This document shows positions 1 to 64,000 of a stretch of DNA of 64,000 bases, piece after piece. Position numbers and translations under genes: made by a program. Source of the DNA: a virus. The stretch spans positions 34,238 to 98,237 of the IMG/VR virus record IMGVR_UViG_3300021185_002756, one strand, 5' to 3'. Numbering within the stretch: position 1 is the stretch's first letter; each line of letters starts with the position of its first letter. The notes below the pieces were generated by a model. That model did not search any database and was not told the DNA's origin. It was given only the letters and a program-made list of their open reading frames with translations.

Positions 1-192
1 TGGTTAGAAGCCGGTGGCTTTAATATAACATATCCTAATTATGAATTCTACTGTGATACCACAGGCATGTGGGAGCAAATAGAAAAACAGAACAAATTGA
101 TACTTGACTTTGGCCAGAAACACATGTTACAATGGATACAACATCACACATATAGTGATATTTTTATTGCAACCTACAGGAAACAAATATGA
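1..192 (+). CDS. C-terminal end of a truncated protein, possibly a methyltransferase
   Basis: An open frame runs from base 1 to a TGA at 190-192, giving 63 residues with no start in the window, so the gene begins upstream. The end (HHTYSDIFIATYRKQI) resembles the last strand of class I SAM methyltransferases, which often finish in a SD-(I/L)-F-(I/V)-A-T pattern. That is a weak resemblance only. Its stop overlaps the ATG of the epimerase gene (ATGA), so both belong to one operon. Confidence 0.6.
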   Translation, partial: WLEAGGFNITYPNYEFYCDTTGMWEQIEKQNKLILDFGQKHMLQWIQHHTYSDIFIATYRKQI

Positions 193-1157
193 AAATATTA
201 ATTACAGGTAGTGAAGGATCCTTGATGCAAACAGTGATTCCTAAGTTGTTAAAACAAGGGCATTCATTGGTTGGTGTTGATAATTTATATAGACACGGAG
301 AAGTTAGCAAACTCGCTAATAAAGATTATCCATTGCATAAAATTGATTTAACCGACCGAAGTAAAACTGAAGATCTCTGTAAAGGCTTTGATGTTGTTTT
401 CCTTGCGGCAGCAAAAATTTACGGTGTTGGCGGATTCAATCATTATTGCGGTGATATTATTGCAGATGATATTGCTATACAAGGTAATATATTTCGAAGT
501 TGTGCAAAACACAATGTAAAACATGTTGTCTATATTAGTTCTAGTATGGTCTACGAAACATGCGTGCAAGACGTAAATGTTCCTGTTACAGAAGATATGG
601 TTGATGATTGTGAAATGCCAAAAACAGAATATGGTGTAAGTAAAATAATAGGCGAAAGAATGTGTGAAGCATTTCATAAACAGTATGGGATAGATTACAC
701 TATTTGGAGACCATTCAATATTATAACACCAAGTGAAACTGGCATGAATGAATTAGGCTTCAGCCATGTATTTGCAGATTATATCAAAAATATTTTAATT
801 GAAAATATAAACCCATTGCCTATTATTGGCAACGGAGAGCAAATTAGGTGCTTTACTTGGATTGAAGATACTGCATCCATTATTGCTGATTATAGTTTTG
901 ATAAACGTGCTAAAGGACAAGCCTTTAATATATGTAATGTAGAACCTATTACAATGAAAACATTAGCACACAAAATTTATTCCCATACTGATAGCAATAC
1001 AGGATTACATTTTAAAACAACAAAGAACTTTAAGCATGATGTGCTAATTAGAATACCATCAGTGCAGAAGTTTACAGATACATTTGGAGAACATACATAT
1101 CAACCAGTGGATAAAAGTATTGATATTTGTGTAAAACATACCATGGATAACTCATAG
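189..1157 (+). CDS. NAD-dependent epimerase/dehydratase (extended SDR)
   Basis: This 322-residue protein is an extended short-chain dehydrogenase of the sugar-nucleotide epimerase/dehydratase type. Residues 3-12 (ILITGSEGSL) form the N-terminal dinucleotide-binding loop. The catalytic pair is Tyr148 and Lys152 (YGVSK), preceded by a Ser-rich strand (ISSSMVYE, about 116-123). Length is normal for the family. It acts on a nucleotide-sugar that cannot be read from sequence. The ATG overlaps the preceding stop and the TAG overlaps the next GTG start, so it is translationally coupled with a UDP-sugar dehydrogenase-like gene. The likely role is in glycan or surface-sugar synthesis. Confidence 0.85.
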   Translation: MKILITGSEGSLMQTVIPKLLKQGHSLVGVDNLYRHGEVSKLANKDYPLHKIDLTDRSKTEDLCKGFDVVFLAAAKIYGVGGFNHYCGDIIADDIAIQGNIFRSCAKHNVKHVVYISSSMVYETCVQDVNVPVTEDMVDDCEMPKTEYGVSKIIGERMCEAFHKQYGIDYTIWRPFNIITPSETGMNELGFSHVFADYIKNILIENINPLPIIGNGEQIRCFTWIEDTASIIADYSFDKRAKGQAFNICNVEPITMKTLAHKIYSHTDSNTGLHFKTTKNFKHDVLIRIPSVQKFTDTFGEHTYQPVDKSIDICVKHTMDNS

Positions 1158-1897
1158 TGCAATTTGGAATACTAGGATATGGCTATGTAGGTAAGGCTAC
1201 ACATAAGGGCATACTAAACGATACCGATGTTATCATTCATGACACTTTGCATAACACTGAAAGAACTATACTAAGAGATGCCGAAACAGTGTTTGTATGT
1301 TTACCCACAGAAACAGAAAAGCATATCAAGGTTGTTATTGCCGAACTACAACATTTACAGCAGCTTAACCCTAATGTACAGATTGTCATCCGTAGTACAT
1401 TACCATTGGGCACTTGCGAACAGATACAAAAATTAGTTGGTGATATAATTTATATTCCTGAATTCTTACGTGAAAGATATTGGGAAACAGATTGTACAAA
1501 AAGGCCATTGGTAGTAGGATGTGATGATATTTCTTTGCCGGAATGGTTACTTGCAGAACACATATACACTTGTACTACCAAAGAAGCAGAACTAGTTAAA
1601 ATGTATCAAAATAATTTAAACGTAGTAAAAATTGCATTTGCAAATGTATTTTATGACCTAGCAGAAAGTGTAGACGCAGACTATGATAGAGTAAAAAATG
1701 CATTTTTAAAAGTACAACATGACCAAACATATTTAGATGTGCCTGGACATGATGGTACAAGAGGATTTGGCGGAAAGTGTTTGCCTAAAGATTTAGACTT
1801 TATTATTGCAACACTAGACACACACAATATTAATCAAAATTGGTTTAAGCACATAAGAGATTTAAACAAAGAATGGACACAAAAGCACCATGTATAA
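1157..1897 (+). CDS. Short UDP-glucose/GDP-mannose dehydrogenase-like protein
   Basis: The 246-residue product starts with a Rossmann motif (FGILGYGYVGKAT, residues 3-15). It ends soon after the catalytic-cysteine motif GFGGKCLPKD (Cys208), the signature of UDP-glucose/GDP-mannose dehydrogenases. Full-length enzymes have about 400 or more residues with a C-terminal UDP-binding domain; this one lacks that domain, so it is a compact variant or uses an unusual substrate. The start is GTG, overlapping the epimerase stop (TAGTG). A full-length relative lies at 26345-27580. The role in sugar-nucleotide oxidation is inferred from the motifs. Confidence 0.8.
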   Translation: MQFGILGYGYVGKATHKGILNDTDVIIHDTLHNTERTILRDAETVFVCLPTETEKHIKVVIAELQHLQQLNPNVQIVIRSTLPLGTCEQIQKLVGDIIYIPEFLRERYWETDCTKRPLVVGCDDISLPEWLLAEHIYTCTTKEAELVKMYQNNLNVVKIAFANVFYDLAESVDADYDRVKNAFLKVQHDQTYLDVPGHDGTRGFGGKCLPKDLDFIIATLDTHNINQNWFKHIRDLNKEWTQKHHV

Positions 1898-2669
1898 GAC
1901 TCATTTTAGTTACTTTGGTGGTAGTGGTGGTTTTTTTGCACTATGGCATATTCTATTAGCGACTGAATACAATTGTGACTTTCGGACCGATGAAGAGTTT
2001 TATACACCAATTTACAATCTAAATGCCTATAACGACATAAGAGGCGACAGTTGGCCTGCACATTATAGTTTGCCTACGTCAACTGAGGATTTAGATATTG
2101 AGATACAACAGGAACTTTTAGCAAATCCCAGCTGGCAAAATATAGTTGAACGTGTAATAGAAGACAGAACCAGACCAGAAATCACCAAAGATAATGTATA
2201 TAGAAGACAATGGGCAGTAAGTAAAGATCGCAAGAAATGGAAACGATCAGAAGTACCACCTAATAATAACCTGACCAGCAAATCCGCTTATAGTCATAAA
2301 CTGTTCTATCAATGGAATCCAACTGTACACCAATTACAGGAAGGAAATTATGATAAGAAAATTCTAATCTATACAGATTACGACACACATATGATGCTTG
2401 CTAAGAATAAAAACGCCTGGATATATGGTCCAGGAAAACTGCCCGTCAAACAATACAATGCAAAATATAATGGTGTCAACGTATTCCATGAAGTCCTTGA
2501 AATAGCTGAACATGCTACGCATACCGTACTATTACAAGATATTGTTAGAACCAAAGGACAAGCACTACTAGACGCTTTTGATACTAATACTAATATTCTT
2601 AACTTAACACATAATGATATGTGGCTAAACTTACACACAAACGAAGAAAAACAAAGGTTATTAAAATGA
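1890..2669 (+). CDS. Unknown protein with a glycine-rich N-terminus
   Basis: This 259-residue protein has no confidently recognised domain. The N-terminus (SYFGGSGGFFALWHILLATE) is glycine-rich and resembles the first strand and loop of some P-loop or sulfotransferase-like phage proteins, but the canonical GxxGxGK is absent. The middle is rich in Trp, Lys and Asn. It overlaps the upstream dehydrogenase by 8 bases and the next methyltransferase by ATGA, so it is part of the same operon. By context it may transfer a group to a glycan; this is a guess. Confidence 0.7.
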   Translation: MYKTHFSYFGGSGGFFALWHILLATEYNCDFRTDEEFYTPIYNLNAYNDIRGDSWPAHYSLPTSTEDLDIEIQQELLANPSWQNIVERVIEDRTRPEITKDNVYRRQWAVSKDRKKWKRSEVPPNNNLTSKSAYSHKLFYQWNPTVHQLQEGNYDKKILIYTDYDTHMMLAKNKNAWIYGPGKLPVKQYNAKYNGVNVFHEVLEIAEHATHTVLLQDIVRTKGQALLDAFDTNTNILNLTHNDMWLNLHTNEEKQRLLK

Positions 2670-3346
2670 ACCATAAAATACTACACAAACTGGAACAGAT
2701 GATACACGTTTCACCACAATTGATACGCAATCCAGAAACAATGCGTCAAGCAATACGTGGTACGTTTGCAGTAGATGTAGATGATGTGGAATTCAACACC
2801 ATTGGCGAACTAGTAGAACGCATTGATGACAAGGTACTGGATGGTTACTTTAGGCATGTGTGGCAGAGTGAAATAAAGAAATACAAGTATAGTGGCCCTG
2901 CTATCATTGATGAAATAAACAAACTTAAACCACGTAAGGTATTGGACATTGGATGTGGGTACAATGAATTCAAAGGCAAAATACCAAATCTAATAGGCAT
3001 TGATCCATTCAATGATGCTGCAGATATTTGTGTAAAGATGCTTGACTATCATCCACAAGAACGTTTTGATGCAATGATTGCACTTGGTTCAATTAACTTC
3101 GGATCAACTTCAAAAATATTTGCAGAACTAGAACATGCAGTGAATTTATGCAATCCAGGTGCAGTGCTGTTCTTCCGTGCCAATCCAGGCTTACCGCACG
3201 TAAAAGATGAATCAAACTGGATACACTTTTACCCTTGGGACGCTAACTTTATTGTAAACTGTGCAGATCAACTCAACGTAGACATACTTGACCTACGTAC
3301 TGATACACATAAAAATCGACTGTACTTTGTATGGCGTACTAAGTAA
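2666..3346 (+). CDS. Class I SAM-dependent methyltransferase
   Basis: The start is the ATG at 2666, which overlaps the previous stop (ATGA) and has AAAGG upstream; the open frame extends further 5' only inside the neighbour. The 226-residue product has motif I VLDIGCGYNEF followed by IGIDPF, the SAM-binding core. It is clearly paralogous to the gene at 6337-6858: both share D-(I/V)-GCG-x-NEFK and a following AADICV segment. An extra N-terminal region of about 85 residues precedes the core. The substrate is unknown. A hairpin-containing intergenic stretch follows it. Confidence 0.85.
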   Translation: MNHKILHKLEQMIHVSPQLIRNPETMRQAIRGTFAVDVDDVEFNTIGELVERIDDKVLDGYFRHVWQSEIKKYKYSGPAIIDEINKLKPRKVLDIGCGYNEFKGKIPNLIGIDPFNDAADICVKMLDYHPQERFDAMIALGSINFGSTSKIFAELEHAVNLCNPGAVLFFRANPGLPHVKDESNWIHFYPWDANFIVNCADQLNVDILDLRTDTHKNRLYFVWRTK

Positions 3347-3455
3347 AAGCAACACACTTACAAGCAACGCCTGAATGTAAAAGAGTTCGCTTGTATTCCC
3401 CTAAAATTTAACTGCACAGTCTGTGTGACATTGTCGACCTATGAAAGGATCTTCC
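3347..3455 (+). other. Intergenic leader with a possible stem-loop
   Basis: This non-coding gap sits inside the left operon. At 3371-3405 an ACAAGC-AAC arm can pair with GTT-C-GCTTGT to give a 9-pair stem with one bulged C and a loop of about 16 bases. No poly-T tract follows, so it is not a simple terminator. A good ribosome site (AAAGGA) ends the gap before the ATG at 3456. It may be an mRNA processing or regulatory hairpin. Confidence 0.35.
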
Positions 3456-4124
3456 ATGAAAAAACTTCTACTGATTACTGGCCCACAAGGAAGTGGCAAT
3501 CACCTATTCAGTAAAGTATTGGCTGTACATCCTGAAGTGTATGGGTGGAAGGCACTGAACGAAACATATTGGATTGTGCATGACCAAGAGCCATTCAACA
3601 AGTACTGGGTAGACCCTACTGAATGGGATAGAGCAGACTTTGGTGATTACCAGTATGCAGTGGTCAGTAACAGTGTGCCATATGTACAAAACGGTAACAC
3701 ACAGAATCCTCCCTTTGAAGAGTTTATTGCAGGCGCAGAACGTGCAGGATGGACAGTGCAAGTCGCAATCATTGGCAGAGATATCAATATATTAGAAGCA
3801 CAACAAAAAAGACTGCGTAGAGCCGTGACATTGCCTCATATGATGGATGCAGTTGAGACACTGGAAAAGTATGATCCAGACTTTATCAGTCATGAGTTAC
3901 TCTGTTTATACAAGCAGAAATACTTGAAGAAACTCAGTAAACAACTGGACTTTCCTATTGCATATGACGCTCCTATTATCGATGAAATACTCAAAGACAA
4001 TGCCAATGCAAAGTATGTAAACGCAGTAACAGAAACTGATTTGGACAGAGAGATTACTAGACAATTGGCTGCAACCAGTGTAGAAGGTACTGAATGGTAC
4101 AACAGGATACACAACGATGGATAA
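3456..4124 (+). CDS. P-loop protein, sulfotransferase-like
   Basis: I chose the ATG at 3456 because AAAGGA lies 8 bases upstream; an earlier in-frame ATG at 3441 has no comparable site. The product (222 residues) begins KKLLLITGPQGSGNHLFSK, a P-loop of the type that binds phosphosulfate in sulfotransferases or ATP in kinases. It is followed by HPEVYGW, where sulfotransferases have a conserved substrate segment. It overlaps the next gene by 8 bases. A role in sulfating a glycan fits the APS-kinase-like gene downstream, but a kinase cannot be excluded. Confidence 0.7.
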   Translation: MKKLLLITGPQGSGNHLFSKVLAVHPEVYGWKALNETYWIVHDQEPFNKYWVDPTEWDRADFGDYQYAVVSNSVPYVQNGNTQNPPFEEFIAGAERAGWTVQVAIIGRDINILEAQQKRLRRAVTLPHMMDAVETLEKYDPDFISHELLCLYKQKYLKKLSKQLDFPIAYDAPIIDEILKDNANAKYVNAVTETDLDREITRQLAATSVEGTEWYNRIHNDG

Positions 4125-4845
4125 GAATATTGTAATATTCTATGTTCCCGGTGCTTACGGAAGTTACATCGCCTGGATAATTGAAAGATTCAATACACAA
4201 CGTAAAAAGTTTTCGCCAGCAGTGGTTGACAATCCACTACAATCAGATGGCAGTGCTCATGCACACGCCAGTTATTGCAAGGTTGAAAACATGGCATCAG
4301 TCACAGAGTTTTTATCCAACCAACAGTTTCCTGATTGGGGTTACAAAATATGGGCAGGCTGGCCTGTTGATAAACACAACACTATTGGTCAATGTATAGA
4401 ACAAACACTAGACCAAATGAACAATGATGATAGGCTCATAGTGGTATCACGTGACACCATTATGGACGCAGGCATCAGTTGGCTAAATGCCAGTACAAAA
4501 TTAACAAAGCAACGTTGGTATTCGAGCTTGAATATTTCAAGCGATGACGAACTAGCAGATGCATTTGTACAAGAATTAAATCAAAGACATTACTACTATG
4601 TCAATGATAGGAAATTTATCGATGTTTCGATAGATGAGTTGCTTTTTGCAAGACCTGAAAGTTTACTAATGCTAGTAAAACAATTGGGTTTTGACATCTG
4701 TGATAAACCTTTGTTTGCAAAGATATCTGCAGAACAACGAAAAGCACAAAGTAGCGTCACTGTTATGAAAGACATATTATCAGGAAAACATGATGATAGT
4801 GTTGATCCAGCAGTGGCATCAATAGTAAGTTACATTAAGGAGTAA
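4117..4845 (+). CDS. Unknown protein, possible sulfotransferase-like fold
   Basis: This 242-residue protein opens with a hydrophobic strand and glycine turn (IVIFYVPGAYGSYIAWIIER), like the opening of the neighbouring P-loop protein but with no GxGK or GSG signature. A DDRLIVVSRDT segment near residue 105 could match the 3'-phosphate-binding strand of sulfotransferases. Start ATG at 4117 overlaps the previous gene by 8 bases; the next gene follows after 3 bases with its own AAGGAG. The function is not assigned; sulfotransferase-like is a context-supported possibility. Confidence 0.7.
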   Translation: MDKNIVIFYVPGAYGSYIAWIIERFNTQRKKFSPAVVDNPLQSDGSAHAHASYCKVENMASVTEFLSNQQFPDWGYKIWAGWPVDKHNTIGQCIEQTLDQMNNDDRLIVVSRDTIMDAGISWLNASTKLTKQRWYSSLNISSDDELADAFVQELNQRHYYYVNDRKFIDVSIDELLFARPESLLMLVKQLGFDICDKPLFAKISAEQRKAQSSVTVMKDILSGKHDDSVDPAVASIVSYIKE

Positions 4846-4848
4846 AAA

Positions 4849-6333
4849 ATGGACTTAACAACACTTTTCCCACTGTTTGACCCGTCAGCAGGTTGGGGAC
4901 TTTTGGCGCTATATGCGTCTGTTGTGTTTGCTCTTACTACATACTTTGTAAGAGGATACACAGCTGATAAAACTAGTTTCTTAGTCGCAAGGCGTGAAAT
5001 TGGTGGATTCGCAGGAGCAAGTAGTGTCGGAGCCGCATGGGCTTGGGCACCATCAATGTTTATCTCATCACAGATGGCATACCTAAATGGTGTTGCTGGA
5101 TTGTTTTGGTTTTGTTTGGGCAACTTCCTAACACTGATTCTGTTTAGTTTCTTTGTTAAGAAATTAAGGTCAATGAAGCCAGATGGATTCACGTTAGCAG
5201 GATACATTAGAGAAAAGTTTGGAAAAAGAGTGCAAAGTATCTTTTTAATTGAACTATGGATGTTAGCAACTTGTGCATTCGCACTAAACGCACTAGCAGG
5301 ATCTAAAGCAGTTATGACATTAACTGGTATCAACTATCACTTTGTAACATTTGCACTAGCCGCAATAGCATTAACGTATGCATGGCGTGGTGGTTTAAAA
5401 GCAAGTGTTGTCACTGAAATCTTTAAGATTAGTGTACTATGGTTAGGAATTATTTTTGTTGTGCCGTGGGTATGGTCAGCAACAGGTGGAGTCACCGCTG
5501 GTGCAGTAGCAGAAGGACTTGGTGGTATAACAGGTATGGGCGATGGAATATTCCACAATGAATTTGTTGTTGGTGTGTTTATGGCAGTTGGTATTAGTAC
5601 AACACTAGGACACATGGGTGCTCCTTGGGGCGACAACGGCTTTTATCAAAGAGCTTTTGCTATCAAACCAAACAGTATCATTCCAGCATTTATAGGCGGA
5701 GCATGTTTGTTTATTTTCGTTCCTATCATGATTGGTACATTAGGATTTGCAGCCGCAGGTAGTGGATTAGAAATACCAAAATCAATGGTTGGTATGACTA
5801 CTATTATTTCAGTAGCAAGTGTGTTACCAAGTTGGACAGTGTTAATTCTTGTGTTTATGCTATTAGCAGGACTTATTGCGGTGCTTGACTCTCACTTAAA
5901 CAGTGCAAGTGCTTTGGTATCCAATGATGTACAAAGTAGAGTAAACGAAAAGACAACAAATGAATCAGATATCAAATGGGGTCGTTGGGGTATGATTGCA
6001 CTAGCAATTGGTGCTTTGGCAATCGCTAACTATCCTGGTATTACAATGTTAACTATCTTTTTGTTCTTTGGAGTTATGAGAGCAACTGTATGGTGGCCTG
6101 TAATGTTACATATCTGGAAGCCAAACCTTATAAATGAAAAAGGTATGTTCTGGGGTATTGTAGTTGCATTTGTAGTCGGCTTTCCAACTTTCTTTTATGG
6201 AAAAGTAATGGGCGGTGGTGCTGAATTGACCATGCTTGGTACATGTCTAACTATCTTTGGTAGTGCGGCATTATCAGTAATAATCAGTAAAGCAACCAAA
6301 GCAGATGACGCACAAGTAGTAGCGGCAGAATAA
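4849..6333 (+). CDS. Sodium:solute symporter family protein (SSS)
   Basis: The 494-residue product is almost entirely hydrophobic, with about 12-13 membrane segments and the glycine/serine-rich loops of the sodium:solute symporter family (for example FAGASSVGAAWAWAPSMF near residue 54 and a conserved LDSHLNSASALVSNDV segment near 345-360). Its length is typical of full SSS transporters (PutP, SglT and relatives); the solute is unknown. Start ATG is preceded by AAGGAG. It sits between two paralogous methyltransferases, 4 bases before the second. The frame is intact and codon use looks like that of its neighbours, so it seems functional. A whole secondary transporter is unusual in a phage. Confidence 0.88.
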   Translation: MDLTTLFPLFDPSAGWGLLALYASVVFALTTYFVRGYTADKTSFLVARREIGGFAGASSVGAAWAWAPSMFISSQMAYLNGVAGLFWFCLGNFLTLILFSFFVKKLRSMKPDGFTLAGYIREKFGKRVQSIFLIELWMLATCAFALNALAGSKAVMTLTGINYHFVTFALAAIALTYAWRGGLKASVVTEIFKISVLWLGIIFVVPWVWSATGGVTAGAVAEGLGGITGMGDGIFHNEFVVGVFMAVGISTTLGHMGAPWGDNGFYQRAFAIKPNSIIPAFIGGACLFIFVPIMIGTLGFAAAGSGLEIPKSMVGMTTIISVASVLPSWTVLILVFMLLAGLIAVLDSHLNSASALVSNDVQSRVNEKTTNESDIKWGRWGMIALAIGALAIANYPGITMLTIFLFFGVMRATVWWPVMLHIWKPNLINEKGMFWGIVVAFVVGFPTFFYGKVMGGGAELTMLGTCLTIFGSAALSVIISKATKADDAQVVAAE

Positions 6334-6336
6334 AAA

Positions 6337-6858
6337 ATGAACACTAAAGCAATAGTAAAAGAATATTTTGGCAAGCATTGGACAAGTAGAACCAGTACCT
6401 ACAGATATTCCTCATGTGAGACTATTGCAAGTAAAATCGCAACCCACGAAACTGTTATTGACGTGGGTTGCGGTAACAACGAATTTAAACCACATATAAA
6501 GCATTTAACTGGTATTGATATAGTAAACCCAGCTGCTGATATATGTGTTGACCTTGATGAGTATGAACCGGATCAACTGTTTGACGTAGCAATATGCCTT
6601 GGCGTAATACAGTACGGAGACGAAAACGACATCACAAGACAAATAGCCAAAGTTGGTAGTATTCTCAAACCAAGTGCAAGAATATACTGGAGATCCAATA
6701 TGGCAGTTAGAGATCACAAACATGAAATGGTAAACCTAGTACCTTACTATCCTTGGAGTATTGATGAGCATCATAGGTTTGCTAGGATGTTTGGATGGAC
6801 TATAGATTTTATTGATGAAGACTTATACGGAAGACTTTACGCAGAGTGGCGAAGATAA
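6337..6858 (+). CDS. Class I SAM-dependent methyltransferase (short paralogue)
   Basis: This 173-residue methyltransferase has motif I VIDVGCGNNEF near residues 37-47, then GID and AADICVDLDEYEPD, closely matching the enzyme at 2666-3346. It lacks the longer N-terminal extension of that paralogue. DVAICLGVIQYG corresponds to the strand after motif II. It follows the symporter by 3 bases and precedes a small membrane protein. Substrate unknown. The pair may have arisen by duplication around the symporter. Confidence 0.85.
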   Translation: MNTKAIVKEYFGKHWTSRTSTYRYSSCETIASKIATHETVIDVGCGNNEFKPHIKHLTGIDIVNPAADICVDLDEYEPDQLFDVAICLGVIQYGDENDITRQIAKVGSILKPSARIYWRSNMAVRDHKHEMVNLVPYYPWSIDEHHRFARMFGWTIDFIDEDLYGRLYAEWRR

Positions 6859-6864
6859 CACCTG

Positions 6865-7083
6865 ATGATATTCTACGTTAAATATGCGAGTGCAGTTATC
6901 ATTCTTTGTGCAATGGTACTGCATGTCGCAGGCATAACTCCTTGGAATAGCATACTACAAATGATAGGTGCATGTGGATGGTGTTATGTTGGATACAAAT
7001 GGAATGAACGGGCAATAATTTTAAACTTCTTACCACAGTTTGCAATTATTATACCAATGTTAATATGGATGTACTTACTATGA
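6865..7083 (+). CDS. Small multi-pass membrane protein
   Basis: The 72-residue product has three hydrophobic stretches separated by a short polar turn (GYKWNERAII), giving three predicted membrane helices. Small proteins of this shape, with a W-x-E-R-A turn, are common in marine bacteria and phages, but I cannot name a function. The stop TGA overlaps the ATG of the next gene (ATGA), showing translational coupling with the oxygenase-like gene. Confidence 0.7.
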   Translation: MIFYVKYASAVIILCAMVLHVAGITPWNSILQMIGACGWCYVGYKWNERAIILNFLPQFAIIIPMLIWMYLL

Positions 7084-7787
7084 CACAAGAATATAAGAGC
7101 AGTTGGGAATGGGCAGTTGCACACAGTAACTACCATTTTGATATAAACAAAGAAGAAAAAGTTGGTGACTGGTACAGTATATTGGGCAGATTCGCTGGTG
7201 CCGATTGGTCACATGAAACAGATAAATTAATACACACAACACACCCAATCAATTGGGGCACACGTAAACATTTGAAAGGTGGAACATATAAATCACCTAT
7301 GCTACCCGAAGAAAACTATGACATTGAACAAGGTGGCGGAAATGCAGAAGAATTAGAACTAACTGATGTAAGCGACGAACTAGAGGAATACCCAACAATA
7401 TCACGTATGATTGAGTACCTGGGCGTAATTCCTAATGGCAACAAAGATAAAAGATATGCTAGAGCACACGTACAAAAAACAGGACAAATGTTCAACAGGC
7501 ATATTGATAAACTTTGGGAAAGACATCCTGAAGACCCAGAACAGATTGTAAGAATGACAATCATGCTACGTGATTGGGAACCAGGGCAGTACTACAGTTA
7601 TGGCAACTTGATTTATTCACATTGGCGTGCTGGAGAAGTGCATACTTTTGATTGGATGAATGTTCCACACAGTACTGCAAATACAAGCAACCATCCAAGA
7701 CCAGCAGTACAAATCACCGGTTTGAAAAGTGAGCATACTAGAGAACTTTTAGCCAATGCAAACAAGAACAACACGTTTACTTTATAA
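7080..7787 (+). CDS. 2-oxoglutarate/Fe(II) oxygenase-like (aspartyl hydroxylase-type) protein
   Basis: The start ATG at 7080 overlaps the preceding stop. The 235-residue protein carries a likely iron triad: His-x-Asp in FNRHIDKLWE (near 142), a distal His in VPHSTANT (near 200), and Arg in PRPAVQITG. The C-terminal half (RDW then GNLIYSHWRAGE then PHSTANT then QITG) aligns by eye with the proteins at 25852-26367 and 11498-12112, defining a three-member family here. An N-terminal extension of about 100 residues is unique to this copy. Substrate unknown. Confidence 0.7.
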   Translation: MTQEYKSSWEWAVAHSNYHFDINKEEKVGDWYSILGRFAGADWSHETDKLIHTTHPINWGTRKHLKGGTYKSPMLPEENYDIEQGGGNAEELELTDVSDELEEYPTISRMIEYLGVIPNGNKDKRYARAHVQKTGQMFNRHIDKLWERHPEDPEQIVRMTIMLRDWEPGQYYSYGNLIYSHWRAGEVHTFDWMNVPHSTANTSNHPRPAVQITGLKSEHTRELLANANKNNTFTL

Positions 7788-7795
7788 GAGATAAT

Positions 7796-8224
7796 ATGAA
7801 AATACTAATATTTGGATTACCAGGCTCAGGCAAGAGCACACTGTCAGAACCTTTTGCTGAACTAATAAACGGCATTTGGATAAATGCAGACCAAGTTAGA
7901 CAACACTACGATGATTGGGACTTTACACCTGAAGGACGTATGCGTCAGGCACTGCGTATGAAGTATCTCAGTGATGGTGTTGTAAGAGCAGGCAAAACTG
8001 CAATAGCTGATTTTGTATGTCCTACAGAGGCAGCACGTTTAGAATTTGACCCAGACTACACAGTGTGGATGGACACGATCGAAGAGGGCAGGTTTGAAGA
8101 CACAAATAAGATGTTTGAAAAGCCAGCAAATTTTGACTATCATGTCAAAGAATGGTTTACCGACACACCACATCAATTGATGGAAGTTGTCCAGAATTAT
8201 ATGGAAAGAAAGAAAAATGTTTGA
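7796..8224 (+). CDS. Adenylylsulfate (APS) kinase-like P-loop kinase
   Basis: The 142-residue protein begins MKILIFGLPGSGKSTLSEP, a perfect Walker A motif (GLPGSGKS). It continues with WINADQVRQHYDDWDFTPEGR, which matches the APS kinase pattern in which an LDGDNVR-type aspartate/arginine segment is followed by F-x-x-x-x-R. It is shorter than bacterial APS kinases (about 200 residues). The ATP-dependent step APS to PAPS would feed the sulfotransferase-like proteins in this window. Its end overlaps the adenylyltransferase-like gene by 8 bases. An unrelated small-molecule kinase remains possible. Confidence 0.72.
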   Translation: MKILIFGLPGSGKSTLSEPFAELINGIWINADQVRQHYDDWDFTPEGRMRQALRMKYLSDGVVRAGKTAIADFVCPTEAARLEFDPDYTVWMDTIEEGRFEDTNKMFEKPANFDYHVKEWFTDTPHQLMEVVQNYMERKKNV

Positions 8225-8627
8225 CTCACAAAAACCAACTACACAAATGCTAGGCAGATGGCAACCATGGCATGACGGACACACTGAATTGTTTCGTAGA
8301 GCACTTGCTGAAACTGGACAAGTATGCATTATGGTACGTGATGTAGGAGGCATTGTGGGCAGAGATGCAGGTGCAGGACGAACCAACGTACAACAGGACA
8401 ATCCATTTAGCCAAAAAGAAGCAGAGTCACAAATTGAAATAGGTTTGGAACAAGCAGGATTCAAACGTGGTGTTGAATACATTATACAACCTGTTCCAAA
8501 TATTGTAGATATAAGTTATGGTAGAGGTGTAGGTTATACCTTTACTGAGCACGACTTGGGCAAGAGTGTTGAATCAATCAGTGCTACAAAAATACGTGCA
8601 GAGATGAGAGCCAAAGGCACTTTATAA
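8217..8627 (+). CDS. Nucleotidyltransferase of the HxGH superfamily
   Basis: I place the start at the ATG at 8217, which overlaps the stop of the kinase gene; an upstream ATG at 8187 lies well inside that gene. The 136-residue product has the adenylyl/cytidylyltransferase signature GRWQPWHDGHTELFRRA (H-D-G-H) and the C-terminal (I/S)-S-A-T-K-I-R motif near residue 123, as in NMN and glycerol-3-phosphate nucleotidyltransferases. Its pairing with an APS-kinase-like gene suggests a nucleotide-activation step. It converges with the next minus-strand gene, overlapping by 6 bases. Confidence 0.8.
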   Translation: MFDSQKPTTQMLGRWQPWHDGHTELFRRALAETGQVCIMVRDVGGIVGRDAGAGRTNVQQDNPFSQKEAESQIEIGLEQAGFKRGVEYIIQPVPNIVDISYGRGVGYTFTEHDLGKSVESISATKIRAEMRAKGTL

Positions 8628-8942
8628 AGAAGTTGCGGTTATTTGATTGTTGTAGGTGTTTTCAATTTCCCAATTGAGCCAGTCTATTATTTGACTGGTC
8701 TTTATTTCTTCGTTTATCCATTCGTACTTTCCACTTGTGGTGGCAAATAGATAATCATGAAATTCACTTTTAATTCTATCTTCTAAGTCTTCAATATGAT
8801 TTGCTGGTCCACTGTAGAGATGGTCAAAGCGGACTTCATGTCCGCAATGACCTTCATATTTTCTACGTCTGTTATCCACATTTGATGTAATTCCAAAACA
8901 GGTTTTACCTATGTGGTTTGACCATACGTACAAGTATCTCAT
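8622..8942 (-). CDS. GIY-YIG endonuclease-domain protein
   Basis: I use the ATG at 8942, which overlaps the ParB-like stop (TAATATG region); the frame also extends to a TTG at 8957. The 106-residue protein opens MRYLYVWSNHIGKTCFGIT and continues NRRRKYEGHCG, a divergent GIY-YIG core in which the second motif is FGIT. A conserved Glu follows in HIEDLEDRIKSEF, and a GKYEWI segment matches the last strand. GIY-YIG domains cut DNA and include phage homing nucleases. No intron is visible here. It is co-transcribed with the ParB-like gene. Confidence 0.68.
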   Translation of the reverse strand: MRYLYVWSNHIGKTCFGITSNVDNRRRKYEGHCGHEVRFDHLYSGPANHIEDLEDRIKSEFHDYLFATTSGKYEWINEEIKTSQIIDWLNWEIENTYNNQITATSL

Positions 8943-8943
8943 A

Positions 8944-10119
8944 TTATATACCTGCAAACCTACTGGTTGTGTTTCCGCCTAGCGGTGGAAAGTTCTCATT
9001 GTTTTCTTCACACCAGGTATAGAAATCTAATATCAAAACACTTACCAAACAACTGTTGTTCCAGCCACCTGGTATATTGTTTGTCTTATTAAATTGATCT
9101 AGTCTACGTTTGCAATCTTTATGAAACTTAGTTGGTGATGCATACTTTTCTTTGAAGAACTTCATAAGTGCATCCTGCCACTCTCTTGTAACGGTAATCT
9201 TATCCTTACGAGCATGAGCATGATATCTACCCATTGTAAGTATCCAACCACCATCTACGCCTTTTTCATTTGGAAAATGTCTATCGTGTAATGATAAAGC
9301 AAACTCTAAATCTTTAATGCTTTCATCAAAATCATCATTTTCCAAACCAGCAATAGTATTTAGACCAGCAATGTGTGTTACCATTCCGGGCTTTGCTCCG
9401 CTACCTCTGGCTTCGATTGCAGGACGACAGTACATATTGTTGTTTTCTACTACGGACTGTATCTTTTCAGCATGTAGATCTTCAACTAAATTACTGCTGT
9501 AGTTTCTAACACCACTTACTCTGCTCTTATGCATGAAGTAAGGCTCAACTGCTTTTCTGCCTTTGTAGTTGATTATTCTAAATAACCAGTTACCAAATGC
9601 TTCGCCTTTGATATCACTGCCAGGCACTGTTACAAGAGCATCTACAACCTTACACATTACTCTATAATCTGCAGGAATAAGTCCTTGTATCATTAGTATA
9701 TACAGTGCAACCGCAGTATGCATACCTTCTGGTATACTGTATCTACCGTTAGGTAATTTAATTGTATTAACAACCTGAACTGCTCGAGGATCAAAAGTGG
9801 TAATAATATGTGCCACATGATCCCAGTCTACATCTCTTTGGTTATCAATATTGATATCCAACAGTGAGAATTCAACTAATTCTAGTCTACCAAAATCATC
9901 TGCAGTATAGGTGACATCACCTATTCTTGCTTTTAATGCATTAATGGCATTGTTAACTTTTTCTTTTTCGGGAGTTTTCTTGACTGGCTCGATTCGAGTA
10001 TCAAGATCTTCATACAGTTTTTTTGCTTGAAATTTTTCAACTGCGTTTTCAAAGTTGCTAACCCTAAATGGATTCGCGTTTCGTGCGGCCAGATTTGGCC
10101 TTAGTTCTAGTTTGGACAT
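8944..10119 (-). CDS. ParB-like nuclease/NTPase-domain protein
   Basis: The 391-residue protein has a segment at about 93-140 (DVDWDHVAHIITTFDP, then VVNTIKLPNGRYSIPEGMH) that matches the ParB/sulfiredoxin N-terminal domain, with a GRY-x-x-x-EG-x-H box as in ParB-N proteins. No obvious helix-turn-helix follows; the C-terminal 200 residues are unrecognised. It may bind or nick DNA or act as an early regulator. A strong sigma70-like promoter lies about 75 bases upstream, and AGGAG lies directly before the ATG. The GIY-YIG gene follows in the same transcript. Confidence 0.7.
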   Translation of the reverse strand: MSKLELRPNLAARNANPFRVSNFENAVEKFQAKKLYEDLDTRIEPVKKTPEKEKVNNAINALKARIGDVTYTADDFGRLELVEFSLLDINIDNQRDVDWDHVAHIITTFDPRAVQVVNTIKLPNGRYSIPEGMHTAVALYILMIQGLIPADYRVMCKVVDALVTVPGSDIKGEAFGNWLFRIINYKGRKAVEPYFMHKSRVSGVRNYSSNLVEDLHAEKIQSVVENNNMYCRPAIEARGSGAKPGMVTHIAGLNTIAGLENDDFDESIKDLEFALSLHDRHFPNEKGVDGGWILTMGRYHAHARKDKITVTREWQDALMKFFKEKYASPTKFHKDCKRRLDQFNKTNNIPGGWNNSCLVSVLILDFYTWCEENNENFPPLGGNTTSRFAGI

Positions 10120-10188
10120 TTAAGTCTCCTATTGTTGTGTGAGAATTAACTCACTTTGGTTAATGTAAACAGTTAAGTTTACCTCTTT

Positions 10189-10216
10189 ATTATAACACCT
10201 TTAAGGTAGATGTCAA
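10189..10216 (-). promoter_or_regulatory. Sigma70-type promoter for the ParB-like gene
   Basis: On the minus strand TTGACA (10211-10216) is separated by 16 bases from a perfect TATAAT (10189-10194). It reads into a leader of about 60 bases before the ATG at 10119. Near-perfect consensus suggests early transcription by host RNA polymerase. Confidence 0.75.
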
Positions 10217-10217
10217 C

Positions 10218-10283
10218 CTATTTTTTTTCACTTAATCTATTCCACAGTTTACGTACACCATAGTTCTGTTGTTTAACATACAT
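10218..10283 (-). CDS. Tiny basic ORF (21 residues)
   Basis: This short ATG-started frame overlaps the end of the gene at 10273-10458 and ends just before the -35 box of the ParB promoter. The peptide (MYVKQQNYGVRKLWNRLSEK and one more Lys) is basic with aromatic residues. Support is its position in a run of coupled microgenes; no homology is known to me. Confidence 0.35.
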   Translation of the reverse strand: MYVKQQNYGVRKLWNRLSEKK

Positions 10284-10458
10284 CAACTGTGGTTTCAGTG
10301 TTTCGAGATACAGTGGACTTTTCTTTGTTAGTGTGTCTACTATGCTCTGCTGATGCTTTGGCGTTGGCATTCGTTAACCATCCTTTAGTTGGTTCAAAAG
10401 CAAAGCCATTATATTTTGTGCTCACTGGCACCCAAAGTTTTGAATCTGCTCTAAGCAT
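10273..10458 (-). CDS. Small unknown protein
   Basis: The start is the ATG at 10458, which overlaps the preceding stop (ATGCTTAG) and has GGAG 6 bases upstream. The frame extends to 10488 but only inside the neighbour. The 61-residue product (MLRADSKLWVPVSTKYNGFA...) is hydrophilic and lysine-rich at its end. Function unknown. It is the second gene of a short operon driven by the promoter at 10683-10711. Confidence 0.6.
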   Translation of the reverse strand: MLRADSKLWVPVSTKYNGFAFEPTKGWLTNANAKASAEHSRHTNKEKSTVSRNTETTVDVC

Positions 10459-10651
10459 ATTTACTCCAAAACTCATTCCAATATTCACACACTAGATCAT
10501 CAATATCACTAGCACTATACTGTGGGACCATACTAGAATTTGACAATGCAATTTCTAGTGCCTCACTGACGTTTTCTGATTGTTTTACTGCGTCTGCAAC
10601 TGTGTCTAAAAACTTATCTTCTAAGTCTAAAACATAACTTGACATTCCCAT
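10451..10651 (-). CDS. Small acidic unknown protein
   Basis: The 66-residue acidic protein is probably helical (LDLEDKFLDTVADAVKQSEN). The ATG at 10651 sits behind the conserved leader motif with AGGAG, which fixes the start. It is the first gene of its transcript. No family recognised; the promoter class suggests an early phage protein. Confidence 0.65.
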   Translation of the reverse strand: MGMSSYVLDLEDKFLDTVADAVKQSENVSEALEIALSNSSMVPQYSASDIDDLVCEYWNEFWSKYA

Positions 10652-10657
10652 ATACTT

Positions 10658-10711
10658 CTCCTATTTTCTAACTGTTATACTCAGTATAGACTAGAAACTT
10701 GTACATGTCAA
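10658..10711 (-). promoter_or_regulatory. Shared promoter-leader module, copy 1
   Basis: TTGACA (10706-10711), 17-base spacer, TATACT (10683-10688), then the leader GTTAGAAAATAGGAG (10658-10672) that supplies the ribosome site. The TGA stop of the gene at 10708-10947 lies inside the -35 hexamer. The same arrangement occurs at five other places in the window. Confidence 0.8.
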
Positions 10712-10947
10712 CCATATTTTAATAAAAAAGCAAAAAAATCACAATCTTCTATGAAAAAGAAAGAATACACACCTGGCGTATCGGTACTGCTTGATGTGAG
10801 TATTTGCCACTTCCACCCTGGTGATAGTTCTTGCTTACACCAATCTACAACTGCATCAATTTCACCAGTGGGTAAGTATAAGGTTTTTGCATACGGGTAA
10901 CCTTCTTCAATCTTAATTACTCGTGTGTATTCTTCAACCAATTCCAT
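10708..10947 (-). CDS. Unknown 79-residue protein
   Basis: The ATG start overlaps the stop region of the gamma-glutamylcyclotransferase gene by 14 bases. The protein mixes acidic and aromatic residues (KIEEGYPYAKTLYLPTGE, then SPGWKWQIL) and ends in a Phe-rich stretch (FFFIEDCDFFAF). No known family. Its stop codon is embedded in the next promoter, which shows very tight packing. Confidence 0.6.
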   Translation of the reverse strand: MELVEEYTRVIKIEEGYPYAKTLYLPTGEIDAVVDWCKQELSPGWKWQILTSSSTDTPGVYSFFFIEDCDFFAFLLKYG

Positions 10948-11377
10948 GATACAGTGCTTCGTCTAAATATTCGTTGTTAAGTTGCCAATCGTAGTAGCCC
11001 TCTTGTAGTTGATCTACATAACTTGGTGCTGGTGCTGAATAACTCAACGGTGGATTCATATCATATGCCATAAATGAATCGCCATCTTGTTCTAGCCACA
11101 TTTTAGTATAGTAATGCGGAAAGCCTTCAAATGCATCTAGGTTTTGTTCACATTCGTGTGTGATATTCCACAAGCATCCTGGAACTACTGATCCTTTAGC
11201 TGGCTCTATTGTTGCGTGTTGACAAAATACCAAACGCCAATCTCGTAAGTATAAGGGTGCTATTGGTACTGCCTGTGGACAACGCCACTTCATTGATTCA
11301 AGTGCCATGTTTGCCCCATAGGCAAAGTAAAGCCTAGTTGGTCTTTGTAATAGATTTGATTTCAATACCTTCACCAT
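10934..11377 (-). CDS. Gamma-glutamylcyclotransferase-like protein
   Basis: The 147-residue product has the GGCT/AIG2 signature YFAYGANM (residues 17-24; the family has Y-x-Y-G-S-N) and LDAFEGFPHYY (near 79-89), whose Glu matches the catalytic acid of the family. GGCT enzymes release 5-oxoproline from gamma-glutamyl amines or peptides. The ATG at 11377 overlaps the 55-residue ORF upstream by 44 bases; no better start was seen before the YFAYG motif. Confidence 0.8.
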   Translation of the reverse strand: MVKVLKSNLLQRPTRLYFAYGANMALESMKWRCPQAVPIAPLYLRDWRLVFCQHATIEPAKGSVVPGCLWNITHECEQNLDAFEGFPHYYTKMWLEQDGDSFMAYDMNPPLSYSAPAPSYVDQLQEGYYDWQLNNEYLDEALYHGIG

Positions 11378-11501
11378 GTAATTGTGCTACTGCCAATGGT
11401 TCATTTTCAGCAAGTATCACACGTTCGTTAACCTGCCTGTAACTGCTAGGCGGGCAACATTGATCCTTACGTTCGCTGTATATTATTAGATAGGCGTTCA
11501 T
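11334..11501 (-). CDS. Small unknown protein (55 residues)
   Basis: The ATG at 11501 overlaps the stop of the preceding oxygenase-like gene (ATGA). The product begins MNAYLIIYSERKDQCCPPSS and ends in KSITKTN. It has a CCPP pair and no known domain. Its 44-base overlap with the next gene suggests one of the two has an unusual start; coupling at its own start supports it being real. Confidence 0.55.
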   Translation of the reverse strand: MNAYLIIYSERKDQCCPPSSYRQVNERVILAENEPLAVAQLHGEGIEIKSITKTN

Positions 11502-12112
11502 TGCAATTCACCTGTTACACTAAAAAAATTCCTATTGCGTATACCATAGTTTACTGCTAGATGCGGCACACCGTTTGGTATTTGATATGCATCTCCTGCA
11601 CTCCAACCTGCCATGATTCTATTATCACATTGACAGAACTCTCCCCAATTCCAATCCTGTAGATGCACTACCCATCTACCAATACGATCGGTTACACTTG
11701 CAATCTTATGATAACGATCTATGTGTAATGGCGACCCTGTGCCGGGAAGTCTAGATTTTATTGCTCCTACCACAGTGTCTAAACGAAATCCAAAAGTGTC
11801 CACTATGGTTGCTTCACCAAATATCTCTACAGTCTGTTCCAGTGTAGGATACCAAACACTGTTATTCATTGCTTCACCTACAAAACCCACATCTGTATAC
11901 ACATTGGATCTCGTGGTATAGTCTACAGTGTCATACGTTTGGTTCTCAATGATATCTTCAACTATTTCAATGTTAAACTTTACATTGGTATCACCGGTAT
12001 CAAAAATTAGATCTTTATGCAAGTATTGATTCAATGGCTTGCCAAGACCCTGTTCTACAGGATTAGGGTTTTTGTTTAAAAAATCTCTCATTAATACTTT
12101 TTCTTTCTTCAT
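11498..12112 (-). CDS. Oxygenase-like (aspartyl hydroxylase-type) protein
   Basis: The 204-residue protein carries PLHIDRYHK (His-x-Asp) near residue 132 and a C-terminal block QDWNWGE, MAGWSAGDA, VPHLAVNYG and FFSVTG that aligns with the 2OG-oxygenase-like proteins at 7080 and 25852. The final Arg is in RNRNFF. The family probably binds Fe(II) and 2-oxoglutarate; the substrate is unknown. The first ATG (12112) overlaps the DUF1289 ORF by 50 bases; an internal ATG at 12091 would cut that to 29, and neither has a strong ribosome site. Confidence 0.65.
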   Translation of the reverse strand: MKKEKVLMRDFLNKNPNPVEQGLGKPLNQYLHKDLIFDTGDTNVKFNIEIVEDIIENQTYDTVDYTTRSNVYTDVGFVGEAMNNSVWYPTLEQTVEIFGEATIVDTFGFRLDTVVGAIKSRLPGTGSPLHIDRYHKIASVTDRIGRWVVHLQDWNWGEFCQCDNRIMAGWSAGDAYQIPNGVPHLAVNYGIRNRNFFSVTGELQ

Positions 12113-12221
12113 TTGTCATTGAGGTCCAGTTTGCAATTTCTTCCAATGTACGACCACAACCTATACATATGTCATCCTCTACCTTGCATATGTTTACACA
12201 AGGTGATGCTAGTTCAATCAC
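12063..12221 (-). CDS. DUF1289 family small iron-sulfur-type protein
   Basis: A GTG-started frame of 52 residues, coupled to the previous stop by GTGA, reads SPCVNICKVEDDICIGCGRT followed by EEIANWTSMTNEER. This is the full DUF1289 signature: C-x3-C, then C-x2-C, then GRT-x-x-E-I-x-x-W-x-x-M. The bacterial family is small, probably binds metal or an Fe-S cluster through the four Cys, and is common in Proteobacteria. I know of no established phage role. It overlaps the next gene in another frame. Confidence 0.8.
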   Translation of the reverse strand: MIELASPCVNICKVEDDICIGCGRTLEEIANWTSMTNEERKSINERFFKQKP

Positions 12222-12409
12222 TGTTGTTTTCTTCTCCAACGGCCATACATATCAAATATACTCATTGAAATCCATATGCCTAACAATGCATTCAGCATGA
12301 ATGCTTGCCCACTTGCCAACAACTGTTTTACATGGATAAACATAAACATCGCAGTGATGAATATCATTATTCGATCAGTCAGGTTTAACTTCACGTGTTC
12401 TTTCTGCAA
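12218..12409 (-). CDS. Small membrane protein
   Basis: The probable start is TTG at 12409, because AGGAG lies 7 bases upstream; a GTG follows 5 codons later. The 63-residue product has two hydrophobic stretches (IMIFITAMFMFIHV and FMLNALLGIWISMSIF) and a basic tail (GRWRRKQQ). It overlaps the gene upstream by 35 bases and the DUF1289 ORF by 4 (GTGA). Function unknown. Confidence 0.55.
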   Translation of the reverse strand: MQKEHVKLNLTDRIMIFITAMFMFIHVKQLLASGQAFMLNALLGIWISMSIFDMYGRWRRKQQ

Positions 12410-12557
12410 TTAAGGCTCCTTCGAGTTCATCTAATCTTTTTTCTAATGCTACAATCCTTTTGCTCGCTTCGAGAGGATTCATTAATACATCTTTTATCTT
12501 GCACTTTTCTGCCTCTTCTCTGAGACGTCTTTTCATATATTCCATATGTCTTTCCAT
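12375..12557 (-). CDS. Small coiled-coil protein
   Basis: The 60-residue product from the ATG at 12557 is highly charged and helical (MERHMEYMKRRLREEAEKCK, then IVALEKRLDELEGALIAERT), suggesting a coiled coil. A partial copy of the leader motif (GTTAGAAAGCAGTAG) lies directly upstream, but no clear -10/-35 pair was found. Function unknown. Confidence 0.55.
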   Translation of the reverse strand: MERHMEYMKRRLREEAEKCKIKDVLMNPLEASKRIVALEKRLDELEGALIAERTREVKPD

Positions 12558-12569
12558 CACTACTGCTTT

Positions 12570-12755
12570 CTAACTAACGTTATAATTTTCTCTTACAACA
12601 AACACTTGCCACGTTGGATTTTCTGCTTCAAGTTTTTTTGCTTTGGCCTCTAGATAATCGCGATCTTCGTTCACTTCAACAATTTGCAATCTTGTTTGAT
12701 TGGTTTGCCTAACAATCAGTTTGTACTCTATAATAAAATCATTTGGTGAAGTCAT
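12570..12755 (-). CDS. Small unknown protein
   Basis: The 61-residue hydrophilic protein (IIEYKLIVRQTNQTRLQIVE... ENPTWQVFVVRE) has a beta-alpha-beta look, with a short helix EAKAKKLEAENP. The ATG at 12755 overlaps the previous gene by 17 bases. It belongs to the overlapping microgene train. No family recognised. Confidence 0.55.
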   Translation of the reverse strand: MTSPNDFIIEYKLIVRQTNQTRLQIVEVNEDRDYLEAKAKKLEAENPTWQVFVVRENYNVS

Positions 12756-12903
12756 CTTTTATCTTTCTACTTATAATGTCATGCTCATCTGGGTTGTTTC
12801 GTCTCCATTCTCTATCCTTGTACCAATCATATAAAAAAGAATACAGTACACCACAAAACAAACACAAGCCAATGCCACTTGCTATGTTAATCGCGATATC
12901 CAT
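12739..12903 (-). CDS. Small single-pass membrane protein
   Basis: The start is the ATG at 12903, which forms a TGATG junction with the preceding stop; the longer frame upstream only shadows the neighbour. The 54 residues start MDIAINIASGIGLCLFCGVL (one membrane helix), followed by a charged tail (WYKDREWRRNNPDEHD). Function unknown. Confidence 0.55.
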   Translation of the reverse strand: MDIAINIASGIGLCLFCGVLYSFLYDWYKDREWRRNNPDEHDIISRKIKDDFTK

Positions 12904-13124
12904 CAAGCAAATACATCCATGATAAACACATAAGCACCATAGGCATATAACATTACACATGGTGTGATAATAACATAGTTTGGATCGTGAAACTTCTTTA
13001 TAAACTTCATCATAGGTTGTCTCCTGGTGTGTGTGATTGATAACCAATAAGGCAAGTTAAGTGTAATATAGAATGCTATCACTATTGATAGCAAACCTAA
13101 GCCTAATATTATACCTGTGCTCAT
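12903..13124 (-). CDS. Small membrane protein
   Basis: The 73-residue protein has an N-terminal membrane helix (GIILGLGLLSIVIAFYITL), a basic loop (THTRRQPMMKFIKKFH) and a second hydrophobic stretch near the C-terminus. The ATG at 13124 overlaps the stop of the basic microgene upstream (ATGA), supporting both. Function unknown. Confidence 0.6.
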   Translation of the reverse strand: MSTGIILGLGLLSIVIAFYITLNLPYWLSITHTRRQPMMKFIKKFHDPNYVIITPCVMLYAYGAYVFIMDVFA

Positions 13125-13222
13125 TTTATTGTTTGTTTCTTTCTGTTATATGAACCTTTGCCCTTTTTACTCGCAACAACGGCGGGCTTGATTGTTCTAA
13201 CCACTCGTGCTATTGGGTTCAT
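13121..13222 (-). CDS. Tiny basic protein (33 residues)
   Basis: A 34-codon frame starts at the ATG at 13222 and ends with an ATGA junction to the next gene. The peptide is strongly basic (KKGKGSYNRKKQTIK at its end), as expected for a nucleic-acid- or ribosome-associated peptide. It overlaps the 3' end of the gene at 13197-13505 by 26 bases in another frame. Support is the coupling and composition only. Confidence 0.45.
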   Translation of the reverse strand: MNPIARVVRTIKPAVVASKKGKGSYNRKKQTIK

Positions 13223-13505
13223 TGGTTTCGTTTGCTTTTTCATCTGCTTTCTTCTTCAATGCTCTTGCCAGTGCAGGAGCCGGTATATCTTCTGTTAGTT
13301 GTATTAGCATTTTAGGATTTTGTTCCTGTAAATAATCAACCATGCTTTGGGCTTTTTCTTTTCTTGTGTACACATGAACCACACTATCTTCTAGGTCCCG
13401 CATTAGATAATAGTTCTTTTGCAAGACAGTTTCCATAAAGTAACCGTCTTTTGTTGCTAACCCTGATTTCTTTGGCCTACTTAGGTAGACTTTAATCGCA
13501 TACAC
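13197..13505 (-). CDS. Unknown protein, lysine/alanine-rich C-terminus
   Basis: The start is GTG at 13505 with an AAGAAGAG-type ribosome site about 15 bases upstream; an ATG two bases further is out of frame. The 102-residue product has a globular N-terminal part (AIKVYLSRPKKSGLATKDGY, VVHVYTRKEKAQSMVDYL) and a low-complexity Lys/Ala/Glu/Asn tail. It overlaps the upstream gene by 25 bases. Function unknown. Confidence 0.55.
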   Translation of the reverse strand: MYAIKVYLSRPKKSGLATKDGYFMETVLQKNYYLMRDLEDSVVHVYTRKEKAQSMVDYLQEQNPKMLIQLTEDIPAPALARALKKKADEKANETNEPNSTSG

Positions 13506-13801
13506 TCTATTTCTTTTAACTCTTCTTGTATTTCTCTGTGTCCATCCATGCTCAGGTAAAACCTATTGTCTTTTGGAAGATTGTTGTAAACTTCCTGTGC
13601 AGTTTTTCCTTGTGCTAAGAACTGCTTTGTAATTTCGTGATACAAGTAAAACTGACCGTCACGTTCTTCTACTATACAAATTACTATACGTTCCATAAAG
13701 TGAGACAAAGCTGCTTTTATTTTCATTTCTCTTTTGTATGCATAGTATTCATATACAAAATAGCCTACTATCACTGCTAAAAATATAATAAAAATTTCCA
13801 T
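13481..13801 (-). CDS. Unknown membrane-anchored protein
   Basis: The 106-residue protein has one N-terminal membrane helix (IFIIFLAVIVGYFVYEYY) followed by a basic turn and a soluble domain of about 80 residues with the pattern FYLYHEITKQFLAQGKTAQE. The ATG at 13801 follows AGGTATACA and a TATAAT promoter. First gene of its transcript. No family recognised. Confidence 0.6.
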   Translation of the reverse strand: MEIFIIFLAVIVGYFVYEYYAYKREMKIKAALSHFMERIVICIVEERDGQFYLYHEITKQFLAQGKTAQEVYNNLPKDNRFYLSMDGHREIQEELKEIECMRLKST

Positions 13802-13824
13802 TGTATACCTATTTATTTTCGTTT

Positions 13825-13852
13825 ATTATACACTAAAATAAGATAACTTCAA
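13825..13852 (-). promoter_or_regulatory. Probable sigma70-type promoter
   Basis: TTGAAG (13847-13852), 16-base spacer, TATAAT (13825-13830) on the minus strand, 24 bases before the ATG at 13801. It lacks the GTTAGAAAATAGGAG leader seen elsewhere. Confidence 0.55.
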
Positions 13853-13857
13853 ACCGT

Positions 13858-14088
13858 TTAGGACAAATAATAATAGGCAAGCCCAAGCAAGCCGACTGCA
13901 CTCATTACACTGTTCGTAATGATTAGACTCCATTCTCGCCATAAACAACTTACTACTAACCAAATTAAGCCGCCAACGGCAAGTATTATCGGACCAACAG
14001 GAAATAATTCAGGAAAGGCACTGTTAACAAATGAACCAACAATAAGTGTACCAGTTGCTATCCATTTTAGATATACATCAATTTTCAT
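13858..14088 (-). CDS. Small multi-pass membrane protein
   Basis: The ATG at 14088 is chosen; the frame extends to a TTG at 14103 inside the neighbour. The 76-residue product has three hydrophobic segments (GTLIVGSFVNSAF, GPIILAVGGLIWLVVSCLW, NSVMSAVGLLGLAYYYL). It overlaps the preceding gene by 11 bases. Function unknown; small inner-membrane proteins are frequent in early regions of phages. Confidence 0.55.
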   Translation of the reverse strand: MKIDVYLKWIATGTLIVGSFVNSAFPELFPVGPIILAVGGLIWLVVSCLWREWSLIITNSVMSAVGLLGLAYYYLS

Positions 14089-14245
14089 TGGCAGTTCTTT
14101 CAAATGCTTCTAGCTGTGATCTTTTACGTTCAATCATAACATCAATTGTTCTAATTGCTACAAAAGCTTCAGGAGCATCAACTAGTTTTAGTTTGTCAAC
14201 AGCTTCTTCAAGCTCATTGATTTCCAACACAATTTCGTTCATCAT
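14078..14245 (-). CDS. Small helical protein
   Basis: The ATG at 14245 forms ATGA with the stop of the 23-residue ORF upstream; a second ATG follows directly. The 55-residue product (MMNEIVLEINELEEAVDKLK... IERKRSQLEAFERT) is charged and helical, probably a short coiled coil. Earlier in-frame sequence is Cys-rich and implausible. Function unknown. Confidence 0.55.
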   Translation of the reverse strand: MMNEIVLEINELEEAVDKLKLVDAPEAFVAIRTIDVMIERKRSQLEAFERTANEN

Positions 14246-14313
14246 ATGATTACTGCTCCACTTGCATACACGGCAGCAACAACAGTTGCTCCAATTAAAA
14301 TTACATATTCCAT
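14242..14313 (-). CDS. Single-helix membrane micropeptide (23 residues)
   Basis: A 24-codon frame starts at the ATG at 14313 after AAGGGGAAT and ends in an ATGA junction. The peptide reads EYVILIGATVVAAVYASGAV, essentially one membrane helix. Ribosome site, coupling and composition support it; homology is not known. Confidence 0.5.
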   Translation of the reverse strand: MEYVILIGATVVAAVYASGAVII

Positions 14314-14324
14314 AGTATTCCCCT

Positions 14325-14405
14325 TTATGTAAAAATGTACGGCAATGCAATAACACTGTCGCTAGCTTTTATAGCAATTAAAAATAAAACTTCTGCTAAA
14401 GACAT
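14325..14405 (-). CDS. Hydrophobic micropeptide (26 residues)
   Basis: The ATG at 14405 overlaps the upstream TAA (TAATG) and has AGGGGG at about -8. The peptide reads MSLAEVLFLIAIKASDSVIA and ends LPYIFT, a likely membrane-associated helix. It lies between two other coupled microgenes. Confidence 0.45.
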   Translation of the reverse strand: MSLAEVLFLIAIKASDSVIALPYIFT

Positions 14406-14569
14406 TATGCTGCCCCCTGGTTATAAACTTTGTATGCTTGTATTGTTCTGTCTGGAAAAGCATACGGATTACGTTGAATAAAGATCAACAATTCTTTCAT
14501 TGTTAATCCTAGGAACACACGTTCTTTGTTGAGTACAGTGGTTGCACCTTTTAGTTTCATGTTATACAT
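14405..14569 (-). CDS. Small unknown protein
   Basis: The start ATG at 14569 forms a TAATG junction with the previous stop and has AGGTGG upstream; a longer frame to 14602 merely overlaps the neighbour. The 54-residue product (MYNMKLKGATTVLNKERVFL... MKELLIFIQRNPYAFPDRTI) has no known family. Operon partner of the gene at 14569-14925. Confidence 0.6.
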   Translation of the reverse strand: MYNMKLKGATTVLNKERVFLGLTMKELLIFIQRNPYAFPDRTIQAYKVYNQGAA

Positions 14570-14925
14570 TATGCAGCCACCTGTACATACGGCTTGTTCC
14601 ATTTACCAACATTGATATCTGTATAATGACTTACATGAAAATAATCGCTTTGGATATCAGACTTATCAAACCAATCTGGACCTTTCATAGCGGCTAGTAA
14701 TTCTGTTAAGAATGCTTTAGCAACACCTGTGTAATGAGCATCAATATGGTAAACGTTAACACTGGTAAAATCATTATGATCAAAATCAATTGGACCACTT
14801 TGTAGATTAACTACTAAACTAAAGTGATGCTTTACTGCAATAGTGCCCTTCATCTTATACTTCTTAAGAATTGCTTTGATTGTTGGGCTTAACTTTGCTT
14901 TTGTTTCTTGACTTACATATGCCAT
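14569..14925 (-). CDS. Conserved phage-type unknown protein
   Basis: The 118-residue protein reads as a compact alpha/beta domain (AYVSQETKAKLSPTIKAILK, then HFSLVVNLQSGPIDF, then VNVYHIDAHYTG, then DYFHVSHYTDINVG). Similar small proteins occur in early regions of T4-like phages, but I cannot give a function. It starts directly behind copy 2 of the shared promoter-leader module, which fixes the ATG at 14925 and suggests strong early expression. Confidence 0.65.
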   Translation of the reverse strand: MAYVSQETKAKLSPTIKAILKKYKMKGTIAVKHHFSLVVNLQSGPIDFDHNDFTSVNVYHIDAHYTGVAKAFLTELLAAMKGPDWFDKSDIQSDYFHVSHYTDINVGKWNKPYVQVAA

Positions 14926-14931
14926 TTACTT

Positions 14932-14983
14932 CTCCTATTTTCTAACTGTACATACAGTATAACACACTATTACTCTTTGTCAA
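14932..14983 (-). promoter_or_regulatory. Shared promoter-leader module, copy 2
   Basis: TTGACA (14978-14983), 16-base spacer, TATACT (14956-14961), then CTGTATGTACAG, a perfect 5+5 inverted repeat, running into GTTAGAAAATAGGAG (14932-14946). It lies directly upstream of the ATG at 14925. Confidence 0.82.
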
Positions 14984-14991
14984 CCTTTTTA

Positions 14992-15156
14992 TTACTTTTG
15001 GTTATGAATGTTTTTTACAATTTTAATAATTTCTGGCACAGTAATCTCTTCACCATTGGCTGGTGTTTTTGCTAACATATAACCAATTTGAATATATGCT
15101 TTTTCAACTGACATTGTACAAAGGGCTTCTTCTACAATTTTTTCTCTAAGCGTCAT
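14992..15156 (-). CDS. Small helical unknown protein (54 residues)
   Basis: A frame from the ATG at 15156, directly behind copy 3 of the shared promoter-leader, encodes MTLREKIVEEALCTMSVEKA followed by YIQIGYMLAKTP and a basic end (IIKIVKNIHNQK). It has its own promoter and ribosome site, so it is well supported despite its size. The TAA at 14992-14994 lies just upstream of the next promoter's -35. Function unknown. Confidence 0.7.
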   Translation of the reverse strand: MTLREKIVEEALCTMSVEKAYIQIGYMLAKTPANGEEITVPEIIKIVKNIHNQK

Positions 15157-15164
15157 GTAATGTT

Positions 15165-15216
15165 CTCCTATTTTCTAACTGTACATACAGCATAACACAG
15201 TCTACGATATTGTCAA
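15165..15216 (-). promoter_or_regulatory. Shared promoter-leader module, copy 3
   Basis: TTGACA (15211-15216), 16-base spacer, TATGCT (15189-15194), the CTGTATGTACAG inverted repeat, and GTTAGAAAATAGGAG (15165-15179). Very similar to copy 2. Confidence 0.82.
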
Positions 15217-15244
15217 CCTTTTTATTACTTTAGGTAAGAACTAG

Positions 15245-15475
15245 TTAAGCAACTAGTTCAAAGTTAGGTTTTGCATTATAAGGTACAGGTTGAAACCCAA
15301 ATACTTTATTTGCATTGGCAATATTTGCTAACGGCTTGTTTAGCACATGCTCCTCAGCATATTTTGTTGCAGAATCTTTTGTGGCAAAAGACATTGGAAC
15401 AGTACTGTTTGGATTACAAACAACGTCACGTACGACACAACTTTTAAGCGATACTAAACATTTTAACATATACAT
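15245..15475 (-). CDS. Small unknown protein
   Basis: The 76-residue product starts at the ATG at 15475 behind copy 4 of the shared promoter-leader. It contains FATKDSATKYAEEHVLNKPL, like a short surface helix, and ends in KPNFELVA. No recognised domain. It is monocistronic, with its own promoter. Three successive single-gene units (14569, 14992, 15245) share this arrangement. Confidence 0.65.
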   Translation of the reverse strand: MYMLKCLVSLKSCVVRDVVCNPNSTVPMSFATKDSATKYAEEHVLNKPLANIANANKVFGFQPVPYNAKPNFELVA

Positions 15476-15483
15476 AAGCAGTT

Positions 15484-15535
15484 CTCCTATTTTCTAACTG
15501 TATATACATATTAACACAGTCTACACTATTGTCAA
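15484..15535 (-). promoter_or_regulatory. Shared promoter-leader module, copy 4
   Basis: TTGACA (15530-15535), 16-base spacer, a weaker -10 TAATAT (15508-15513), and GTTAGAAAATAGGAG (15484-15498). The central inverted repeat is degenerate here. Confidence 0.75.
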
Positions 15536-15637
15536 CCTTTTTATATAAAAAGAATAATAAAATTGCATTCATGCTAGATATAGTGTAATAAAATTAAATC
15601 AAGTCGATTAGTGCTAAAAAAGCAAGACTGTTTTTAC

Positions 15638-15659
15638 AAAAAACGGCTCTTAAATAGCC
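15638..15659 (-). terminator. Weak intrinsic-terminator-like hairpin
   Basis: On the minus strand GGCT-ATTTAAG-AGCC (15645-15659) is followed by GTTTTTT (15638-15644). The stem is only 4 pairs. It would stop antisense transcription entering from the right, since the genes to its right are on the plus strand. The rest of 15536-15688 is AT-rich with no gene visible. Confidence 0.3.
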
Positions 15660-15688
15660 AAAAAACTTGGTTTTTGATTTTTGCCTTG

Positions 15689-15696
15689 TATAAATA
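15689..15696 (+). promoter_or_regulatory. T4-type late promoter motif TATAAATA
   Basis: A perfect TATAAATA reads rightwards about 110 bases before the DUF3563/DUF1127 cluster. It matches the canonical T4 late-promoter box, which needs no -35. Transcription would start about 6 bases downstream, right at the proposed structured leader. Confidence 0.6.
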
Positions 15697-15703
15697 AAAA
15701 TGT

Positions 15704-15771
15704 AGCAAGAAACTGTTACAAGGCACCTGGGAAAGACCAAGTGGCGGCGGGAACCAGACCGCGGTATTGCT
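15704..15771 (+). ncRNA. Candidate structured leader RNA (three-way junction)
   Basis: The leader between the TATAAATA box and the DUF3563 gene is much more GC-rich than its surroundings. AGCAA (15704-15708) can pair with TTGCT (15767-15771) to close a domain. Inside are CACCTGG/CCAAGTG (15724-15743, GAAAGA loop, one C-A mismatch) and GCGG/CCGC (15744-15762, 11-base loop). An alternative fold can use ACCGCGGT or GGGAAC/GCTCCC. It matches no riboswitch I could identify; a cis-regulatory element or small RNA is inferred. Confidence 0.4.
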
Positions 15772-15806
15772 CCCCTCAAGCATATAACATTAACTAGGAG
15801 AAAAAA

Positions 15807-15965
15807 ATGGCAAAAAAGCTATCTAAAAACCTTGTGGCAATGTTTCGTAAGATGTTTGACACAAGATCACCACAAGAGAAGTATCTGTCACAGAGTGCAG
15901 ACTTATGTGATTTAGAGTATCGTATGAGACGATTACACACAACAATGGGAAAGTTAGGATTATAA
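15807..15965 (+). CDS. DUF3563-like small protein
   Basis: The 52-residue protein starts at the ATG at 15807 after AGGAG. Its second half, QEKYLSQSADLCDLEYRMRR, matches DUF3563, a small bacterial family with the pattern Y-L-x-x-(A/S)-x-D-x-x-D-L-E-x-R-M-R. The N-terminus is basic. One base separates it from the DUF1127 gene. The family has no established biochemical function. Presence with DUF1127 suggests acquisition from a proteobacterial host. Confidence 0.75.
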   Translation: MAKKLSKNLVAMFRKMFDTRSPQEKYLSQSADLCDLEYRMRRLHTTMGKLGL

Positions 15966-15966
15966 A

Positions 15967-16167
15967 ATGACTGCGTTAGTAATGAATACAATGAGTTCAA
16001 TGGAATCAGTACTTAGAACACTAATTACAGGTTATGCAATAGCAACTGGTAAGATTAAACAACGTATGATCGAAAACAGAACTAGACAAGCACTTGCATA
16101 TCTCAGTGATAGAGAACTTAAAGATATTGGATTAACACGAGATCAATTAGAAAGAGGTCAGTTCTAA
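15967..16167 (+). CDS. DUF1127 (YjiS-like) small protein
   Basis: The 66-residue product ends with ALAYLSDRELKDIGLTRDQL, the hallmark DUF1127 segment (L-S-D-R-x-L-x-D-I-G-(I/L)-x-R). The N-terminal half is helical and basic (KIKQRMIENRTRQ). DUF1127 proteins are abundant in alphaproteobacteria, and some bind RNA and influence RNA turnover or nutrient responses. Here it would be made late, from an mRNA with a structured leader. It is coupled to the next ORF by TAATG. A phage copy could mimic or titrate the host regulator; that is inference. Confidence 0.85.
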   Translation: MTALVMNTMSSMESVLRTLITGYAIATGKIKQRMIENRTRQALAYLSDRELKDIGLTRDQLERGQF

Positions 16168-16283
16168 TGAGTATACTTAGAGCAATAAGCAATTTTTGCA
16201 TCCATATTGGACAAGCAAGAGCAGATAGAGAATTAGCAACCATGGAGTTGTATTATGAAACAAGGGAGGAAAATAAATGGTAA
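16167..16283 (+). CDS. Small protein (38 residues) in the DUF1127 operon
   Basis: The ATG at 16167 overlaps the DUF1127 stop (TAATG). The peptide (MSILRAISNFCIHIGQARAD, then RELATMELYYETREENKW) is helical, and RADRELATM vaguely recalls a DUF1127 helix. Its stop overlaps the next ATG. GGGAGG inside its end provides the next ribosome site. Function unknown. Confidence 0.6.
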   Translation: MSILRAISNFCIHIGQARADRELATMELYYETREENKW

Positions 16284-16369
16284 ATTTTGTTAAAGGCGCA
16301 ACTGGCGTAGCAACATTAATTTCAATACTAGGATTAGTATTCTTATCAAGTCTACCGGCTGCAATATAA
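16277..16369 (+). CDS. Membrane micropeptide (30 residues)
   Basis: The ATG at 16277 overlaps the previous stop and is preceded by GGGAGG. The peptide contains ATLISILGLVFLSSLPAAI, a single membrane helix. It is coupled on both sides (its TAA overlaps the next ATG). Function unknown. Confidence 0.55.
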   Translation: MVNFVKGATGVATLISILGLVFLSSLPAAI

Positions 16370-16410
16370 TGTGGCCCTACACTGATGAAGAAAATGACTT
16401 TTTAAGTTAA
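16369..16410 (+). CDS. Possible 13-residue peptide
   Basis: A minimal frame (MWPYTDEENDFLS) starts in a TAATG junction with the preceding stop. It is too short for confident calling; coupling and an acidic, aromatic composition unlike random AT-rich sequence are the only support. Confidence 0.25.
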   Translation: MWPYTDEENDFLS

Positions 16411-16418
16411 GTACAATT

Positions 16419-16649
16419 ATGAAAACGTTTTTAATAGTATTAGTAATGATGGCAACTGCCGACCTTGGTGAAGACTTGTATATTATACAAGAGCCAAAGT
16501 TTATGCAACCCAACCAGTGTGTACAGTTTGTACGTGCTAATAATACCAGTTTGATTGCAAAAGCTCAGAGTGAATACCCTGGTAGAGCCGTTGCTGACAT
16601 ATACTGTGTGCCCGAAAAACGTTTAGGACTCTTTCTCAAACAAGCATAA
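16419..16649 (+). CDS. Small secreted-type protein
   Basis: The 76-residue product starts with a short hydrophobic segment (KTFLIVLVMMATADLG) that could act as a signal peptide, followed by a domain with two Cys (PNQCVQFVRANNTSLIAKAQ, then IYCVPEKRLGLF). A periplasmic location with one disulfide is plausible. It lies after the DUF1127 microgenes and before a strong hairpin. A similar layout (hydrophobic start, small Cys pair) is seen at 33816-34004. Function unknown. Confidence 0.55.
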   Translation: MKTFLIVLVMMATADLGEDLYIIQEPKFMQPNQCVQFVRANNTSLIAKAQSEYPGRAVADIYCVPEKRLGLFLKQA

Positions 16650-16652
16650 AAA

Positions 16653-16692
16653 AGGTGTAGAAAACAATCGTCAGAAAAGTTTGTCTACACCT
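16653..16692. terminator. Hairpin between convergent genes
   Basis: AGGTGTAGA (16653-16661) and TCTACACCT (16684-16692) are perfect 9-base arms with a 22-base loop. There is no T-tract on the plus strand after it, but AAAAAA precedes it, which gives TTTTTT after the stem on the minus strand. It separates the plus-strand gene ending at 16649 from the minus-strand gene ending at 16719. Confidence 0.5.
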
Positions 16693-16718
16693 AATGTGTG
16701 AGTAGCTATATTATATTG

Positions 16719-16952
16719 TTATTTTGATTTGTATATATGATATAGTACCCATATAGCAACAAGGCCTACTAGTCCTTGTGCTGAAAAGCCTGCTATAATG
16801 TTTTGTACATTTGCAATGATTGCAATATCAGGCCAGAATGGAACACCTTTTCCGTTCACAAGAACTTCAAGTACAATGCCTAATGCGAGGAGCGAAACTG
16901 CTACCTCCGTTAGTGCATTTGCCCATCCTTTTATTTTTGCTAAGATATCCAT
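16719..16952 (-). CDS. Small membrane protein, virion-type conserved
   Basis: The 77-residue protein has two membrane helices (EVAVSLLALGIVLEVLV and GLVGLVAIWVLYHIYKSK) flanking a Pro/Trp turn (GVPFWPDIAI). Closely similar small proteins are conserved in T4-like marine cyanophages (recognised from memory, not searched). A GCCTAAATA late-promoter-like box lies 42 bases upstream. Possibly structural or lysis-related; not proven. Confidence 0.6.
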   Translation of the reverse strand: MDILAKIKGWANALTEVAVSLLALGIVLEVLVNGKGVPFWPDIAIIANVQNIIAGFSAQGLVGLVAIWVLYHIYKSK

Positions 16953-16993
16953 GATACCTCCTTTTCTACTGACTGTTGTTTAAGCCAGTATAG

Positions 16994-17000
16994 TATTTAG
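16994..17000 (-). promoter_or_regulatory. Late-promoter-like CTAAATA
   Basis: CTAAATA on the minus strand, 42 bases before the ATG at 16952, one of a divergent pair with the plus-strand box at 17039-17045. The palindrome CTATTAT-GTT-ATAATAG lies between them. Confidence 0.45.
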
Positions 17001-17038
17001 GCACCGGTTCTATTATGTTATAATAGCTGTTATCTACA

Positions 17039-17045
17039 ATAAATA
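17039..17045 (+). promoter_or_regulatory. Late-promoter-like ATAAATA
   Basis: ATAAATA on the plus strand, 26 bases before the ATG at 17072. Divergent from the box at 16994-17000. Confidence 0.45.
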
Positions 17046-17071
17046 CAGTCATAAGAAACTAGGACCATGAC

Positions 17072-18109
17072 ATGTTAATAAAAGAAATTTTACGTGAAGA
17101 TGCTGACTTTGAAAGTATGAAATCTGTTATTGCGGCAAAGATAAAAGAACTTCCTGCAGATAATGCAACACAGAAAGCCCTTGCTGAGATTGAGGATCTA
17201 CTCAAGTATGTCAATGCAGGCGGACGTATCGGTATTATCAATGGTGAGCTTAAATCAATCAATGATCCAACAGTAGATGCAGCACAAAAACAATTAGCAC
17301 GATATTTAATGAGTATGGAAATGACACCAGCTCAAAGAGACGGATTATTTAATGCTTGGAGAGAAGATAAGATTGTAGATCGCGGTCGGTTACTTGACAC
17401 CAGTAAACCTGCTACATTTGCTGATATTTTTAGAGGGTACAATACTAATCCTGCAATTAAAGAACTAGTCGATGATGTTATGCGGATTGACGCATTAGGA
17501 CAAGGTAAAGGCGAGTTTGGCCTAAGTGTGCTTAGTAAATCAATCAATAAGCAACAAGGCAAAGGGGACTTAGACATTGACGGAAGAGATATCGAAGTCA
17601 AAACAACCGACGGAGGTGCAGGTAGATTTACCGATCAAGATGTACGTCCAGGTCCTGGATTTGAAGCAGCCGCAAACGACCTAACACAGTACACCTTAGA
17701 CTTAGGTTGGAAAATACCTCAGAGTGGTATAAACATAAACAGCTTAGTTAAGATATATAACGAAGCTGAAGATAAGCAAACTTTTATCAATAAAGTTGAA
17801 AAGGTGATTAGCTTAATCTTTAATGGATTAGATGTGAAACCAATAATCAGTGCCTTGGTAAGTGGTGACGTTGGCAAAGCAAAACAAGAATATTCTAAGG
17901 CAAGTTTTAATTACTATATGTCAAAGAAAAAAGATGAAGGTGTATTATATATTGATTTGCCAAAAAATAAAACGGTATATTTCAAGGATGCTGATGAACT
18001 CATTAAAACTGGTATGAGACTAGCCGCTGACACTGTTTATATAACTTCCGTAAAAGATATTCGATTACCATATCCTCAAATATCAGTTGTGCCAACGACA
18101 AGAAGTTGA
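17072..18109 (+). CDS. Conserved marine T4-like phage protein with PD-(D/E)XK-like motif
   Basis: The 345-residue protein has a helical N-terminal half and a central segment GKGEFGLSVLSKSINKQQGK, followed by GDLDIDGRDIEVKTTDGGAG near residues 168-187. The D-x-x-x-x-x-x-E-x-K spacing (last two residues E-V-K) resembles a PD-(D/E)XK nuclease core. Proteins of this type occur in marine T4-like phages near structural genes (from memory). A virion-associated or DNA-processing role is inferred. It has its own late-promoter-like box and is the only plus-strand gene between 16650 and 19208. Confidence 0.65.
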   Translation: MLIKEILREDADFESMKSVIAAKIKELPADNATQKALAEIEDLLKYVNAGGRIGIINGELKSINDPTVDAAQKQLARYLMSMEMTPAQRDGLFNAWREDKIVDRGRLLDTSKPATFADIFRGYNTNPAIKELVDDVMRIDALGQGKGEFGLSVLSKSINKQQGKGDLDIDGRDIEVKTTDGGAGRFTDQDVRPGPGFEAAANDLTQYTLDLGWKIPQSGININSLVKIYNEAEDKQTFINKVEKVISLIFNGLDVKPIISALVSGDVGKAKQEYSKASFNYYMSKKKDEGVLYIDLPKNKTVYFKDADELIKTGMRLAADTVYITSVKDIRLPYPQISVVPTTRS

Positions 18110-18159
18110 TAGCCGACCCTTCTATCATTTAAGTATGTAAGGGCCGACTCTAGGGGATT
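18110..18159. other. Convergent intergenic region with inverted repeat
   Basis: Between the plus-strand gene ending at 18109 and the minus-strand gene ending at 18160, CCGACCCTT and AAGGGCCGA-type arms face each other (5-base core CCCTT/AAGGG, about 16-base loop). It may be a weak bidirectional terminator; there is no long T-tract. Confidence 0.3.
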
Positions 18160-18924
18160 CTATCTACACTGATTAATATTCACAACATGTATTCTAGCAT
18201 TGTGTATATTATGTGCATCAGCTCTTGTAATTTCTAGTTCTATATGACTTTGTATCTCTAACCAGCCATTGATAATTGTGCCGTTGCCATTTGGTTGTAC
18301 CATTTTATTTTTAGCCATTCTTGAACCCTGTGTAAGTCCGCTTAGTTCTGGCAAGTCAAAGCAACCTAGGCTTCTATTTCCAACGACGACTTGCAGTTGT
18401 GGTCCTGCTCTGTACAAGCCTCTCATTAGTTTATTTGAACTGGTCATATCAAGTTGAACGTCGTAGCCAGGTGTGGTCCAATGTTTTGTGTTTATAAACT
18501 TTGCAAAGCCTTTACCACCTGGATTACTACTGGCAGCCACTGCATTGTATAGTTCGCTTATGTACTGTTGGTTCCAACGTACCACAAACTGTATATTCAT
18601 ATACGTGCGTCTGTTTCTGTTTGGGAAAGTTGGTCTAGCAATAGTTACGTTAAATGCTCTATGCGGAAACCCATTGATTACATTATCAAGCCTGGCATCA
18701 TTCTGTTTATGATCATAAAACTTTGGAGTCTTATTTACTGGAGCAACATATGGCTTTTCTTTTAAAAGGTTTAAAACACCCATTACAATGGTTGTTTCTG
18801 TGAAAATTTGATTATAGTCTATCTTTGGAGCCTGTGTAAAAATATCATTTGCTAAAGCTCTGTTGGTTGTACCACAACTTATTAAGGCAGTTGCTACGCC
18901 TAGAATGGCTAATTTTTTAAACAT
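18160..18924 (-). CDS. Predicted secreted lipoprotein
   Basis: The start is the ATG at 18924 (MFKKLAILGVATALISC), which overlaps the TAA of the upstream membrane gene. Hydrophobic residues followed by LISC-GTT at Cys17 form a lipobox, so the product is probably a lipoprotein. The 254-residue body is beta-rich with paired Cys (SLGCFDLPE and the terminal INQC), as in envelope or tail-tip proteins. No family recognised. It is co-transcribed with a small membrane protein behind copy 5 of the shared promoter-leader, which suggests early expression and an envelope role in the host. Confidence 0.6.
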   Translation of the reverse strand: MFKKLAILGVATALISCGTTNRALANDIFTQAPKIDYNQIFTETTIVMGVLNLLKEKPYVAPVNKTPKFYDHKQNDARLDNVINGFPHRAFNVTIARPTFPNRNRRTYMNIQFVVRWNQQYISELYNAVAASSNPGGKGFAKFINTKHWTTPGYDVQLDMTSSNKLMRGLYRAGPQLQVVVGNRSLGCFDLPELSGLTQGSRMAKNKMVQPNGNGTIINGWLEIQSHIELEITRADAHNIHNARIHVVNINQCR

Positions 18925-19096
18925 AATTTGCACTCCAAGTCCAATCACTCATATAAACACCTACTGCAATACATACAAATATCAATGCTATTACAATCAC
19001 ACTCAACTTAAATACTGCACTTAGTATTGCTGGAAAAAACTTTACCAACACATATGCTATTGCAATAAAACCAATTACCTGTAGTACGATATCCAT
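18917..19096 (-). CDS. Small membrane protein (59 residues)
   Basis: A frame from the ATG at 19096 encodes MDIVLQVIGFIAIAYVLVKF, then a second helix (SVIVIALIFVCIAVGVYM) and a short polar tail. The TAA overlaps the ATG of the lipoprotein gene, so the two are coupled. The promoter-leader directly upstream supports the start. It may be a membrane partner of the lipoprotein. Confidence 0.65.
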   Translation of the reverse strand: MDIVLQVIGFIAIAYVLVKFFPAILSAVFKLSVIVIALIFVCIAVGVYMSDWTWSANYV

Positions 19097-19102
19097 TTAT
19101 TA

Positions 19103-19154
19103 CCCCTTGTTTCTAACTATACATATATAATAACACAGAATAGTATTAAGTCAA
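19103..19154 (-). promoter_or_regulatory. Shared promoter-leader module, copy 5 (degenerate)
   Basis: TTGACT (19149-19154), 16-base spacer, TATTAT (19127-19132), and GTTAGAAACAAGGGG (19103-19117), a variant of the common leader that still offers a ribosome site. Confidence 0.65.
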
Positions 19155-19177
19155 CCTTTTTATAAGTTTAGGAACAA

Positions 19178-19184
19178 ATAAATA
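19178..19184 (+). promoter_or_regulatory. Late-promoter-like ATAAATA
   Basis: ATAAATA on the plus strand 24 bases before the ATG at 19209, followed by AAAGGAG. It is divergent from the early-type promoter at 19103-19154, pairing a late gene with an early one. Confidence 0.5.
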
Positions 19185-19208
19185 CACTGTCAACACAAAG
19201 GAGCGAAA

Positions 19209-19721
19209 ATGGCACATTTTGAATCGTTAATGAAAGCACAGTTTAATCCACCGAGGAATTGGACACTATTAGAAGATCTAAAGTTTCATAGTGATCTACT
19301 CACCGACGACCAAGCAGAAATGCTGAGACACTGTGGAGTAAAGGTACGAAATCATAACAAAACTGATGCTTATGTTATTACTATACCAGTTGAGTATGTA
19401 ACTGATATGGCTAGTGTTCCAAGAGCTATCTGGGCATTTATTGCACCTTTTGACGTTGCAAGACCAGCAGTAGTACATGATATCATGTATGAAAAAATAA
19501 ACACACAGTATAAGGCAGTAAATGAGTCAGCAGCCGCTGAAGAAGGACCTGCAACGAAAAAAGAAAGAGAAGCATATAGAAAGATTGCTGATGCAATCTT
19601 CTTAGAAGGCATGCATGTAACAGAACCAGCAGTTGCAGGATGGAAGAAGTATGCTTGTTATTATGCAGTGAGAGTGTTTGGAAGATTTGCAATCAATTCC
19701 AGTGCTAAAAGAATCGTCTAA
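19209..19721 (+). CDS. DUF1353 family phage protein
   Basis: The 170-residue protein has the DUF1353 core YVTDMASVPRAIWAFIAPFD, followed by RPAVVHDIMYE and DAIFLEGM, then a hydrophobic end (YACYYAVRVFGRFAI). DUF1353 is widespread in tailed phages and resembles small proteins linked to virion assembly or lysis; its activity is not established. AAAGGAG precedes the ATG. The gene converges with an oxygenase gene, overlapping by 4 bases. Confidence 0.82.
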   Translation: MAHFESLMKAQFNPPRNWTLLEDLKFHSDLLTDDQAEMLRHCGVKVRNHNKTDAYVITIPVEYVTDMASVPRAIWAFIAPFDVARPAVVHDIMYEKINTQYKAVNESAAAEEGPATKKEREAYRKIADAIFLEGMHVTEPAVAGWKKYACYYAVRVFGRFAINSSAKRIV

Positions 19722-20467
19722 AACTGATTGGTGTGTATCACCATACTACGTTTGGTTTTAAGATTACGTGCTAGGAAATTGTCTGCACAGTGCAGTTGAT
19801 TGGCATCCCATATTACTGTACTACCCGGTTTCCATTTATAAATTTTATCAATCTCTAAACCTTCTATATTTTCATACGGTATATGGCTAAGATATTCACG
19901 CCATGTTTCTTTATCAATACTATATCCCTCAATGCATCCTTCTACGTTTGGATGATCAATTGGTCGTAACCACTTCTGCTTATGATTTCCTAGTTTACTT
20001 TTTTCTTGAAATTTTTTTCCAAATGATCGAAGATAGTTCCTTTGTTTAAACGTAAGACTATAAGTGGTAGCCCATTCGCCTGTTTCATCAATTACATCCA
20101 ATGGTATCAGGATAACTTTATGTGGTATTTTATCTGCATACCATCTAAGATCAGCATGTATGTTCCAAGGAATGATTGCTTCTTGCCATGCAAAAAAGTC
20201 CAACTGATAATTTCCTATATAGTCTTGCAACTTTGTATGTAATAGTTCTTTTATTCGAGGACCATGCGGTTCGTGTTCGTAGGCACTGCCAGAATACTTG
20301 CTAATTTTACCATGTTCAGGATATTCGATGGTGTCAATCATACTTCTAAGTTCAACAAGCTCATCTTGAGAGATAAAATCTTCTACTACAATTGTTGGTG
20401 AATTTGTTGATTGCATTTTTGCAATTTGTTCAACAGTGTATGCATTTTTTTCGTAATAGTGTGACAT
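19718..20467 (-). CDS. 2-oxoglutarate/Fe(II) oxygenase family protein
   Basis: The 249-residue protein starts with FISQDELVELRSMIDTIEYP, typical of the N-terminal helix of prolyl-hydroxylase-like proteins. The iron triad is readable as WNIHADLRW (His-x-Asp, near 123), IWDANQLHCAD (His, near 224) and the following Arg in LKTKRSMVIHTN that would bind 2-oxoglutarate. Substrate unknown. It is a different subfamily from the short oxygenase-like proteins at 7080, 11498 and 25852. Confidence 0.75.
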   Translation of the reverse strand: MSHYYEKNAYTVEQIAKMQSTNSPTIVVEDFISQDELVELRSMIDTIEYPEHGKISKYSGSAYEHEPHGPRIKELLHTKLQDYIGNYQLDFFAWQEAIIPWNIHADLRWYADKIPHKVILIPLDVIDETGEWATTYSLTFKQRNYLRSFGKKFQEKSKLGNHKQKWLRPIDHPNVEGCIEGYSIDKETWREYLSHIPYENIEGLEIDKIYKWKPGSTVIWDANQLHCADNFLARNLKTKRSMVIHTNQF

Positions 20468-20468
20468 T

Positions 20469-20663
20469 CTAGTTTTTAACTAAACCTGCCTTTAATGCTT
20501 TTTTAGCCATTCTATAACTAAGTCTAGCAGTGTTACGTCTTTCACTTCTATACTCTTGGCTTGGTCTTCCGCCGTTGATAGTCCCTTCAGGCTTGTACCT
20601 GTGCATGAAGTCGCTTACGCAGTTGAATCTTCCTTGCCAAATATGTCCGTTTCCTTGATACAT
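20469..20663 (-). CDS. Small basic protein
   Basis: The 64-residue product is Arg/Lys-rich (RPSQEYRSERRNTARLSYRM, then KKALKAGLVKN) with an N-terminal HIWQGRFN segment. Nucleic-acid binding is possible. One base separates it from the oxygenase gene. The ATG at 20663 follows AGGAG. Confidence 0.55.
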   Translation of the reverse strand: MYQGNGHIWQGRFNCVSDFMHRYKPEGTINGGRPSQEYRSERRNTARLSYRMAKKALKAGLVKN

Positions 20664-20671
20664 GTCGTCTC

Positions 20672-20791
20672 CTATTTAAAATAATATGCTAATGGTAGTG
20701 CTATTGCAAAAAATGCAAACAAGTGCCATAACTTTACAGTTGGATACACTACTTTGTCTTTTGGTGGTTCGTTAAAAAAATCTTTATCCAT
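20672..20791 (-). CDS. Single-pass membrane micropeptide (39 residues)
   Basis: A frame from the ATG at 20791 reads MDKDFFNEPPKDKVVYPTVK and then one membrane helix (LWHLFAFFAIALPLAYYFK). It overlaps the preceding gene by 8 bases. Composition (acidic cytosolic start, aromatic helix) supports a real gene; function unknown. Confidence 0.55.
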   Translation of the reverse strand: MDKDFFNEPPKDKVVYPTVKLWHLFAFFAIALPLAYYFK

Positions 20792-20975
20792 TGTTACAAT
20801 TCCTACAATAGCATGGTTTAACTAATAGGTGGACCGCACCCATTGCTATCCACATGTAGGTCATTTCGCTAAGTCCTAAAAACTTAGCACCGTGACTCAT
20901 ATCATGCATTAGATCATGTGCTAAAAAGAATGCACCTAATGCAAAAAATATAAAACTTCCTATATATCTACGCAT
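20784..20975 (-). CDS. Small membrane protein
   Basis: The 63-residue protein has two membrane helices (IGSFIFFALGAFFLAHDLMH and MTYMWIAMGAVHLLV) and a Cys/Asn-rich end (KPCYCRNCNNG). Several His and Met residues lie between the helices. It lies 5 bases after the SHMT gene in the same transcript. Function unknown. Confidence 0.55.
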   Translation of the reverse strand: MRRYIGSFIFFALGAFFLAHDLMHDMSHGAKFLGLSEMTYMWIAMGAVHLLVKPCYCRNCNNG

Positions 20976-20980
20976 GTTTC

Positions 20981-22120
20981 TTATCCTAATAAATTACATA
21001 TTTTATGTGCTATTTTCTTAAAATCTTCTTCTACTAATCCACGTGTGGTTTCAGCGGCAGTTCCAATTCTAATACCACTTGTTTCTACAAAGTTTCTTGG
21101 GTCATTTGGCACTCCGTTTTTGTTTACAGTAATTTTATTTTCTTCTAATATGTCTGCAGCCTGCCTGCCACTGTATTTACTGGCACTCAGATCCATCAGT
21201 ATAATATGACTGTCAGTGCCTCCGGTTTGTACAGGAAAGCCTTTTTGTTCAAATACTGAACACATTGCTTGAGCATTTTTTACAACTTGATCTGCATACT
21301 GTTCGAAACTAGGAAGTAGTGCTTCTGTATAACATTGTGCTTTTGCGGCAATGATATTCATCAATGGACCACCTTGTGTACCAGGAAAAATACTGCTATT
21401 AATTTTACGTGTGTAATCTGGATTGTTCCACAGTATCATACCGCCTCTAGGACCTCGTAGTGTTTTGTGTGTTGTACTTGTCACTACATCTGCATAAGGC
21501 AAAGGTGAATCATATGCACAACCTGCTATCAATCCACTGTAGTGTGCCATATCTACTACAAGAAATGCTCCTACACTATCAGCAATTCGTCTAAATGCAC
21601 TCCAGTCTATTTGTCTTGGATAGGCACTAGCACCAGCAACAATCACTTTGGGCCGGTTTAATTTTGCTAAACCTTCTATACGATTATAGTCTAACAGTCC
21701 ACGTTCATCTACACCATATGTTACTGCGTTGTAAACTTTACCACTTAGTGTAGGAGGTGCTCCATGTGATAAATGACCACCACTGGCTAGATCCATACCC
21801 ATTAACACATCACCTGGTTTCATAAATGCTTGATAAACTGCCGTGTTTGCATTTACTCCTGAGTGGGGCTGGACGTTTGCAAAACCACAGTTGTACAACT
21901 CACATAGTTTGTCAATTGCCAGTTGCTCAATTAGATCCATGTTTTCACAACCGTTGTAGTAACGTTTACCCGGATAGCCTTCTGCATACTTGTTGGTAAA
22001 CACACTGCCACAAAGTTTCATAACTGCTTCACTTGCAAAGTTCTCACTGGCTATTAACTCTACTGTATCTAACTGTCTACCGTGTTCTTTGGTTAAAATA
22101 TATTGTATTTCTTCGTTCAT
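20981..22120 (-). CDS. glyA: Serine hydroxymethyltransferase
   Basis: The 379-residue product has the SHMT signature: ELIASENFAS near the start, YAEGYPGKRYY (near 45-55), and the PLP lysine in STTHKTLRGPRGG (near 210). It is somewhat shorter than bacterial SHMTs (about 415-430). It converts serine and tetrahydrofolate to glycine and methylene-THF, the one-carbon donor for thymidylate or hydroxymethyl-pyrimidine synthesis, which fits phage nucleotide metabolism. It lies 2 bases after the UV endonuclease gene, so the two are co-transcribed. No thymidylate synthase or hydroxymethylase gene is in the window. Confidence 0.93.
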   Translation of the reverse strand: MNEEIQYILTKEHGRQLDTVELIASENFASEAVMKLCGSVFTNKYAEGYPGKRYYNGCENMDLIEQLAIDKLCELYNCGFANVQPHSGVNANTAVYQAFMKPGDVLMGMDLASGGHLSHGAPPTLSGKVYNAVTYGVDERGLLDYNRIEGLAKLNRPKVIVAGASAYPRQIDWSAFRRIADSVGAFLVVDMAHYSGLIAGCAYDSPLPYADVVTSTTHKTLRGPRGGMILWNNPDYTRKINSSIFPGTQGGPLMNIIAAKAQCYTEALLPSFEQYADQVVKNAQAMCSVFEQKGFPVQTGGTDSHIILMDLSASKYSGRQAADILEENKITVNKNGVPNDPRNFVETSGIRIGTAAETTRGLVEEDFKKIAHKICNLLG

Positions 22121-22122
22121 TT

Positions 22123-23139
22123 TTATTCCACATAGTTGTTGTAAAATTCATGACTGGCAAGATTCTTGCACTTGCTCTCACATTGTATATCCCACTGTTC
22201 GCTGAATCTAGCGGCCCACTCGTTTACTGCATGGTTCCAGTAGAAGTCACTGTGAGCACGTAGTTTTTGTTTCTTGTAGCCTTGTTCAAGCAGTGAGTTC
22301 ATATCAGGACGCACATGAGGGTCATGGTCTACTAGTATGTCTTCACGCGAAACTGAATAATGCAATGCAGGTCGAACACCACGCCACGAATCAATTATGC
22401 GAGAACATCTATCGTCGGTCGGTTCAATGTATTCACCTGAATTAACCCAGTGGTGGTGTATATCGAGAACGAGTGCAACATCTTTGGCAAGTTCGAGGCT
22501 TGCGTCAAGACCCCATTTGTTCTCGTCGTTTTCAATTGTAATAGTATTTCTCGCCTCCGGAGAAAGTCTTCCGAGCACTGCTTTGATACCGGCAGGACCT
22601 TGTCTACCGGATATATGGACGTTGCACTTAAAGTCCTGGAATTGGCGGCCGAAGCCCATCCATCGGATAATGTCAACATGATATTCAAACTCCTCTATAC
22701 TACGTTCTACAATGTCTGGATTGTCACTGGCAAGGACTGTAAACTGTCCTGGATGAAAACTAAGACGTACACCTAGTTGCCTTGCCAGTTCACCTACCTT
22801 TGCATAACCTTGTGCTAGTTTTTCACGTATATCTGGTTGTTGCCAAAAGTAACGCCAATCAGGTTGTGTGTACATAGGCAATTGATTGCTGCCTAACCGA
22901 CACATACGCAAGCCAGGCTTGAGGTTACCTACATATTCAACAAGATTGTATGCACTTTGCATGTTGTGTTGCATAATGTCATACAGTCTTTGTTCTGCTT
23001 CGTTAACAGTTTGTCTATTAAGCCATGCGACTGTTGTACACTTTTCTGTAAGCGGACGTTGTATTTCTTCTAGTAGTTTAGGTTTTTGCGTTTGATCTGG
23101 ATGTAGATACTTGCAACAAAAGCCGACACGTGCAGTCAT
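22123..23139 (-). CDS. uvsE: UV-damage endonuclease (UvsE/UVDE family)
   Basis: The 338-residue product is a TIM-barrel UV-damage endonuclease. MTARVGFCCKYLHPD and a later LSFHPGQFTVLAS match the conserved first and middle strands; TIENDENKWG and LVLDIHHHWVN carry metal-binding Glu and His residues; HYSVSRED and AHSDFYWN complete the pattern. The enzyme nicks DNA 5' of UV photoproducts, useful for a phage in sunlit water. It precedes glyA in the same operon. Confidence 0.92.
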   Translation of the reverse strand: MTARVGFCCKYLHPDQTQKPKLLEEIQRPLTEKCTTVAWLNRQTVNEAEQRLYDIMQHNMQSAYNLVEYVGNLKPGLRMCRLGSNQLPMYTQPDWRYFWQQPDIREKLAQGYAKVGELARQLGVRLSFHPGQFTVLASDNPDIVERSIEEFEYHVDIIRWMGFGRQFQDFKCNVHISGRQGPAGIKAVLGRLSPEARNTITIENDENKWGLDASLELAKDVALVLDIHHHWVNSGEYIEPTDDRCSRIIDSWRGVRPALHYSVSREDILVDHDPHVRPDMNSLLEQGYKKQKLRAHSDFYWNHAVNEWAARFSEQWDIQCESKCKNLASHEFYNNYVE

Positions 23140-23152
23140 ATATATCTCCTAA

Positions 23153-23698
23153 TTACGTAAGTAATTGTAACACATTTTCGTAACTATCGCAAGAGATATT
23201 TTCTAAATTTTCAAAACTTTTGTCTAATTCATTAGGATGATCAATAAAAACAAACTGTGTGTTTGGATTGTTTTTTACTACGCCACGTATGGCAGCAAGA
23301 TAACTTTTTGCAAGAAACTTTGCTTTAGGTTCTGTTTCAGTTACTTCCTGTAAATCAAAACCCATGCATAATACTAGTTCACTATGACTGCATAGATGCA
23401 TACTAATAACGTCTTCTTGCTTAGAAAAATCATCTGGAAAGTCACCATCAAATACTTTAACACCTGCCGGACGATTGAGAAGTGCATATGACTGTTGAGG
23501 GATATAAAAATTACACACACTGTGAAATGCACGTTTAATTAAATCCTGTGCTTTGACATTGTCAGCACACAGTACATTATCTGTACTCCAACTACGCCAT
23601 GTCTTCCATGAACCCCAAGTTGTGCCTATGTCTTTGATTGTTTCTGACTTGACTATAGGATCAACATAGTCTTCACTTAATACCCATGCTACTTCCAT
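23153..23698 (-). CDS. Conserved unknown protein of marine T4-like phages
   Basis: The start is the ATG at 23698, overlapping the upstream TAA (TAATG). The 181-residue product starts MEVAWVLSEDYVDPIVKSET and contains GTTWGSWKTWRSWSTDNVLC, a Trp-rich segment seen in cyanophage proteins of similar position (from memory). The 3' half is an alpha/beta domain (TQFVFIDHPNELDKSFENL). It is coupled to a probable structural gene. Function unknown. Confidence 0.65.
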   Translation of the reverse strand: MEVAWVLSEDYVDPIVKSETIKDIGTTWGSWKTWRSWSTDNVLCADNVKAQDLIKRAFHSVCNFYIPQQSYALLNRPAGVKVFDGDFPDDFSKQEDVISMHLCSHSELVLCMGFDLQEVTETEPKAKFLAKSYLAAIRGVVKNNPNTQFVFIDHPNELDKSFENLENISCDSYENVLQLLT

Positions 23699-24930
23699 TA
23701 TGCTGACTTTAGTTCTTGCCAACGATAATCACCCAGACATATCCATGCAAATGCTTCGCCTGGTTTAAAATTGTAGTTGAATACTACGTCGCCTTTTGCT
23801 CCGCTCCAACCTGGTGTGCCACTATGAGTGCTTATTCTATTTCTGCCAACACGTAATTTGCCTACACTGACCAAACCGTCTTTATCTATTGTAAGTTGCT
23901 CTTGGTTGTTAGTTATAAAACTAAGATCATGTGCTTTACTAGTTCCAATTTGTGCAGTATTTTGACTTCGCCTTCCGATGTCAATTTCAATTTCACTATC
24001 CCAGATACTTAAAGCACTGCGAGGTGCAGTTGTGTTGATTCCTACACGTTTGTTATCAACTTTAAGTTCTGAGCCGACTGTAAGGCTCTTAAGTGTGCCT
24101 AGTTCTTGTATACCTGTTTTTGTAATTGCACTGCTTAGTTTATTGTCATCAACTAAACTTTCACCACGTACCAATATATTTTTTACATTTAGTCCGTCTT
24201 GTATTTGTTCTCTAATTGTATTTGAAGTCTCATCTATAAATTCAGTTTTCAGTTTATCTATAGCATTCTTTTCAATAGTGTCACTTAGTTCCTTAAAACT
24301 AGGATTGCTTAAACTTATACGTCCTTTCACTGCAAGATCACCATCTATAACCAAGGCTCCTCCGACATTAACATCACCGTCGGTGCTTAGTGTTTCACTT
24401 GCTAAATGTTTCTTTACAACCACTATTCCTTTTTCAATCACTAGTTCTCTATTAAGATCTTCGTGTATGAGGCTGGTATTTTCAAGCACGACTTCACGCA
24501 GGATTCCACGTACATTTTCTTCTTTAAGTCCTTTACGTATTCTGTCGCCAGTCTCACGTGCAATCTGTGTGTGAATTTTTTGTATCCAGTTTGGATCAAA
24601 TACCAATTGGTCAACTGTTTTGTTTACAAGACGTTCAATTGCTTGGTCAACTGCTTGAACCAAAAGAGTGTTGTCTACCATATGTTCAATGTTTGGAACA
24701 AATCCATCCGCAAACATTTTTCCAACACTGGAACTGACTGTTTCAACTAGATCAGGAACAGTACTAATATTGCTAAAACGTGCTACAATTCTATCTTGTA
24801 CAAATTTAGTAATCTTATTTTCTAGTTCAATTACCCATTCAGGATCGTTGATTGCTTGATCTACTTGTCTTTCAACTTGTAGTTTTACTTCTTTTTGTAC
24901 TAATTTTTCAACTGCATCTTCTTTAAGCAT
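23698..24930 (-). CDS. Probable virion structural protein
   Basis: The ATG at 24930 overlaps the preceding stop; the frame extends to a TTG at 24957 only inside that gene. The 410-residue protein has a long charged helical N-terminal region with repeated QVDQAINDPEW / QAIERLVNKTVDQL-type segments, then a beta-rich region (DGDVNVGGALVIDGDLAVKG) like a phage fibre or tail spike, then a Gly-rich C-terminal head domain (STHSGTPGWSGAKGDVVFN). A fibre or neck-associated role is inferred from composition. Confidence 0.65.
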   Translation of the reverse strand: MLKEDAVEKLVQKEVKLQVERQVDQAINDPEWVIELENKITKFVQDRIVARFSNISTVPDLVETVSSSVGKMFADGFVPNIEHMVDNTLLVQAVDQAIERLVNKTVDQLVFDPNWIQKIHTQIARETGDRIRKGLKEENVRGILREVVLENTSLIHEDLNRELVIEKGIVVVKKHLASETLSTDGDVNVGGALVIDGDLAVKGRISLSNPSFKELSDTIEKNAIDKLKTEFIDETSNTIREQIQDGLNVKNILVRGESLVDDNKLSSAITKTGIQELGTLKSLTVGSELKVDNKRVGINTTAPRSALSIWDSEIEIDIGRRSQNTAQIGTSKAHDLSFITNNQEQLTIDKDGLVSVGKLRVGRNRISTHSGTPGWSGAKGDVVFNYNFKPGEAFAWICLGDYRWQELKSA

Positions 24931-25855
24931 GTGGCCTACTTTCTCTCCAGGTATCAAGTGTTACGCAGTGATGTCCTCCACCAAGTGTACGTGAATGTCT
25001 TAGGGTGTGAGGTATAACTGTAAAACCTTTTTTCTCTAGTGTTTTACTTAGCTCTAATTGTGCCGTATCCATTATAACTGTGGTAGGATTAACAACCAGC
25101 ATGTTAAGTCCAATCCATTTACTTGCATATGGATATTGGTAAAACACACTGGCAACACAATCGTCGACCCAAATAATTTCCCAGTCCTTCATGCATGGTG
25201 GCAAGTAACGTTTGCTTTTTACTCTTGGTTTATTGCATATTGCAAGTCCTGGTCTAAGAGGAACTATTGTTGAATCAATGTGTACACCTGCGTAGAAGTT
25301 TACTTTTTCAATATTAATATTTGGATACTGCTCGCAAAGCCATTCATATGCCTGCTGATTTCCTGAATCTGATTCTAAATACACCCAGTCATTGCCCAGT
25401 CTACATATGTTAGCGGCGTCCAATACCATTCCTTGATGTAAAGGCATATCTTTTACAATATTGTCTTTGAGCATATCTCTGTAGCACAACTGTTCCATTT
25501 GCCTACATGGATACATCATTGCTGGGTTAAGTATTTCTCTACCTGCTATTAAAAATCTATCTCGAGGGCAATAGTTATACATGCCACCTAATCCTTGAAA
25601 GTTAAGTGCAGTACTTGGACGATTGACTTTGACATCTTGTTTTTCTAGTATTTCTGCTAATTTATCAAGATCTTCGTTCGCCTCTTCTATAATCCAATCT
25701 GGCACAGGTCCGCTAGGCACTGGTGTTTCTTTCCACAGTGTCTTTTCACTCTCGTTAGCAAACACAGGGTCTTCACTGGGCCAGTTCGCATGATCAGCAA
25801 CACCAACATAGCATTCTCGAAGTTGGTCCCACTCGTTGAAACTTCTTATTTTCAC
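24923..25855 (-). CDS. Glycine-type amidinotransferase family protein
   Basis: The 310-residue product is an amidinotransferase-fold enzyme. The catalytic Cys is in GGGHHCVTLD near the C-terminus; AGVHIDSTIVPL carries the catalytic His; VLDAANICRLG matches the Asp-containing strand. Family members move the amidino group of arginine to glycine, lysine or aminocyclitols. The start is GTG, overlapping the previous stop (GTGA). A second, longer member is at 50782-52062. The acceptor is unknown; agmatine- or arginine-deiminase-type chemistry is a less likely alternative. Confidence 0.85.
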   Translation of the reverse strand: MKIRSFNEWDQLRECYVGVADHANWPSEDPVFANESEKTLWKETPVPSGPVPDWIIEEANEDLDKLAEILEKQDVKVNRPSTALNFQGLGGMYNYCPRDRFLIAGREILNPAMMYPCRQMEQLCYRDMLKDNIVKDMPLHQGMVLDAANICRLGNDWVYLESDSGNQQAYEWLCEQYPNINIEKVNFYAGVHIDSTIVPLRPGLAICNKPRVKSKRYLPPCMKDWEIIWVDDCVASVFYQYPYASKWIGLNMLVVNPTTVIMDTAQLELSKTLEKKGFTVIPHTLRHSRTLGGGHHCVTLDTWRESRPHA

Positions 25856-26367
25856 TCGATTACTCCGGTTATTTGTAGGGTATACCTAGGTGTTTTACCA
25901 ACGTTGGCAGCCAGATGTAGTGTATCATTTTTCCATACTATGTAATCACCAGCACGCCAGTTTGTGATCACAGTATTTTCACATTCACTTATGTGCCCGC
26001 TTTGCCAGTCTTCCATGTAGATGACTGCACGATGTATGTCACCATCCCATGAATACAACTCTCGAAATCTAGCATAGGTATCACCATGCATGGGCAATGT
26101 TGTCCCTGGATTCATACGATACACACTCCAACTAAAGAAACGCCAATCAAACACATTTCTTATTAGGTGCATCCATTCAGGTTCCTCCTGTCGCATATCG
26201 TACATATCGCCAGTAAATTTAGTTTGAGTATATCCTAGGTCCCGCCATTCTTTTAAACTGACTTTGTCATTGAATGGTTCGTTGATATACATTAGGTCTT
26301 TGTATGCATCTGCCCATACTGGATACGTATGTCCAGAGTACCAGTTACTGTGTTCTTGTGTTTCCAT
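25852..26367 (-). CDS. Oxygenase-like (aspartyl hydroxylase-type) protein
   Basis: The 171-residue protein has LPMHGDTYARFRELY (His-x-Asp, near 93), then MEDWQSGHISECENTVITNW, RAGDYIVWKNDTLHLAANVG (distal His) and TPRYTLQITG (Arg). It aligns well with the proteins at 7080 and 11498. Fe(II)/2-oxoglutarate chemistry is inferred. It lies between an amidinotransferase and a sugar dehydrogenase, overlapping both, so it may hydroxylate a product of either. Confidence 0.75.
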   Translation of the reverse strand: METQEHSNWYSGHTYPVWADAYKDLMYINEPFNDKVSLKEWRDLGYTQTKFTGDMYDMRQEEPEWMHLIRNVFDWRFFSWSVYRMNPGTTLPMHGDTYARFRELYSWDGDIHRAVIYMEDWQSGHISECENTVITNWRAGDYIVWKNDTLHLAANVGKTPRYTLQITGVIE

Positions 26368-27580
26368 AATGTATTACTTTGATGCCTTCCATGTCTTTTG
26401 GCAAGTTTCTCCATGGATCAACTATAGTTGAACCTTTTGGTATATCGCAATAAAAAGTATCATCCTTGGTATACTGTCCAGTATACCCATATGTGATGTA
26501 TCTGTTATGTGCATATAATATAATTGATGGTTCGTCTATTGTGGCAACTACGTCCTTTGGGTTGTCTGCAATTGGGTCAATGTATTTAACAGATAATCCT
26601 TGCTCTTCTATATAAAATCCAATCAGTGTACTATAACTTCCTATGCAAAAAGGCACATCAGGTTTGTATGCTTTACCGTGTATCACAATAGGTTTACCGT
26701 CTGCATTCTCAACTAAAAAGTCTGCTAGGTTCTTTGCTTGTACTTCTCTAGCACCCATAATAGTATCAAACATATCATAGCCAATGTCGTATTCTTTTGC
26801 TAACCAACGCAGTGCTATATTATCTCTTGGATGACATGCACCTGAGTCTCCCATGCCTGCAGTCATATACTTAGGACCCATAATACGCATTGTACTTTGT
26901 GCTAGAGCGTCTGTAACGACGTCAACGTTTATGTTACCTATCTTTAGTGCAAAGTCCTGTATCATGTTAACAAGTCCTACTTTAGCACTGATAAACGTAT
27001 TGTAAAATATTTTTATACTTTCACACTCGTCCCAGGTTCCAGTCACGTATCTTGGATTGTTACGCATCAATGGACGGTACAACTCAATGAGGTCTTCCAT
27101 CTCTGTCGGATCGCCTGTTTCAGTGCCGATCATTACCATTTCTGGATTGGCAAAGTCCCATTTCACACTGCCCATAGCAATCAAGTATGGGTTATATAAA
27201 AACTGGTGTTGGCTATCCAACATTGAATAAAAGTGTCTGCGTGTTGTACCAGGTAATACAGTTGATATTAACACTACTTTTTTTGGTTCAGTAGCATGTT
27301 CGTTAACCATTTTTATAGCATCTTTGACTGCGTCATGTCCAAAGTCTTTTGGTTCCATATGTGAACTTGGTATACTGCCATCATAGCCTTCTGCATGTGG
27401 TGTTTGCACTGCAACAAAAATCCAATCGCTGTTGTTAATCATTTCTTGTGGTGTTGCACAAACTTTAACACTGTCCGATGTACGTGGGTAAATATCATAA
27501 CCATGCACAGTATATTTTTCAGCCATTACTTCGGCACAGTCAAGTCCAAGTTTTCCAAGACCAACAAATCCAATTCTCAT
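26345..27580 (-). CDS. UDP-glucose/GDP-mannose dehydrogenase family protein
   Basis: The 411-residue protein is full length. It starts with a Rossmann motif (RIGFVGLGKLGLDCAEVM), has LISTVLPGTTRRHF (family STVLPGT motif) and carries the catalytic Cys in GDSGACHPRDNIAL, a divergent form of FGGxCLPKD. IHGKAYKPDVP begins the C-terminal UDP-sugar domain. It oxidises a nucleotide sugar to a uronate. It is divergent from, and only 18 bases away from, a glycosyltransferase gene, suggesting linked sugar transfer. Confidence 0.87.
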   Translation of the reverse strand: MRIGFVGLGKLGLDCAEVMAEKYTVHGYDIYPRTSDSVKVCATPQEMINNSDWIFVAVQTPHAEGYDGSIPSSHMEPKDFGHDAVKDAIKMVNEHATEPKKVVLISTVLPGTTRRHFYSMLDSQHQFLYNPYLIAMGSVKWDFANPEMVMIGTETGDPTEMEDLIELYRPLMRNNPRYVTGTWDECESIKIFYNTFISAKVGLVNMIQDFALKIGNINVDVVTDALAQSTMRIMGPKYMTAGMGDSGACHPRDNIALRWLAKEYDIGYDMFDTIMGAREVQAKNLADFLVENADGKPIVIHGKAYKPDVPFCIGSYSTLIGFYIEEQGLSVKYIDPIADNPKDVVATIDEPSIILYAHNRYITYGYTGQYTKDDTFYCDIPKGSTIVDPWRNLPKDMEGIKVIHYGNTRTQ

Positions 27581-27582
27581 TT

Positions 27583-27593
27583 AAGGTAACCTT
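27583..27593. promoter_or_regulatory. Palindromic ribosome-site region of a divergent pair
   Basis: AAGGTAACCTT lies in the 18-base gap between two divergent genes. AAGG on each strand can act as the ribosome site for its own gene. There is no room for promoters, so both promoters lie inside the opposite gene or transcripts overlap at their 5' ends. Confidence 0.45.
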
Positions 27594-27598
27594 TCTGA

Positions 27599-28690
27599 AT
27601 GTCTATTCCTACTAATAATTTATACAATTTTGTGGCCCAGGCCTTAGAAAACAAGTATCTGGTGAAACACTTTCATCCTTGGGGACATAAAGCATTCTCA
27701 AATGTTATAAACCACATTGAAGACGATTCTCCCGATATAGACTACAAAGATGTACCAGTATTGTTATGTCATGACCAAGAGCCTTTAGATTATGACCTTT
27801 ATAACGATACTAATCTTGTAGAACAGTTAGATACATTTTACCCTGTGCTACGTGATATAATAAAAGCACATCTCGATAAAGGTACCACGAACTTAAACCT
27901 ACGTTGGCTACAACCTGCTATGCATCAAGACTATTGGACATTGCTACACAGTGAAGTAAACTCTCCTGAAGTACTAAAATATGAAAGAACTGGCTTATTT
28001 AAATGTGCTTATTGGTGGGCACATGCTCCTATTGCAGTTGACTGGTACAGATTTGCTCGTTATGATACACGACTACAAAGGCAAAGTCAAGACATTGTGG
28101 CAAACTTTTTAGTATATGCAAGAGATACAACAGGCAAACGTGCCTACAGAAAGATATTCTTAGAACATCTTGCTCATATAGATAATGTACAATTAGGAAG
28201 TATAGATAGAAATATGATACCACCTATTGAAGGAGATGCTGATTACAATCCTTATCAGGAAGACATAACAAGTTCTAGTAGTGCTACCTATAATTGGGAA
28301 GATTTTGCACGTACAAATTGTAGCATTGTTCTTGAAACTGTATATGATCAACGCATACATCTTACAGAAAAAACACTGCGTCCATTAGCATGCGGACATC
28401 CGTTTATGGTATTAAGCGGCCCTGGTACACTAGAAAAAATACAAGAATATGGATTCAAAACATTTCAGCCGTACATAAACGAAAGTTATGATAAGGAACT
28501 AGGCCCATTGAAACGCATGGATATGGTTCTAAAAGAAATGCGTAGAATAAACAATTCAAGTGCAAAATACCAAAAATGGATATGGGATGGTTGTCAGCAA
28601 ATTGCTGACTACAACAAACGTTTATTCTTCGATGATAAGTTTATTTGGCGTGTTAAAACAGAACTAAGAAAAACCGTGCGAACTGTATAA
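27599..28690 (+). CDS. Glycosyltransferase-like protein (GT10/exostosin-type C-terminus)
   Basis: The 363-residue protein has a C-terminal motif LTEKTLRPLACGHPFMVLSG followed by LEKIQEYGFKTF. This matches the nucleotide-sugar-binding signature of GT10 fucosyltransferase-like and exostosin-like enzymes (F-x-x-E-K-T then G-x-P). The N-terminus (LLCHDQEPLDYDLY) is the acceptor side. Cytosolic location likely. It is an island on the plus strand, flanked by minus-strand sugar dehydrogenase and sulfotransferase genes, and overlaps the latter by 27 bases. Confidence 0.72.
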   Translation: MSIPTNNLYNFVAQALENKYLVKHFHPWGHKAFSNVINHIEDDSPDIDYKDVPVLLCHDQEPLDYDLYNDTNLVEQLDTFYPVLRDIIKAHLDKGTTNLNLRWLQPAMHQDYWTLLHSEVNSPEVLKYERTGLFKCAYWWAHAPIAVDWYRFARYDTRLQRQSQDIVANFLVYARDTTGKRAYRKIFLEHLAHIDNVQLGSIDRNMIPPIEGDADYNPYQEDITSSSSATYNWEDFARTNCSIVLETVYDQRIHLTEKTLRPLACGHPFMVLSGPGTLEKIQEYGFKTFQPYINESYDKELGPLKRMDMVLKEMRRINNSSAKYQKWIWDGCQQIADYNKRLFFDDKFIWRVKTELRKTVRTV

Positions 28691-29224
28691 TTCTATATCA
28701 TCTGCTAACTTTGCTTCAAGTGCGGATTCGTTAGCACTAAACCATCTGTTGTAATCAACTGTAAAATCTTGTGTGTAGTTACTGCGATTCTCTTCTTGCC
28801 AGCCTACGTGACATCCGCTTATAGCACTTAGGTCACTGCGTAGCTCACGCATCATGCCAGTGTGATACCAATGGTCAACTGCACATGGTGCATTATTCAC
28901 AAATGATTGTTGTGTACCAAAATGTACTAATAGGTCAGCCTGTTGGTGTGTTGGGTTCTTAGGCGGGTTACCCAAATACCAGTCACCGATCATATCAATA
29001 GTAAAATTATAACTGTATCTTGCGCCGCACCCATATGCAAACGTGCTTTTAAGTCTGCCCCAGGGCTCACGTAAGATACAAAACCTAAACGGTTCTTTTA
29101 TGTCTGCATCCTTAGTTGTCATCTGTGCTGCCCATGCACGCACAGTTTGGCTTGCACATTTAGGTATGTTTACAAAGTATAAGTTGTCTACAACTGGTTC
29201 ACTTGCATAGTATGTGTGGGTCAC
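28664..29224 (-). CDS. Sulfotransferase family protein
   Basis: The 186-residue product has YFVNIPKCASQTVRAW (near 17-32), the 5'-phosphosulfate loop of the PF03567-type family (IPKCAGTS), and FCILREPWGRLKSTFAYG (near 47-64), the 3'-phosphate-binding LRDPV-x-R-x-x-S-x-Y/F motif. These enzymes transfer sulfate from PAPS to sugars. The start is GTG in a GTGA junction. The neighbouring glycosyltransferase and sugar dehydrogenase suggest sulfation of the same glycan. Confidence 0.85.
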   Translation of the reverse strand: MTHTYYASEPVVDNLYFVNIPKCASQTVRAWAAQMTTKDADIKEPFRFCILREPWGRLKSTFAYGCGARYSYNFTIDMIGDWYLGNPPKNPTHQQADLLVHFGTQQSFVNNAPCAVDHWYHTGMMRELRSDLSAISGCHVGWQEENRSNYTQDFTVDYNRWFSANESALEAKLADDIELYSSHGFS

Positions 29225-29550
29225 TTTTTCTTGGTGTTCATTGCTTGTGTGCCAAAAAAGGCAGCCACAATAGCCGCAACTGATACAAAGTATACACTTG
29301 CCATGCTACCAAGTATCTTGCTTGCTTCTGTAAGTCCTATAAGCACTGCTAACACTACTGCAAATGGATACAGTAACATTCCAAACAGTGCAAACCAAGC
29401 CATACTCCGTTGTGCATCACGCATAGCGTCTGCATCTTCTAGTTCTTTGCGTTTGAACTCTAAATACATTGCTTGTTCTGCTTTAGTTACTTTTCCATCA
29501 CCGTTTGTATCTGCTGGATGAAAACCTGCTTCTTTGATTTCTTCTGCCAT
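29221..29550 (-). CDS. EF-hand membrane protein
   Basis: The 109-residue protein has one EF-hand loop (DTNGDGKVTKAE, residues 14-25) with all calcium-ligand positions, then a charged helix (FKRKELEDADAMRDAQR) and two membrane helices (ALFGMLLYPFAVVLAVLIG and YFVSVAAIVAAFFG). Similar proteins are conserved in marine T4-like phages (from memory). It may sense calcium in the virion or membrane. A TATAAATA box lies 25 bases upstream. Confidence 0.75.
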   Translation of the reverse strand: MAEEIKEAGFHPADTNGDGKVTKAEQAMYLEFKRKELEDADAMRDAQRSMAWFALFGMLLYPFAVVLAVLIGLTEASKILGSMASVYFVSVAAIVAAFFGTQAMNTKKK

Positions 29551-29566
29551 TCTAGCTCTCCATTTA

Positions 29567-30148
29567 CTACATGATATTTATAATTTTATCATTGTCTTTA
29601 CGTGTGTGTTCACATTGATGTTTACGCCAATGAAAGTATAGTTCTGCTGGACTGTTCCAGTCTGCAAACGCCTCACGATAAAAGTCTATGGTTCTACTTT
29701 CTGAATCACTATTAGTAACTTTCTTTGGCTTTTGTTTAAACGTAGGATCAAATTCACCAATAAGCACAAACTTCTTTGCAGTGCGTTCAAAATATTCTTT
29801 TAGCCATACTATGTCTTGATTGGGTATGTGTCTTATAACTTGTAAACAGACGATAGCATCAAATTTTCTGTTACTGCGTGGTGGTTCACTGTAGTAACTT
29901 ACACATGGATCATACTGGTAACTGCTGGTAAATCCACAACGTTGATCAAATGGTGGAGTTTTAAGTGTGTACTGTTCACCTTTGCCACAACCATAATCCA
30001 ACAGTGTTTTCGCTTGGTGATGCTTTCGTAAACACTGTATTTGTTCAATATAGTTTTTACTGTCAGCACCTGCCCAAGCACTTTGAGTTTCTTGAAAGTG
30101 TGTGCCTTTTGCTACTGCGTCGTAGTATTCTTGTGATGGTTCCATCAT
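29567..30148 (-). CDS. SAM-dependent methyltransferase
   Basis: The 193-residue protein has motif I TLLDYGCGKGEQ (near 44-55), a later FDAIVCLQVIRHIP (near 98-111) and FVLIGEFDP. It has a distinct subfamily pattern from the methyltransferases at 2666 and 6337. Similar small methyltransferases are frequent in T4-like phages. Substrate unknown. The start directly follows the previous TAG; a GCTAAATA box sits right at its start. Confidence 0.8.
   Translation of the reverse strand: MMEPSQEYYDAVAKGTHFQETQSAWAGADSKNYIEQIQCLRKHHQAKTLLDYGCGKGEQYTLKTPPFDQRCGFTSSYQYDPCVSYYSEPPRSNRKFDAIVCLQVIRHIPNQDIVWLKEYFERTAKKFVLIGEFDPTFKQKPKKVTNSDSESRTIDFYREAFADWNSPAELYFHWRKHQCEHTRKDNDKIINIM
29575..29582 (-). promoter_or_regulatory. 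T4-type late promoter motif TATAAATA
   Basis: Perfect TATAAATA on the minus strand, overlapping the 3' end of the methyltransferase gene and 25 bases before the ATG at 29550. Confidence 0.6.
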
Positions 30149-30628
30149 CTATTTAGCAAGAGGATTATCCAATGCACGTTGCAGTTTGTTGTCCATGTAC
30201 TTCTTAAGTTGTTCAACCTTGCTTACCAACAAATCCTTTTGTGCAACATATTGGTTCAACAGTGCGTCACGTTTGGTATCAAAGCGTTCTTCAGCATCGT
30301 CAACATAGGTGCGTGTTTTGTCTTCCAATTTGTTCATATCATCTTCTACTTTGTCAACAATGCGTTCAAGTCTTACAATGTCTTCACGTAGCCCATTTTT
30401 AATATCACGTGAGTAGTCTATCGCATCTGCTAGTTGCTGATTAATTAGCCTCTGTTGTGATTCTATCTTTTGTGTATCTATATTAGAGATAATTGCTTTC
30501 ATATCTCTGTAGTCTTTGTAGAATTCAAAACCAGCCCATAGCCCGCCTCCAAGTGTGGTTACTATAGGCAATACTAATAATAGTTTTGAACCTCCTACTT
30601 TAATACCACCATATTCTATTTCTGCCAT
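30149..30628 (-). CDS. Membrane-anchored coiled-coil protein
   Basis: The 159-residue protein has a short N-terminal segment, one membrane helix (KLLLVLPIVTTLGGGLWAGF, residues 15-34) and a long coiled coil (residues 50-150; for example DIVRLERIVDKVEDDMNKLE). It is close in design to conserved virion-type proteins of marine T4-like phages. Co-transcribed with the Cys-repeat protein upstream (1-base gap). Confidence 0.65.
   Translation of the reverse strand: MAEIEYGGIKVGGSKLLLVLPIVTTLGGGLWAGFEFYKDYRDMKAIISNIDTQKIESQQRLINQQLADAIDYSRDIKNGLREDIVRLERIVDKVEDDMNKLEDKTRTYVDDAEERFDTKRDALLNQYVAQKDLLVSKVEQLKKYMDNKLQRALDNPLAK
30150..30157 (-). promoter_or_regulatory. Late-promoter-like GCTAAATA (doubtful)
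   Basis: GCTAAATA on the minus strand at the stop of the gene at 30149 and immediately before the ATG-ATG at 30148. If used, the mRNA would be leaderless. It may only reflect the coding sequence for Ala-Lys-stop. Confidence 0.3.
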
Positions 30629-30629
30629 T

Positions 30630-32198
30630 TTAATTTCCTTTTAAATTGTATTGTAATGCTTCTAAACGTTCATAGTTAGGATCGTTTACAAACCATCTTG
30701 CAAATGCATTATCCACTATGCGTCCGCCCTTTAGATTAACTTCTTCTTGTAGTTCACCGCCGTATAGTTTTGCTTTGTTATATTTGGCATAGTTTGGAAC
30801 ATAACCAATCATGCTGATCAATTGTGTTTGTATCTGTTGTTGTACTTCAAAACTAGCCGCCGTACTCATTTTATCAGCCAAGGACTGTGTGATTTCTTCA
30901 CGTATTTGTTTTATCTTTTTAGTTTTTGCTTTTACTGGATCAACTGGCACTGCTTCAACAATGACTACCTCTTCTATTACTTCTTCAACTGGTGTTTCTT
31001 CAACAACTGTCTCTTTTACTATCACCGGTGTTTCTACAACCACCACTGGAGGTTCAACTGTAATAGCATCATTTATCACAGGATCAAGAACCACAAAGTC
31101 GCCGTCGTTACCTGAAAGATCTACGTATCCAACACAAGCCTGATCGTACTGCGGATCTAAACCACACTGTTGATCAAAGTAAGCAGTTGCATATCCTGTA
31201 CAAGCCATATTGTATAATGCATCTGCTTTACACATTGCTATGAAATAGTCTGGACAACCAGGATCTGATGTGCCATCTTCTAGACACTGTTTATCAAAAT
31301 ATGCCTGATCATAACCTGTACAACCTTTATCATATAGTGGATCTAAAGTACACTGTTGATTGTAATATGCAGTGGTGTATCCTGGACAACTGGTACTATA
31401 CAGTGGATTACTGTTGCATTGTTGCGTTAAATAAGCGGCAGCATAGCCTGGACAACCTGAATCGTACAATGGATTAGCAGTGCATTGTTGATTGTAAAAT
31501 GCATCTGCATAGCCAGCACATGTAGGTGAACTAAGAGGATTAGCCGTACAAGGATCAATAGTATAGGTTATTTTAAATGAACTTGCATTAACATTGAATT
31601 CAGGACCGTAATGTCCTGCGAAGTTGTCAATATCTTGGGCCTGTGCCGATATTATAACATCTCCAAAGAAAGATGTTGGTTGAGGCATACTAAATGATCG
31701 TGTCCCAGTATAAGTTCTCCAACCAGTTCGACCATATGTGTAATCAAATGATGCAAAGGTGGATCCATCTGCTTTTTTAATATGGACTGTTATTTTCAAG
31801 GGATCAGTATTTGTTTGTAGGTTACCTGCAGTTGTATTAGCATTTTTAACACGCCAACCGTATTGAAATCCATTTACTTGTATACCAGCAGCTTCTAATG
31901 CAGTGTTCAGTGCAATAGTTGCACTAACAGTACTGTCTGCACCTCCCCATATAAAACCATTATTGTTGGGTAACCTGTTTGGAGCACTTGGGGTATCACC
32001 TCCTGAAGCAGTGCTTCCGCCCCAATAGCCTGTGCCATAAGTACCTGACCAGTTCTCAGCCTTTGAGTAGTCGTAATTGGTACCCATGTTATTATCTTTT
32101 AACAGATTGTCGCTGACGTCTGCGTTAGAGTAAGAGGAGTAGCAACAAGCCAAGACTAATGCCACCAGCAGCGATCGCACCATTTCTATTTTGAACAT
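30630..32198 (-). CDS. Secreted protein with 22-residue Cys repeats
   Basis: The 522-residue protein has a signal peptide (cleavage likely after SNA at about 26), a beta-rich N-terminal domain (about 40-215), then seven units with period 22 from Cys217 to about 358 (C-T-A-N-P-L-Y-D-x-G-C-P-G-Y type), an acidic Val/Glu/Pro-rich linker, and a helical C-terminus. Six of seven units have two Cys in fixed spacing, suggesting disulfide-linked repeats outside the cytosol. It overlaps the gene upstream by 74 bases in another frame. Similar proteins occur in marine T4-like phages; function unknown. Confidence 0.7.
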   Translation of the reverse strand: MFKIEMVRSLLVALVLACCYSSYSNADVSDNLLKDNNMGTNYDYSKAENWSGTYGTGYWGGSTASGGDTPSAPNRLPNNNGFIWGGADSTVSATIALNTALEAAGIQVNGFQYGWRVKNANTTAGNLQTNTDPLKITVHIKKADGSTFASFDYTYGRTGWRTYTGTRSFSMPQPTSFFGDVIISAQAQDIDNFAGHYGPEFNVNASSFKITYTIDPCTANPLSSPTCAGYADAFYNQQCTANPLYDSGCPGYAAAYLTQQCNSNPLYSTSCPGYTTAYYNQQCTLDPLYDKGCTGYDQAYFDKQCLEDGTSDPGCPDYFIAMCKADALYNMACTGYATAYFDQQCGLDPQYDQACVGYVDLSGNDGDFVVLDPVINDAITVEPPVVVVETPVIVKETVVEETPVEEVIEEVVIVEAVPVDPVKAKTKKIKQIREEITQSLADKMSTAASFEVQQQIQTQLISMIGYVPNYAKYNKAKLYGGELQEEVNLKGGRIVDNAFARWFVNDPNYERLEALQYNLKGN

Positions 32199-32694
32199 CT
32201 TGTTTAGTCTCCAATACTACGGGTTCTGGAATTGCATCTGGATTGGCGTCCCAAGCATCTTGTGCTGACTGCCCAATCTTTCCTAAGTAAGGACATGGCG
32301 TGCCTGCCATCTTCATAGCATCATGCACTCTAGAATCTTGGCATAGCACACTTACTGCGGCCACTTTCATTCCCATGTCATATAGTGTCTTTGATAATTT
32401 TAATCTTTCACAGTTTGGATCTCTAACAGTTTCGCCTGAACTTATTCCTAGTATCTGTGTTTGTACTGCACCAGCAACTCCTACTGTACAAAGGTCACTG
32501 CCAGAGCCATTTACATTAGGTGTGATAGCACTACCAGGAGGCGATATCACAATTGTTTTTGTATCCGCATCTGTGGTCACGGTACTGTTGCTTTTACTGT
32601 CAGTGTTTACATTGCTTGTTGTTTGTGCAAATGCATTTCCTGCAGTCGTTATTATTAGAAGTGTCAATAATACTCTTAACACGGGCGTCTCCAA
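32125..32694 (-). CDS. Secreted conserved phage protein
   Basis: The 189-residue protein has a clear signal peptide (METPVLRVLLTLLIITTAGN-AFAQ, cleavage after Ala-Phe-Ala), a Ser/Thr/Asn/Asp-rich stretch, then a conserved domain (GSDLCTVGVAGAVQTQILGI, LKLSKTLYDMGMKVAAVSVL, then a C-D-S and PCP) with four Cys, and ends in a Leu-rich membrane tail (GISLGLLLLLLL). I recognise close relatives in marine T4-like cyanophages. A periplasmic or envelope protein acting during late infection is likely. Confidence 0.7.
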   Translation of the reverse strand: METPVLRVLLTLLIITTAGNAFAQTTSNVNTDSKSNSTVTTDADTKTIVISPPGSAITPNVNGSGSDLCTVGVAGAVQTQILGISSGETVRDPNCERLKLSKTLYDMGMKVAAVSVLCQDSRVHDAMKMAGTPCPYLGKIGQSAQDAWDANPDAIPEPVVLETKQDVQNRNGAIAAGGISLGLLLLLLL

Positions 32695-32727
32695 TTTGTA
32701 AGGTAAATCTCTATTCCGTTATAGTAT

Positions 32728-32844
32728 TTACACATTTTCTAGTTTTTCCTTCACTAGTACTTTATTAAGCAATGTATTAATCTCAATAAGTGTTTGTTCT
32801 AGCACTTTAATTTTTTCTTGTAATTCTTGTATTTTTTGTTCCAT
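32728..32844 (-). CDS. Small coiled-coil peptide (38 residues)
   Basis: A frame from the ATG at 32844 encodes MEQKIQELQEKIKVLEQTLI and then EINTLLNKVLVKEKLENV, a perfect heptad-type coiled coil. GAGG lies 6 bases upstream, and a structured leader precedes it. Composition is far from random, so the gene is likely real; partner unknown. Confidence 0.6.
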   Translation of the reverse strand: MEQKIQELQEKIKVLEQTLIEINTLLNKVLVKEKLENV

Positions 32845-32845
32845 A

Positions 32846-32930
32846 TACATCCTCGGAATTTCGCCTGCTGAGTAACGCAAGAACAGCCCCCTATTCTTTT
32901 CGCGTTACTCATCCTAGATGAAAATTCTAG
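32846..32930 (-). ncRNA. Candidate structured leader RNA
   Basis: Read on the minus strand, CTAGA/TCTAG (32914-32930) forms one hairpin. GAGTAACGC/GCGTTACTC (32870-32910, perfect 9 pairs) forms a second, extended inside by AAGAA/TTCTT around a G-rich loop (TAGGGGGCTG). After it comes GGCGAAATTCC, then GAGG and the ATG of the 38-residue peptide. There is no T-tract, so it is not a plain terminator. It resembles a riboswitch or attenuator leader, but no known class was recognised. Confidence 0.4.
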
Positions 32931-33003
32931 CTCTCAATTTTACTTATAAGGATAATATTGCATATAACAAAAAATAACTTAATGGATATTTGTACCAAAT
33001 AAT

Positions 33004-33030
33004 CGTCAAAATTCTAACACCGTCAAAATT
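33004..33030. repeat. Short direct repeat CGTCAAAATT
   Basis: CGTCAAAATT occurs at 33004-33013 and again at 33021-33030 (17-base period), flanked on both sides by related TTTGTACC sequences at about 32990 and 33031. It lies in the otherwise gene-free stretch 32931-33036 (AT-rich). It may be a binding site for a regulator. Confidence 0.4.
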
Positions 33031-33036
33031 TTGTAC

Positions 33037-33258
33037 CTAATTGTATCTTGGTTGGTTTTTGCCTATACGTGCAGGCTCGCACACTGCTGTGTAACTGCGT
33101 GTTTTTGGTTCATCTTCGCCAGCAGTACGATTGGGCACAGGCGGTTGATTGTTGAAACGACTTGCAAAGTATTTGCAATTGTCTATGTTGTTGAAGTACA
33201 TGTCATTGCTGATAATTTTTGAGCCAAGATAAACTATTAACAAAAAAGCATGGGACAT
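33037..33258 (-). CDS. Small unknown protein, possibly secreted
   Basis: The 73-residue protein begins with a hydrophobic segment (SHAFLLIVYLGSKIISNDMY) that may be a signal peptide, followed by FNNIDNCKYFASRFNN and a second Cys in AVCEPARIGK. The two Cys could form a disulfide. The ATG at 33258 overlaps the previous TAA (TAATG). Similar small proteins accompany this gene order in marine T4-like phages (from memory). Confidence 0.6.
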   Translation of the reverse strand: MSHAFLLIVYLGSKIISNDMYFNNIDNCKYFASRFNNQPPVPNRTAGEDEPKTRSYTAVCEPARIGKNQPRYN

Positions 33259-33731
33259 TATGAATAATAGATTGCGGCACCAACGCCAGCGAATGCAACC
33301 ATTATAGCACCAATTACTAATAGTATCGCTTTGATGTCAGACCATAGTTCAGCACTTTCCTTACGTGCTTTTATTCTTGCTTGTTTTTGTGCCTGTTTAT
33401 GTTCTTGTATACGTCTAGCACGTTCTTCCATAATCTCACGCCAAGTGTTTGGCCCAAAACGCAAGTTAATCATATTTGAAATTTCTTGTAACTGTTCAGC
33501 GGCAAGTCTGGCATCAATTGCTTCACGTGCAATATGTGCAGTGTCAAATTGTTCTGCAACACCCATGCCTCTTTTGTTGGCACGTTTTTCAACTTCGTCT
33601 TTACCTCGAAGTAATCCATCGATAGCACTACCGATTTCACCTATGTCTTTGCAAGTATCAATATTAGACTTAATAAAGTCTACACTTGATTTTACCAATG
33701 CGATACCTGCTAGTATTTCTGCTACTGGCAT
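33258..33731 (-). CDS. Conserved helical protein with C-terminal membrane helix
   Basis: The 157-residue protein is helical and charged in its centre (RARRIQEHKQAQKQARIKAR) and ends with one membrane helix (AILLVIGAIMVAFAGVGAAI). Such tail-anchored proteins are conserved in marine T4-like phages. AGGAGC-type site and a TATAAATA box lie upstream. Function unknown, possibly virion or lysis-related. Confidence 0.65.
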   Translation of the reverse strand: MPVAEILAGIALVKSSVDFIKSNIDTCKDIGEIGSAIDGLLRGKDEVEKRANKRGMGVAEQFDTAHIAREAIDARLAAEQLQEISNMINLRFGPNTWREIMEERARRIQEHKQAQKQARIKARKESAELWSDIKAILLVIGAIMVAFAGVGAAIYYS

Positions 33732-33781
33732 ATCATTCTTTCTGTTCCCCAGGTAGGAACAATCTAGCTCCTGGACATATG

Positions 33782-33789
33782 TATTTATA
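33782..33789 (-). promoter_or_regulatory. T4-type late promoter motif TATAAATA
   Basis: Perfect TATAAATA on the minus strand 50 bases before the ATG at 33731. Confidence 0.6.
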
Positions 33790-33815
33790 TTTTATAGGAA
33801 TTATAATATGTGTGT

Positions 33816-34004
33816 TTATAAATCTGACACTATGACTTTTTCTGTAAGTATGCACACCGCTGCAGTATTTTTTTCAAATCTATTGCTTACATTTTTATAA
33901 TTGTTTACTGCAACATTACACACTTCTTGTGTTTCAAAAACACCAATCATCTCAACATGAGGGTTCACCTTCAGTAGGTGAACTACGACTAAAACCCAGA
34001 TCAA
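33816..34004 (-). CDS. Small secreted-type protein
   Basis: I place the start at TTG 34004, because AAGGAG lies 8 bases upstream; the frame extends to another TTG at 34028. The 62-residue product begins with a hydrophobic helix (LIWVLVVVHLLKV), then EVCNVAVNNYKNVSNRF and AVCILTEKV, with two Cys about 27 residues apart. A periplasmic protein with one disulfide is plausible. Confidence 0.5.
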   Translation of the reverse strand: MIWVLVVVHLLKVNPHVEMIGVFETQEVCNVAVNNYKNVSNRFEKNTAAVCILTEKVIVSDL

Positions 34005-34042
34005 TACTTTGCTCCTTAATATTGTCAACTGAGTATTTAATC

Positions 34043-34068
34043 AAAAAAAATAGCACCCGAAGGTGCTA
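34043..34068 (-). terminator. Intrinsic terminator after the porin gene
   Basis: On the minus strand TAGCACC-TTCG-GGTGCTA (34051-34068, perfect 7-pair stem with a TTCG tetraloop) is followed by TTTTTTTT (34043-34050). Textbook terminator for the porin transcript. Confidence 0.88.
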
Positions 34069-34091
34069 CTTTTGTATTATTTAATTTCCTA

Positions 34092-35057
34092 TTAGAAGGA
34101 TGCACTAACTTTGAATTGTACTACTGAACCATCATCATCAGTCGATGCTTCTCCGCCGTTCTTGTACTCGTAGTCTGTGTAGTTCACATAACCAGTTAAA
34201 CCTGGAGCAATAGCATATTTAAGTTCAGCCATATGTTGCTTCAAGTTTTCTTTTTCTGTGCCTGAAACATCTAAACTGTCTTCTGATTCCATTGTTGAAA
34301 CTGCAATAGTCATAGTGTCATTAAGTTTGTAACTTGCACCAGCACCTACTGTGTCAATGTCTTCGTCAGCACCTTCTACTTTACTCATTGCACCAATCAC
34401 AGTAATATCACCTAATGCAATTTTTGCACCAATACTGTGTGATTCATTATCAACTGCACCAGATACACCTTGTTCGGCCATAGTAGCACCAATAGTAATA
34501 TTGTCGCCGATTGCTAATTTAGCACCTAATGCTGTAGCATCAGTATCGCCTGCAACACCACCGTCCATGTAACTTGCGCCTACTGTAAGTGGACCCATTG
34601 ATGGAGCAATGTATGATATTTTGTCTGAATCAGAACCGTATGCTTTTTCACCAGCACTTGATTGTATAGAAGAATCAGTGTATGTACCACCTACTTCTTC
34701 ATCCATGATATCATGCTCGCCTATGCCAAAACTTCCTGTTACATCATCGTTTCCGCCTAATGTAATTTTACCAAAGTCACCTTTGATGTACAGTGATGAT
34801 TCGTCAATCTTTGCATCTGAATCTGCAACAGTTGTCATTTCAACAACCATACCATAATCTAATCCAGTTTCTGTTTTATTTGAGAATGTAAATTTAATTT
34901 CGTTATCGGAGTTGCCCATTGAATCACCTTTTTGTGATGCAATTTGCGAGTCAACATCCTTGTAGTAAAACTCTGAAGTACCAGAGATTGTAACGTCTGC
35001 TAATGCAGTCGTACTAAGCAGTGTAGCTATCACTGCTAATGGGGCTAGTTTTTTCAT
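34092..35057 (-). CDS. Outer-membrane porin
   Basis: The ATG at 35057 (MKKLAPLAVIATLLSTTALA) has AAGGAAAG upstream; the frame extends to 35102 without a site. The 321-residue product has a clean signal peptide (cleavage after ALA), then ADVTISGTSEFYYKD, many alternating beta strands, acidic extracellular-type loops and a C-terminal Phe (VQFKVSASF), the signal for outer-membrane barrel assembly. It resembles alphaproteobacterial general porins (Porin_4 type). It has its own late-promoter-like box and a perfect terminator, so it is a separate unit. A phage-encoded porin is unusual. Confidence 0.85.
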   Translation of the reverse strand: MKKLAPLAVIATLLSTTALADVTISGTSEFYYKDVDSQIASQKGDSMGNSDNEIKFTFSNKTETGLDYGMVVEMTTVADSDAKIDESSLYIKGDFGKITLGGNDDVTGSFGIGEHDIMDEEVGGTYTDSSIQSSAGEKAYGSDSDKISYIAPSMGPLTVGASYMDGGVAGDTDATALGAKLAIGDNITIGATMAEQGVSGAVDNESHSIGAKIALGDITVIGAMSKVEGADEDIDTVGAGASYKLNDTMTIAVSTMESEDSLDVSGTEKENLKQHMAELKYAIAPGLTGYVNYTDYEYKNGGEASTDDDGSVVQFKVSASF

Positions 35058-35106
35058 CTTATCTTTCCTTAAGGTTATTGTGAATGTGGTTTGGGTAACC
35101 ACCTTC

Positions 35107-35114
35107 TATTTAGC
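35107..35114 (-). promoter_or_regulatory. Late-promoter-like GCTAAATA
   Basis: GCTAAATA on the minus strand 50 bases before the porin ATG. A GTGGTT/AACCAC hairpin lies in the resulting leader. Confidence 0.5.
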
Positions 35115-35123
35115 CGCTAGGCA

Positions 35124-35399
35124 CTAACCCTCTAATTTTTTGATGCGATCTTCTAGTTCGTCAATTTTTTTTGTAACATGTGGGTACTTTTTTCGCCAAG
35201 CATCCTTAGGTGGTTCTAACCAGGTCCATCCATAACGTTGTACAAAGTAATCTATGACTAGTACAAACTTTGCATAGCACCACAAACCAGCACGTGTGCC
35301 TTGAAACCATACTAAAAATGCCGCTCCAAATAAACTTCCTACTATACCAGTGTATATCCAAAGCCTATCGCTAGCCATACGTTCTATCATTTCCCACAT
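35124..35399 (-). CDS. Conserved membrane protein
   Basis: The 91-residue protein has an N-terminal amphipathic helix, two hydrophobic segments (IYTGIVGSLFGAAFLVWF and AGLWCYAKFVLVIDYFV), a Trp/Pro-rich turn and a charged coiled-coil tail (VTKKIDELEDRIKKLEG). Relatives are found in marine T4-like phages (from memory). Function unknown. Confidence 0.6.
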   Translation of the reverse strand: MWEMIERMASDRLWIYTGIVGSLFGAAFLVWFQGTRAGLWCYAKFVLVIDYFVQRYGWTWLEPPKDAWRKKYPHVTKKIDELEDRIKKLEG

Positions 35400-35408
35400 A
35401 CCATGCTC

Positions 35409-35759
35409 CTATTTGTAAAGTATTGGATCAAAATCTTCTGCGTCTTTGTATTTACTAATTCTATCTTCCATTATAGCATAGTAGCTATCTATCTCGCCAC
35501 CCCATTTGCCTTTGAGATGTTCTAGGGCATTTGTGCAGAAATTAAAGTCACCTTTTTGATAGTTTTCATAGAACTTATTGTGCAAATCTTTTTGTTCATC
35601 TATCTTGTTCATTTCTGTGATTGGTATGTTTTCAATCAAGCAGTATGCAGTTGTGGCTGGTAGTTCTGGATTGGATTTCCACTTCATTGTTTCTAAAGGA
35701 AGAACTGTATACTTGCCTTCCATTTTTTCTGCGTCTTCTTTGCCAATAATTATGTTCAT
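35409..35759 (-). CDS. Conserved unknown phage protein
   Basis: The 116-residue soluble protein reads MNIIIGKEDAEKMEGKYTVL, then TAYCLIENIPITEMNKIDEQ and a helical end. Similar proteins occur in T4-like cyanophages (from memory). AGGAG lies before the ATG. It is divergent from the phosphoesterase gene (29-base gap). Confidence 0.6.
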   Translation of the reverse strand: MNIIIGKEDAEKMEGKYTVLPLETMKWKSNPELPATTAYCLIENIPITEMNKIDEQKDLHNKFYENYQKGDFNFCTNALEHLKGKWGGEIDSYYAIMEDRISKYKDAEDFDPILYK

Positions 35760-35788
35760 GCTGTTCTCCTGAGTTAAGTATAGTTATA

Positions 35789-36589
35789 ATGAAAATACAC
35801 TTTGATTTAATTTCTGATCTACATGTAGATACCTGGGACGAAGATTTCTCCTGGGAAGGAAAAGCAACCAGTCCTTATGCAGTGGTAATTGGTGATGTTA
35901 GTAGAGAACGTGCTGACATGCATCCTGTGCTGAAAGAAATTGCAAGTAATTATCTTATGACTATGTTTGTTGATGGTAACGATGAACATCGATGGGGATT
36001 AGATGATCTACGCATCAGTTATGAAACACTTACAGAAGACATTGGCGAAATAGAAAACTTTATATGGCTTAAAGATGATTGTTTGGTAATTGACAATGTG
36101 GCTTTTGTTGGCACAAACGGTTGGTGTTCGTATGATTTTGGACTAGGCGAATCAAATCAAGCATATACAGATTGTAAAGAATGGACAAAATCCACATACA
36201 AAGTATCTATGTGGGCACTACAACAAGTAGAAGCAATGGCAATGAGTGATGCAGGTTTCTTATGTAGAACAGTGAAAAAGTTGCAAACCCATCCTGATAT
36301 AACAAAAATAGTAATGCTTAGCCATTTTGTACCTGATGCTCGATTACTTAAACATGATGTACACTTAGATAGTACACACCGTTTAGGCACAACTGGCAAT
36401 AGTTTTCTCACAAAATGTATAGAAGAAGATCATGAGAAGAAGATTGATACTTGGTGCTTTGGACACTATCACAGTGATATAGAGCAACAACTAGATGGAA
36501 TACGTTATTTAAACAATGCTAGAGGACGCGGCGGCACAGAATGGTGTAAGCCAGTTTACTATCCTAAACGCATTGAAATTGACTTTTAG
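35789..36589 (+). CDS. Calcineurin-like metallophosphoesterase
   Basis: The 266-residue protein has all family motifs: SDLHVD (D-x-H, near 10), VIGDVSRE (GD-x-x-x, near 34), DGNDEH (GN-(D/H)-E-H, near 58), LSHFVPD (near 178) and FGHYHSD (GHxH, near 221). These bind two metal ions. Phage relatives may be protein phosphatases or nucleotide phosphodiesterases. It has a very short leader and no strong ribosome site. It converges with the radical SAM gene, overlapping by 4 bases. Confidence 0.85.
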   Translation: MKIHFDLISDLHVDTWDEDFSWEGKATSPYAVVIGDVSRERADMHPVLKEIASNYLMTMFVDGNDEHRWGLDDLRISYETLTEDIGEIENFIWLKDDCLVIDNVAFVGTNGWCSYDFGLGESNQAYTDCKEWTKSTYKVSMWALQQVEAMAMSDAGFLCRTVKKLQTHPDITKIVMLSHFVPDARLLKHDVHLDSTHRLGTTGNSFLTKCIEEDHEKKIDTWCFGHYHSDIEQQLDGIRYLNNARGRGGTEWCKPVYYPKRIEIDF

Positions 36590-38073
36590 TTTATGTTTCT
36601 AATTGGGATAATACGCATCTTATTAAACTTGTAGGCTTCGACGTGTCCTTTAATTGTTTTAAGACGTTGCACACCTCTATGTATAGGCCATTTATATTTT
36701 ATCGCTTCGTTATGAACTTCTAACCGTCTACGTATTCGTTCTTCAAAAGTAAGATCAGGATTTGCTTTACTAGTCCACACTAACCTATTAATAGTTTCAC
36801 TACCGTCGGCATTGTATGCTTTTGTTGGAAACACTATTCCATGACTATCGATCATACGTTCAAGTGGTGTGTTTACCATAAACTGTAAACTTGTACTAAG
36901 ATCAATGCCTGCTATTGTGCCAGTTGCTACATACTTTTGCCAACGAGCATACATTGCAAGGTTATCTTTGTGATCTTGAAGTGTTTCTGTATGGTATCCT
37001 ATTATCATTAAATAGAAACATCTTAGTCCTACTCTTCGAAAATGTTCTAAATGATAATCTATATCTTCATTGGTAAACTTTTTGTCCATCTCCCACCGTA
37101 TTTTGTCACTGCCAGTTTCAATTCCAACATAAAACTGATCTCCACCGGCTTGTGATATCATATCAAAATAATCATCAGTAATAGTTTTCTTCTGTTTAAA
37201 AATAAACTGGCCGCCCCATTTAAATCCAGCTTTATGTGTTTGATTGTAAATTGCTAACTTGTTGCACATGTCTCTAAATGCTTTAAGACTGCCATTAATT
37301 AAACTGTCAGTAAAGTAGAACTGGCTGATTCCATGTTTTTCATAGTAGTTTATCATTTCATCTGCAATATTTTGTCCACTGCGATATCTAAATTTTGGCC
37401 AGTATGCGGCAACATCACAATAGGTGCATTTACGTACACATCCTCTGCTGCCAACTATGTTTACTTCACGTCTATCACTATAAAGATAGTCGTATTTGTC
37501 AAAATTTACATCGCTATAGTCCGGAAAACTTTTTGTATTCAAATCACTGACTTGAATCTGTGTTGATTCATTATCTATTCCAGGATAATCTGTATTTCCT
37601 TTTAACAACTCAATTAATGCCTGTTCACCTTCACCGTACACTACATGGCTACATAAACTTGTTTCTAGCATATAACTACCAAATCCTTTTGTACAACCCA
37701 TACCACCTAAAACTATTTCACAGTCTGGATAATACTGTAGTATAAGTTCGCAGGAATGTTTTGTAAACAATTGACTGTTGCCTGTAAAAACACTTATTAG
37801 TACCCTTGTATTCACATCACAGTGTGGAAGTAAATGCTCAACTATAAAGTTTCTTATATTGTGAATTTCTTCTTCAGTAGGTTCTCGAGTTTTTTCCCAT
37901 ACATCTACATATGAATAGTATTCTCTCTCGCCCCAGTCGTTGTACATTTGGATATTTAGGTCTATGCAACTTACTTCGTGTCCTTCACCATGCATTATAC
38001 CTGCTAAAAGAGCAGTTGACACAGGCGGCCGATGAACTTCAAGTTGAGGTACTGCGACTAGTAAATTTTTCAT
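36586..38073 (-). CDS. Radical SAM protein with B12-binding-like N-terminus
   Basis: The 495-residue protein has the 4Fe-4S radical SAM motif CVRKCTYCDVAAYWPKFRYR (C-x3-C-x2-C, near 210). The preceding 200 residues look like a cobalamin-binding Rossmann domain (CEIVLGGMGCTKGF). FYVGIETGSDKIRWEMDKKF and FYLMIIGYHTETLQDH fit the TIM-barrel strands. Such enzymes often do methylthiolation, methylation or ring chemistry. The substrate is unknown. It overlaps the next gene (38070) by ATGA. Confidence 0.85.
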   Translation of the reverse strand: MKNLLVAVPQLEVHRPPVSTALLAGIMHGEGHEVSCIDLNIQMYNDWGEREYYSYVDVWEKTREPTEEEIHNIRNFIVEHLLPHCDVNTRVLISVFTGNSQLFTKHSCELILQYYPDCEIVLGGMGCTKGFGSYMLETSLCSHVVYGEGEQALIELLKGNTDYPGIDNESTQIQVSDLNTKSFPDYSDVNFDKYDYLYSDRREVNIVGSRGCVRKCTYCDVAAYWPKFRYRSGQNIADEMINYYEKHGISQFYFTDSLINGSLKAFRDMCNKLAIYNQTHKAGFKWGGQFIFKQKKTITDDYFDMISQAGGDQFYVGIETGSDKIRWEMDKKFTNEDIDYHLEHFRRVGLRCFYLMIIGYHTETLQDHKDNLAMYARWQKYVATGTIAGIDLSTSLQFMVNTPLERMIDSHGIVFPTKAYNADGSETINRLVWTSKANPDLTFEERIRRRLEVHNEAIKYKWPIHRGVQRLKTIKGHVEAYKFNKMRIIPIRNIN

Positions 38074-38603
38074 ATCTTTAATATTTCTTTTATCTCGTCC
38101 ATTAATTCTTTATGGTCGTCATAGTAGTTGCGACTCTCATAATCACTAAAATAACTTACTGTGCGAGTTTCATCACCTGTGGTGTTAGCAAGATCAATTA
38201 TCCAATTATATGGATTATCGTTTGTGTCAATTTGCCAGTAACCATTGAATCTAATTGTTTGATCAAAAGTAGTGGTCGTGCCTTGCTCGACACTGTTGTA
38301 TGGTAACTTGTGTAAATAGTGTTCAAAATTTACATCATTTAGAGATATATTTTTCAGTACAATGTACTTATCAGCAGTAATATTTCCGTTGTCGTCTAGG
38401 CAGGTATCCCAAACGTCATTTGCCCCAAAAGATTTATTTTTCATACCAATTGTAAAAGGTTTGTCTTCAATTTGCATATCTACTTTCTGCGAATTGATTA
38501 CGAACTCTTCGTATATTATTTTATTATTTTGTTTTATTGTAAATTTTGGCCATGAGTTGCAATAGAAACCTTCAATTTCCATTTCAAGATGCATGTCATA
38601 CAT
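38070..38603 (-). CDS. Unknown beta-rich protein
   Basis: The 177-residue protein appears beta-rich (YCNSWPKFTIKQNNKIIYEE, KYIVLKNISLNDVNFEHYL, TIRFNGYWQIDTND) with a short helical end. Similar proteins are found in marine phages near radical SAM genes (from memory). It lies between radical SAM and ClpS genes and overlaps both (ATGA at the start, and an 8-base overlap with clpS). Possibly a substrate or carrier of the radical SAM enzyme. Confidence 0.6.
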   Translation of the reverse strand: MYDMHLEMEIEGFYCNSWPKFTIKQNNKIIYEEFVINSQKVDMQIEDKPFTIGMKNKSFGANDVWDTCLDDNGNITADKYIVLKNISLNDVNFEHYLHKLPYNSVEQGTTTTFDQTIRFNGYWQIDTNDNPYNWIIDLANTTGDETRTVSYFSDYESRNYYDDHKELMDEIKEILKI

Positions 38604-38901
38604 CCGGCTCTAGTTTAACTTGTAAAGGAAATCCAGCACCTCGTGCCATCACAGTGACTTCAACTCCTTTTTGTTCTGCCATTTCGTAAGGTAGAACTGC
38701 TACCACTGCACTGCCTTTTTCATGTATATCCAACATAATTGTTTCAGCAGTTTCTGCTTTGTAACTAAACACTTCCATTAACGTTTTGATTACAAACTCC
38801 ATCGCAGTTTCATTGTCGTTGACATATATCAACTTAAATAGATTTGGTTCCTTGAGTTGTGTGTCAACTATAATCCGTGTACCTGGTTCTGCGTTGGTCA
38901 T
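38596..38901 (-). CDS. clpS: ClpS-like adaptor of the Clp protease
   Basis: The 101-residue protein matches ClpS: FKLIYVNDNETAMEFVIKTL (ClpS has Y-x-V-x-x-x-N-D-D-x-T-P-M-x-F-V), then MLDIHEKGSAVVAVLPYEMA (ClpS: M-x-x-V-H-x-x-G-x-x-x-x-G) and a C-terminal strand. The ND pair and the His that bind N-degron amino groups are present. ClpS delivers N-degron substrates to ClpAP. Here it is near phage Hsp20 and ClpX. The N-terminal extension is about 23 residues. Confidence 0.87.
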   Translation of the reverse strand: MTNAEPGTRIIVDTQLKEPNLFKLIYVNDNETAMEFVIKTLMEVFSYKAETAETIMLDIHEKGSAVVAVLPYEMAEQKGVEVTVMARGAGFPLQVKLEPDV

Positions 38902-38920
38902 TTACTCTCTCTATGTTTAT

Positions 38921-38950
38921 TATTAGTGAAGAGTTTCCCCTCCACTAATA
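38921..38950 (-). terminator. Hairpin between hsp20 and clpS
   Basis: TATTAGTG (38921-38928) and CACTAATA (38943-38950) are perfect 8-base arms around a 14-base loop. It lies after the Hsp20 stop and 20 bases before the clpS ATG. No clear T-tract follows on the minus strand, so it may be a processing or attenuation hairpin rather than a full terminator. Confidence 0.4.
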
Positions 38951-38961
38951 CTTATCGTTGG

Positions 38962-39405
38962 TTATTTGATTTCAATAGTTTTTGGCTTCAATGCTTCTGG
39001 AACTATTTTTTCTAAGTTAATTCTTAGTACTCCGTCTGTCATTGTTGCACCTGTAACCTTTACATGTTCTGCTAGGTTAAAGGTTCTAGTGAAGTTACGT
39101 TGTGAAATACCTTTGTGCAAGTATTCAATGCCGTTGGCTTCATCTTCGCCGTCGACCTTCTTTGGCTGATTGCCAGTGATAGTCAATGTACCATTTTCCA
39201 TTTCTACACTAACATCTGCTTTAACAAAACCAGCTGCCGCTATTTCTATAGTGTACAACTCATCACCAGTACGTATAATATTGTAAGGTGGATAGTTCTG
39301 TTGTGATGCCGTATCAATATTGCTTGTAATTCTATCAAACAGTTGATTGAATCCAATTGAGTTACGGTAAAATGGGTTTAGGTCGAGTGAGGTTATTCTT
39401 GTCAT
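38962..39405 (-). CDS. Small heat-shock protein (Hsp20/IbpA family)
   Basis: The 147-residue protein is a typical alpha-crystallin-domain chaperone: NIIRTGDELYTIEIAAAGF, then VSVEMENGTLTITGNQPKKV, then ISQRNFTRTFNLAEHVKVTG, then LRINLEKIVPEALKPKTIEI. It resembles Hsp20 proteins of marine T4-like phages. AGGAG precedes the ATG at 39405 and a TATAAATA box lies 71 bases upstream. It prevents aggregation of unfolded proteins, probably during virion assembly. Confidence 0.93.
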   Translation of the reverse strand: MTRITSLDLNPFYRNSIGFNQLFDRITSNIDTASQQNYPPYNIIRTGDELYTIEIAAAGFVKADVSVEMENGTLTITGNQPKKVDGEDEANGIEYLHKGISQRNFTRTFNLAEHVKVTGATMTDGVLRINLEKIVPEALKPKTIEIK

Positions 39406-39475
39406 TTTTTTCTCCTTTATAAAAGCAAGATTTAAATGTAAGTCCTATTAAGCAACTTACAATATTATTTATACA

Positions 39476-39483
39476 CGGAAACT
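39476..39483 (-). promoter_or_regulatory. T4-type late promoter motif TATAAATA
   Basis: Perfect TATAAATA on the minus strand. The resulting leader of about 65 bases holds GTAAGT/ACTTAC and a small hairpin at the ribosome site of hsp20. Confidence 0.6.
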
Positions 39484-39504
39484 GGTACATTGTAAAGAGT
39501 TTTG

Positions 39505-39550
39505 GTAAAAAAAAGTTGCAAGGAAATGAATAAAAAAACCTTGCAACTTT
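39505..39550 (-). terminator. Intrinsic terminator after the FG-GAP lipoprotein gene
   Basis: On the minus strand AAAGTTGCAAGG (39539-39550 complement) pairs perfectly over 12 bases with CCTTGCAACTTT (39512-39523 complement), followed by a T-run into 39505. The loop is T-rich. Confidence 0.85.
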
Positions 39551-39588
39551 ATTGTTAGAAGGGATAGGAGTCCCTTGTCAAATTTTGA

Positions 39589-41931
39589 TTAGAATGACCA
39601 AGTGTACTTTACACTAGCATTCTTATCACCGCTTTGACTTACGGCAGTACTAACTTTGATCTTAGTATTAGTATCTAAGACAAAGTCGTAATTTGCTTTC
39701 AAGTAACCATTTACGTGTGTTGGCAACTTGAATTTATGTTCTGTGTACTGTAGGTTACCTCTCATGTCAACACTAGTAGGAACGTTTGCTTTAACATTAC
39801 CTTTTAGCATCACAGGATGTACTCCAGCACCAAGTTCTAAGCCACCTTTTTTGTAACCTAGCTCTGTCCATGCACCTACCTGATCACTTACATCAGTTAC
39901 CAAACCTTTAGTAAAGTTTGTTTTAACATGCATAAGACTGGCTTTAGCAGTAAATCCACCTTGTTTGTAACTTACAACACTGTCAACAATGTTAGTGTTT
40001 TCAACTTCGCCCCATACACCTGAGAAGCCCATCCAAGGATTACTGTTTAACTTTGACATATGCACACTGTATGTTGTACCATCACCAGTTTCTTCGTCTG
40101 CATTAGACCACATGTTGTAGCCCATTGTAAACTGTTGTGACTCGTTGTCAACACCTACAGTAACACCATCAGCAGTTCTAGTGTTAAAACTAGCAATACT
40201 GTTGAACATTACTGCACCGTCTGTGTCAATATTGGTAGGAGCAAGATTCACTGCATAGTTTCTGCCAATGCCGTCTAGTGCTTGTCCTGTAACATTACCA
40301 ACATCAAAACCATACACACTACCATTTAGAGCTAAGCCATTCATCTGCAATGTACCAATTGGTTGGAATGCTTTGTTGATATCAATTATTGTACCACCTG
40401 CAAATGCTTGTCCAGTATCAACTAGTGCTTGAGTGGCTTGTGCATCACTCAAGTAACTCCATGCATTCTGTATCATGTTTACGGCAGTTCCAGCGGCAAT
40501 AGTTGTGCCATCTAATTTACTCATGAACACAGTGATATTTGTATCAGCACCGCTAAGTGCAGTACTTGCCCATGTTACAAGATACTTGTTACCATCATCA
40601 CCTGTAAAGATATTAACAGTACTACCGTTAGTTGTATTACCACTTATACTTGCAACATCAGTTATAAAACCTTTCAAAACATTCTGATAGGCCGCAACAT
40701 ATTTGTTATCAGTAGTTTTAAGTAAGAACTGATGACTGTCTTGTCCATCACCGTTGCCGTACTCACTACCACTCACAAGTATATCTGTTTTGCCATCGCC
40801 ATTTATGTCAAAGAATCTTGGCTTGTATGTACTTGCAGTATCTGTTTTGTATCCTATAAGTGTGGAACTTGTAGTATCTGTGAAGTTACCACTACCATCG
40901 TTCTGTAAAAACTGTATCTCACTAAGTTCGGTGTTCCAGTTACTACTTGTTCTACTGAACACAATAACATCTGCATTACCATCTTCGTTATAATCATGAT
41001 TGACTACTCTTACATGGTGATCACTATTTGCACTGTTTGCCGCTGCAGGTAAATCTGCAATCCAAGTGTATTTTACATCACCATTACTAAAGTCTACACT
41101 GTACATTTTAGTGTCATTAGTATTACTACAACTGGCCGCAGTTCCATTTGTTGGACAAGCAGCATCTGTAATAATGATTTCGTTGTTGCCACCGTTGTTC
41201 ATAAAATTACCAATAGTTGCACCTGAACCACCAAAACGTAAATCACCTGCTTGTCCACGTGAGTCTATCTTTGTAGTGAATCCATTAACTTGATTGTTTA
41301 GTGCTACTGTACTATTATAACCATAGTCTAACATGAATATGTCTTTGTATCCATCGTTGTTTAGATCGCCAACATCACTGCCATGTGACCAAATGTTTGC
41401 TGTTGGAATACTTACTTTTGTAAAGTTTGATCCGTTGTTCTTAAAAAACGTAGCAGGACCATATGATGCTCTATCTGTACTGTGCGAAACAAACATATCT
41501 TGCTTGCCAGTATTAAAGAAGTCTGCAAATTTTACATCAGGCTCTGTACCTATAATCACGTTGTCTGTGCCTGAGAACCATTGTGAAGTTTTGTCAACCA
41601 TCTGCCCATTCTCAAACGAATGCACACTGAGTCTATTACTGTTTGTGTTACCATCAAATGGCATTGTTTCTCTGCCTGCAATAACCATGTCATCACTGGC
41701 ACCATCGCCATCTAGGTCGGTAATAAATGTATCACCTACAAATGGTGAATTTTCGTTGCCACCAGCAAATACATCTACAGTTGCCTGTGCAACTGGTCTT
41801 TGATATACTAAACTTACGCCTGGATTATTGGTGTAGCCACCTCCGCCACCACCTCCGCCACCTCCGCCACAAGCGGAAAGAGCAGTTGCACCTAGTAAAG
41901 CCACAATTAGTTTGTTATTTGATTTTTTCAT
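39589..41931 (-). CDS. Large FG-GAP/VCBS-repeat outer-membrane-type lipoprotein
   Basis: The 780-residue protein starts MKKSNNKLIVALLGATALSA-C (lipobox LSAC, Cys21) followed by eleven consecutive Gly. Calcium-binding FG-GAP/VCBS-type segments recur (DLDGDGASDD, DLNNDGYKD, DYNEDGNAD, DINGDGKTD). The last about 250 residues are beta-barrel-like and end in an aromatic residue (VKYTWSF). This layout is typical of surface adhesins or autotransporter-like proteins of marine alphaproteobacteria rather than of phages. It has its own early-type promoter and a strong terminator. It is probably displayed on the host surface; a virion adhesin is a less likely alternative. Confidence 0.8.
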   Translation of the reverse strand: MKKSNNKLIVALLGATALSACGGGGGGGGGGGYTNNPGVSLVYQRPVAQATVDVFAGGNENSPFVGDTFITDLDGDGASDDMVIAGRETMPFDGNTNSNRLSVHSFENGQMVDKTSQWFSGTDNVIIGTEPDVKFADFFNTGKQDMFVSHSTDRASYGPATFFKNNGSNFTKVSIPTANIWSHGSDVGDLNNDGYKDIFMLDYGYNSTVALNNQVNGFTTKIDSRGQAGDLRFGGSGATIGNFMNNGGNNEIIITDAACPTNGTAASCSNTNDTKMYSVDFSNGDVKYTWIADLPAAANSANSDHHVRVVNHDYNEDGNADVIVFSRTSSNWNTELSEIQFLQNDGSGNFTDTTSSTLIGYKTDTASTYKPRFFDINGDGKTDILVSGSEYGNGDGQDSHQFLLKTTDNKYVAAYQNVLKGFITDVASISGNTTNGSTVNIFTGDDGNKYLVTWASTALSGADTNITVFMSKLDGTTIAAGTAVNMIQNAWSYLSDAQATQALVDTGQAFAGGTIIDINKAFQPIGTLQMNGLALNGSVYGFDVGNVTGQALDGIGRNYAVNLAPTNIDTDGAVMFNSIASFNTRTADGVTVGVDNESQQFTMGYNMWSNADEETGDGTTYSVHMSKLNSNPWMGFSGVWGEVENTNIVDSVVSYKQGGFTAKASLMHVKTNFTKGLVTDVSDQVGAWTELGYKKGGLELGAGVHPVMLKGNVKANVPTSVDMRGNLQYTEHKFKLPTHVNGYLKANYDFVLDTNTKIKVSTAVSQSGDKNASVKYTWSF

Positions 41932-41939
41932 TGTAAAGT

Positions 41940-41991
41940 CTCCTATTCTCTAACAATATAAACAGTATAGCACAGTATTAGACATTGTCAA
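41940..41991 (-). promoter_or_regulatory. Shared promoter-leader module, copy 6
   Basis: TTGACA (41986-41991), 16-base spacer, TATACT (41964-41969), and GTTAGAGAATAGGAG (41940-41954), directly before the ATG of the FG-GAP lipoprotein. The -35 lies inside the 3' end of the next gene upstream. Confidence 0.78.
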
Positions 41992-42211
41992 CCTTTTTAT
42001 TCATATCGGCGTATTCACGTCTATAACTGTGTATTAGTTCTTCTGTTTCTTTATTTGCAAAGATACCAATGTCATTGATAGGATCGTACTCTATGTAACT
42101 ACGTCTGTCATGCACAGGATGTATGAAGTCAGGCAGACCCCAAACTCTTACTGCACTTACGTACTCATAGCCTCTAAAACCAAAAAAATGAACTTGTTTA
42201 CCTTTATACAT
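41978..42211 (-). CDS. Small unknown protein, possibly leaderless
   Basis: I prefer the ATG at 42211, 7 bases after the -10 hexamer, where transcription would begin; an in-frame ATG at 42217 lies even closer to it. The 77-residue product (MYKGKQVHFFGFRGYEYVSA, then VWGLPDFIHPVHDRRSYIEY) has a basic, aromatic N-terminal half and a helical end (KETEELIHSYRREYADM). No ribosome site is visible. Function unknown. Confidence 0.55.
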   Translation of the reverse strand: MYKGKQVHFFGFRGYEYVSAVRVWGLPDFIHPVHDRRSYIEYDPINDIGIFANKETEELIHSYRREYADMNKKVDNV

Positions 42212-42217
42212 ACACAT

Positions 42218-42246
42218 AGTATAACCGTATTGTGCAAAAAGGTCAA
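42218..42246 (-). promoter_or_regulatory. Sigma70-type promoter with almost no leader
   Basis: TTGACC (42241-42246), 17-base spacer, TATACT (42218-42223) on the minus strand, immediately before in-frame ATGs at 42217 and 42211. Confidence 0.6.
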
Positions 42247-42259
42247 CCTTTTTTTGGTT

Positions 42260-43468
42260 TTAGGCAGCAATTTTTGTAGGATATTTTACTAATTCAGTCG
42301 TGATTTCAACTTCAGTAATTTTTTGTTTTGCATATTCTTTTAAACTAAACATATGCGGCATTAGAATACGTTCAAGTTCTGCTTGTAAACTTCTTGCACC
42401 AGTTTTTCTTTTTGAAGCATTGGTTGCTATTTCTAGTAGTGCCTCATCACTAAAACGTAACTTCACTCCATCTGTTTCGAATAGATAGGTATATTGTGCA
42501 ATTAGACTATTACGTATTTCTGTTAGTACATGTACTAGTTGTTCTTTTGTGAGTTCTGTTAAGCCCACCCATGTTGGAAATCGTCCAACAAATTCTGGAA
42601 TCATACCAAATTTTACTAGATCATCTGGTTCAAGATCATCTAGTTTTCCTTGATCCGTTGTTTTTACATCAACGCCAAAACCAATTCCTGAGCCTTCGGC
42701 ACGACGTTTAATAACTTCGTTAATACCAACAAAGGCTCCGCCAGCAATAAACAGTATATTGCTTGTATCAACTTCGACCATTTCTGCTTGTGGATTTTTT
42801 CTGTTGGCTCCAGGAAGTGGCACTCTACACACTGTACCTTCTACTACTTTTAACAATGCCTGTTGTACACCTTCACCACTAACATCACGTGTAATACTTG
42901 TATTTTCGCTTTTACGTGATATTTTATCAACTTCATCTAAAAATATTATACCTTGTTGACACTTTTCAACATTGCCACCTGCATTGCTTAATAGTTTACC
43001 AATTAATGTTTCTACATCATCTCCGACATAACCAGCTTCTGTTATGCTTGTTGCATCTGTTACAGCAAAAGGAACATCTAAATACCTGGCTACTGATTTT
43101 GCAAGTAATGTTTTACCGCAACCTGTTGGTCCTAATAGCAATACATTTGCTTTATCCAATTCTAAATCTTTTGATGTGTTGCTTATTCTTTTATAATGAT
43201 TTGCAACTGCGACAGATAATGTTATTTTTGCATCTTCTTGACCAACTACATATTTGTCAAGAAATACTTTCAATTCTACTGGATCTATGTCTTTGAAATT
43301 TAAAGGTTTTACTGTATTGCGAGCTAGTTCTGTAAGCAAATCACCGCATAAATTAACACACTCATTGCATATGGCTACACTATCCCCAACTATGAGCTTT
43401 TCGACGTCGTTCTTGGCTTTATTACAAAAATTACACTTGTCGTATTGTTCTTTATCTGCGGTTGCCAT
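42260..43468 (-). CDS. clpX: ClpX, ATP-dependent unfoldase of the Clp protease
   Basis: The 402-residue protein has the full ClpX layout: N-terminal zinc-binding domain (Cys12, Cys15, Cys34, Cys37); Walker A GPTGCGKT (113-120); the GYVG pore loop (146-149); Walker B IIFLDEVDK (174-182); an RKN sequence (223-225) where E. coli ClpX has RKH; and an intact IGF loop (262-264), which docks on ClpP. The sensor-2 region TGARSL is present. Length is near normal (about 420). No ClpP gene is in the window, so it would have to use host ClpP or act alone as an unfoldase. It is coupled by overlap to the membrane coiled-coil gene upstream. Confidence 0.95.
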   Translation of the reverse strand: MATADKEQYDKCNFCNKAKNDVEKLIVGDSVAICNECVNLCGDLLTELARNTVKPLNFKDIDPVELKVFLDKYVVGQEDAKITLSVAVANHYKRISNTSKDLELDKANVLLLGPTGCGKTLLAKSVARYLDVPFAVTDATSITEAGYVGDDVETLIGKLLSNAGGNVEKCQQGIIFLDEVDKISRKSENTSITRDVSGEGVQQALLKVVEGTVCRVPLPGANRKNPQAEMVEVDTSNILFIAGGAFVGINEVIKRRAEGSGIGFGVDVKTTDQGKLDDLEPDDLVKFGMIPEFVGRFPTWVGLTELTKEQLVHVLTEIRNSLIAQYTYLFETDGVKLRFSDEALLEIATNASKRKTGARSLQAELERILMPHMFSLKEYAKQKITEVEITTELVKYPTKIAA

Positions 43469-45651
43469 TATAGATCATCCTTTTTAAGTTGCTCTTCTAT
43501 TGCCGAACGTTCTGCATCGTTAAGTAACTCAGGATCATACTCACCTGAACCTAGTTTTTCAATTATATGCTTTATATACATTTCATTGTAAACATAAGAA
43601 GTTGATGTTTCTTTGTCTACTTGTATCCATGCCTCACCGTTAAACTTGTGCAGTGTGCTAGGAAAAACATCTGTCTTTACGTAAGTATCACCTTTAATTG
43701 GATGCGTGGGAAATGTATCACCAAATGTATTAGTTGCAAACTCTTCTAGTTTTTCATCAGACTGATCAATATATTGCTCCCAAGGTAAAACGTCAATTTC
43801 ACCATGTGCTAACATCTGTTCGTTGTTTTTCAATGTATCGTCTGGATTTAGACGTTTCCATATACGTTTTGCACGTTTAGTAGGATCATCCTCATCTTCT
43901 TCTTTCCATTCAAAAATATCTTCTTCTACTGCTTGAACTTCTTCTTCTGTTGGTTCTTCAACATTGACAACAACTGGATTTTCTTTGATGTCTTCTTCTT
44001 GCCAGTTATATATATTAGCAGTTTTTTCAACAGGTATTCCTACTTCTATTGTTTTAACTTCTTCTTCTTCAATCTCTGGATTTGGTACATACTCATTTTC
44101 GTATGCATGATGATATGTTTCTTCTTTTTCATCTGGCTCAGGTAACACTATATGTTCAACATGTAGTGTGCGTTCTAAGGGTTTAGGATCTTCGATATGT
44201 TTTTCAATATCGACTCCAGTTTCTCCTCCATCAGACTTATCCTCGCTTCTAGTCTCACCAGGCTCTTCATCTGCTGATCCATCCTCAACTGGTTGTTTTG
44301 GCTCTGGTTCCGCTGGAGCTTCTTGCTCTGGTTCTTCTTTATTCTCTTCAACCGGCATAGGGCTCGGCATCGTCGCAACAGTCTCAACTATTGTCTCCTT
44401 ATCCTGTCTTCGCCATGCAAATGTTTCAGTCGCGGCAAGTAACATCATTATAGCAAGCGGATCAAACACTGCTACGATTAGTATTATAACCCAACGAACT
44501 GCGGCTTCCAATAGGTTCTGATCTGGATTATCCCCGTAAATCAGTTGAGCTATGTATTTAACCGGACCAACCTCTGCTTCAAACTGTCGGTATTGCTTCT
44601 CAAAAACGAACTTCTCTTCACGTAAACCGTCGATTTCTGGTTGCATACTTTCAATGTTTAGTTCAAGTTCTTTTATTCTTTGATCAACATTTTTGTTACT
44701 GCTTCCGGCTTCTAGTGTGTACTTTGCAATATTTGCATTCGCACTGTCAATAGTTTTTGTAATACTTGCACGTATTTTCTCTACGTTTGCCTCAACTACT
44801 TTTATCTGTTCTGCTAGACGTTTGTTTATATTTGTTATCTCACGTTGTACTCTACTGGCTACACCAATTTCTGTACGTTTTGCTTTTGCAATTGCTTTTT
44901 CTAATGCATCACGTTCAGGCTTTTGGCTTGCACGTAGTTGATTGCCTTTCTTAACGTTATCCACGTCAGCAGTAAATACTCCACCTGTGGTAGTTCCTTG
45001 TGAGGTATATGCCGCTACATCTTTGTCAAGTTGTGCTAGTCTTTTTTCTGCAATAGCAATGTCTGCACTGGTACGTTTTTGTGCATCTCCAAGTCTTTTG
45101 TTTTGTTGTGCAATCTCTTTGTCTGCTTGTAAACGCAAGCCTTTTACTTTGCTATTTTCTGCATCTATCTGTGGTTGTATACGTTTATTTGCTTTGTCAA
45201 TACGTTCTTGTTCTCTTGTGATAAGTCCATCAATACGTCCTGATGTCTCACCTCTGTTTAGCCTTCCAATTTCTGTATTCCAACGTTCTACTTTTGCTTG
45301 TGCTCTAAGCAGTTTGTCGTCTATAACTTTGACTTGTTCTATTTGCTCTGTGCCCATGGCACTTTGTTCAATGTGACTTTTACTTAAAAAGCCAAATATA
45401 CCCATTGAAGTAATAAACATCAATACTGCTACTGCTGGTACCAAGTACAATTTCATCACAAATCTTGCACGTTGCCAGTTTTGGTGTAGCCATACAGTAC
45501 AGGCTAATTTAGCAACTTCAAGTATGCCACCCATAACAATAATAGGTATTACAGCCGCCGCAAAGATTGCAGTCAAACCAATGATACTATAGTAAGCGGC
45601 AATTCCACTTAGTGCTAGTGCTACAAATAATATTAATAAACCTAAAAGCAT
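43468..45651 (-). CDS. Large membrane/coiled-coil protein
   Basis: The 727-residue protein has four hydrophobic helices in its first 105 residues, a long coiled coil (about 115-345; for example LLRAQAKVERWNTEIGRLNR), another membrane helix (WVIILIVAVFDPLAIMMLLA, near 375), a long acidic Glu/Pro-rich linker (about 400-570) and a C-terminal domain (HKFNGEAWIQVDKETSTSYV). Its stop overlaps the clpX ATG. Related proteins occur in marine T4-like phages (from memory). A membrane scaffold or host-takeover protein is possible; no function is established. Confidence 0.7.
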   Translation of the reverse strand: MLLGLLILFVALALSGIAAYYSIIGLTAIFAAAVIPIIVMGGILEVAKLACTVWLHQNWQRARFVMKLYLVPAVAVLMFITSMGIFGFLSKSHIEQSAMGTEQIEQVKVIDDKLLRAQAKVERWNTEIGRLNRGETSGRIDGLITREQERIDKANKRIQPQIDAENSKVKGLRLQADKEIAQQNKRLGDAQKRTSADIAIAEKRLAQLDKDVAAYTSQGTTTGGVFTADVDNVKKGNQLRASQKPERDALEKAIAKAKRTEIGVASRVQREITNINKRLAEQIKVVEANVEKIRASITKTIDSANANIAKYTLEAGSSNKNVDQRIKELELNIESMQPEIDGLREEKFVFEKQYRQFEAEVGPVKYIAQLIYGDNPDQNLLEAAVRWVIILIVAVFDPLAIMMLLAATETFAWRRQDKETIVETVATMPSPMPVEENKEEPEQEAPAEPEPKQPVEDGSADEEPGETRSEDKSDGGETGVDIEKHIEDPKPLERTLHVEHIVLPEPDEKEETYHHAYENEYVPNPEIEEEEVKTIEVGIPVEKTANIYNWQEEDIKENPVVVNVEEPTEEEVQAVEEDIFEWKEEDEDDPTKRAKRIWKRLNPDDTLKNNEQMLAHGEIDVLPWEQYIDQSDEKLEEFATNTFGDTFPTHPIKGDTYVKTDVFPSTLHKFNGEAWIQVDKETSTSYVYNEMYIKHIIEKLGSGEYDPELLNDAERSAIEEQLKKDDL

Positions 45652-45658
45652 GCTGTAC

Positions 45659-45886
45659 TTATCTTAATTTGTGTGAGTTTGACATTTTTAAATCCATAAA
45701 AGTCTTAAATGATAAATCAGGAATAAGGAACCAAACAGTGTGTGCGTCTAGGCTCCACATTGTTTTGTGAAACTTTTTACGTATGCCACGTTGGCCTTTC
45801 CATTCGTTACCAAACCATCTTTTTAGTTCTGCAATGATCTCATACCATTGGTCAATGTAACGTATTTCAAAATAAACCTTGTGCAT
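45659..45886 (-). CDS. Small unknown protein
   Basis: The 75-residue protein is rich in aromatic and basic residues (FEIRYIDQWYEIIAELKRWF, GNEWKGQRGIRKKFHKTMWS) and looks alpha/beta. The ATG overlaps the ligase stop by one base. No family recognised; it travels with the ligase gene. Confidence 0.55.
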   Translation of the reverse strand: MHKVYFEIRYIDQWYEIIAELKRWFGNEWKGQRGIRKKFHKTMWSLDAHTVWFLIPDLSFKTFMDLKMSNSHKLR

Positions 45887-47271
45887 TAGATTTTCTCGCC
45901 TGCTTCAAAGCCTCTAAATCTTTCAAATCTAGGAAAACGTAAACTGTATGTTCCGTCTTGATTCTGTGTTACTGCGTCTGCTTTTACTTCGACAATATAA
46001 CCAACTAGACTATCTTTTCTAGTCCAAAAGTCATCCCTATCACTATCAGACAGGCCGCTTCCAACGTTAACACGTATGGTACGATCTTCGTCGACACCTT
46101 CGCATACAAGAGCTCCCAAACGTCCTGCATTTCTTCCTGTTCCTTCTTCAATGTCAATTACCTCCAAGTCTACTGTTATAACTGGCTTCCACTTCATCCA
46201 AAATGTACTACGTCTACATTCGTATGGAGCATCAAGTTTCTTAATCATAATTCCTTCGTAACCTTCAGCCACACAATCATTTGCATACTTTGCCATAAAT
46301 TCATGTGCTTCAGGCTCGTCTAGGTTAATTTGCTTGCCTTTAACCATTACAACGTTTTGCATTTGTACTCTATTTACTATACTTTCCAGTGCAAGTAGTC
46401 TATCAATTTGACTCATGTTACTAAAGCCACGTTTGAAATCCTCTAAGTGCATAAAATCAAACACGTTAAACACACTGTCAGTTGCAGTGTGATCTTTTTT
46501 AGTAGCACCTCTCATGAGTTCTTGAAAGCTCTTGCCAGTTATCTCACCATCAATAACAATATCATCAGTATCGTGTGATCTAAATGTGTCTGCTATCTTA
46601 GCAAGTTCTTCTGCAATGTGCGGAAAGTTTTCAAACTCTTTACCGTTTCTACTGTACAAGTTTACAGTACCAGTTGCATGGATGATTGCAATAGTTCTTA
46701 CACCATCTAACTTTGGCTCAATCATAACTTCGCCTGCAAGTTTCTTAGGATGTCCTTTTGAGTCTGTTGCTAGTTGTACTTCAAATACAGGAATCTTCCA
46801 TTCTGTTTTGCCAACTATCTTGTTTAGTGTTTTACTTGTGATACCACAACGTAAATCTTTAATAAGCACACGTCTTGCTAACAGGTTCCATTGCTCGCTA
46901 TCAAACTTTTCGCTCATAACTTGCACTGCTTCTCTTGCCGCATTGCCTGTAATAGTTCTTGTACGTAAACTTTCACATAATCCCCAAAATGCAACCCAAG
47001 GATTTTCTCTGTGTTCATAGCCAGATGTTTCAGCAACTTGTTTTATATTGTACATGAAGTATGGATTATATGCTAGGTAGCAGTTGTACAAGAAGCACTC
47101 TGCACTATGACTTCCTAGTCTTGCTGCCACAAGTGCTTTTTCAATTACACCTTCTTTGTGTAAGCGACTATTGCTTTCCTCGAGATCTTGTATCCAATCG
47201 CAAGCCACTTGTAATCCATTATAATTTTTTGAAGTATATTTTATTTTGTTTAGCACGAGTGATGTCTCCAT
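45886..47271 (-). CDS. ATP-dependent DNA ligase (T4 gp30-like)
   Basis: The 461-residue protein has the nucleotidyltransferase motif I EPKLDGVRTI (near 184-193; the Lys is adenylylated), motif III (DIVIDGEITG), motif IV (EGIMIKKLD) and motif V (FWMKWKP). The length and N-terminal helical region fit T4-type phage ligases. It seals nicks in DNA replication and repair. A strong promoter lies just upstream, so it heads its own transcript; AGGA abuts the ATG. Confidence 0.93.
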   Translation of the reverse strand: METSLVLNKIKYTSKNYNGLQVACDWIQDLEESNSRLHKEGVIEKALVAARLGSHSAECFLYNCYLAYNPYFMYNIKQVAETSGYEHRENPWVAFWGLCESLRTRTITGNAAREAVQVMSEKFDSEQWNLLARRVLIKDLRCGITSKTLNKIVGKTEWKIPVFEVQLATDSKGHPKKLAGEVMIEPKLDGVRTIAIIHATGTVNLYSRNGKEFENFPHIAEELAKIADTFRSHDTDDIVIDGEITGKSFQELMRGATKKDHTATDSVFNVFDFMHLEDFKRGFSNMSQIDRLLALESIVNRVQMQNVVMVKGKQINLDEPEAHEFMAKYANDCVAEGYEGIMIKKLDAPYECRRSTFWMKWKPVITVDLEVIDIEEGTGRNAGRLGALVCEGVDEDRTIRVNVGSGLSDSDRDDFWTRKDSLVGYIVEVKADAVTQNQDGTYSLRFPRFERFRGFEAGEKI

Positions 47272-47293
47272 TCCTGTTACATATCATACTATA

Positions 47294-47322
47294 AGTATAC
47301 AACGGTTCTATGGGTTTGTCAA
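47294..47322 (-). promoter_or_regulatory. Sigma70-type promoter of the ligase gene
   Basis: TTGACA (47317-47322), 17-base spacer, TATACT (47294-47299). The -35 lies inside the end of the upstream oxygenase gene. Confidence 0.75.
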
Positions 47323-48063
47323 CCGTTTTTCTGGCCCTGGACCATCTTTATCTCGCTGATAGAACCATCCACTTAGACTGTAACGAGGATGGTCAGCACC
47401 TATGCTCACTGGCGATACAAAGTGTGTATTGATATCTACCTTACTAACATCCATAAGCACCAGTCTGTTTCCATACGGGATAATGCTTTCACGAATTTCT
47501 TTAACGTCATCGTCCATAATACAAAGTTGTCCTCCCCAATCTGGTTGCCATGCTGGATTGAAATAGAATATGTAAGCACACCATCTTCTCACATCGTTGT
47601 GCATTTTTAGCCAACTTTGATAATCATAAAATCCATAATTACCGTGTTTTGCTTGCATATTTGGAAAACCAGTGACTTCTGTAGCGAGGTCGTGAAATGT
47701 ATATTTGGGAGTATATAAACTATAATCTTCAGTAACATTGTAATTAAATCTAGTTACATATTCATTTGCATGTTCCTTTTTTGATTTAGCGGCAACAAAA
47801 ACATGATGAAAGTAACTGAAATTGCCTTTTGCATTTCTTATATATTCATCAAGAGTAACTTTAAATTCTTCTGTGGTATTGTAATCTACTGGGTAGGTTT
47901 GTACGTCAAGGCCAGTTGCTCTTGATCTAAGCTGATATGGAAATGCAAGCACCGCTTCATATAATGCTTGAATGTAGTCCTCTTCAAGTATATTATCAAT
48001 AACACAATAACGTTTTTTTGCAAAATCTTCTTTGGCTCTTACAATATTAGTTTGATTAAACAT
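47308..48063 (-). CDS. 2-oxoglutarate/Fe(II) oxygenase (prolyl 4-hydroxylase-like)
   Basis: The 251-residue protein has WLKMHNDVRRWCAYIFYFNP (His-x-Asp, near 155), WQPDWGGQLCIMDDD, then FVSPVSIGADHPRYSLSGWF with the distal His just before it (NTHF) and the Arg that binds 2-oxoglutarate. That is the full double-stranded beta-helix pattern of prolyl 4-hydroxylase-like enzymes. Its start overlaps the stop of the large structural gene (TAATG). It may hydroxylate a virion protein. Confidence 0.82.
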   Translation of the reverse strand: MFNQTNIVRAKEDFAKKRYCVIDNILEEDYIQALYEAVLAFPYQLRSRATGLDVQTYPVDYNTTEEFKVTLDEYIRNAKGNFSYFHHVFVAAKSKKEHANEYVTRFNYNVTEDYSLYTPKYTFHDLATEVTGFPNMQAKHGNYGFYDYQSWLKMHNDVRRWCAYIFYFNPAWQPDWGGQLCIMDDDVKEIRESIIPYGNRLVLMDVSKVDINTHFVSPVSIGADHPRYSLSGWFYQRDKDGPGPEKRLTNP

Positions 48064-50183
48064 TATGTTCTTACTATAATAGCATCAGCCTGAGCAACAG
48101 TATATGTACTACTGGCGATCTCACCAGGGTTTGCTGGTGGTGTTGTTGAGATTGGAGCATCGACTTGTATGTTTGCACTCAACAACTTATCTAAGTTACG
48201 TGCTTCTCTCATCGCACCAACTGCGGCTTGTCCACCTGTACTACTAAAGTTCATAACACGTTCTAATAGCTCACTTGCTCCGCCTGCAGTGGTGTCTAAT
48301 GCATAATTTGGTAAATTACTCGCAAGTTGAATTGCATTATTATCTTGGGATTGCACTACATCTAAATCTAAATCCATTTTTGTACGAATAAGTTTTTCTC
48401 TAGCTTGTTGGTCCTGCATACGTTTGAAATTACGTTGTATAATCTGTGCTCCAGGATTAGCATTGTAGAAACTGGTCATTAATGTTTTGGCAGCCGCTAT
48501 AATGCCTTCAAAGGCTGCAGTTTGTGTTGCATAGGTGCCGGCACCATATACACCGGCTGGAATCACAAATGGTGTAATCGCTGGAGGTGTTGGATCGTAT
48601 GCACCAGCAACAAAGTAATCTATAACTTTGTAAATGCCTGTACTTGCACTACCTGAGCCGTTATCAGCAGTAAACACATCCATTGCACCTGATGCAATTA
48701 ATTTTTCCATTTCTATTTTGTTTTGTTGTAGTGGAGCGGCACTGTTATAACCAGCGGCATAACCAATCACATCGCTTATACTGAATGTACCGTTTGGTCC
48801 TGTTGCAAGTGTAATTCCACTTTGTACACTATACTGTGTTGTCCAAAAATTAACAACCGCAGGCTCAACATATGTTGTTTGGTTCTTTACTAAATTTAAG
48901 TCTTTAAGTGTTTCAGCAGTCGTTGCTGCCGTTGATAAAAGTTTTGCAGTTGTGCCATCGACACCTTTTATTTGTCCTATGCTTCTTGATAATGCACCGT
49001 TAGCAACTGCTAAGTCATCTGGTAAAGCACCAGATAGTTTTTCACCAAGATCGTCAAATTCATCATTTACTGCTCCGTCAGCAGTGTAAATTGCTCTGTC
49101 ACCTACACTAGCAGTTCTAAGTGGTGCAGTAAGTGTTGAAAAACTTGAAGGAAATAGTTTTTGCGGATTCATCAAGTCTCCGCCTTTTGCTATTGCCGCT
49201 TGGGTGTTTCCGAGGATACCTTTTACGTCTCCTAATTCTGCAGTTGATAATCCATCAAATGCATTAAAGACTTGGCTCTGTATATTGTTAGGTAATGCAG
49301 GACCAATTTCTGCTACTTTGTTTAGATCAACACCTAAACTCCCAAGTGTGAGTCCGCTTGTGCCAGCATTCACTGCATTAGTAATAGTGCTTAAATCACC
49401 GCCTAAGCTACGTGCAATACGAGGATCAACTGATATATCCGCGATCTTATCATACATTGGACCAAGGTTACCCGCAAGGTCCATATTTTTAAGCAATTGC
49501 CCAGGAGAACCAAGATCGCCTATGCTATCAAAATTAATTGTACTACCAAGACTACCAAGGTCAGCGCCAAAGTCTGGCAAAGCATTGGTGATACCAGTTA
49601 AATTGCCACTCATGATACCATCCATGCCTGGGAAGGTTCCGCCGGCAAATGCACTTGCACTATTTGTAGCCGCACTAATCATTTCGTTAGCACTTCCTAT
49701 AAAACCTTCTGCACTTCCAAGTATACTTCCAAACTTTTTAGCATTTCCGAGTATGTCAGTTCCTGTCACTGATCCACCCATAGCCTTTGCGGCATCAGCC
49801 AATCCCGTTGGTAATACACTACCAATGCCTGCGGCTGGTCCCATCACTGCAAGAGCATCTCCTGAGAACACATCAAAGCCTGCACTAAAGGTATTGTCAC
49901 CTAGTCCGCTTGCCATATTACTAAATGATTGGGGCATAGTACCGCCAAGACCTGACACACCACTGATTGTGCTTGTAAGTGCAGTTGGTGCCGCTAATCC
50001 TTGGAAGGCAGCTTGATTACTTGTAAAACTAGCCATACTAACATCCCCAGTTAGCCCGGTGGTTGCGTCTTTAATTTGATTTGTAATTCCACTTGTAGAT
50101 TTTAACACTTCACCGCCAACATCGCCGACCATTCCTGCACCAGCAGTTAAGACGTTTGCGGTTACTGCACCAGCACAAGCCAT
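48063..50183 (-). CDS. Probable tail/baseplate structural protein
   Basis: The 706-residue protein is Gly/Ala/Ser/Thr-rich with many short hydrophobic segments (MVGDVGGEVLKSTSGITNQI and many similar), no enzyme motif, and a helical C-terminal part (KRMQDQQAREKLIRTKMDLD). It lies next to the PAAR spike-tip gene, and similar large proteins occupy this place in marine T4-like phages, so a baseplate or tail protein is likely. Confidence 0.65.
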   Translation of the reverse strand: MACAGAVTANVLTAGAGMVGDVGGEVLKSTSGITNQIKDATTGLTGDVSMASFTSNQAAFQGLAAPTALTSTISGVSGLGGTMPQSFSNMASGLGDNTFSAGFDVFSGDALAVMGPAAGIGSVLPTGLADAAKAMGGSVTGTDILGNAKKFGSILGSAEGFIGSANEMISAATNSASAFAGGTFPGMDGIMSGNLTGITNALPDFGADLGSLGSTINFDSIGDLGSPGQLLKNMDLAGNLGPMYDKIADISVDPRIARSLGGDLSTITNAVNAGTSGLTLGSLGVDLNKVAEIGPALPNNIQSQVFNAFDGLSTAELGDVKGILGNTQAAIAKGGDLMNPQKLFPSSFSTLTAPLRTASVGDRAIYTADGAVNDEFDDLGEKLSGALPDDLAVANGALSRSIGQIKGVDGTTAKLLSTAATTAETLKDLNLVKNQTTYVEPAVVNFWTTQYSVQSGITLATGPNGTFSISDVIGYAAGYNSAAPLQQNKIEMEKLIASGAMDVFTADNGSGSASTGIYKVIDYFVAGAYDPTPPAITPFVIPAGVYGAGTYATQTAAFEGIIAAAKTLMTSFYNANPGAQIIQRNFKRMQDQQAREKLIRTKMDLDLDVVQSQDNNAIQLASNLPNYALDTTAGGASELLERVMNFSSTGGQAAVGAMREARNLDKLLSANIQVDAPISTTPPANPGEIASSTYTVAQADAIIVRT

Positions 50184-50185
50184 AA

Positions 50186-50479
50186 TTAACCTGCTGGAAT
50201 AATTACGTCGTTACTTCCAGTTGCTCTAGTATGAAAGCATGTGTCTGGAGATCCAACGTAGTTGATTGGTTTGTTTTCTGCAAGAACACTCATTGATCCA
50301 AGTGTTGTACTGGCTGCACAATGAATAGAACATCCTGGAGCACCACAACAAGGATGAGGTGTCACTTTTGTTCCAGTTAAACAAGCAGGTCGGCCGTTGA
50401 TAATCACAGACAATGCGCCTGGTCCGATTGCAGTTCCACCTGCTGAGTTTGGGTCACCTATTCTTACTGCTCCTGGCAT
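50186..50479 (-). CDS. PAAR spike-tip protein
   Basis: The 97-residue protein has repeated PAAR-type turns (MPGAVRIGDPNSAGGTAIGP, then VIINGRPACLTGTKVTPHPC) and the metal-binding His/Cys set typical of PAAR repeats (HPCCGAPGCSIHC, CFHTRATG). It forms the sharp tip of the phage tail spike (T4 gp5.4-like). It lies between a baseplate-type gene and a small conserved gene. Confidence 0.9.
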   Translation of the reverse strand: MPGAVRIGDPNSAGGTAIGPGALSVIINGRPACLTGTKVTPHPCCGAPGCSIHCAASTTLGSMSVLAENKPINYVGSPDTCFHTRATGSNDVIIPAG

Positions 50480-50481
50480 GT

Positions 50482-50781
50482 TTATCCTTTTAGTATACCT
50501 TTTGTTGGTGTTACAATGCCTGTACTTGCCTGTATATAACTTGCAATTATATCTTTGTTGGTTTCAGTGTACATTGTAATGTTATTTGTATTTATGGTCA
50601 CATTTTTTGTCTCATCTGCACTCATTAGTGCTGGTAATAACTGCACACCTTGTTGTGTTGGAATCAAAGAAAATGGATTAGAAATTGTAATTTTATTTTC
50701 TATGTCCGTACTAACTATTTTAGCAATAATCTCGCTACTATCGCTAAGCCTGAATGAATAAATTTTATCTTTTGCAAACAT
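50482..50781 (-). CDS. Conserved phage protein next to PAAR
   Basis: The 99-residue protein starts MFAKDKIYSFRLSDSSEIIA, an Sm-like or small beta-barrel pattern, and continues NKITISNPFSLIPTQQGVQL. Similar proteins flank PAAR genes in marine T4-like phages (from memory). It is probably a baseplate or spike accessory. Confidence 0.65.
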   Translation of the reverse strand: MFAKDKIYSFRLSDSSEIIAKIVSTDIENKITISNPFSLIPTQQGVQLLPALMSADETKNVTINTNNITMYTETNKDIIASYIQASTGIVTPTKGILKG

Positions 50782-52062
50782 TTAAAATCCTTTGTCAATT
50801 ATTGGGTTATTTCGATCTGGAAAATAGTCTTGTTGTGTGCCTTGCCTTTTTAGATCTAGTGTTATACAATGCAGACCACCATCCCAAAAATACCTATGAC
50901 GCCACGGCACATACACAGGTTCCATATTGTGTTTCTTTAAAAATGCATTTACAATCTCATTATCCGGTTGACTTACACAAACATGATGTTCGTCAAGCAC
51001 TAAAACATTTACATCAAATACAGTTTCTTCAACATAGCCGACCCAATCTTGAAGCCACGTTTCTACAAAATTTGTAAACTCAGAATTATCTTCCTCTCCT
51101 GGGACCCACCATTTGCCTTGATTTTCGTGCTTTAATTTCATAAAGGGTACTATCTTTGACCAACTTTGGTCTTGCAGATAACAAATATCCCAGTCTGGAA
51201 ATGTATCGTTGTATGTTTGTATTTCACGTAAACTAAGTATTGCTTCAGGTTTCACAGTGTGAAAGCATCCATCGTTGTGTCCACCAACATTTAGAAAGTT
51301 TATCCGGTAGTTTGGAAATAGTTTGGTAAACTTTGTAAAATAAGCATCTAACCATATCTGTGAAGGATCATCTTGATGTTTATCAAAAGTATTGAGAACC
51401 AAATGTGTCGAAGCTGGAGTTGGTAGACGCCCTACACCTGCTACATCAACATAAATGTCTTTTCCTACAACTGTAATACTAGGAGCACAGATCGGAAAAA
51501 AGTCTGAAGACATTTCTTTTGTCTGAATATCTAGTATTTCTGTGTGTACATCAGTGTTATCACTAAAAGGCTTATTATTACAAAACCTGTAGATAAATTC
51601 TTCGTATGACGGCCAATCTGGAGAATCTTTGCCTTTATGTCCTTGGAATGATGCTTCTTTCAATGGTCCATGTATTCGTAAAGTATCCGCACAATTATAT
51701 CTGTTAAGAGACTCTCTAATAGCAGGGTGATCAACTCCAGTGTAAAATAGTTTATTTCCAATCACTAACTGTTCGTCACGGGCTTGTAACGGACTGCGAG
51801 CTACACTGCTTATTTGTCCATCCTGGTTCACATGATTAATTATGCTATCGTTTAAATCTAAGTTTGGTCGCAGAACTTCGCATCCAAACTCTTTTAATAC
51901 ATTAGAAAATTTTTCTAAATCTTCTTGCGATTCACTTGCAATACGTTGTAGTGCTGATTTAATCCTTGTGTTTTTTATTTCGCGGAAAAAAGCAGGGTCG
52001 TAGCAGTCTCCAAGCATCACTGTTTGGAGTTTATCCCATTTGTTCCACACGTTATAATTCAT
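50782..52062 (-). CDS. Amidinotransferase family protein (long form)
   Basis: The 426-residue protein has the catalytic Cys in WDGGLHCITLDL near the C-terminus, GGHNDGCFHTVKPEAILSLR (His, near 265) and DIYVDVAGVGRLP. This is the same fold as the 310-residue protein at 24923 but with a longer middle. Length fits glycine amidinotransferases (about 420). The acceptor is unknown; guanidinoacetate or a related guanidino compound could be the product. It sits between PAAR-linked genes and the glutaredoxin gene. Confidence 0.83.
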   Translation of the reverse strand: MNYNVWNKWDKLQTVMLGDCYDPAFFREIKNTRIKSALQRIASESQEDLEKFSNVLKEFGCEVLRPNLDLNDSIINHVNQDGQISSVARSPLQARDEQLVIGNKLFYTGVDHPAIRESLNRYNCADTLRIHGPLKEASFQGHKGKDSPDWPSYEEFIYRFCNNKPFSDNTDVHTEILDIQTKEMSSDFFPICAPSITVVGKDIYVDVAGVGRLPTPASTHLVLNTFDKHQDDPSQIWLDAYFTKFTKLFPNYRINFLNVGGHNDGCFHTVKPEAILSLREIQTYNDTFPDWDICYLQDQSWSKIVPFMKLKHENQGKWWVPGEEDNSEFTNFVETWLQDWVGYVEETVFDVNVLVLDEHHVCVSQPDNEIVNAFLKKHNMEPVYVPWRHRYFWDGGLHCITLDLKRQGTQQDYFPDRNNPIIDKGF

Positions 52063-52070
52063 GCTACTAC

Positions 52071-52319
52071 TTAGTAGCCAGAACCATTGAACCCTGTATT
52101 TTCTATGTATTCACACAAATCGTCATATCCACCAACAACATTACCGTGAATAACAATTTGTGGTGCAGTTTTTGCATTTGGTGCTATTTCTAACAATTGC
52201 TCTCGACTAACATCTGTTCCAATTTTATACTGTGTATACTGTACACTCATGTGATCCAGCAAATCTTTTGCCGCATCACAATAACCACACAAGTCTTTTG
52301 TATATATTTCGACACTCAT
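52071..52319 (-). CDS. Glutaredoxin
   Basis: The 82-residue protein has the CGYC redox pair (11-14), TAPQIVI with the cis-proline (near 52) and GGYDDL (near 63-68), all glutaredoxin hallmarks. It lies in the RNR operon and would reduce the disulfide formed in NrdA during each turnover. Its start overlaps the SGNH-like gene (ATGA). Confidence 0.92.
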   Translation of the reverse strand: MSVEIYTKDLCGYCDAAKDLLDHMSVQYTQYKIGTDVSREQLLEIAPNAKTAPQIVIHGNVVGGYDDLCEYIENTGFNGSGY

Positions 52320-52966
52320 TTACCTATCCTTTCCTTATAGTGTGTTGCTAACATCTCTCCCCAAATAGTACTATCTGATTCGGACCAATGCCAAAGATCA
52401 TTTTCATTTGGTTGGATACCGTTTGATAGATACCATTCTCTCATACAACCATTCAGATCATAAGGCATAAAAAATGTGCCTTGCCAGTCTAGTTGCTTAT
52501 CGCCTTGCATACCTACAAAGTTATCATAGGTAGTCCAAAACTGATGCGGTATTTCCATATCAGTCATTCGTATGTGAACATTGTATATTAATTCGTGCCA
52601 AAAGTCACGCATGTCTTGTATAGCACTATCTGTCATTCCATTACGCCATTTATAGTAACGTTCTTCCAAATCTTTTGGTACAGGAAAATGTGGACCAATA
52701 CATACTGATATATCTTGTCCTTCCCATTCCCATTCTTCTCTTTCCCACTGTGTCCAACCAACAAAGAATACTGGATCATCATACTGATCAATGGCATCTA
52801 ATGCTTTGTTTACATGTTCAAGCACCCAGTGATTACTTGCTCCACCTCTGCCCCATACTACTGCTTCTCCATGTCCAATTGCACGTGAAAAAGCATGCGA
52901 GCAATTCCCTTTGTGTATTTTCATGCCTGGCAAAATGTTACTATCGCCAATGGCAAGTACGGTCAC
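52316..52966 (-). CDS. SGNH-hydrolase-like protein
   Basis: The 216-residue protein begins MTVLAIGDSNILPG (GDS block), has a later WGRGGASNHWV (Gly block), VFFVGWTQWERE and ends with NDLWHWSESDSTIWGEML, which may hold the last-block His. The family members are esterases or acyl hydrolases acting on carbohydrates or lipids, or inactive relatives. It is inserted between glutaredoxin and nrdB with ATGA overlaps on both sides. Confidence 0.6.
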   Translation of the reverse strand: MTVLAIGDSNILPGMKIHKGNCSHAFSRAIGHGEAVVWGRGGASNHWVLEHVNKALDAIDQYDDPVFFVGWTQWEREEWEWEGQDISVCIGPHFPVPKDLEERYYKWRNGMTDSAIQDMRDFWHELIYNVHIRMTDMEIPHQFWTTYDNFVGMQGDKQLDWQGTFFMPYDLNGCMREWYLSNGIQPNENDLWHWSESDSTIWGEMLATHYKERIGK

Positions 52967-54087
52967 AGACTAAATCCTGCAAAGCTGTTTTTATCTACGT
53001 CTTGTTTTGTTCCGCCGTTTACATAACTGGTTATTTCAGTTTCTTGTGGAGCAACTTGTACATCGCCACCTGCAATCCACTTTTGTGTCCAAGGTAATGG
53101 ATTACTTGCACCTTTGTAACTGCTCGGGACACCAACTGCCGTCATACGTTTGTTTGCAATCCACTGTACATATTCTTTGAGCAACTGTGCATTAAGTCCA
53201 ATCATTGATCCGTCTTTGAACAAGTAATCCGCCCATGCACATTCTTGTTCTACTGCATCTTCAAACATCTTAATTACAAGTGGTTCACACTCTGCTTTAA
53301 TTTTTACAAAGTCTGGATCATCTTGCGGAAGTATCTTCATTAGTTGTTGTGTACTTGCTAGGTGTACATTCTCATCACGTGCAATAAACTTGATAATTTT
53401 AGCATTACCTTCCATCTTCTTAAGTTCAGCAAATGCCCAACTACACGCAAAGGATACATAAAAACGTACACCTTCTAAGATGTTTACACTTGCCAAACAA
53501 ATCCACAGTTTCTTTTTAAGTTCGTATAGATCAATTTTAACTTTCTTACCGTTTACTGTGTGTGTACCTTCACCTAGTAGGTTGTAGTAACTGCAAGTTT
53601 CTACTAAATCATCATAGTATGCAGTGATGTCTTCCCCACAGTCAATGATCTCCTGTATGTCCATCATCTCATCAAACACCTTGCTTGGGTTTGCATACAC
53701 ATTACGGATGATGTGTGTGTAACTTTTTGAATGTATTGTTTCACTAAACGTCCAAGTGATAATCCAGTTTTCCAACTCAGGCAGACTTACAATAGGACCA
53801 AATGCTTCAATTGGTGCTCTACCTTGCACACTATCCAATAAGATTTGTCTTTTTAAATTGCTAGTAAAGATATGTTTTTCGTTCGTAGTAAGTTCTTTGA
53901 AGTCTTTTGCATCACGTAGTACATCTACTTCTTCTGGTCGCCAAAAGAATCCCAACTGTTTGTCAGTAAGTTTATCAAACTGTCGATACTTTAGTGTGTC
54001 ATAACGTTGTATACCAACTCCGCCCGCTGGATCTAAAAATGCAAGACTGGTCGTATGGTCTCTATTGGCTGTATTCAATACACTCAT
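52963..54087 (-). CDS. nrdB: Ribonucleotide reductase small subunit NrdB (class Ia)
   Basis: The start is the ATG at 54087 (AGGA upstream); the frame extends to a TTG at 54108 overlapping nrdA. The 374-residue protein has SETIHSKSYTHIIRNVY (the radical Tyr lies in SYTH, as in E. coli NrdB), an iron-site Glu in this motif and in LEGVRFYVSFACSWAF, and IARDENVHLASTQQL (Glu and His). It holds the diiron-tyrosyl radical. It lies 8 bases after the nrdA stop. Confidence 0.95.
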   Translation of the reverse strand: MSVLNTANRDHTTSLAFLDPAGGVGIQRYDTLKYRQFDKLTDKQLGFFWRPEEVDVLRDAKDFKELTTNEKHIFTSNLKRQILLDSVQGRAPIEAFGPIVSLPELENWIITWTFSETIHSKSYTHIIRNVYANPSKVFDEMMDIQEIIDCGEDITAYYDDLVETCSYYNLLGEGTHTVNGKKVKIDLYELKKKLWICLASVNILEGVRFYVSFACSWAFAELKKMEGNAKIIKFIARDENVHLASTQQLMKILPQDDPDFVKIKAECEPLVIKMFEDAVEQECAWADYLFKDGSMIGLNAQLLKEYVQWIANKRMTAVGVPSSYKGASNPLPWTQKWIAGGDVQVAPQETEITSYVNGGTKQDVDKNSFAGFSL

Positions 54088-54095
54088 TGTGTTTC

Positions 54096-56402
54096 CTATA
54101 TTGTGCAACTATCGCAGGCTTCTTCATACATCGGCTCTTCGATAGTAATTTCTTTTTGTTGTGTTTCGTTCATTTTGTCTATGTCAATTTCTCCAGCACC
54201 ATCAAATGTGTTGAAGTAATACAACTGCTTGTGTCCATATTTATAACATAGTAGCAGATGTTGTAGCATTACACTCATTGGTATCTTTTCATCTTCATAG
54301 TGTACGGGGTTGTAAGACGTGTTTACACTTATACCTTGATCAATATATTTTTGCATAACTGCCATTATCTTTATGTAACCCTCTGGAGACTTTTGATCCC
54401 ATAGTAGTTCGTATTTGTTTTTGTAACGTGCGAATCCTGGCACAACCTGTTTAAGTACACCATCTTTGCTTTGCTTGATACTTACAAATGCCCTCGGTGG
54501 CTCAATACCGTTTGTACTGTTGCTTATCTGTGCTGATGTTTCTGCAGGCATAAGAGCCATCAGTGTTGAGTTACGTATGCCAGTTTCTCTAAGTTGTGTT
54601 CTCAACCCTGTCCAGTCAACTGCATCTATATGTACTACTAATTCGTCAACATCCTTTTTATATGTGTCAACAGGTAATATTCCATCAGAATACTTTGTTT
54701 CATTATTCATCGGACATGCACCAAACTCTTCTGCAAGATCTGCACTTGCTTTTATCAAGTAGTAACTCCAATGTTGTGCCCAAGTATCCACTAGTTTGAG
54801 TGCATCTGGATCTGAATAACTGGTGTCGTTCTTTGCTAAAAAGTATGCAAGATTAATAATACCAACACCCAATGGGCGTCTACCTTCTGTTGCCATTTGT
54901 GCGGCAATAATAGGATAGTTTTGATAACTTAACAGTGCATCAAGTCCACGCACTGCTAGTGTACAGGCTTTTTCCATGTCTTCAGGATTTGTAAAACTAC
55001 CCCAATTGATGGCACTCAATGTACACAATGCTATTTCACCTGTAACATCATTTATATCATCTAGAGGCTTGGTTGGCAAGTCTATTTCACAACACAAGTT
55101 ACTTTGTTTGATTGGTGCAACATCAGTTTTGAAACTGCTATGTTCATTTGCATGATCCACATTTTGCAAGTATATTCTTCCTGTGTCTTTACGTTCTTGC
55201 ATAAACGCACTAAAAAGTTCCGTGGCACTTATCTTCTTCTTACGTATACTTGTTTTACGTTCTGCAGCTTCGTATAGTTCACGGAACTTATCTTGGTCAG
55301 CAAAGAATGCGTCGTATAATCCTGGAACATCATTTGGAGAGAACAGTGTAATATCTCCACCACTCATCAAACGTTCGTACATTAGTTTGTTAAACTGTAC
55401 ACCATAGTCCATGTGTCTAACTCTGTTGTCTTCTGTGCCTTTGTTATTCTTTAACACTAACAAGTCTTCAACTTCTAGATGCCACAGTGGATAATAAAGT
55501 GTTGCCGCTCCGTTACGCACTCCACCTTGCGAACAACTACGTGTGGCCGCTTGGAACATTTTATAAAATGGCACAACGCCTGTGTGATAAGCATCACCAT
55601 TTCTAATAGGTGATCCTAATGCTCTAATACGTCCACCGTTGATACCAATGCCTGCTTTTTGTGAAACGTATTTTACAATTGAACTTGCAGTTGCATTTAT
55701 ACTATCCAAACTATCATCGGTTTCAATTAGTACACAACTTGAAAACTGTCTTTGTGGTGTACGAACACCTGCCATTACTGGAGTGGGTAAACTGATTTGG
55801 TGTGTTGAAATAGCATCATAGTAATCTTTTACATAACGCAGTCTGTTTTTGCGATCATAGTCTTGAAACAGTGTGGCGGCTATAAGCATGTATGCCATCT
55901 GCGGAGTTTCATAAAGTGTTTTTGTTACTCTGTTTTGCACAAGATACTTGCCACGAAACTGTTCCATGGCCGCATATGTCAGTTGTTCATCACGTTCATG
56001 TTTTACCCAACTGTTGATGGTATCCCATTCTTCTTCAGTGTATTCGCTTAACAGTTCTGCATCATAGAAACCCTTTTCAACATTGTGTTTTACAAGTTTG
56101 TAAATATGCCACGGCGTTGCACCACCATAAACCATTTTGTTAATATGATATACAATAAGTCTACCAGCAACTGTTTGATAGTTTGGTGTTTCTTCAGATA
56201 TTAAATCAGCGGCACTTTTTATAAGTGTTTCTTGTATGTCTGTACTTGAGATGCCATCATAAAACTGTACGTTACTGCTTATTTCAACTTGGCTTGCACT
56301 TACTCCTGTTATATTCTCTGTTGCCCACCAAACTACTTTGTGTAATTTTTCAATGTCTAATGCTTCTTTACTTCCGTCTCTTTTGGTAACTTGAATTGTC
56401 AT
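54096..56402 (-). CDS. nrdA: Ribonucleotide reductase large subunit NrdA (class Ia)
   Basis: The 768-residue protein has an N-terminal ATP-cone-like region (IQVTKRDGSKEALDIEKLHK), FSSCVLIETDDSLDSI (active-site Cys), NLCCEIDLP, GACPMNNETKY, LMPAETSAQISNSTNGIEPP, and the C-terminal redox pair CDSC in EACDSCTI. It reduces NDPs to dNDPs with NrdB and glutaredoxin encoded just downstream, giving a complete phage RNR set. Confidence 0.96.
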   Translation of the reverse strand: MTIQVTKRDGSKEALDIEKLHKVVWWATENITGVSASQVEISSNVQFYDGISSTDIQETLIKSAADLISEETPNYQTVAGRLIVYHINKMVYGGATPWHIYKLVKHNVEKGFYDAELLSEYTEEEWDTINSWVKHERDEQLTYAAMEQFRGKYLVQNRVTKTLYETPQMAYMLIAATLFQDYDRKNRLRYVKDYYDAISTHQISLPTPVMAGVRTPQRQFSSCVLIETDDSLDSINATASSIVKYVSQKAGIGINGGRIRALGSPIRNGDAYHTGVVPFYKMFQAATRSCSQGGVRNGAATLYYPLWHLEVEDLLVLKNNKGTEDNRVRHMDYGVQFNKLMYERLMSGGDITLFSPNDVPGLYDAFFADQDKFRELYEAAERKTSIRKKKISATELFSAFMQERKDTGRIYLQNVDHANEHSSFKTDVAPIKQSNLCCEIDLPTKPLDDINDVTGEIALCTLSAINWGSFTNPEDMEKACTLAVRGLDALLSYQNYPIIAAQMATEGRRPLGVGIINLAYFLAKNDTSYSDPDALKLVDTWAQHWSYYLIKASADLAEEFGACPMNNETKYSDGILPVDTYKKDVDELVVHIDAVDWTGLRTQLRETGIRNSTLMALMPAETSAQISNSTNGIEPPRAFVSIKQSKDGVLKQVVPGFARYKNKYELLWDQKSPEGYIKIMAVMQKYIDQGISVNTSYNPVHYEDEKIPMSVMLQHLLLCYKYGHKQLYYFNTFDGAGEIDIDKMNETQQKEITIEEPMYEEACDSCTI

Positions 56403-56418
56403 TTATGGGGCCTTTCTA

Positions 56419-56604
56419 TCAATCTTGTGTGCAAACATAGCAGAGTCTATGTTTCTGGTTAATTTTTTGGAATTCTTTAAGTGTCCTATTTACTGTGTTA
56501 TCCACCATCCAATTAAGTGTGTATAATCCATTGTTCACTTGGACTATATAGTAATTCTGATATACGATTAGTATAGCATATTCATAAGAATTTTGCAAGA
56601 CCAT
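56419..56604 (-). CDS. Small conserved-type phage protein
   Basis: The 61-residue product (MVLQNSYEYAILIVYQNYYI, then WMVDNTVNRTLKEFQKINQK, ending YVCTQD) looks like a compact alpha/beta domain; similar small proteins appear in marine T4-like phages (from memory). The start codon lies inside a hairpin and there is no clear ribosome site. It heads the nrdA-nrdB transcript region; the gap 56605-56642 is AT-rich with no other gene. Confidence 0.5.
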   Translation of the reverse strand: MVLQNSYEYAILIVYQNYYIVQVNNGLYTLNWMVDNTVNRTLKEFQKINQKHRLCYVCTQD

Positions 56605-56614
56605 AATAGGTCTT
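56597..56614 (-). promoter_or_regulatory. Hairpin at the start codon of the 61-residue gene
   Basis: AAGACC-TATTAT-GGTCTT on the minus strand is a perfect 6-pair stem; the ATG (56602-56604) straddles the loop and stem. It may block translation initiation. On the plus strand the hairpin is followed by a short T-run. Confidence 0.35.
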
Positions 56615-56642
56615 TTTGGCTATAAAATCGTGTATATTTTAG

Positions 56643-58238
56643 TTATACAGAAAGATGTTCTATTGAATATTTAAAGGTTGCTGCTATGGTGCTTGTGTAT
56701 TGGATGCTAATTGTTGATCCGCTTTGCACTGCACTTAGAACAAAACTGTTTGGATTGTCTTCTGAAAAGTCATCTACATATGCTAGTGTACCAGCACTAT
56801 CATCTGTATCTTGTCCTACAACTCTTAACTCGCCAAAACGTATGACGTTAGTTGTTGGTTCTTTGTATTGATATATCACATTGAAAGCAGTTGCATTAAG
56901 AGTATTTACTGTAAAAATTGTTGTTGCACTTCCTTGTACTGATAGTGCAGAATTTACACCTGCTAGTCTGTGATATGTTCCAATTTCAATTTCATCGCCG
57001 TTTGTTAATGCGTAACAGGCTTTGTCATTATTTTTTACACGAGGTTGAGATCTGTCGTCAGCATCTGAGCGTTCAAACATATCACCAACAGATACATTGT
57101 TATCACCGTTGAATTCAATTACAGCGGCTGCTTGGTTGCCTGCTCCTAAGTAATCGTTTGCAACGTCTAAAAATATATTGTAAGCACTAATATTAAGAGA
57201 AACTGCACCAATGCTTATGCCTTGTTTGCCAATTTTATCAAATAAGTTTTGTACAATTCTTACACCTTCAGGTCCGCCATTGTCTGGTGTGCCTGTGCCT
57301 AGCATTACGCCTTGATATAGGTTTGTAAACTGTGAATTTTGTACAGTTACACCTTGTATGTTTTCGTCAGTAATAAGTCCATACGTTAAAAAACTAAACT
57401 TACAGTTGTTAAATTCTATTTGTTTACAAGTATCTGATGCAGTACTATCAAAACGCACTCCAGCAATATCAGCACTTGCATTTGCTGGATTAGTAGTAAG
57501 GTTGCCTTTGAAGTTACAGTTGTTAACACTTACACCATCTGCTCTGTCAACAAGCATCATGTCAACACCTGCTTCTAAACTTGTAAAACTAAGCCCTGAC
57601 AATACGATATCCTGCGGTGCTATTGCACTATTAGTTCCTATATTAGTTGAAGTTTGTTGCAAACTATCAGCAGTTTGGATGACATACGCCCCAAATGAAC
57701 TATCACTTCCAACATCCATTTCTAGTATTGCACTATCTGGGCCATCACCATATAACTTTGCAAACGGAGGAACCTTAATTGAATTTGTAATCCTATATGT
57801 ACCAGCAGGAAAATACAAACTACGTCTAATTGTTGTATTTGTTTGTCTGCAAAAAAGCTGGAACAATGCTCTGTTAATAGCATCAGTGTCGTCTGTTACT
57901 CCGTCCCCTGTTGCACCAAAATCTAATACACTTGCAAAGTTATCTAATTTTGCTTGTATGGTCTGTGTAACAGGATCTCCTGATGTTGGTCCTGTCTGCA
58001 CTGTGTAACCTGCATGGTCGCCTTTGTAAGTATAACTTGTTGCTAAATTTAATATATCACTATACTGAGTAAGTATCTCTGTGTTACCAATAGCTGGTGC
58101 ACCGTCTGCTATTGTGCCGTTACCTATGTATAATTTACGTTGGTCCAGGACCCAACCAAACTCAGCACCTGCGAGCTGAGGTAAATTTTCACTCAAACCT
58201 TTACGGTTTGTAATCCGTGATACTTGTACTATTGCCAT
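56643..58238 (-). CDS. Tail fibre/tailspike with pectate-lyase fold
   Basis: The 531-residue protein has an N-terminal phage-fibre module (VQVSRITNRKGLSENLPQLA, GAEFGWVLDQRKLYIGNGT) and then the pectate-lyase/tailspike signature FASVLDFGATGDGVTDDTDA (near 92-111), followed by parallel beta-helix repeats (FNNCKFSFLTYGLITD, VQNSQFTNLYQGVMLG, VRIVQNLFDKIGKQGIS) and a beta C-terminal domain. It probably binds or cleaves a host surface polysaccharide. A GCTAAATA box precedes it. Confidence 0.85.
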   Translation of the reverse strand: MAIVQVSRITNRKGLSENLPQLAGAEFGWVLDQRKLYIGNGTIADGAPAIGNTEILTQYSDILNLATSYTYKGDHAGYTVQTGPTSGDPVTQTIQAKLDNFASVLDFGATGDGVTDDTDAINRALFQLFCRQTNTTIRRSLYFPAGTYRITNSIKVPPFAKLYGDGPDSAILEMDVGSDSSFGAYVIQTADSLQQTSTNIGTNSAIAPQDIVLSGLSFTSLEAGVDMMLVDRADGVSVNNCNFKGNLTTNPANASADIAGVRFDSTASDTCKQIEFNNCKFSFLTYGLITDENIQGVTVQNSQFTNLYQGVMLGTGTPDNGGPEGVRIVQNLFDKIGKQGISIGAVSLNISAYNIFLDVANDYLGAGNQAAAVIEFNGDNNVSVGDMFERSDADDRSQPRVKNNDKACYALTNGDEIEIGTYHRLAGVNSALSVQGSATTIFTVNTLNATAFNVIYQYKEPTTNVIRFGELRVVGQDTDDSAGTLAYVDDFSEDNPNSFVLSAVQSGSTISIQYTSTIAATFKYSIEHLSV

Positions 58239-58263
58239 CTATTGAAACTCCGTAATCTAGCTG

Positions 58264-58271
58264 TATTTAGC
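58264..58271 (-). promoter_or_regulatory. Late-promoter-like GCTAAATA
   Basis: GCTAAATA on the minus strand, 26 bases before the tail-fibre ATG. The TAA stop of the nuclease gene lies inside the motif. Confidence 0.5.
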
Positions 58272-58980
58272 CTGAAATATAGTATTGCTCAACTCTCTTC
58301 CACCATTGCTGGCGCCAGTGTTCAAAGTCGTCACCTTCGACAACAAACTCTTGATATAAAGGATCTTCTTTTAAATGTCCCATGTCATCAACTGCTGGCT
58401 TTACTGCCATGAGCACTACACCTTTACGTATTTTTGTTCCGTACACTTCGTTGTGTGCTTCTGCATATGCACAAAGTTGTAGTTTATAATCTTCAATCCA
58501 CTCAACTTTTTTTGGTTTGTTTGATTGTTTAAAGTCCATGATTGCATCATCACCGTTGTGTACACCCACGCAGTCTGTTGTGCCTGCATATATTCCTGGA
58601 AAGTACATGGGCACTTCAACACCCCATACTTCGTCAACATTACACATGCCCTGTTCTATTACTGCTTGTGCCATAGCATGTGATTGCCAACTGAACGGAT
58701 TGTTACCACGCTCTTTGATAGTGCCATCAATGCAATAGTTTTCTAAGTAGGTATGCATACGTGTACCTCTGTTGGCAGCTTCAGTCACTATCTTTTGTGC
58801 TTGGTCAGTGCCTACACGTTTACGCCATCGTGCAAGACCTTCTTGCTTTTCTTTTGATTGCGTAGCACCAAGTATGGTAGTTACACTGGGCACAGCATTG
58901 CCATCGGGAGTAGAATACAGTCGCTTGCCGTCGACCTGTTTCCGTGAGAGATTCTTGTATTGAAATTTTTCTATAAGCAT
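58267..58980 (-). CDS. PD-(D/E)XK (RecB/Cas4-like) nuclease
   Basis: The 237-residue protein has ANRGTRMHTYLENYC (conserved His), EVPMYFPGIYAGTTDCVGVH (Asp), DDAIMDFKQSNKPK (D-x-K) and KLQLCAYAEAHNEVYG, the order typical of RecB/Cas4-like exonucleases (H, E/D, D-x-K, Q-x-x-x-Y). Phage members process DNA ends in recombination or replication. The start ATG follows a 12-base gap. Confidence 0.85.
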   Translation of the reverse strand: MLIEKFQYKNLSRKQVDGKRLYSTPDGNAVPSVTTILGATQSKEKQEGLARWRKRVGTDQAQKIVTEAANRGTRMHTYLENYCIDGTIKERGNNPFSWQSHAMAQAVIEQGMCNVDEVWGVEVPMYFPGIYAGTTDCVGVHNGDDAIMDFKQSNKPKKVEWIEDYKLQLCAYAEAHNEVYGTKIRKGVVLMAVKPAVDDMGHLKEDPLYQEFVVEGDDFEHWRQQWWKRVEQYYISG

Positions 58981-58992
58981 AATATTATTATA

Positions 58993-59673
58993 CTACAGTT
59001 TCATCCATTCTGCAAGTTTTTTTGCAATTAAAGCATGTCCATTATGATTAGGATGGGCAAAGTTTGGACGTATGTATTCATTATCTTGTACACCAAGTAG
59101 GTGCTCGCCATTGTGATCAGTTGCTCCTAACCAATCAGCCGCAGTTTCGTTACCGCCTTTGTAAATTTTATCAGTGTCTACACCAGGTAGCCAATCTGTT
59201 TGTCTTATCCATCCTGCAAAGTAATAGTCGTTGATGTTAAGTGTTTTACACATTTGTTGTAGTGTTATTACAGCCATACTTGCTCGAATATTATCTTTGT
59301 TATTATCATGAAAATGTAACTTTAGTGCTTTTACAAAGTCTGCTCCATTTCCTGCAAGTCGTTGTAATTCTTCATCTGAATCCTGTATCCAGCTCATACC
59401 TGATGGCCAATGCATACTTCTGGCTGGATTAGTCAAAAAGAAAATAGCCAATGTATCTTCAGGTGGTGATGTAAGTAGCCTTAATTTATCTTGATTGCAA
59501 AAGTCGTCAAGTTGCAGTACCATATCTTCAATACTTACACCTGCTGACCCATAGTTTACAAAATCATATTGATACTGATCTGCAAGTTGTCTTCCGTATG
59601 GATATTGTCCAAGATCTTCTTTAAGTTCTCCGCCTTGTGGCCAACTATCGCCAAAAGTAACTAATGTTTTCAT
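58993..59673 (-). CDS. SGNH-hydrolase-like protein
   Basis: The 226-residue protein begins VTFGDSWPQGGEL (GDS block), has YGSAGVSIEDMVLQLD (Gly block) and a C-terminal PNHNGHALIAKKLAEWMK (D/N-x-x-H block). These are the SGNH esterase blocks. It is related in design to the protein at 52316. It may deacylate a sugar or be a virion decoration enzyme. Confidence 0.72.
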   Translation of the reverse strand: MKTLVTFGDSWPQGGELKEDLGQYPYGRQLADQYQYDFVNYGSAGVSIEDMVLQLDDFCNQDKLRLLTSPPEDTLAIFFLTNPARSMHWPSGMSWIQDSDEELQRLAGNGADFVKALKLHFHDNNKDNIRASMAVITLQQMCKTLNINDYYFAGWIRQTDWLPGVDTDKIYKGGNETAADWLGATDHNGEHLLGVQDNEYIRPNFAHPNHNGHALIAKKLAEWMKL

Positions 59674-60024
59674 TTAAATGAGGTCGTTCGCAGAATCTGC
59701 CATTCCAGCAACTGTATCTTGTGCTTGATCCACAGTCATGGTGTCAGCACCTTCTTCACCTGTAACTCCTGCACCGACAAGTACAATGTTGTCTGCATCT
59801 ACATTTTGAATAATGTTCTTAAGAGGATCTTGTGTTGCTAGAGTACGTAGTTGTTGATCAGTAATATTCACACCCATGTTGTGTGCCATGCTTAGAAACA
59901 CACCAATTGGTACAGTGTGTTCTGTATCTTCATCGTCTGCACGACCAAGTAGATATTCTGCTAGTGCAGTGAGTTGTTGTGCAGATGGCTTATCTGATCT
60001 ACTTGTGAACTCAAGAATACGCAT
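59674..60024 (-). CDS. Conserved virion-type small protein
   Basis: The 116-residue acidic protein (RILEFTSRSDKPSAQQLTAL, FLSMAHNMGVNITDQQLRTL, then an acidic Thr/Asp tail) resembles small proteins encoded next to scaffold genes in marine T4-like phages (from memory). It ends directly against the gene at 60025 (0-base gap). Confidence 0.6.
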   Translation of the reverse strand: MRILEFTSRSDKPSAQQLTALAEYLLGRADDEDTEHTVPIGVFLSMAHNMGVNITDQQLRTLATQDPLKNIIQNVDADNIVLVGAGVTGEEGADTMTVDQAQDTVAGMADSANDLI

Positions 60025-61365
60025 TTATCTTCTTGCTCTACCAAGAGCTCCATCTTGTACATCAACATTTACATCAACTGCTTCACCGCCTGCTTCTGCA
60101 TCAACGTTTACGTCTGCAGTTGCATCAATTGGATCTGCGGCTAGTGGATCGGCTACTGGTTCTGCTACTGCTGGTGTACCAGCAACTTCTTCTTGTCCAG
60201 GTACCACAGGAGCAACACCTGTTAGTGTTCCTTGTGCAGTTTCCATTTCAACTTTTGCTGCCTGTATTGAATCAACTAGTACTGCTAAACTTTGTCCGGC
60301 GGCGTCATTGAATGCTTGTGCTTCGTTAGTTCCTATTGTAGTTTGTATGCTACTGCTCAACGCCGGTAAATCTTTAAACTGCATTGATGTGACGTCTTCT
60401 AACATCTTCTGCATTCTGTCTACCATGTCCTGTGCGGCTAAAACAACTTGTGCTTGTTGTACTTCGCTTTCACTTAGTACACGACCTGACATTTTAAGTG
60501 TAGCACCTTCAGCAATCTGGTTAAGCACTTTACCTGCTTTGCCTTCAAACTTGCTTAGTGTTTTTGCAAGGTTTGCACGTTTTTCTGTTTTAGCATTATA
60601 GTCATCTTTGTTTGCTAATACTTTGTTAGCAAATGCACTTGTACTCATGCCAGCAGCCTTTGCTTGTCTTGTAAATGCACCAGGATTTTTACTTGTTGCT
60701 TTCTTGATCCAATTTTCTGCTTCAGTTATGGATTGCATTCTAAAATCATCTGGATAAAGTACTGTAATATAACTTCCATCTTTTGCTTTTTTTACTCTCA
60801 CATCATCTGATAAGCCAGCGGCCTTTAACTGTTTTTGAAATTCATTAGTATCAGGCATATTACCCCCAGTACCAATTTTTAGCCTACGCATACCTGAACG
60901 GCCACCAGTTAGCTCATTCCATTGAGGCTGTCCAAAATATGATTTAAATAATGCACGGATAAATTCGTGTTTGGATTGTCCTTGTTCACCAAGTGTAATT
61001 TTACCATCTTCAACATCTTTCTTGAACTGCATAGCAGTTGCTTGATCGTCTGTTGATCCAATTACGTCACCGTCGTTTTTGATTTGTGTCGCACCTGTCT
61101 GTGGTTCAAGTGTAATATTTGCTTCACGCAATCTTGCGTGTAGTCCTCTTTCCATTACAATTAACTTCATATAACTTGAGCTATTTTCGCTTTGCACTAC
61201 TGGTCTAGTTGTACGGTGTTCATATATCAAACCACGAACTTTTGTTAGCATGTCGCTTGCGTCCTTAGGGTTAAGTGCCGCAAAGTCAATGTTATTGCCA
61301 AAATAGCTCTCTAGAACCTTTTTGGACTGCTTAGTCTGTGGTGAATCTAAGTCAAATAGTTTCAT
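60025..61365 (-). CDS. Conserved marine T4-like phage protein, possibly scaffold or virion
   Basis: The start is the ATG at 61365 (MKLFDLDSPQTKQSKKVLES) with AAAAGGATT upstream. The 446-residue protein is helical and charged, with a Lys/Ala-rich middle (ANLAKTLSKFEGKAGKVLNQ) and an acidic Ala/Val/Asp/Pro-rich C-terminal tail, as in capsid core/scaffold-type proteins. Close relatives are known to me from marine T4-like phages but their role is not settled. A GCTAAATA box precedes it. Confidence 0.65.
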   Translation of the reverse strand: MKLFDLDSPQTKQSKKVLESYFGNNIDFAALNPKDASDMLTKVRGLIYEHRTTRPVVQSENSSSYMKLIVMERGLHARLREANITLEPQTGATQIKNDGDVIGSTDDQATAMQFKKDVEDGKITLGEQGQSKHEFIRALFKSYFGQPQWNELTGGRSGMRRLKIGTGGNMPDTNEFQKQLKAAGLSDDVRVKKAKDGSYITVLYPDDFRMQSITEAENWIKKATSKNPGAFTRQAKAAGMSTSAFANKVLANKDDYNAKTEKRANLAKTLSKFEGKAGKVLNQIAEGATLKMSGRVLSESEVQQAQVVLAAQDMVDRMQKMLEDVTSMQFKDLPALSSSIQTTIGTNEAQAFNDAAGQSLAVLVDSIQAAKVEMETAQGTLTGVAPVVPGQEEVAGTPAVAEPVADPLAADPIDATADVNVDAEAGGEAVDVNVDVQDGALGRARR

Positions 61366-61846
61366 TTTCAAATCCTTTTTGTTGCCAGTATTTAGCAACA
61401 TTTATACTTTTAGTCAATTGTTTTTGTATGATATGGTACTCGTGTTTTGCACTGTCAAGTCTGTGTAGCACAACTTCTCGTCTAAAATCATCTACTTTTG
61501 CACTAGAAGCAACATGTCTATAGTGCATCATTTCATTCTGTCTACCAAGAAGTTTTTCTTCTAGTGCTACTATATGTTTTGCATCCATTTGCATTTTGTT
61601 TTTATCAAGTATGCAATAGGTTAATGCAATCCTACAACTGCTACAAGTTTCAACTAGCAGAGCGTCTCTGTAAATACTATATTCATTTTGAGATTCTTTT
61701 ACTATTTCATAGTCTGCAAACGCAAAGATGCTATCACCATTGATAAAAATGGCATTAGGGTTTGTGTTCAGAAGTTCATCTGCAATTTTGTTTAATAATC
61801 GGGAGGCTTTTTCTGTTACCCGACTACGTAAGTTATCACTAGCCAT
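61352..61846 (-). CDS. Conserved helical phage protein
   Basis: I use the ATG at 61846 (MASDNLRSRVTEKASRLLNK) with AGGA 8 bases upstream; the longer frame overlaps a membrane gene further. The 164-residue product is charged and helical (VALEEKLLGRQNEMMHYRHV) with three Cys near CSSCRIALTYC. It overlaps the next gene's leader by 14 bases. Function unknown, probably virion or assembly related. Confidence 0.6.
   Translation of the reverse strand: MASDNLRSRVTEKASRLLNKIADELLNTNPNAIFINGDSIFAFADYEIVKESQNEYSIYRDALLVETCSSCRIALTYCILDKNKMQMDAKHIVALEEKLLGRQNEMMHYRHVASSAKVDDFRREVVLHRLDSAKHEYHIIQKQLTKSINVAKYWQQKGFENETI
61389..61396 (-). promoter_or_regulatory. Late-promoter-like GCTAAATA
   Basis: GCTAAATA on the minus strand, 24 bases before the ATG at 61365 and inside the end of the upstream gene. 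Confidence 0.5.
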
Positions 61847-62079
61847 CCAACTGTTCCTACAAGAGCTGCAATTATACCTGTTCCCCAACCTATCAGCTGG
61901 TCAGTCCTACGTTGAGCCATTTTCTCAACCATACCATGAACTTCATTAATCATCATTTCCAAGCGATCTACTTTTTTATCTAAGCCTTCTATATTTGAGG
62001 CCATAGATTTATATCGCTCTGCACATAAATCAACATGTGCTTCTAAACTCTTTTTTTCGATTGGTGCTGTGTCTACCAT
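61816..62079 (-). CDS. Small coiled-coil protein with C-terminal membrane helix
   Basis: The 87-residue protein has a helical coiled-coil region (NIEGLDKKVDRLEMMINEVH) and one C-terminal membrane helix (LIGWGTGIIAALVGTVGWLV). The layout is like small holin-associated or haemolysin-XhlA-type proteins. It overlaps the next gene by 31 bases. Function unknown. Confidence 0.6.
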   Translation of the reverse strand: MVDTAPIEKKSLEAHVDLCAERYKSMASNIEGLDKKVDRLEMMINEVHGMVEKMAQRRTDQLIGWGTGIIAALVGTVGWLVITYVVG

Positions 62080-62107
62080 CGTAGTCTCTCTTAATCATTG
62101 TTAAGTA

Positions 62108-62114
62108 TATTTAT
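62108..62114 (-). promoter_or_regulatory. Late-promoter-like ATAAATA
   Basis: ATAAATA on the minus strand, 29 bases before the ATG at 62079, overlapping the stop of the gene at 62111. Confidence 0.4.
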
Positions 62115-62542
62115 TTTGTTGCGTCTTTTATTATCTCAAAAAATATATTTGGCTTTTCGCCACTAGCAACCAGATACGGTACCAAAAACCCTTCTTTGTG
62201 TGAGTCAGATAAACCAACAATCATCGGAACACCAAATACTGACTCTTTTAGCAAGCCAGTTTCGTCATGTTCAGTTGCAAATGCACCGTTGTGAGAAATA
62301 CTAAAAGTAAAAGTCCAATGTTTCATGCCATTTTCATCTTTAATATACACTGGAACTGATATGTTATCTGGAGTAGCTCTTAGACTTACGCATTGTAATA
62401 TTGTTTCAAAATTTCGTTGTTGATTACGACTATAATCCCATTCTTCGGCAGTAGTAAAAGTGTTACTATTTTTTATTTTACGATAACTTGTGGTGTTAGT
62501 TTGTGTACAATCAAAATATGTAGTGACTCTAATTTGCTCCAT
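62111..62542 (-). CDS. Conserved virion-type protein
   Basis: The ATG at 62542 (MEQIRVTTYFDCTQTNTTSY) has GGAG 8 bases upstream. The 143-residue beta-rich protein (WDYSRNQQRNFETILQCVSL, TFTFSISHNGAFATEHDETG) is of a type widely conserved in marine T4-like phages with this N-terminal motif (from memory). A virion role is likely but unproven. Confidence 0.68.
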   Translation of the reverse strand: MEQIRVTTYFDCTQTNTTSYRKIKNSNTFTTAEEWDYSRNQQRNFETILQCVSLRATPDNISVPVYIKDENGMKHWTFTFSISHNGAFATEHDETGLLKESVFGVPMIVGLSDSHKEGFLVPYLVASGEKPNIFFEIIKDATK

Positions 62543-62753
62543 TTCGTAAACTCCAATACACTTGTAGTTTATCAAGCATCTCTTTAAGTGCAGGGTCGTT
62601 GGCACTTTCTGCTACGATTTCAGTAAAATTTTTAGAGATTGAATGTGCGTGAGGTTTTTTGATCACAAGTTCACGTTCTCTACTATTGGCACGGCGTCTG
62701 TATACTGTGTTTCCTTTATCAGGACTTTCATATATCCATTCGGTTTTCTGCAT
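62529..62753 (-). CDS. Conserved small phage protein
   Basis: The ATG at 62753 is preferred, since related phage proteins start with a similar TEWIYESPDKGNTVYRRR segment; the frame runs to 62771. The 74-residue product is basic in its first half. It overlaps the next gene by 14 bases. A GCTAAATA box abuts the start. Function unknown. Confidence 0.62.
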   Translation of the reverse strand: MQKTEWIYESPDKGNTVYRRRANSRERELVIKKPHAHSISKNFTEIVAESANDPALKEMLDKLQVYWSLRNGAN

Positions 62754-62758
62754 GCGAA

Positions 62759-62766
62759 TATTTAGC
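62759..62766 (-). promoter_or_regulatory. Late-promoter-like GCTAAATA next to a start codon
   Basis: GCTAAATA on the minus strand only 5 bases before the ATG at 62753; if used, the mRNA would be leaderless. Confidence 0.35.
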
Positions 62767-62769
62767 CAC

Positions 62770-62801
62770 AAAAAAACCCTAGTTAATAAAAACTAGGGTT
62801 T
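62770..62801 (-). terminator. Intrinsic terminator after the structural gene at 62827
   Basis: On the minus strand AAACCCTAGTT pairs perfectly with AACTAGGGTTT (62774-62801) around a 6-base loop, and the T-run continues to 62770. Confidence 0.88.
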
Positions 62802-62826
62802 AGTATTTGGTTATAGCAAATTAAAA

Positions 62827-63246
62827 TTATGCTAATTTGAAACCTGAATCAGTAACGTCTGAACCTGAACAGTCAATGCTTCCTGAACCAGCAGCTGTTA
62901 GTGTTCTGATTGATGTTTGCAATGATGATGCAGTGTATGCACCTGTTGGGTATGTTGCAACTGAAATTTGACCTGCGTTTGCATCTTCAACTTGGTATAT
63001 GTAAACACCAGCAATTTGTTGAATGTTTTGTAAAATTGCTTCTACTGCTAAACCTGTTCCAACTTGTGCTTGTAAGTCTTGGTTTGCGTTTGAACCGTTT
63101 TGTACAATAACTTTGAAAAAGTCTAGTTTTGGTCCAGTTACGTTAACTGGTGCTGATGCAGCTAATGCACCGGATAAACTTCCGTTGCCTGTATCAATAT
63201 GGAATACCTGTTGTGCATTACCATGGGTTCTTGTAAATTCTGCCAT
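62827..63246 (-). CDS. Probable virion structural protein
   Basis: The 139-residue protein (MAEFTRTHGNAQQVFHIDTG, GSLSGALAASAPVNVTGPKL, VIVQNGSNANQDLQAQVGTG) is small, beta-rich and Gly/Ala/Ser/Thr/Gln-rich without Cys-rich or enzyme motifs. Similar proteins are abundant in marine T4-like phages (from memory). Own late-promoter-like box, ribosome site AGGAG and a strong terminator imply high expression. Confidence 0.72.
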   Translation of the reverse strand: MAEFTRTHGNAQQVFHIDTGNGSLSGALAASAPVNVTGPKLDFFKVIVQNGSNANQDLQAQVGTGLAVEAILQNIQQIAGVYIYQVEDANAGQISVATYPTGAYTASSLQTSIRTLTAAGSGSIDCSGSDVTDSGFKLA

Positions 63247-63296
63247 TTTAATCTCCTATATCTAATGGTGGAATCCGATTGTTCGGTTCCTACTTT

Positions 63297-63304
63297 TATT
63301 TAGC
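63297..63304 (-). promoter_or_regulatory. Late-promoter-like GCTAAATA
   Basis: GCTAAATA on the minus strand, 51 bases before the ATG at 63246. The TAA of the gene at 63300 is inside the motif. Confidence 0.5.
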
Positions 63305-64000
63305 GTCGTTTGAAGATTTTTGTTCGACGTAAAAACTCGTAAAATTCGTTCTGTAAGCCCGATTTACGCATCTGTAGCATAAGTCTATCACGTATAACAT
63401 TCTTATCCCTAGGTACAATACGTTCCCAATTAGCAATTTGTCTACGCATTTGTATCAGTGGTGCTGGTAAAAAATCTACCATGTTACGTTGTAGCATGAG
63501 CATCATGTAACTGTAATCACTGTTTTGAAATTCTCTCTTTGCAATATTACGCAAGTTACGTTTTAATCTTAGTTCAGGGATGGTAATTTGTACATTCTGT
63601 GCAATACGATCTTTGAACTTTTCTGGTTTCATTATCATTGCAATAACATTATACAAGTCAGGTTGGCTAGTTCTAAACCCAGGCCAGTTTTGCAGTTTCA
63701 TTATGTCACCAGCAATACGTCTGGCATAGTCTGGATCACTGTTTGCAAGTATCTGCAACGCCAGCAGTTGCTCAAACAACTGCTCACCTAGTTGACTTTG
63801 TTTCAGTCCGTTAAGTTGTCTTGGTGTTCTGTATGCACGACTTTCACTTAACCAGTCAAAAGCAATTTTTTCTTTTTCAGTGCTTTCTGATAGTCCTTTG
63901 ACACGTGCGATAGCATTCCATCTTTGACTTACAGTGTCTACCCATTCCCATTTGTCGCCTGTAAATGCACTTATACCTTTTACAAATATATCCCATTCGC
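63300..64000 (-). CDS. Partial conserved phage protein (N-terminus beyond window)
   Basis: An open minus-strand frame runs from the TAA at 63300 to the right edge without a stop, giving at least 233 residues. It includes EWDIFVKGISAFTGDKWEWV near the missing start and basic helical segments (LKRNLRNIAKREFQNSDYSY). A TTG at 63779 is an internal codon, not the start. Function unknown; its neighbours suggest a virion or late protein. Confidence 0.7.
   Translation of the reverse strand, partial: EWDIFVKGISAFTGDKWEWVDTVSQRWNAIARVKGLSESTEKEKIAFDWLSESRAYRTPRQLNGLKQSQLGEQLFEQLLALQILANSDPDYARRIAGDIMKLQNWPGFRTSQPDLYNVIAMIMKPEKFKDRIAQNVQITIPELRLKRNLRNIAKREFQNSDYSYMMLMLQRNMVDFLPAPLIQMRRQIANWERIVPRDKNVIRDRLMLQMRKSGLQNEFYEFLRRTKIFKRR

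Follow-up and report, generated by a model that had tools for sequence, protein, structure and literature searches.

The ClpX, Hsp20 and ClpS genes of this virus appear to be a single segment of a Clp toolkit that belongs to the phage itself and has been passed down within a lineage of large aquatic phages. This toolkit probably comprises ClpXP and ClpAP-ClpS, with a phage ClpP as the primary partner of ClpX and host ClpP as a possible one. The window, meaning the whole 64,000-nucleotide stretch of DNA that was analysed, spans positions 34238-98237 of a virus record 98237 bases long. An earlier note on this DNA favoured a takeover of host ClpP by the phage ClpX, a reading that was based on a truncated contig and is corrected here; relatives of the virus encode their own ClpP and ClpA. 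A locus of ClpX, bS21, Hsp20 and ClpS, with ClpP and often ClpA elsewhere in the genome, is a standing feature of this group of large aquatic phages. The features found at the locus in the window are as follows.

38070-38603, minus strand: ORF without a family match, 177 aa, overlapping ClpS by 8 bases
38596-38901, minus strand: ClpS adaptor, 101 aa (PF02617, E 3e-24; PDB ClpS, E 8e-15)
38962-39405, minus strand: Hsp20 small heat-shock chaperone, 147 aa (PF00011, E 4e-16; phrog_432, E 4e-39)
39589-41931, minus strand: FG-GAP protein, 780 aa, between ClpX and Hsp20 (Pfam FG-GAP_3, E 3e-18)
41978-42217, minus strand: ORF without a family match in Pfam or PHROGs, 79 aa, between ClpX and Hsp20
42260-43468, minus strand: ClpX unfoldase, 402 aa (Pfam zf-C4_ClpX, AAA_2, D2-small)

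ClpX, Hsp20 and ClpS lie where the earlier note placed them, all on the minus strand, and their family assignments were confirmed, with matches for each in PHROGs by profile search as well. The ClpX gene product exhibits a nearly full-length PDB match to ClpX (E 1e-123), and its start overlaps the stop of an upstream 727-aa ORF by 1 base. The Hsp20 of the window contains the alpha-crystallin domain (PF00011; phrog_432). The genes of the Clp locus share one strand and are mostly separated by short gaps, but the 79-aa and 780-aa ORFs separate ClpX from Hsp20. A promoter scan identified 37 promoters against 37.6 expected from shuffles and is thus uninformative on operons. The 780-aa FG-GAP protein carries a lipoprotein-type signal (LSAC followed by poly-G) and is found between ClpX and Hsp20 only in the close clade of the window (orthologues in L007, L008 and L011). 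It ends in Phe, and its C-terminus resembles that of an outer-membrane beta-barrel, which may indicate such an end; its structure model reached a pLDDT of 31. Other genes were observed around these loci. The same phage encodes two radical-SAM proteins whose B12-binding matches are weak (window 36586-38073, minus strand, and L002 9569-11461, minus strand), and the minus strand of L001 (15784-19899) encodes a protein of 1371 aa that combines a class-3 lipase domain with Ig-like repeats. The large and small ribonucleotide reductase subunits, NrdA and NrdB, are encoded close to the Clp cassette (window 52963-56402, minus strand), as they also are in PA5oct.

Alignment to E. coli ClpX located the following motifs in the ClpX of the window.

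43358-43435, minus strand: zinc-binding cysteines C12, C15, C34 and C37
43109-43132, minus strand: Walker A, GPTGCGKT
43022-43033, minus strand: pore-1 loop, GYVG
42932-42937, minus strand: Walker B, DE
42794-42802, minus strand: RKN at the position of the E. coli RKH loop
42677-42685, minus strand: IGF loop, the ClpP-docking tripeptide

All of these motifs had been called in the earlier note, and all are present in the alignment; the pore-2 region and the GAR sensor-2 are also kept. Across phage ClpX sequences, the IGF glycine is found in 73/73 and the Phe in 72/73. Via its intact IGF loop, the ClpX of the window should therefore in principle be capable of docking on a ClpP, and this part of the earlier pairing claim stands (IGF kept, omega about 0.06), while borrowing of host ClpP as the leading reading does not. 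The suggestion that RKN specially retunes substrate choice in this phage was not borne out, because the RKN loop is common to several relatives and to Sinorhizobium phage Phosso. The AlphaFold model of ClpX has a mean pLDDT of 74, falling below 50 in the IGF (residues 261-270) and pore-loop regions, and a PDB search with it returned ClpX chains at a TM-score of about 0.5. The model supports the fold but, given the low confidence in the IGF region, is uninformative on ClpP docking.

The ClpS of the window keeps the N-degron pocket (N34, D35, T38, M40, V43, M62, I65, H66 and L99) as well as E79 and K84, which we take to be the contacts to the ClpA N-domain; position Y37 is occupied by E. Among the phage ClpS sequences of viral loci L007-L086, M62T is found in 59/62 and M40Y in 17/62, whereas the window has Met at both positions. 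These changes in the relatives suggest an altered N-degron preference. Nei-Gojobori estimates of omega against relatives, which are rough since many dS values exceed 1, were 0.054-0.067 for ClpX, 0.057-0.145 for ClpS and 0.035-0.22 for Hsp20. All three genes are intact and under strong purifying selection.

To place the locus among other viruses, 80 viral loci, several of them near-duplicates, were retrieved by their ClpX. In all 69 of the loci that hold both Hsp20 and ClpS, these two genes lie downstream of ClpX on the same strand in the order ClpX-Hsp20-ClpS, with median gaps of 499 bases between ClpX and Hsp20 and 17 bases between Hsp20 and ClpS; the other 11 of the 80 have little sequence downstream of ClpX. 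Because the same order and strand recur in 69/69 other viral loci, the clustering of the three genes is not due to chance, and the proteostasis cassette described in the earlier note is upheld as a conserved arrangement. A short bS21-like ORF, named from the PA5oct annotation, is present between ClpX and Hsp20 in 57 loci including PA5oct, and the 79-aa ORF of the window fills the slot in which most relatives have bS21. A model built from 11 bS21-like ORFs found no bS21 in the record of the window or in the examined part of its 328-kb relative G001. The same interval holds other genes in some relatives, named by sequence inspection. Four loci encode a DnaK there (L019 9719, L037 9521, L046 9522 and one more), which is full-length at 617-637 aa and takes the place of the FG-GAP protein of the window. 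Three loci encode IscU-, IscA- and deformylase-like ORFs in this position. The IscU-like protein of L085 (9956) is 466 aa long with an apparent intein-like insert after a conserved Cys, the homologue in L073 (10443) being 128 aa, and IscA- and peptide-deformylase-like ORFs lie close to the IscU-like gene in L085.

A ClpX phylogeny, proposed in the earlier note as a check, was run as a quick maximum-likelihood tree. The ClpX of the window falls in a 27-row phage clade (SH-aLRT 100) apart from the 26 bacterial rows; the placement of SCTP-2 and PA5oct, which form long branches, is unsure. The nearest bacterial ClpX proteins are 49-56% identical to that of the window, and phage contigs reach up to 90%. 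Phage ClpP likewise forms one clade of 21 rows (SH-aLRT 99), with phage G outside it. ClpX also occurs in unannotated 'phage' records from Escherichia, Staphylococcus, Listeria and Enterococcus, which were not counted as phage evidence. A ClpS match in 'Acinetobacter phage MD-2021a' (L006, CAKLQF020000008.1) was rejected, as it lies on a bacterial-type contig with clpS-clpA, argC and rpiA; this record may be mislabelled. It is very improbable that the Clp genes are recent host captures without a settled role. Each protein does have bacterial homologues, but the best bacterial ClpX is just 49-56% identical, the ClpX of the window sits in a phage-only clade, and an omega of about 0.06 is coupled with a conserved gene order.

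The 98-kb record is a fragment, its protein matches being collinear with 129-220 kb of G001, and absences in it carry little weight for this reason. The earlier note was correct that ClpA is absent from the window, and a profile search found none in the whole 98-kb record; a Pfam search of this fragment found no ClpP either. G001 encodes a full-length ClpA at 125.4-127.7 kb, just past the part shared with the record, and a ClpP at 88 kb, outside the shared part. The contig IMGVR_UViG_3300021185_003860 overlaps the left end of the record by exactly 127 identical nucleotides and contains an open 766-aa ClpA that begins about 1.07 kb further along, in a position collinear with G001. Cutting the graph of a de Bruijn assembly produces just such an exact 127-base overlap of ends. 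Contig L369 shares 2742 identical bases from the left end of the record but has a different 95 nucleotides upstream, so strains diverge at this end and the join with 3300021185_003860 is probable, not proven. No ClpP was seen on any contig joined to the record. The picture of a ClpS lacking its ClpA partner is not the favoured one, given the ClpA genes of relatives and the one on the overlapping contig.

The records compared are mostly incomplete, and gene absences among them are therefore weak. Pfam ClpP was identified in 16/17 records (E down to 1e-83), the exception being the fragment of the window, and the ClpP-bearing records include the named phages PA5oct and Phosso. Most records encode a second, diverged S14 peptidase besides ClpP, which may be a prohead protease. 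The Ser, His and Asp triad is present in 22/22 phage ClpP sequences, and their docking-pocket positions, following the list that we take to define the pocket, are largely as in bacteria. ClpS was found in 17/17 records and Clp_N in 11/17. The Clp_N ORFs of the relatives are 742-831 aa long and align with E. coli ClpA over almost the whole length (E about 1e-175); that of G001 contains the Clp_N, AAA, AAA_lid_9, AAA_2 and D2-small domains. The phage ClpA proteins carry IGF in 11/11, whereas E. coli ClpA has IGL. ClpP also adjoins the Clp cassette in G007 and G009. The metagenome 3300020463 holds both the cassette closest to that of the window (L007, ClpX 90% identical) and a contig with ClpA and ClpP (G018); this is a co-occurrence of separate contigs, possibly from different genomes.

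On the favoured reading, a phage ClpX hexamer would unfold substrates and pass them into a ClpP barrel, which is most likely that of the phage itself and encoded elsewhere in its genome. Phage ClpP is the likeliest partner of ClpX because ClpP was found in every other record tested, and from this we infer that this very phage has a ClpP. The natural partner of the phage ClpS is predicted to be phage ClpA; ClpS would pass N-degron substrates to it, and the IGF loop of ClpA would likewise dock on ClpP. Hsp20 probably keeps proteins in solution as they unfold, ready for refolding or degradation. Overall, this would provide additional protein quality control and selective proteolysis under phage control during infection. 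Mutual assembly of the phage Clp subunits and their choice of substrates likewise belong to what we infer. With a virus that has its own regulated protease and N-degron adaptor, it would become testable whether phages use proteolysis against host proteins, defence proteins or their own early proteins.

Other arrangements were weighed against a toolkit centred on phage ClpP. The phage and bacterial ClpP pockets are alike, so host ClpP could serve phage ClpX equally well as a docking partner, and mixed complexes of phage and host Clp subunits are possible. A scenario in which host ClpP and host ClpA are the primary docking partners of ClpX and ClpS, so that host proteolysis is redirected, is nonetheless unlikely. 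The intact IGF loop and ClpS E79/K84 are compatible with this arrangement, the 98-kb record lacks ClpP and ClpA, and a survey of jumbo phages that lists ClpP, ClpS, ClpA and ClpX proposed that phage ClpS feeds host ClpAP (PMC7824862); against it, relatives including the collinear sister G001 have their own ClpP and ClpA, and a ClpA is found on the contig overlapping the left end of the record. It is quite improbable that ClpX works chiefly on its own, as a remodelling chaperone in phage replication or virion assembly, and that ClpP is incidental. Such a role has been proposed for jumbo phages (PMC6102473, PMC7824862), and clpX is close to topoisomerase genes in Phosso and SCTP-2, but the ClpP-docking IGF loop is kept in 72-73 of 73 phage ClpX proteins, and all the other records tested encode a ClpP. 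A stricter form of the phage-owned toolkit, orthogonal to the host system, in which ClpX and ClpA prefer phage ClpP and ClpS reads shifted N-degrons, is tentative and somewhat doubtful.

Compared with the E. coli ClpXP and ClpAP-ClpS systems, the core ClpX motifs, the ClpS pocket and the ClpA-contact residues are all present in the window. The ClpX of the window is 52% identical to that of E. coli with RKN in place of RKH, its ClpS differs at D36N and Y37E, and the E. coli gene orders clpP-clpX and clpS-clpA differ from the order in the window. Among phages, Bacillus phage G encodes ClpP and ClpX in adjacent genes, though both fall outside the clades of the window in the trees. In Salicola phage SCTP-2, about 0.4 kb separates ClpX from ClpS, but no Hsp20 is annotated between them. 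Sinorhizobium phage Phosso encodes a ClpX with the RKN loop, a ClpP, and a ClpS near Hsp20; unlike in the window, its ClpX lies 16 kb from Hsp20/ClpS, and no Clp_N match was found in this phage. Agrobacterium phage Atu_ph07 has been described as encoding seven Clp-family proteins, with ClpX, ClpA, ClpB, ClpP-like and ClpS genes (PMC6102473). This Clp set is similar to that of the lineage of the window, but its ClpX is apart from Hsp20/ClpS. In a 2022 study of phage bS21, the genes counted within ten of bS21 include those for Hsp20 (127) and for two families of Clp protease (50 and 47) (PMC9723584).

The closest known arrangement is that of Pseudomonas phage vB_PaeM_PA5oct (Arenbergviridae, MK797984), which encodes ClpX, bS21 and two ORFs, a heat shock protein and ClpS on one strand. 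ClpP and ClpA are annotated further along this genome, ClpP with a mass-spectrometry note; the text of the PA5oct paper contains no discussion of Clp. The PA5oct ClpX differs in being 41% identical to that of the window and in having no RK loop, and where PA5oct has bS21 in the gap, the window instead has the 79-aa ORF and the FG-GAP lipoprotein. A profile search found no FtsH of the PA5oct type in the record of the window. The ClpX-Hsp20-ClpS order with ClpA and ClpP was thus already annotated in PA5oct, and the window shows the same order of the three genes; what is new here is that truncation is corrected for, that the order holds strictly over many contigs, and that genomes with the locus also encode ClpP and often ClpA.
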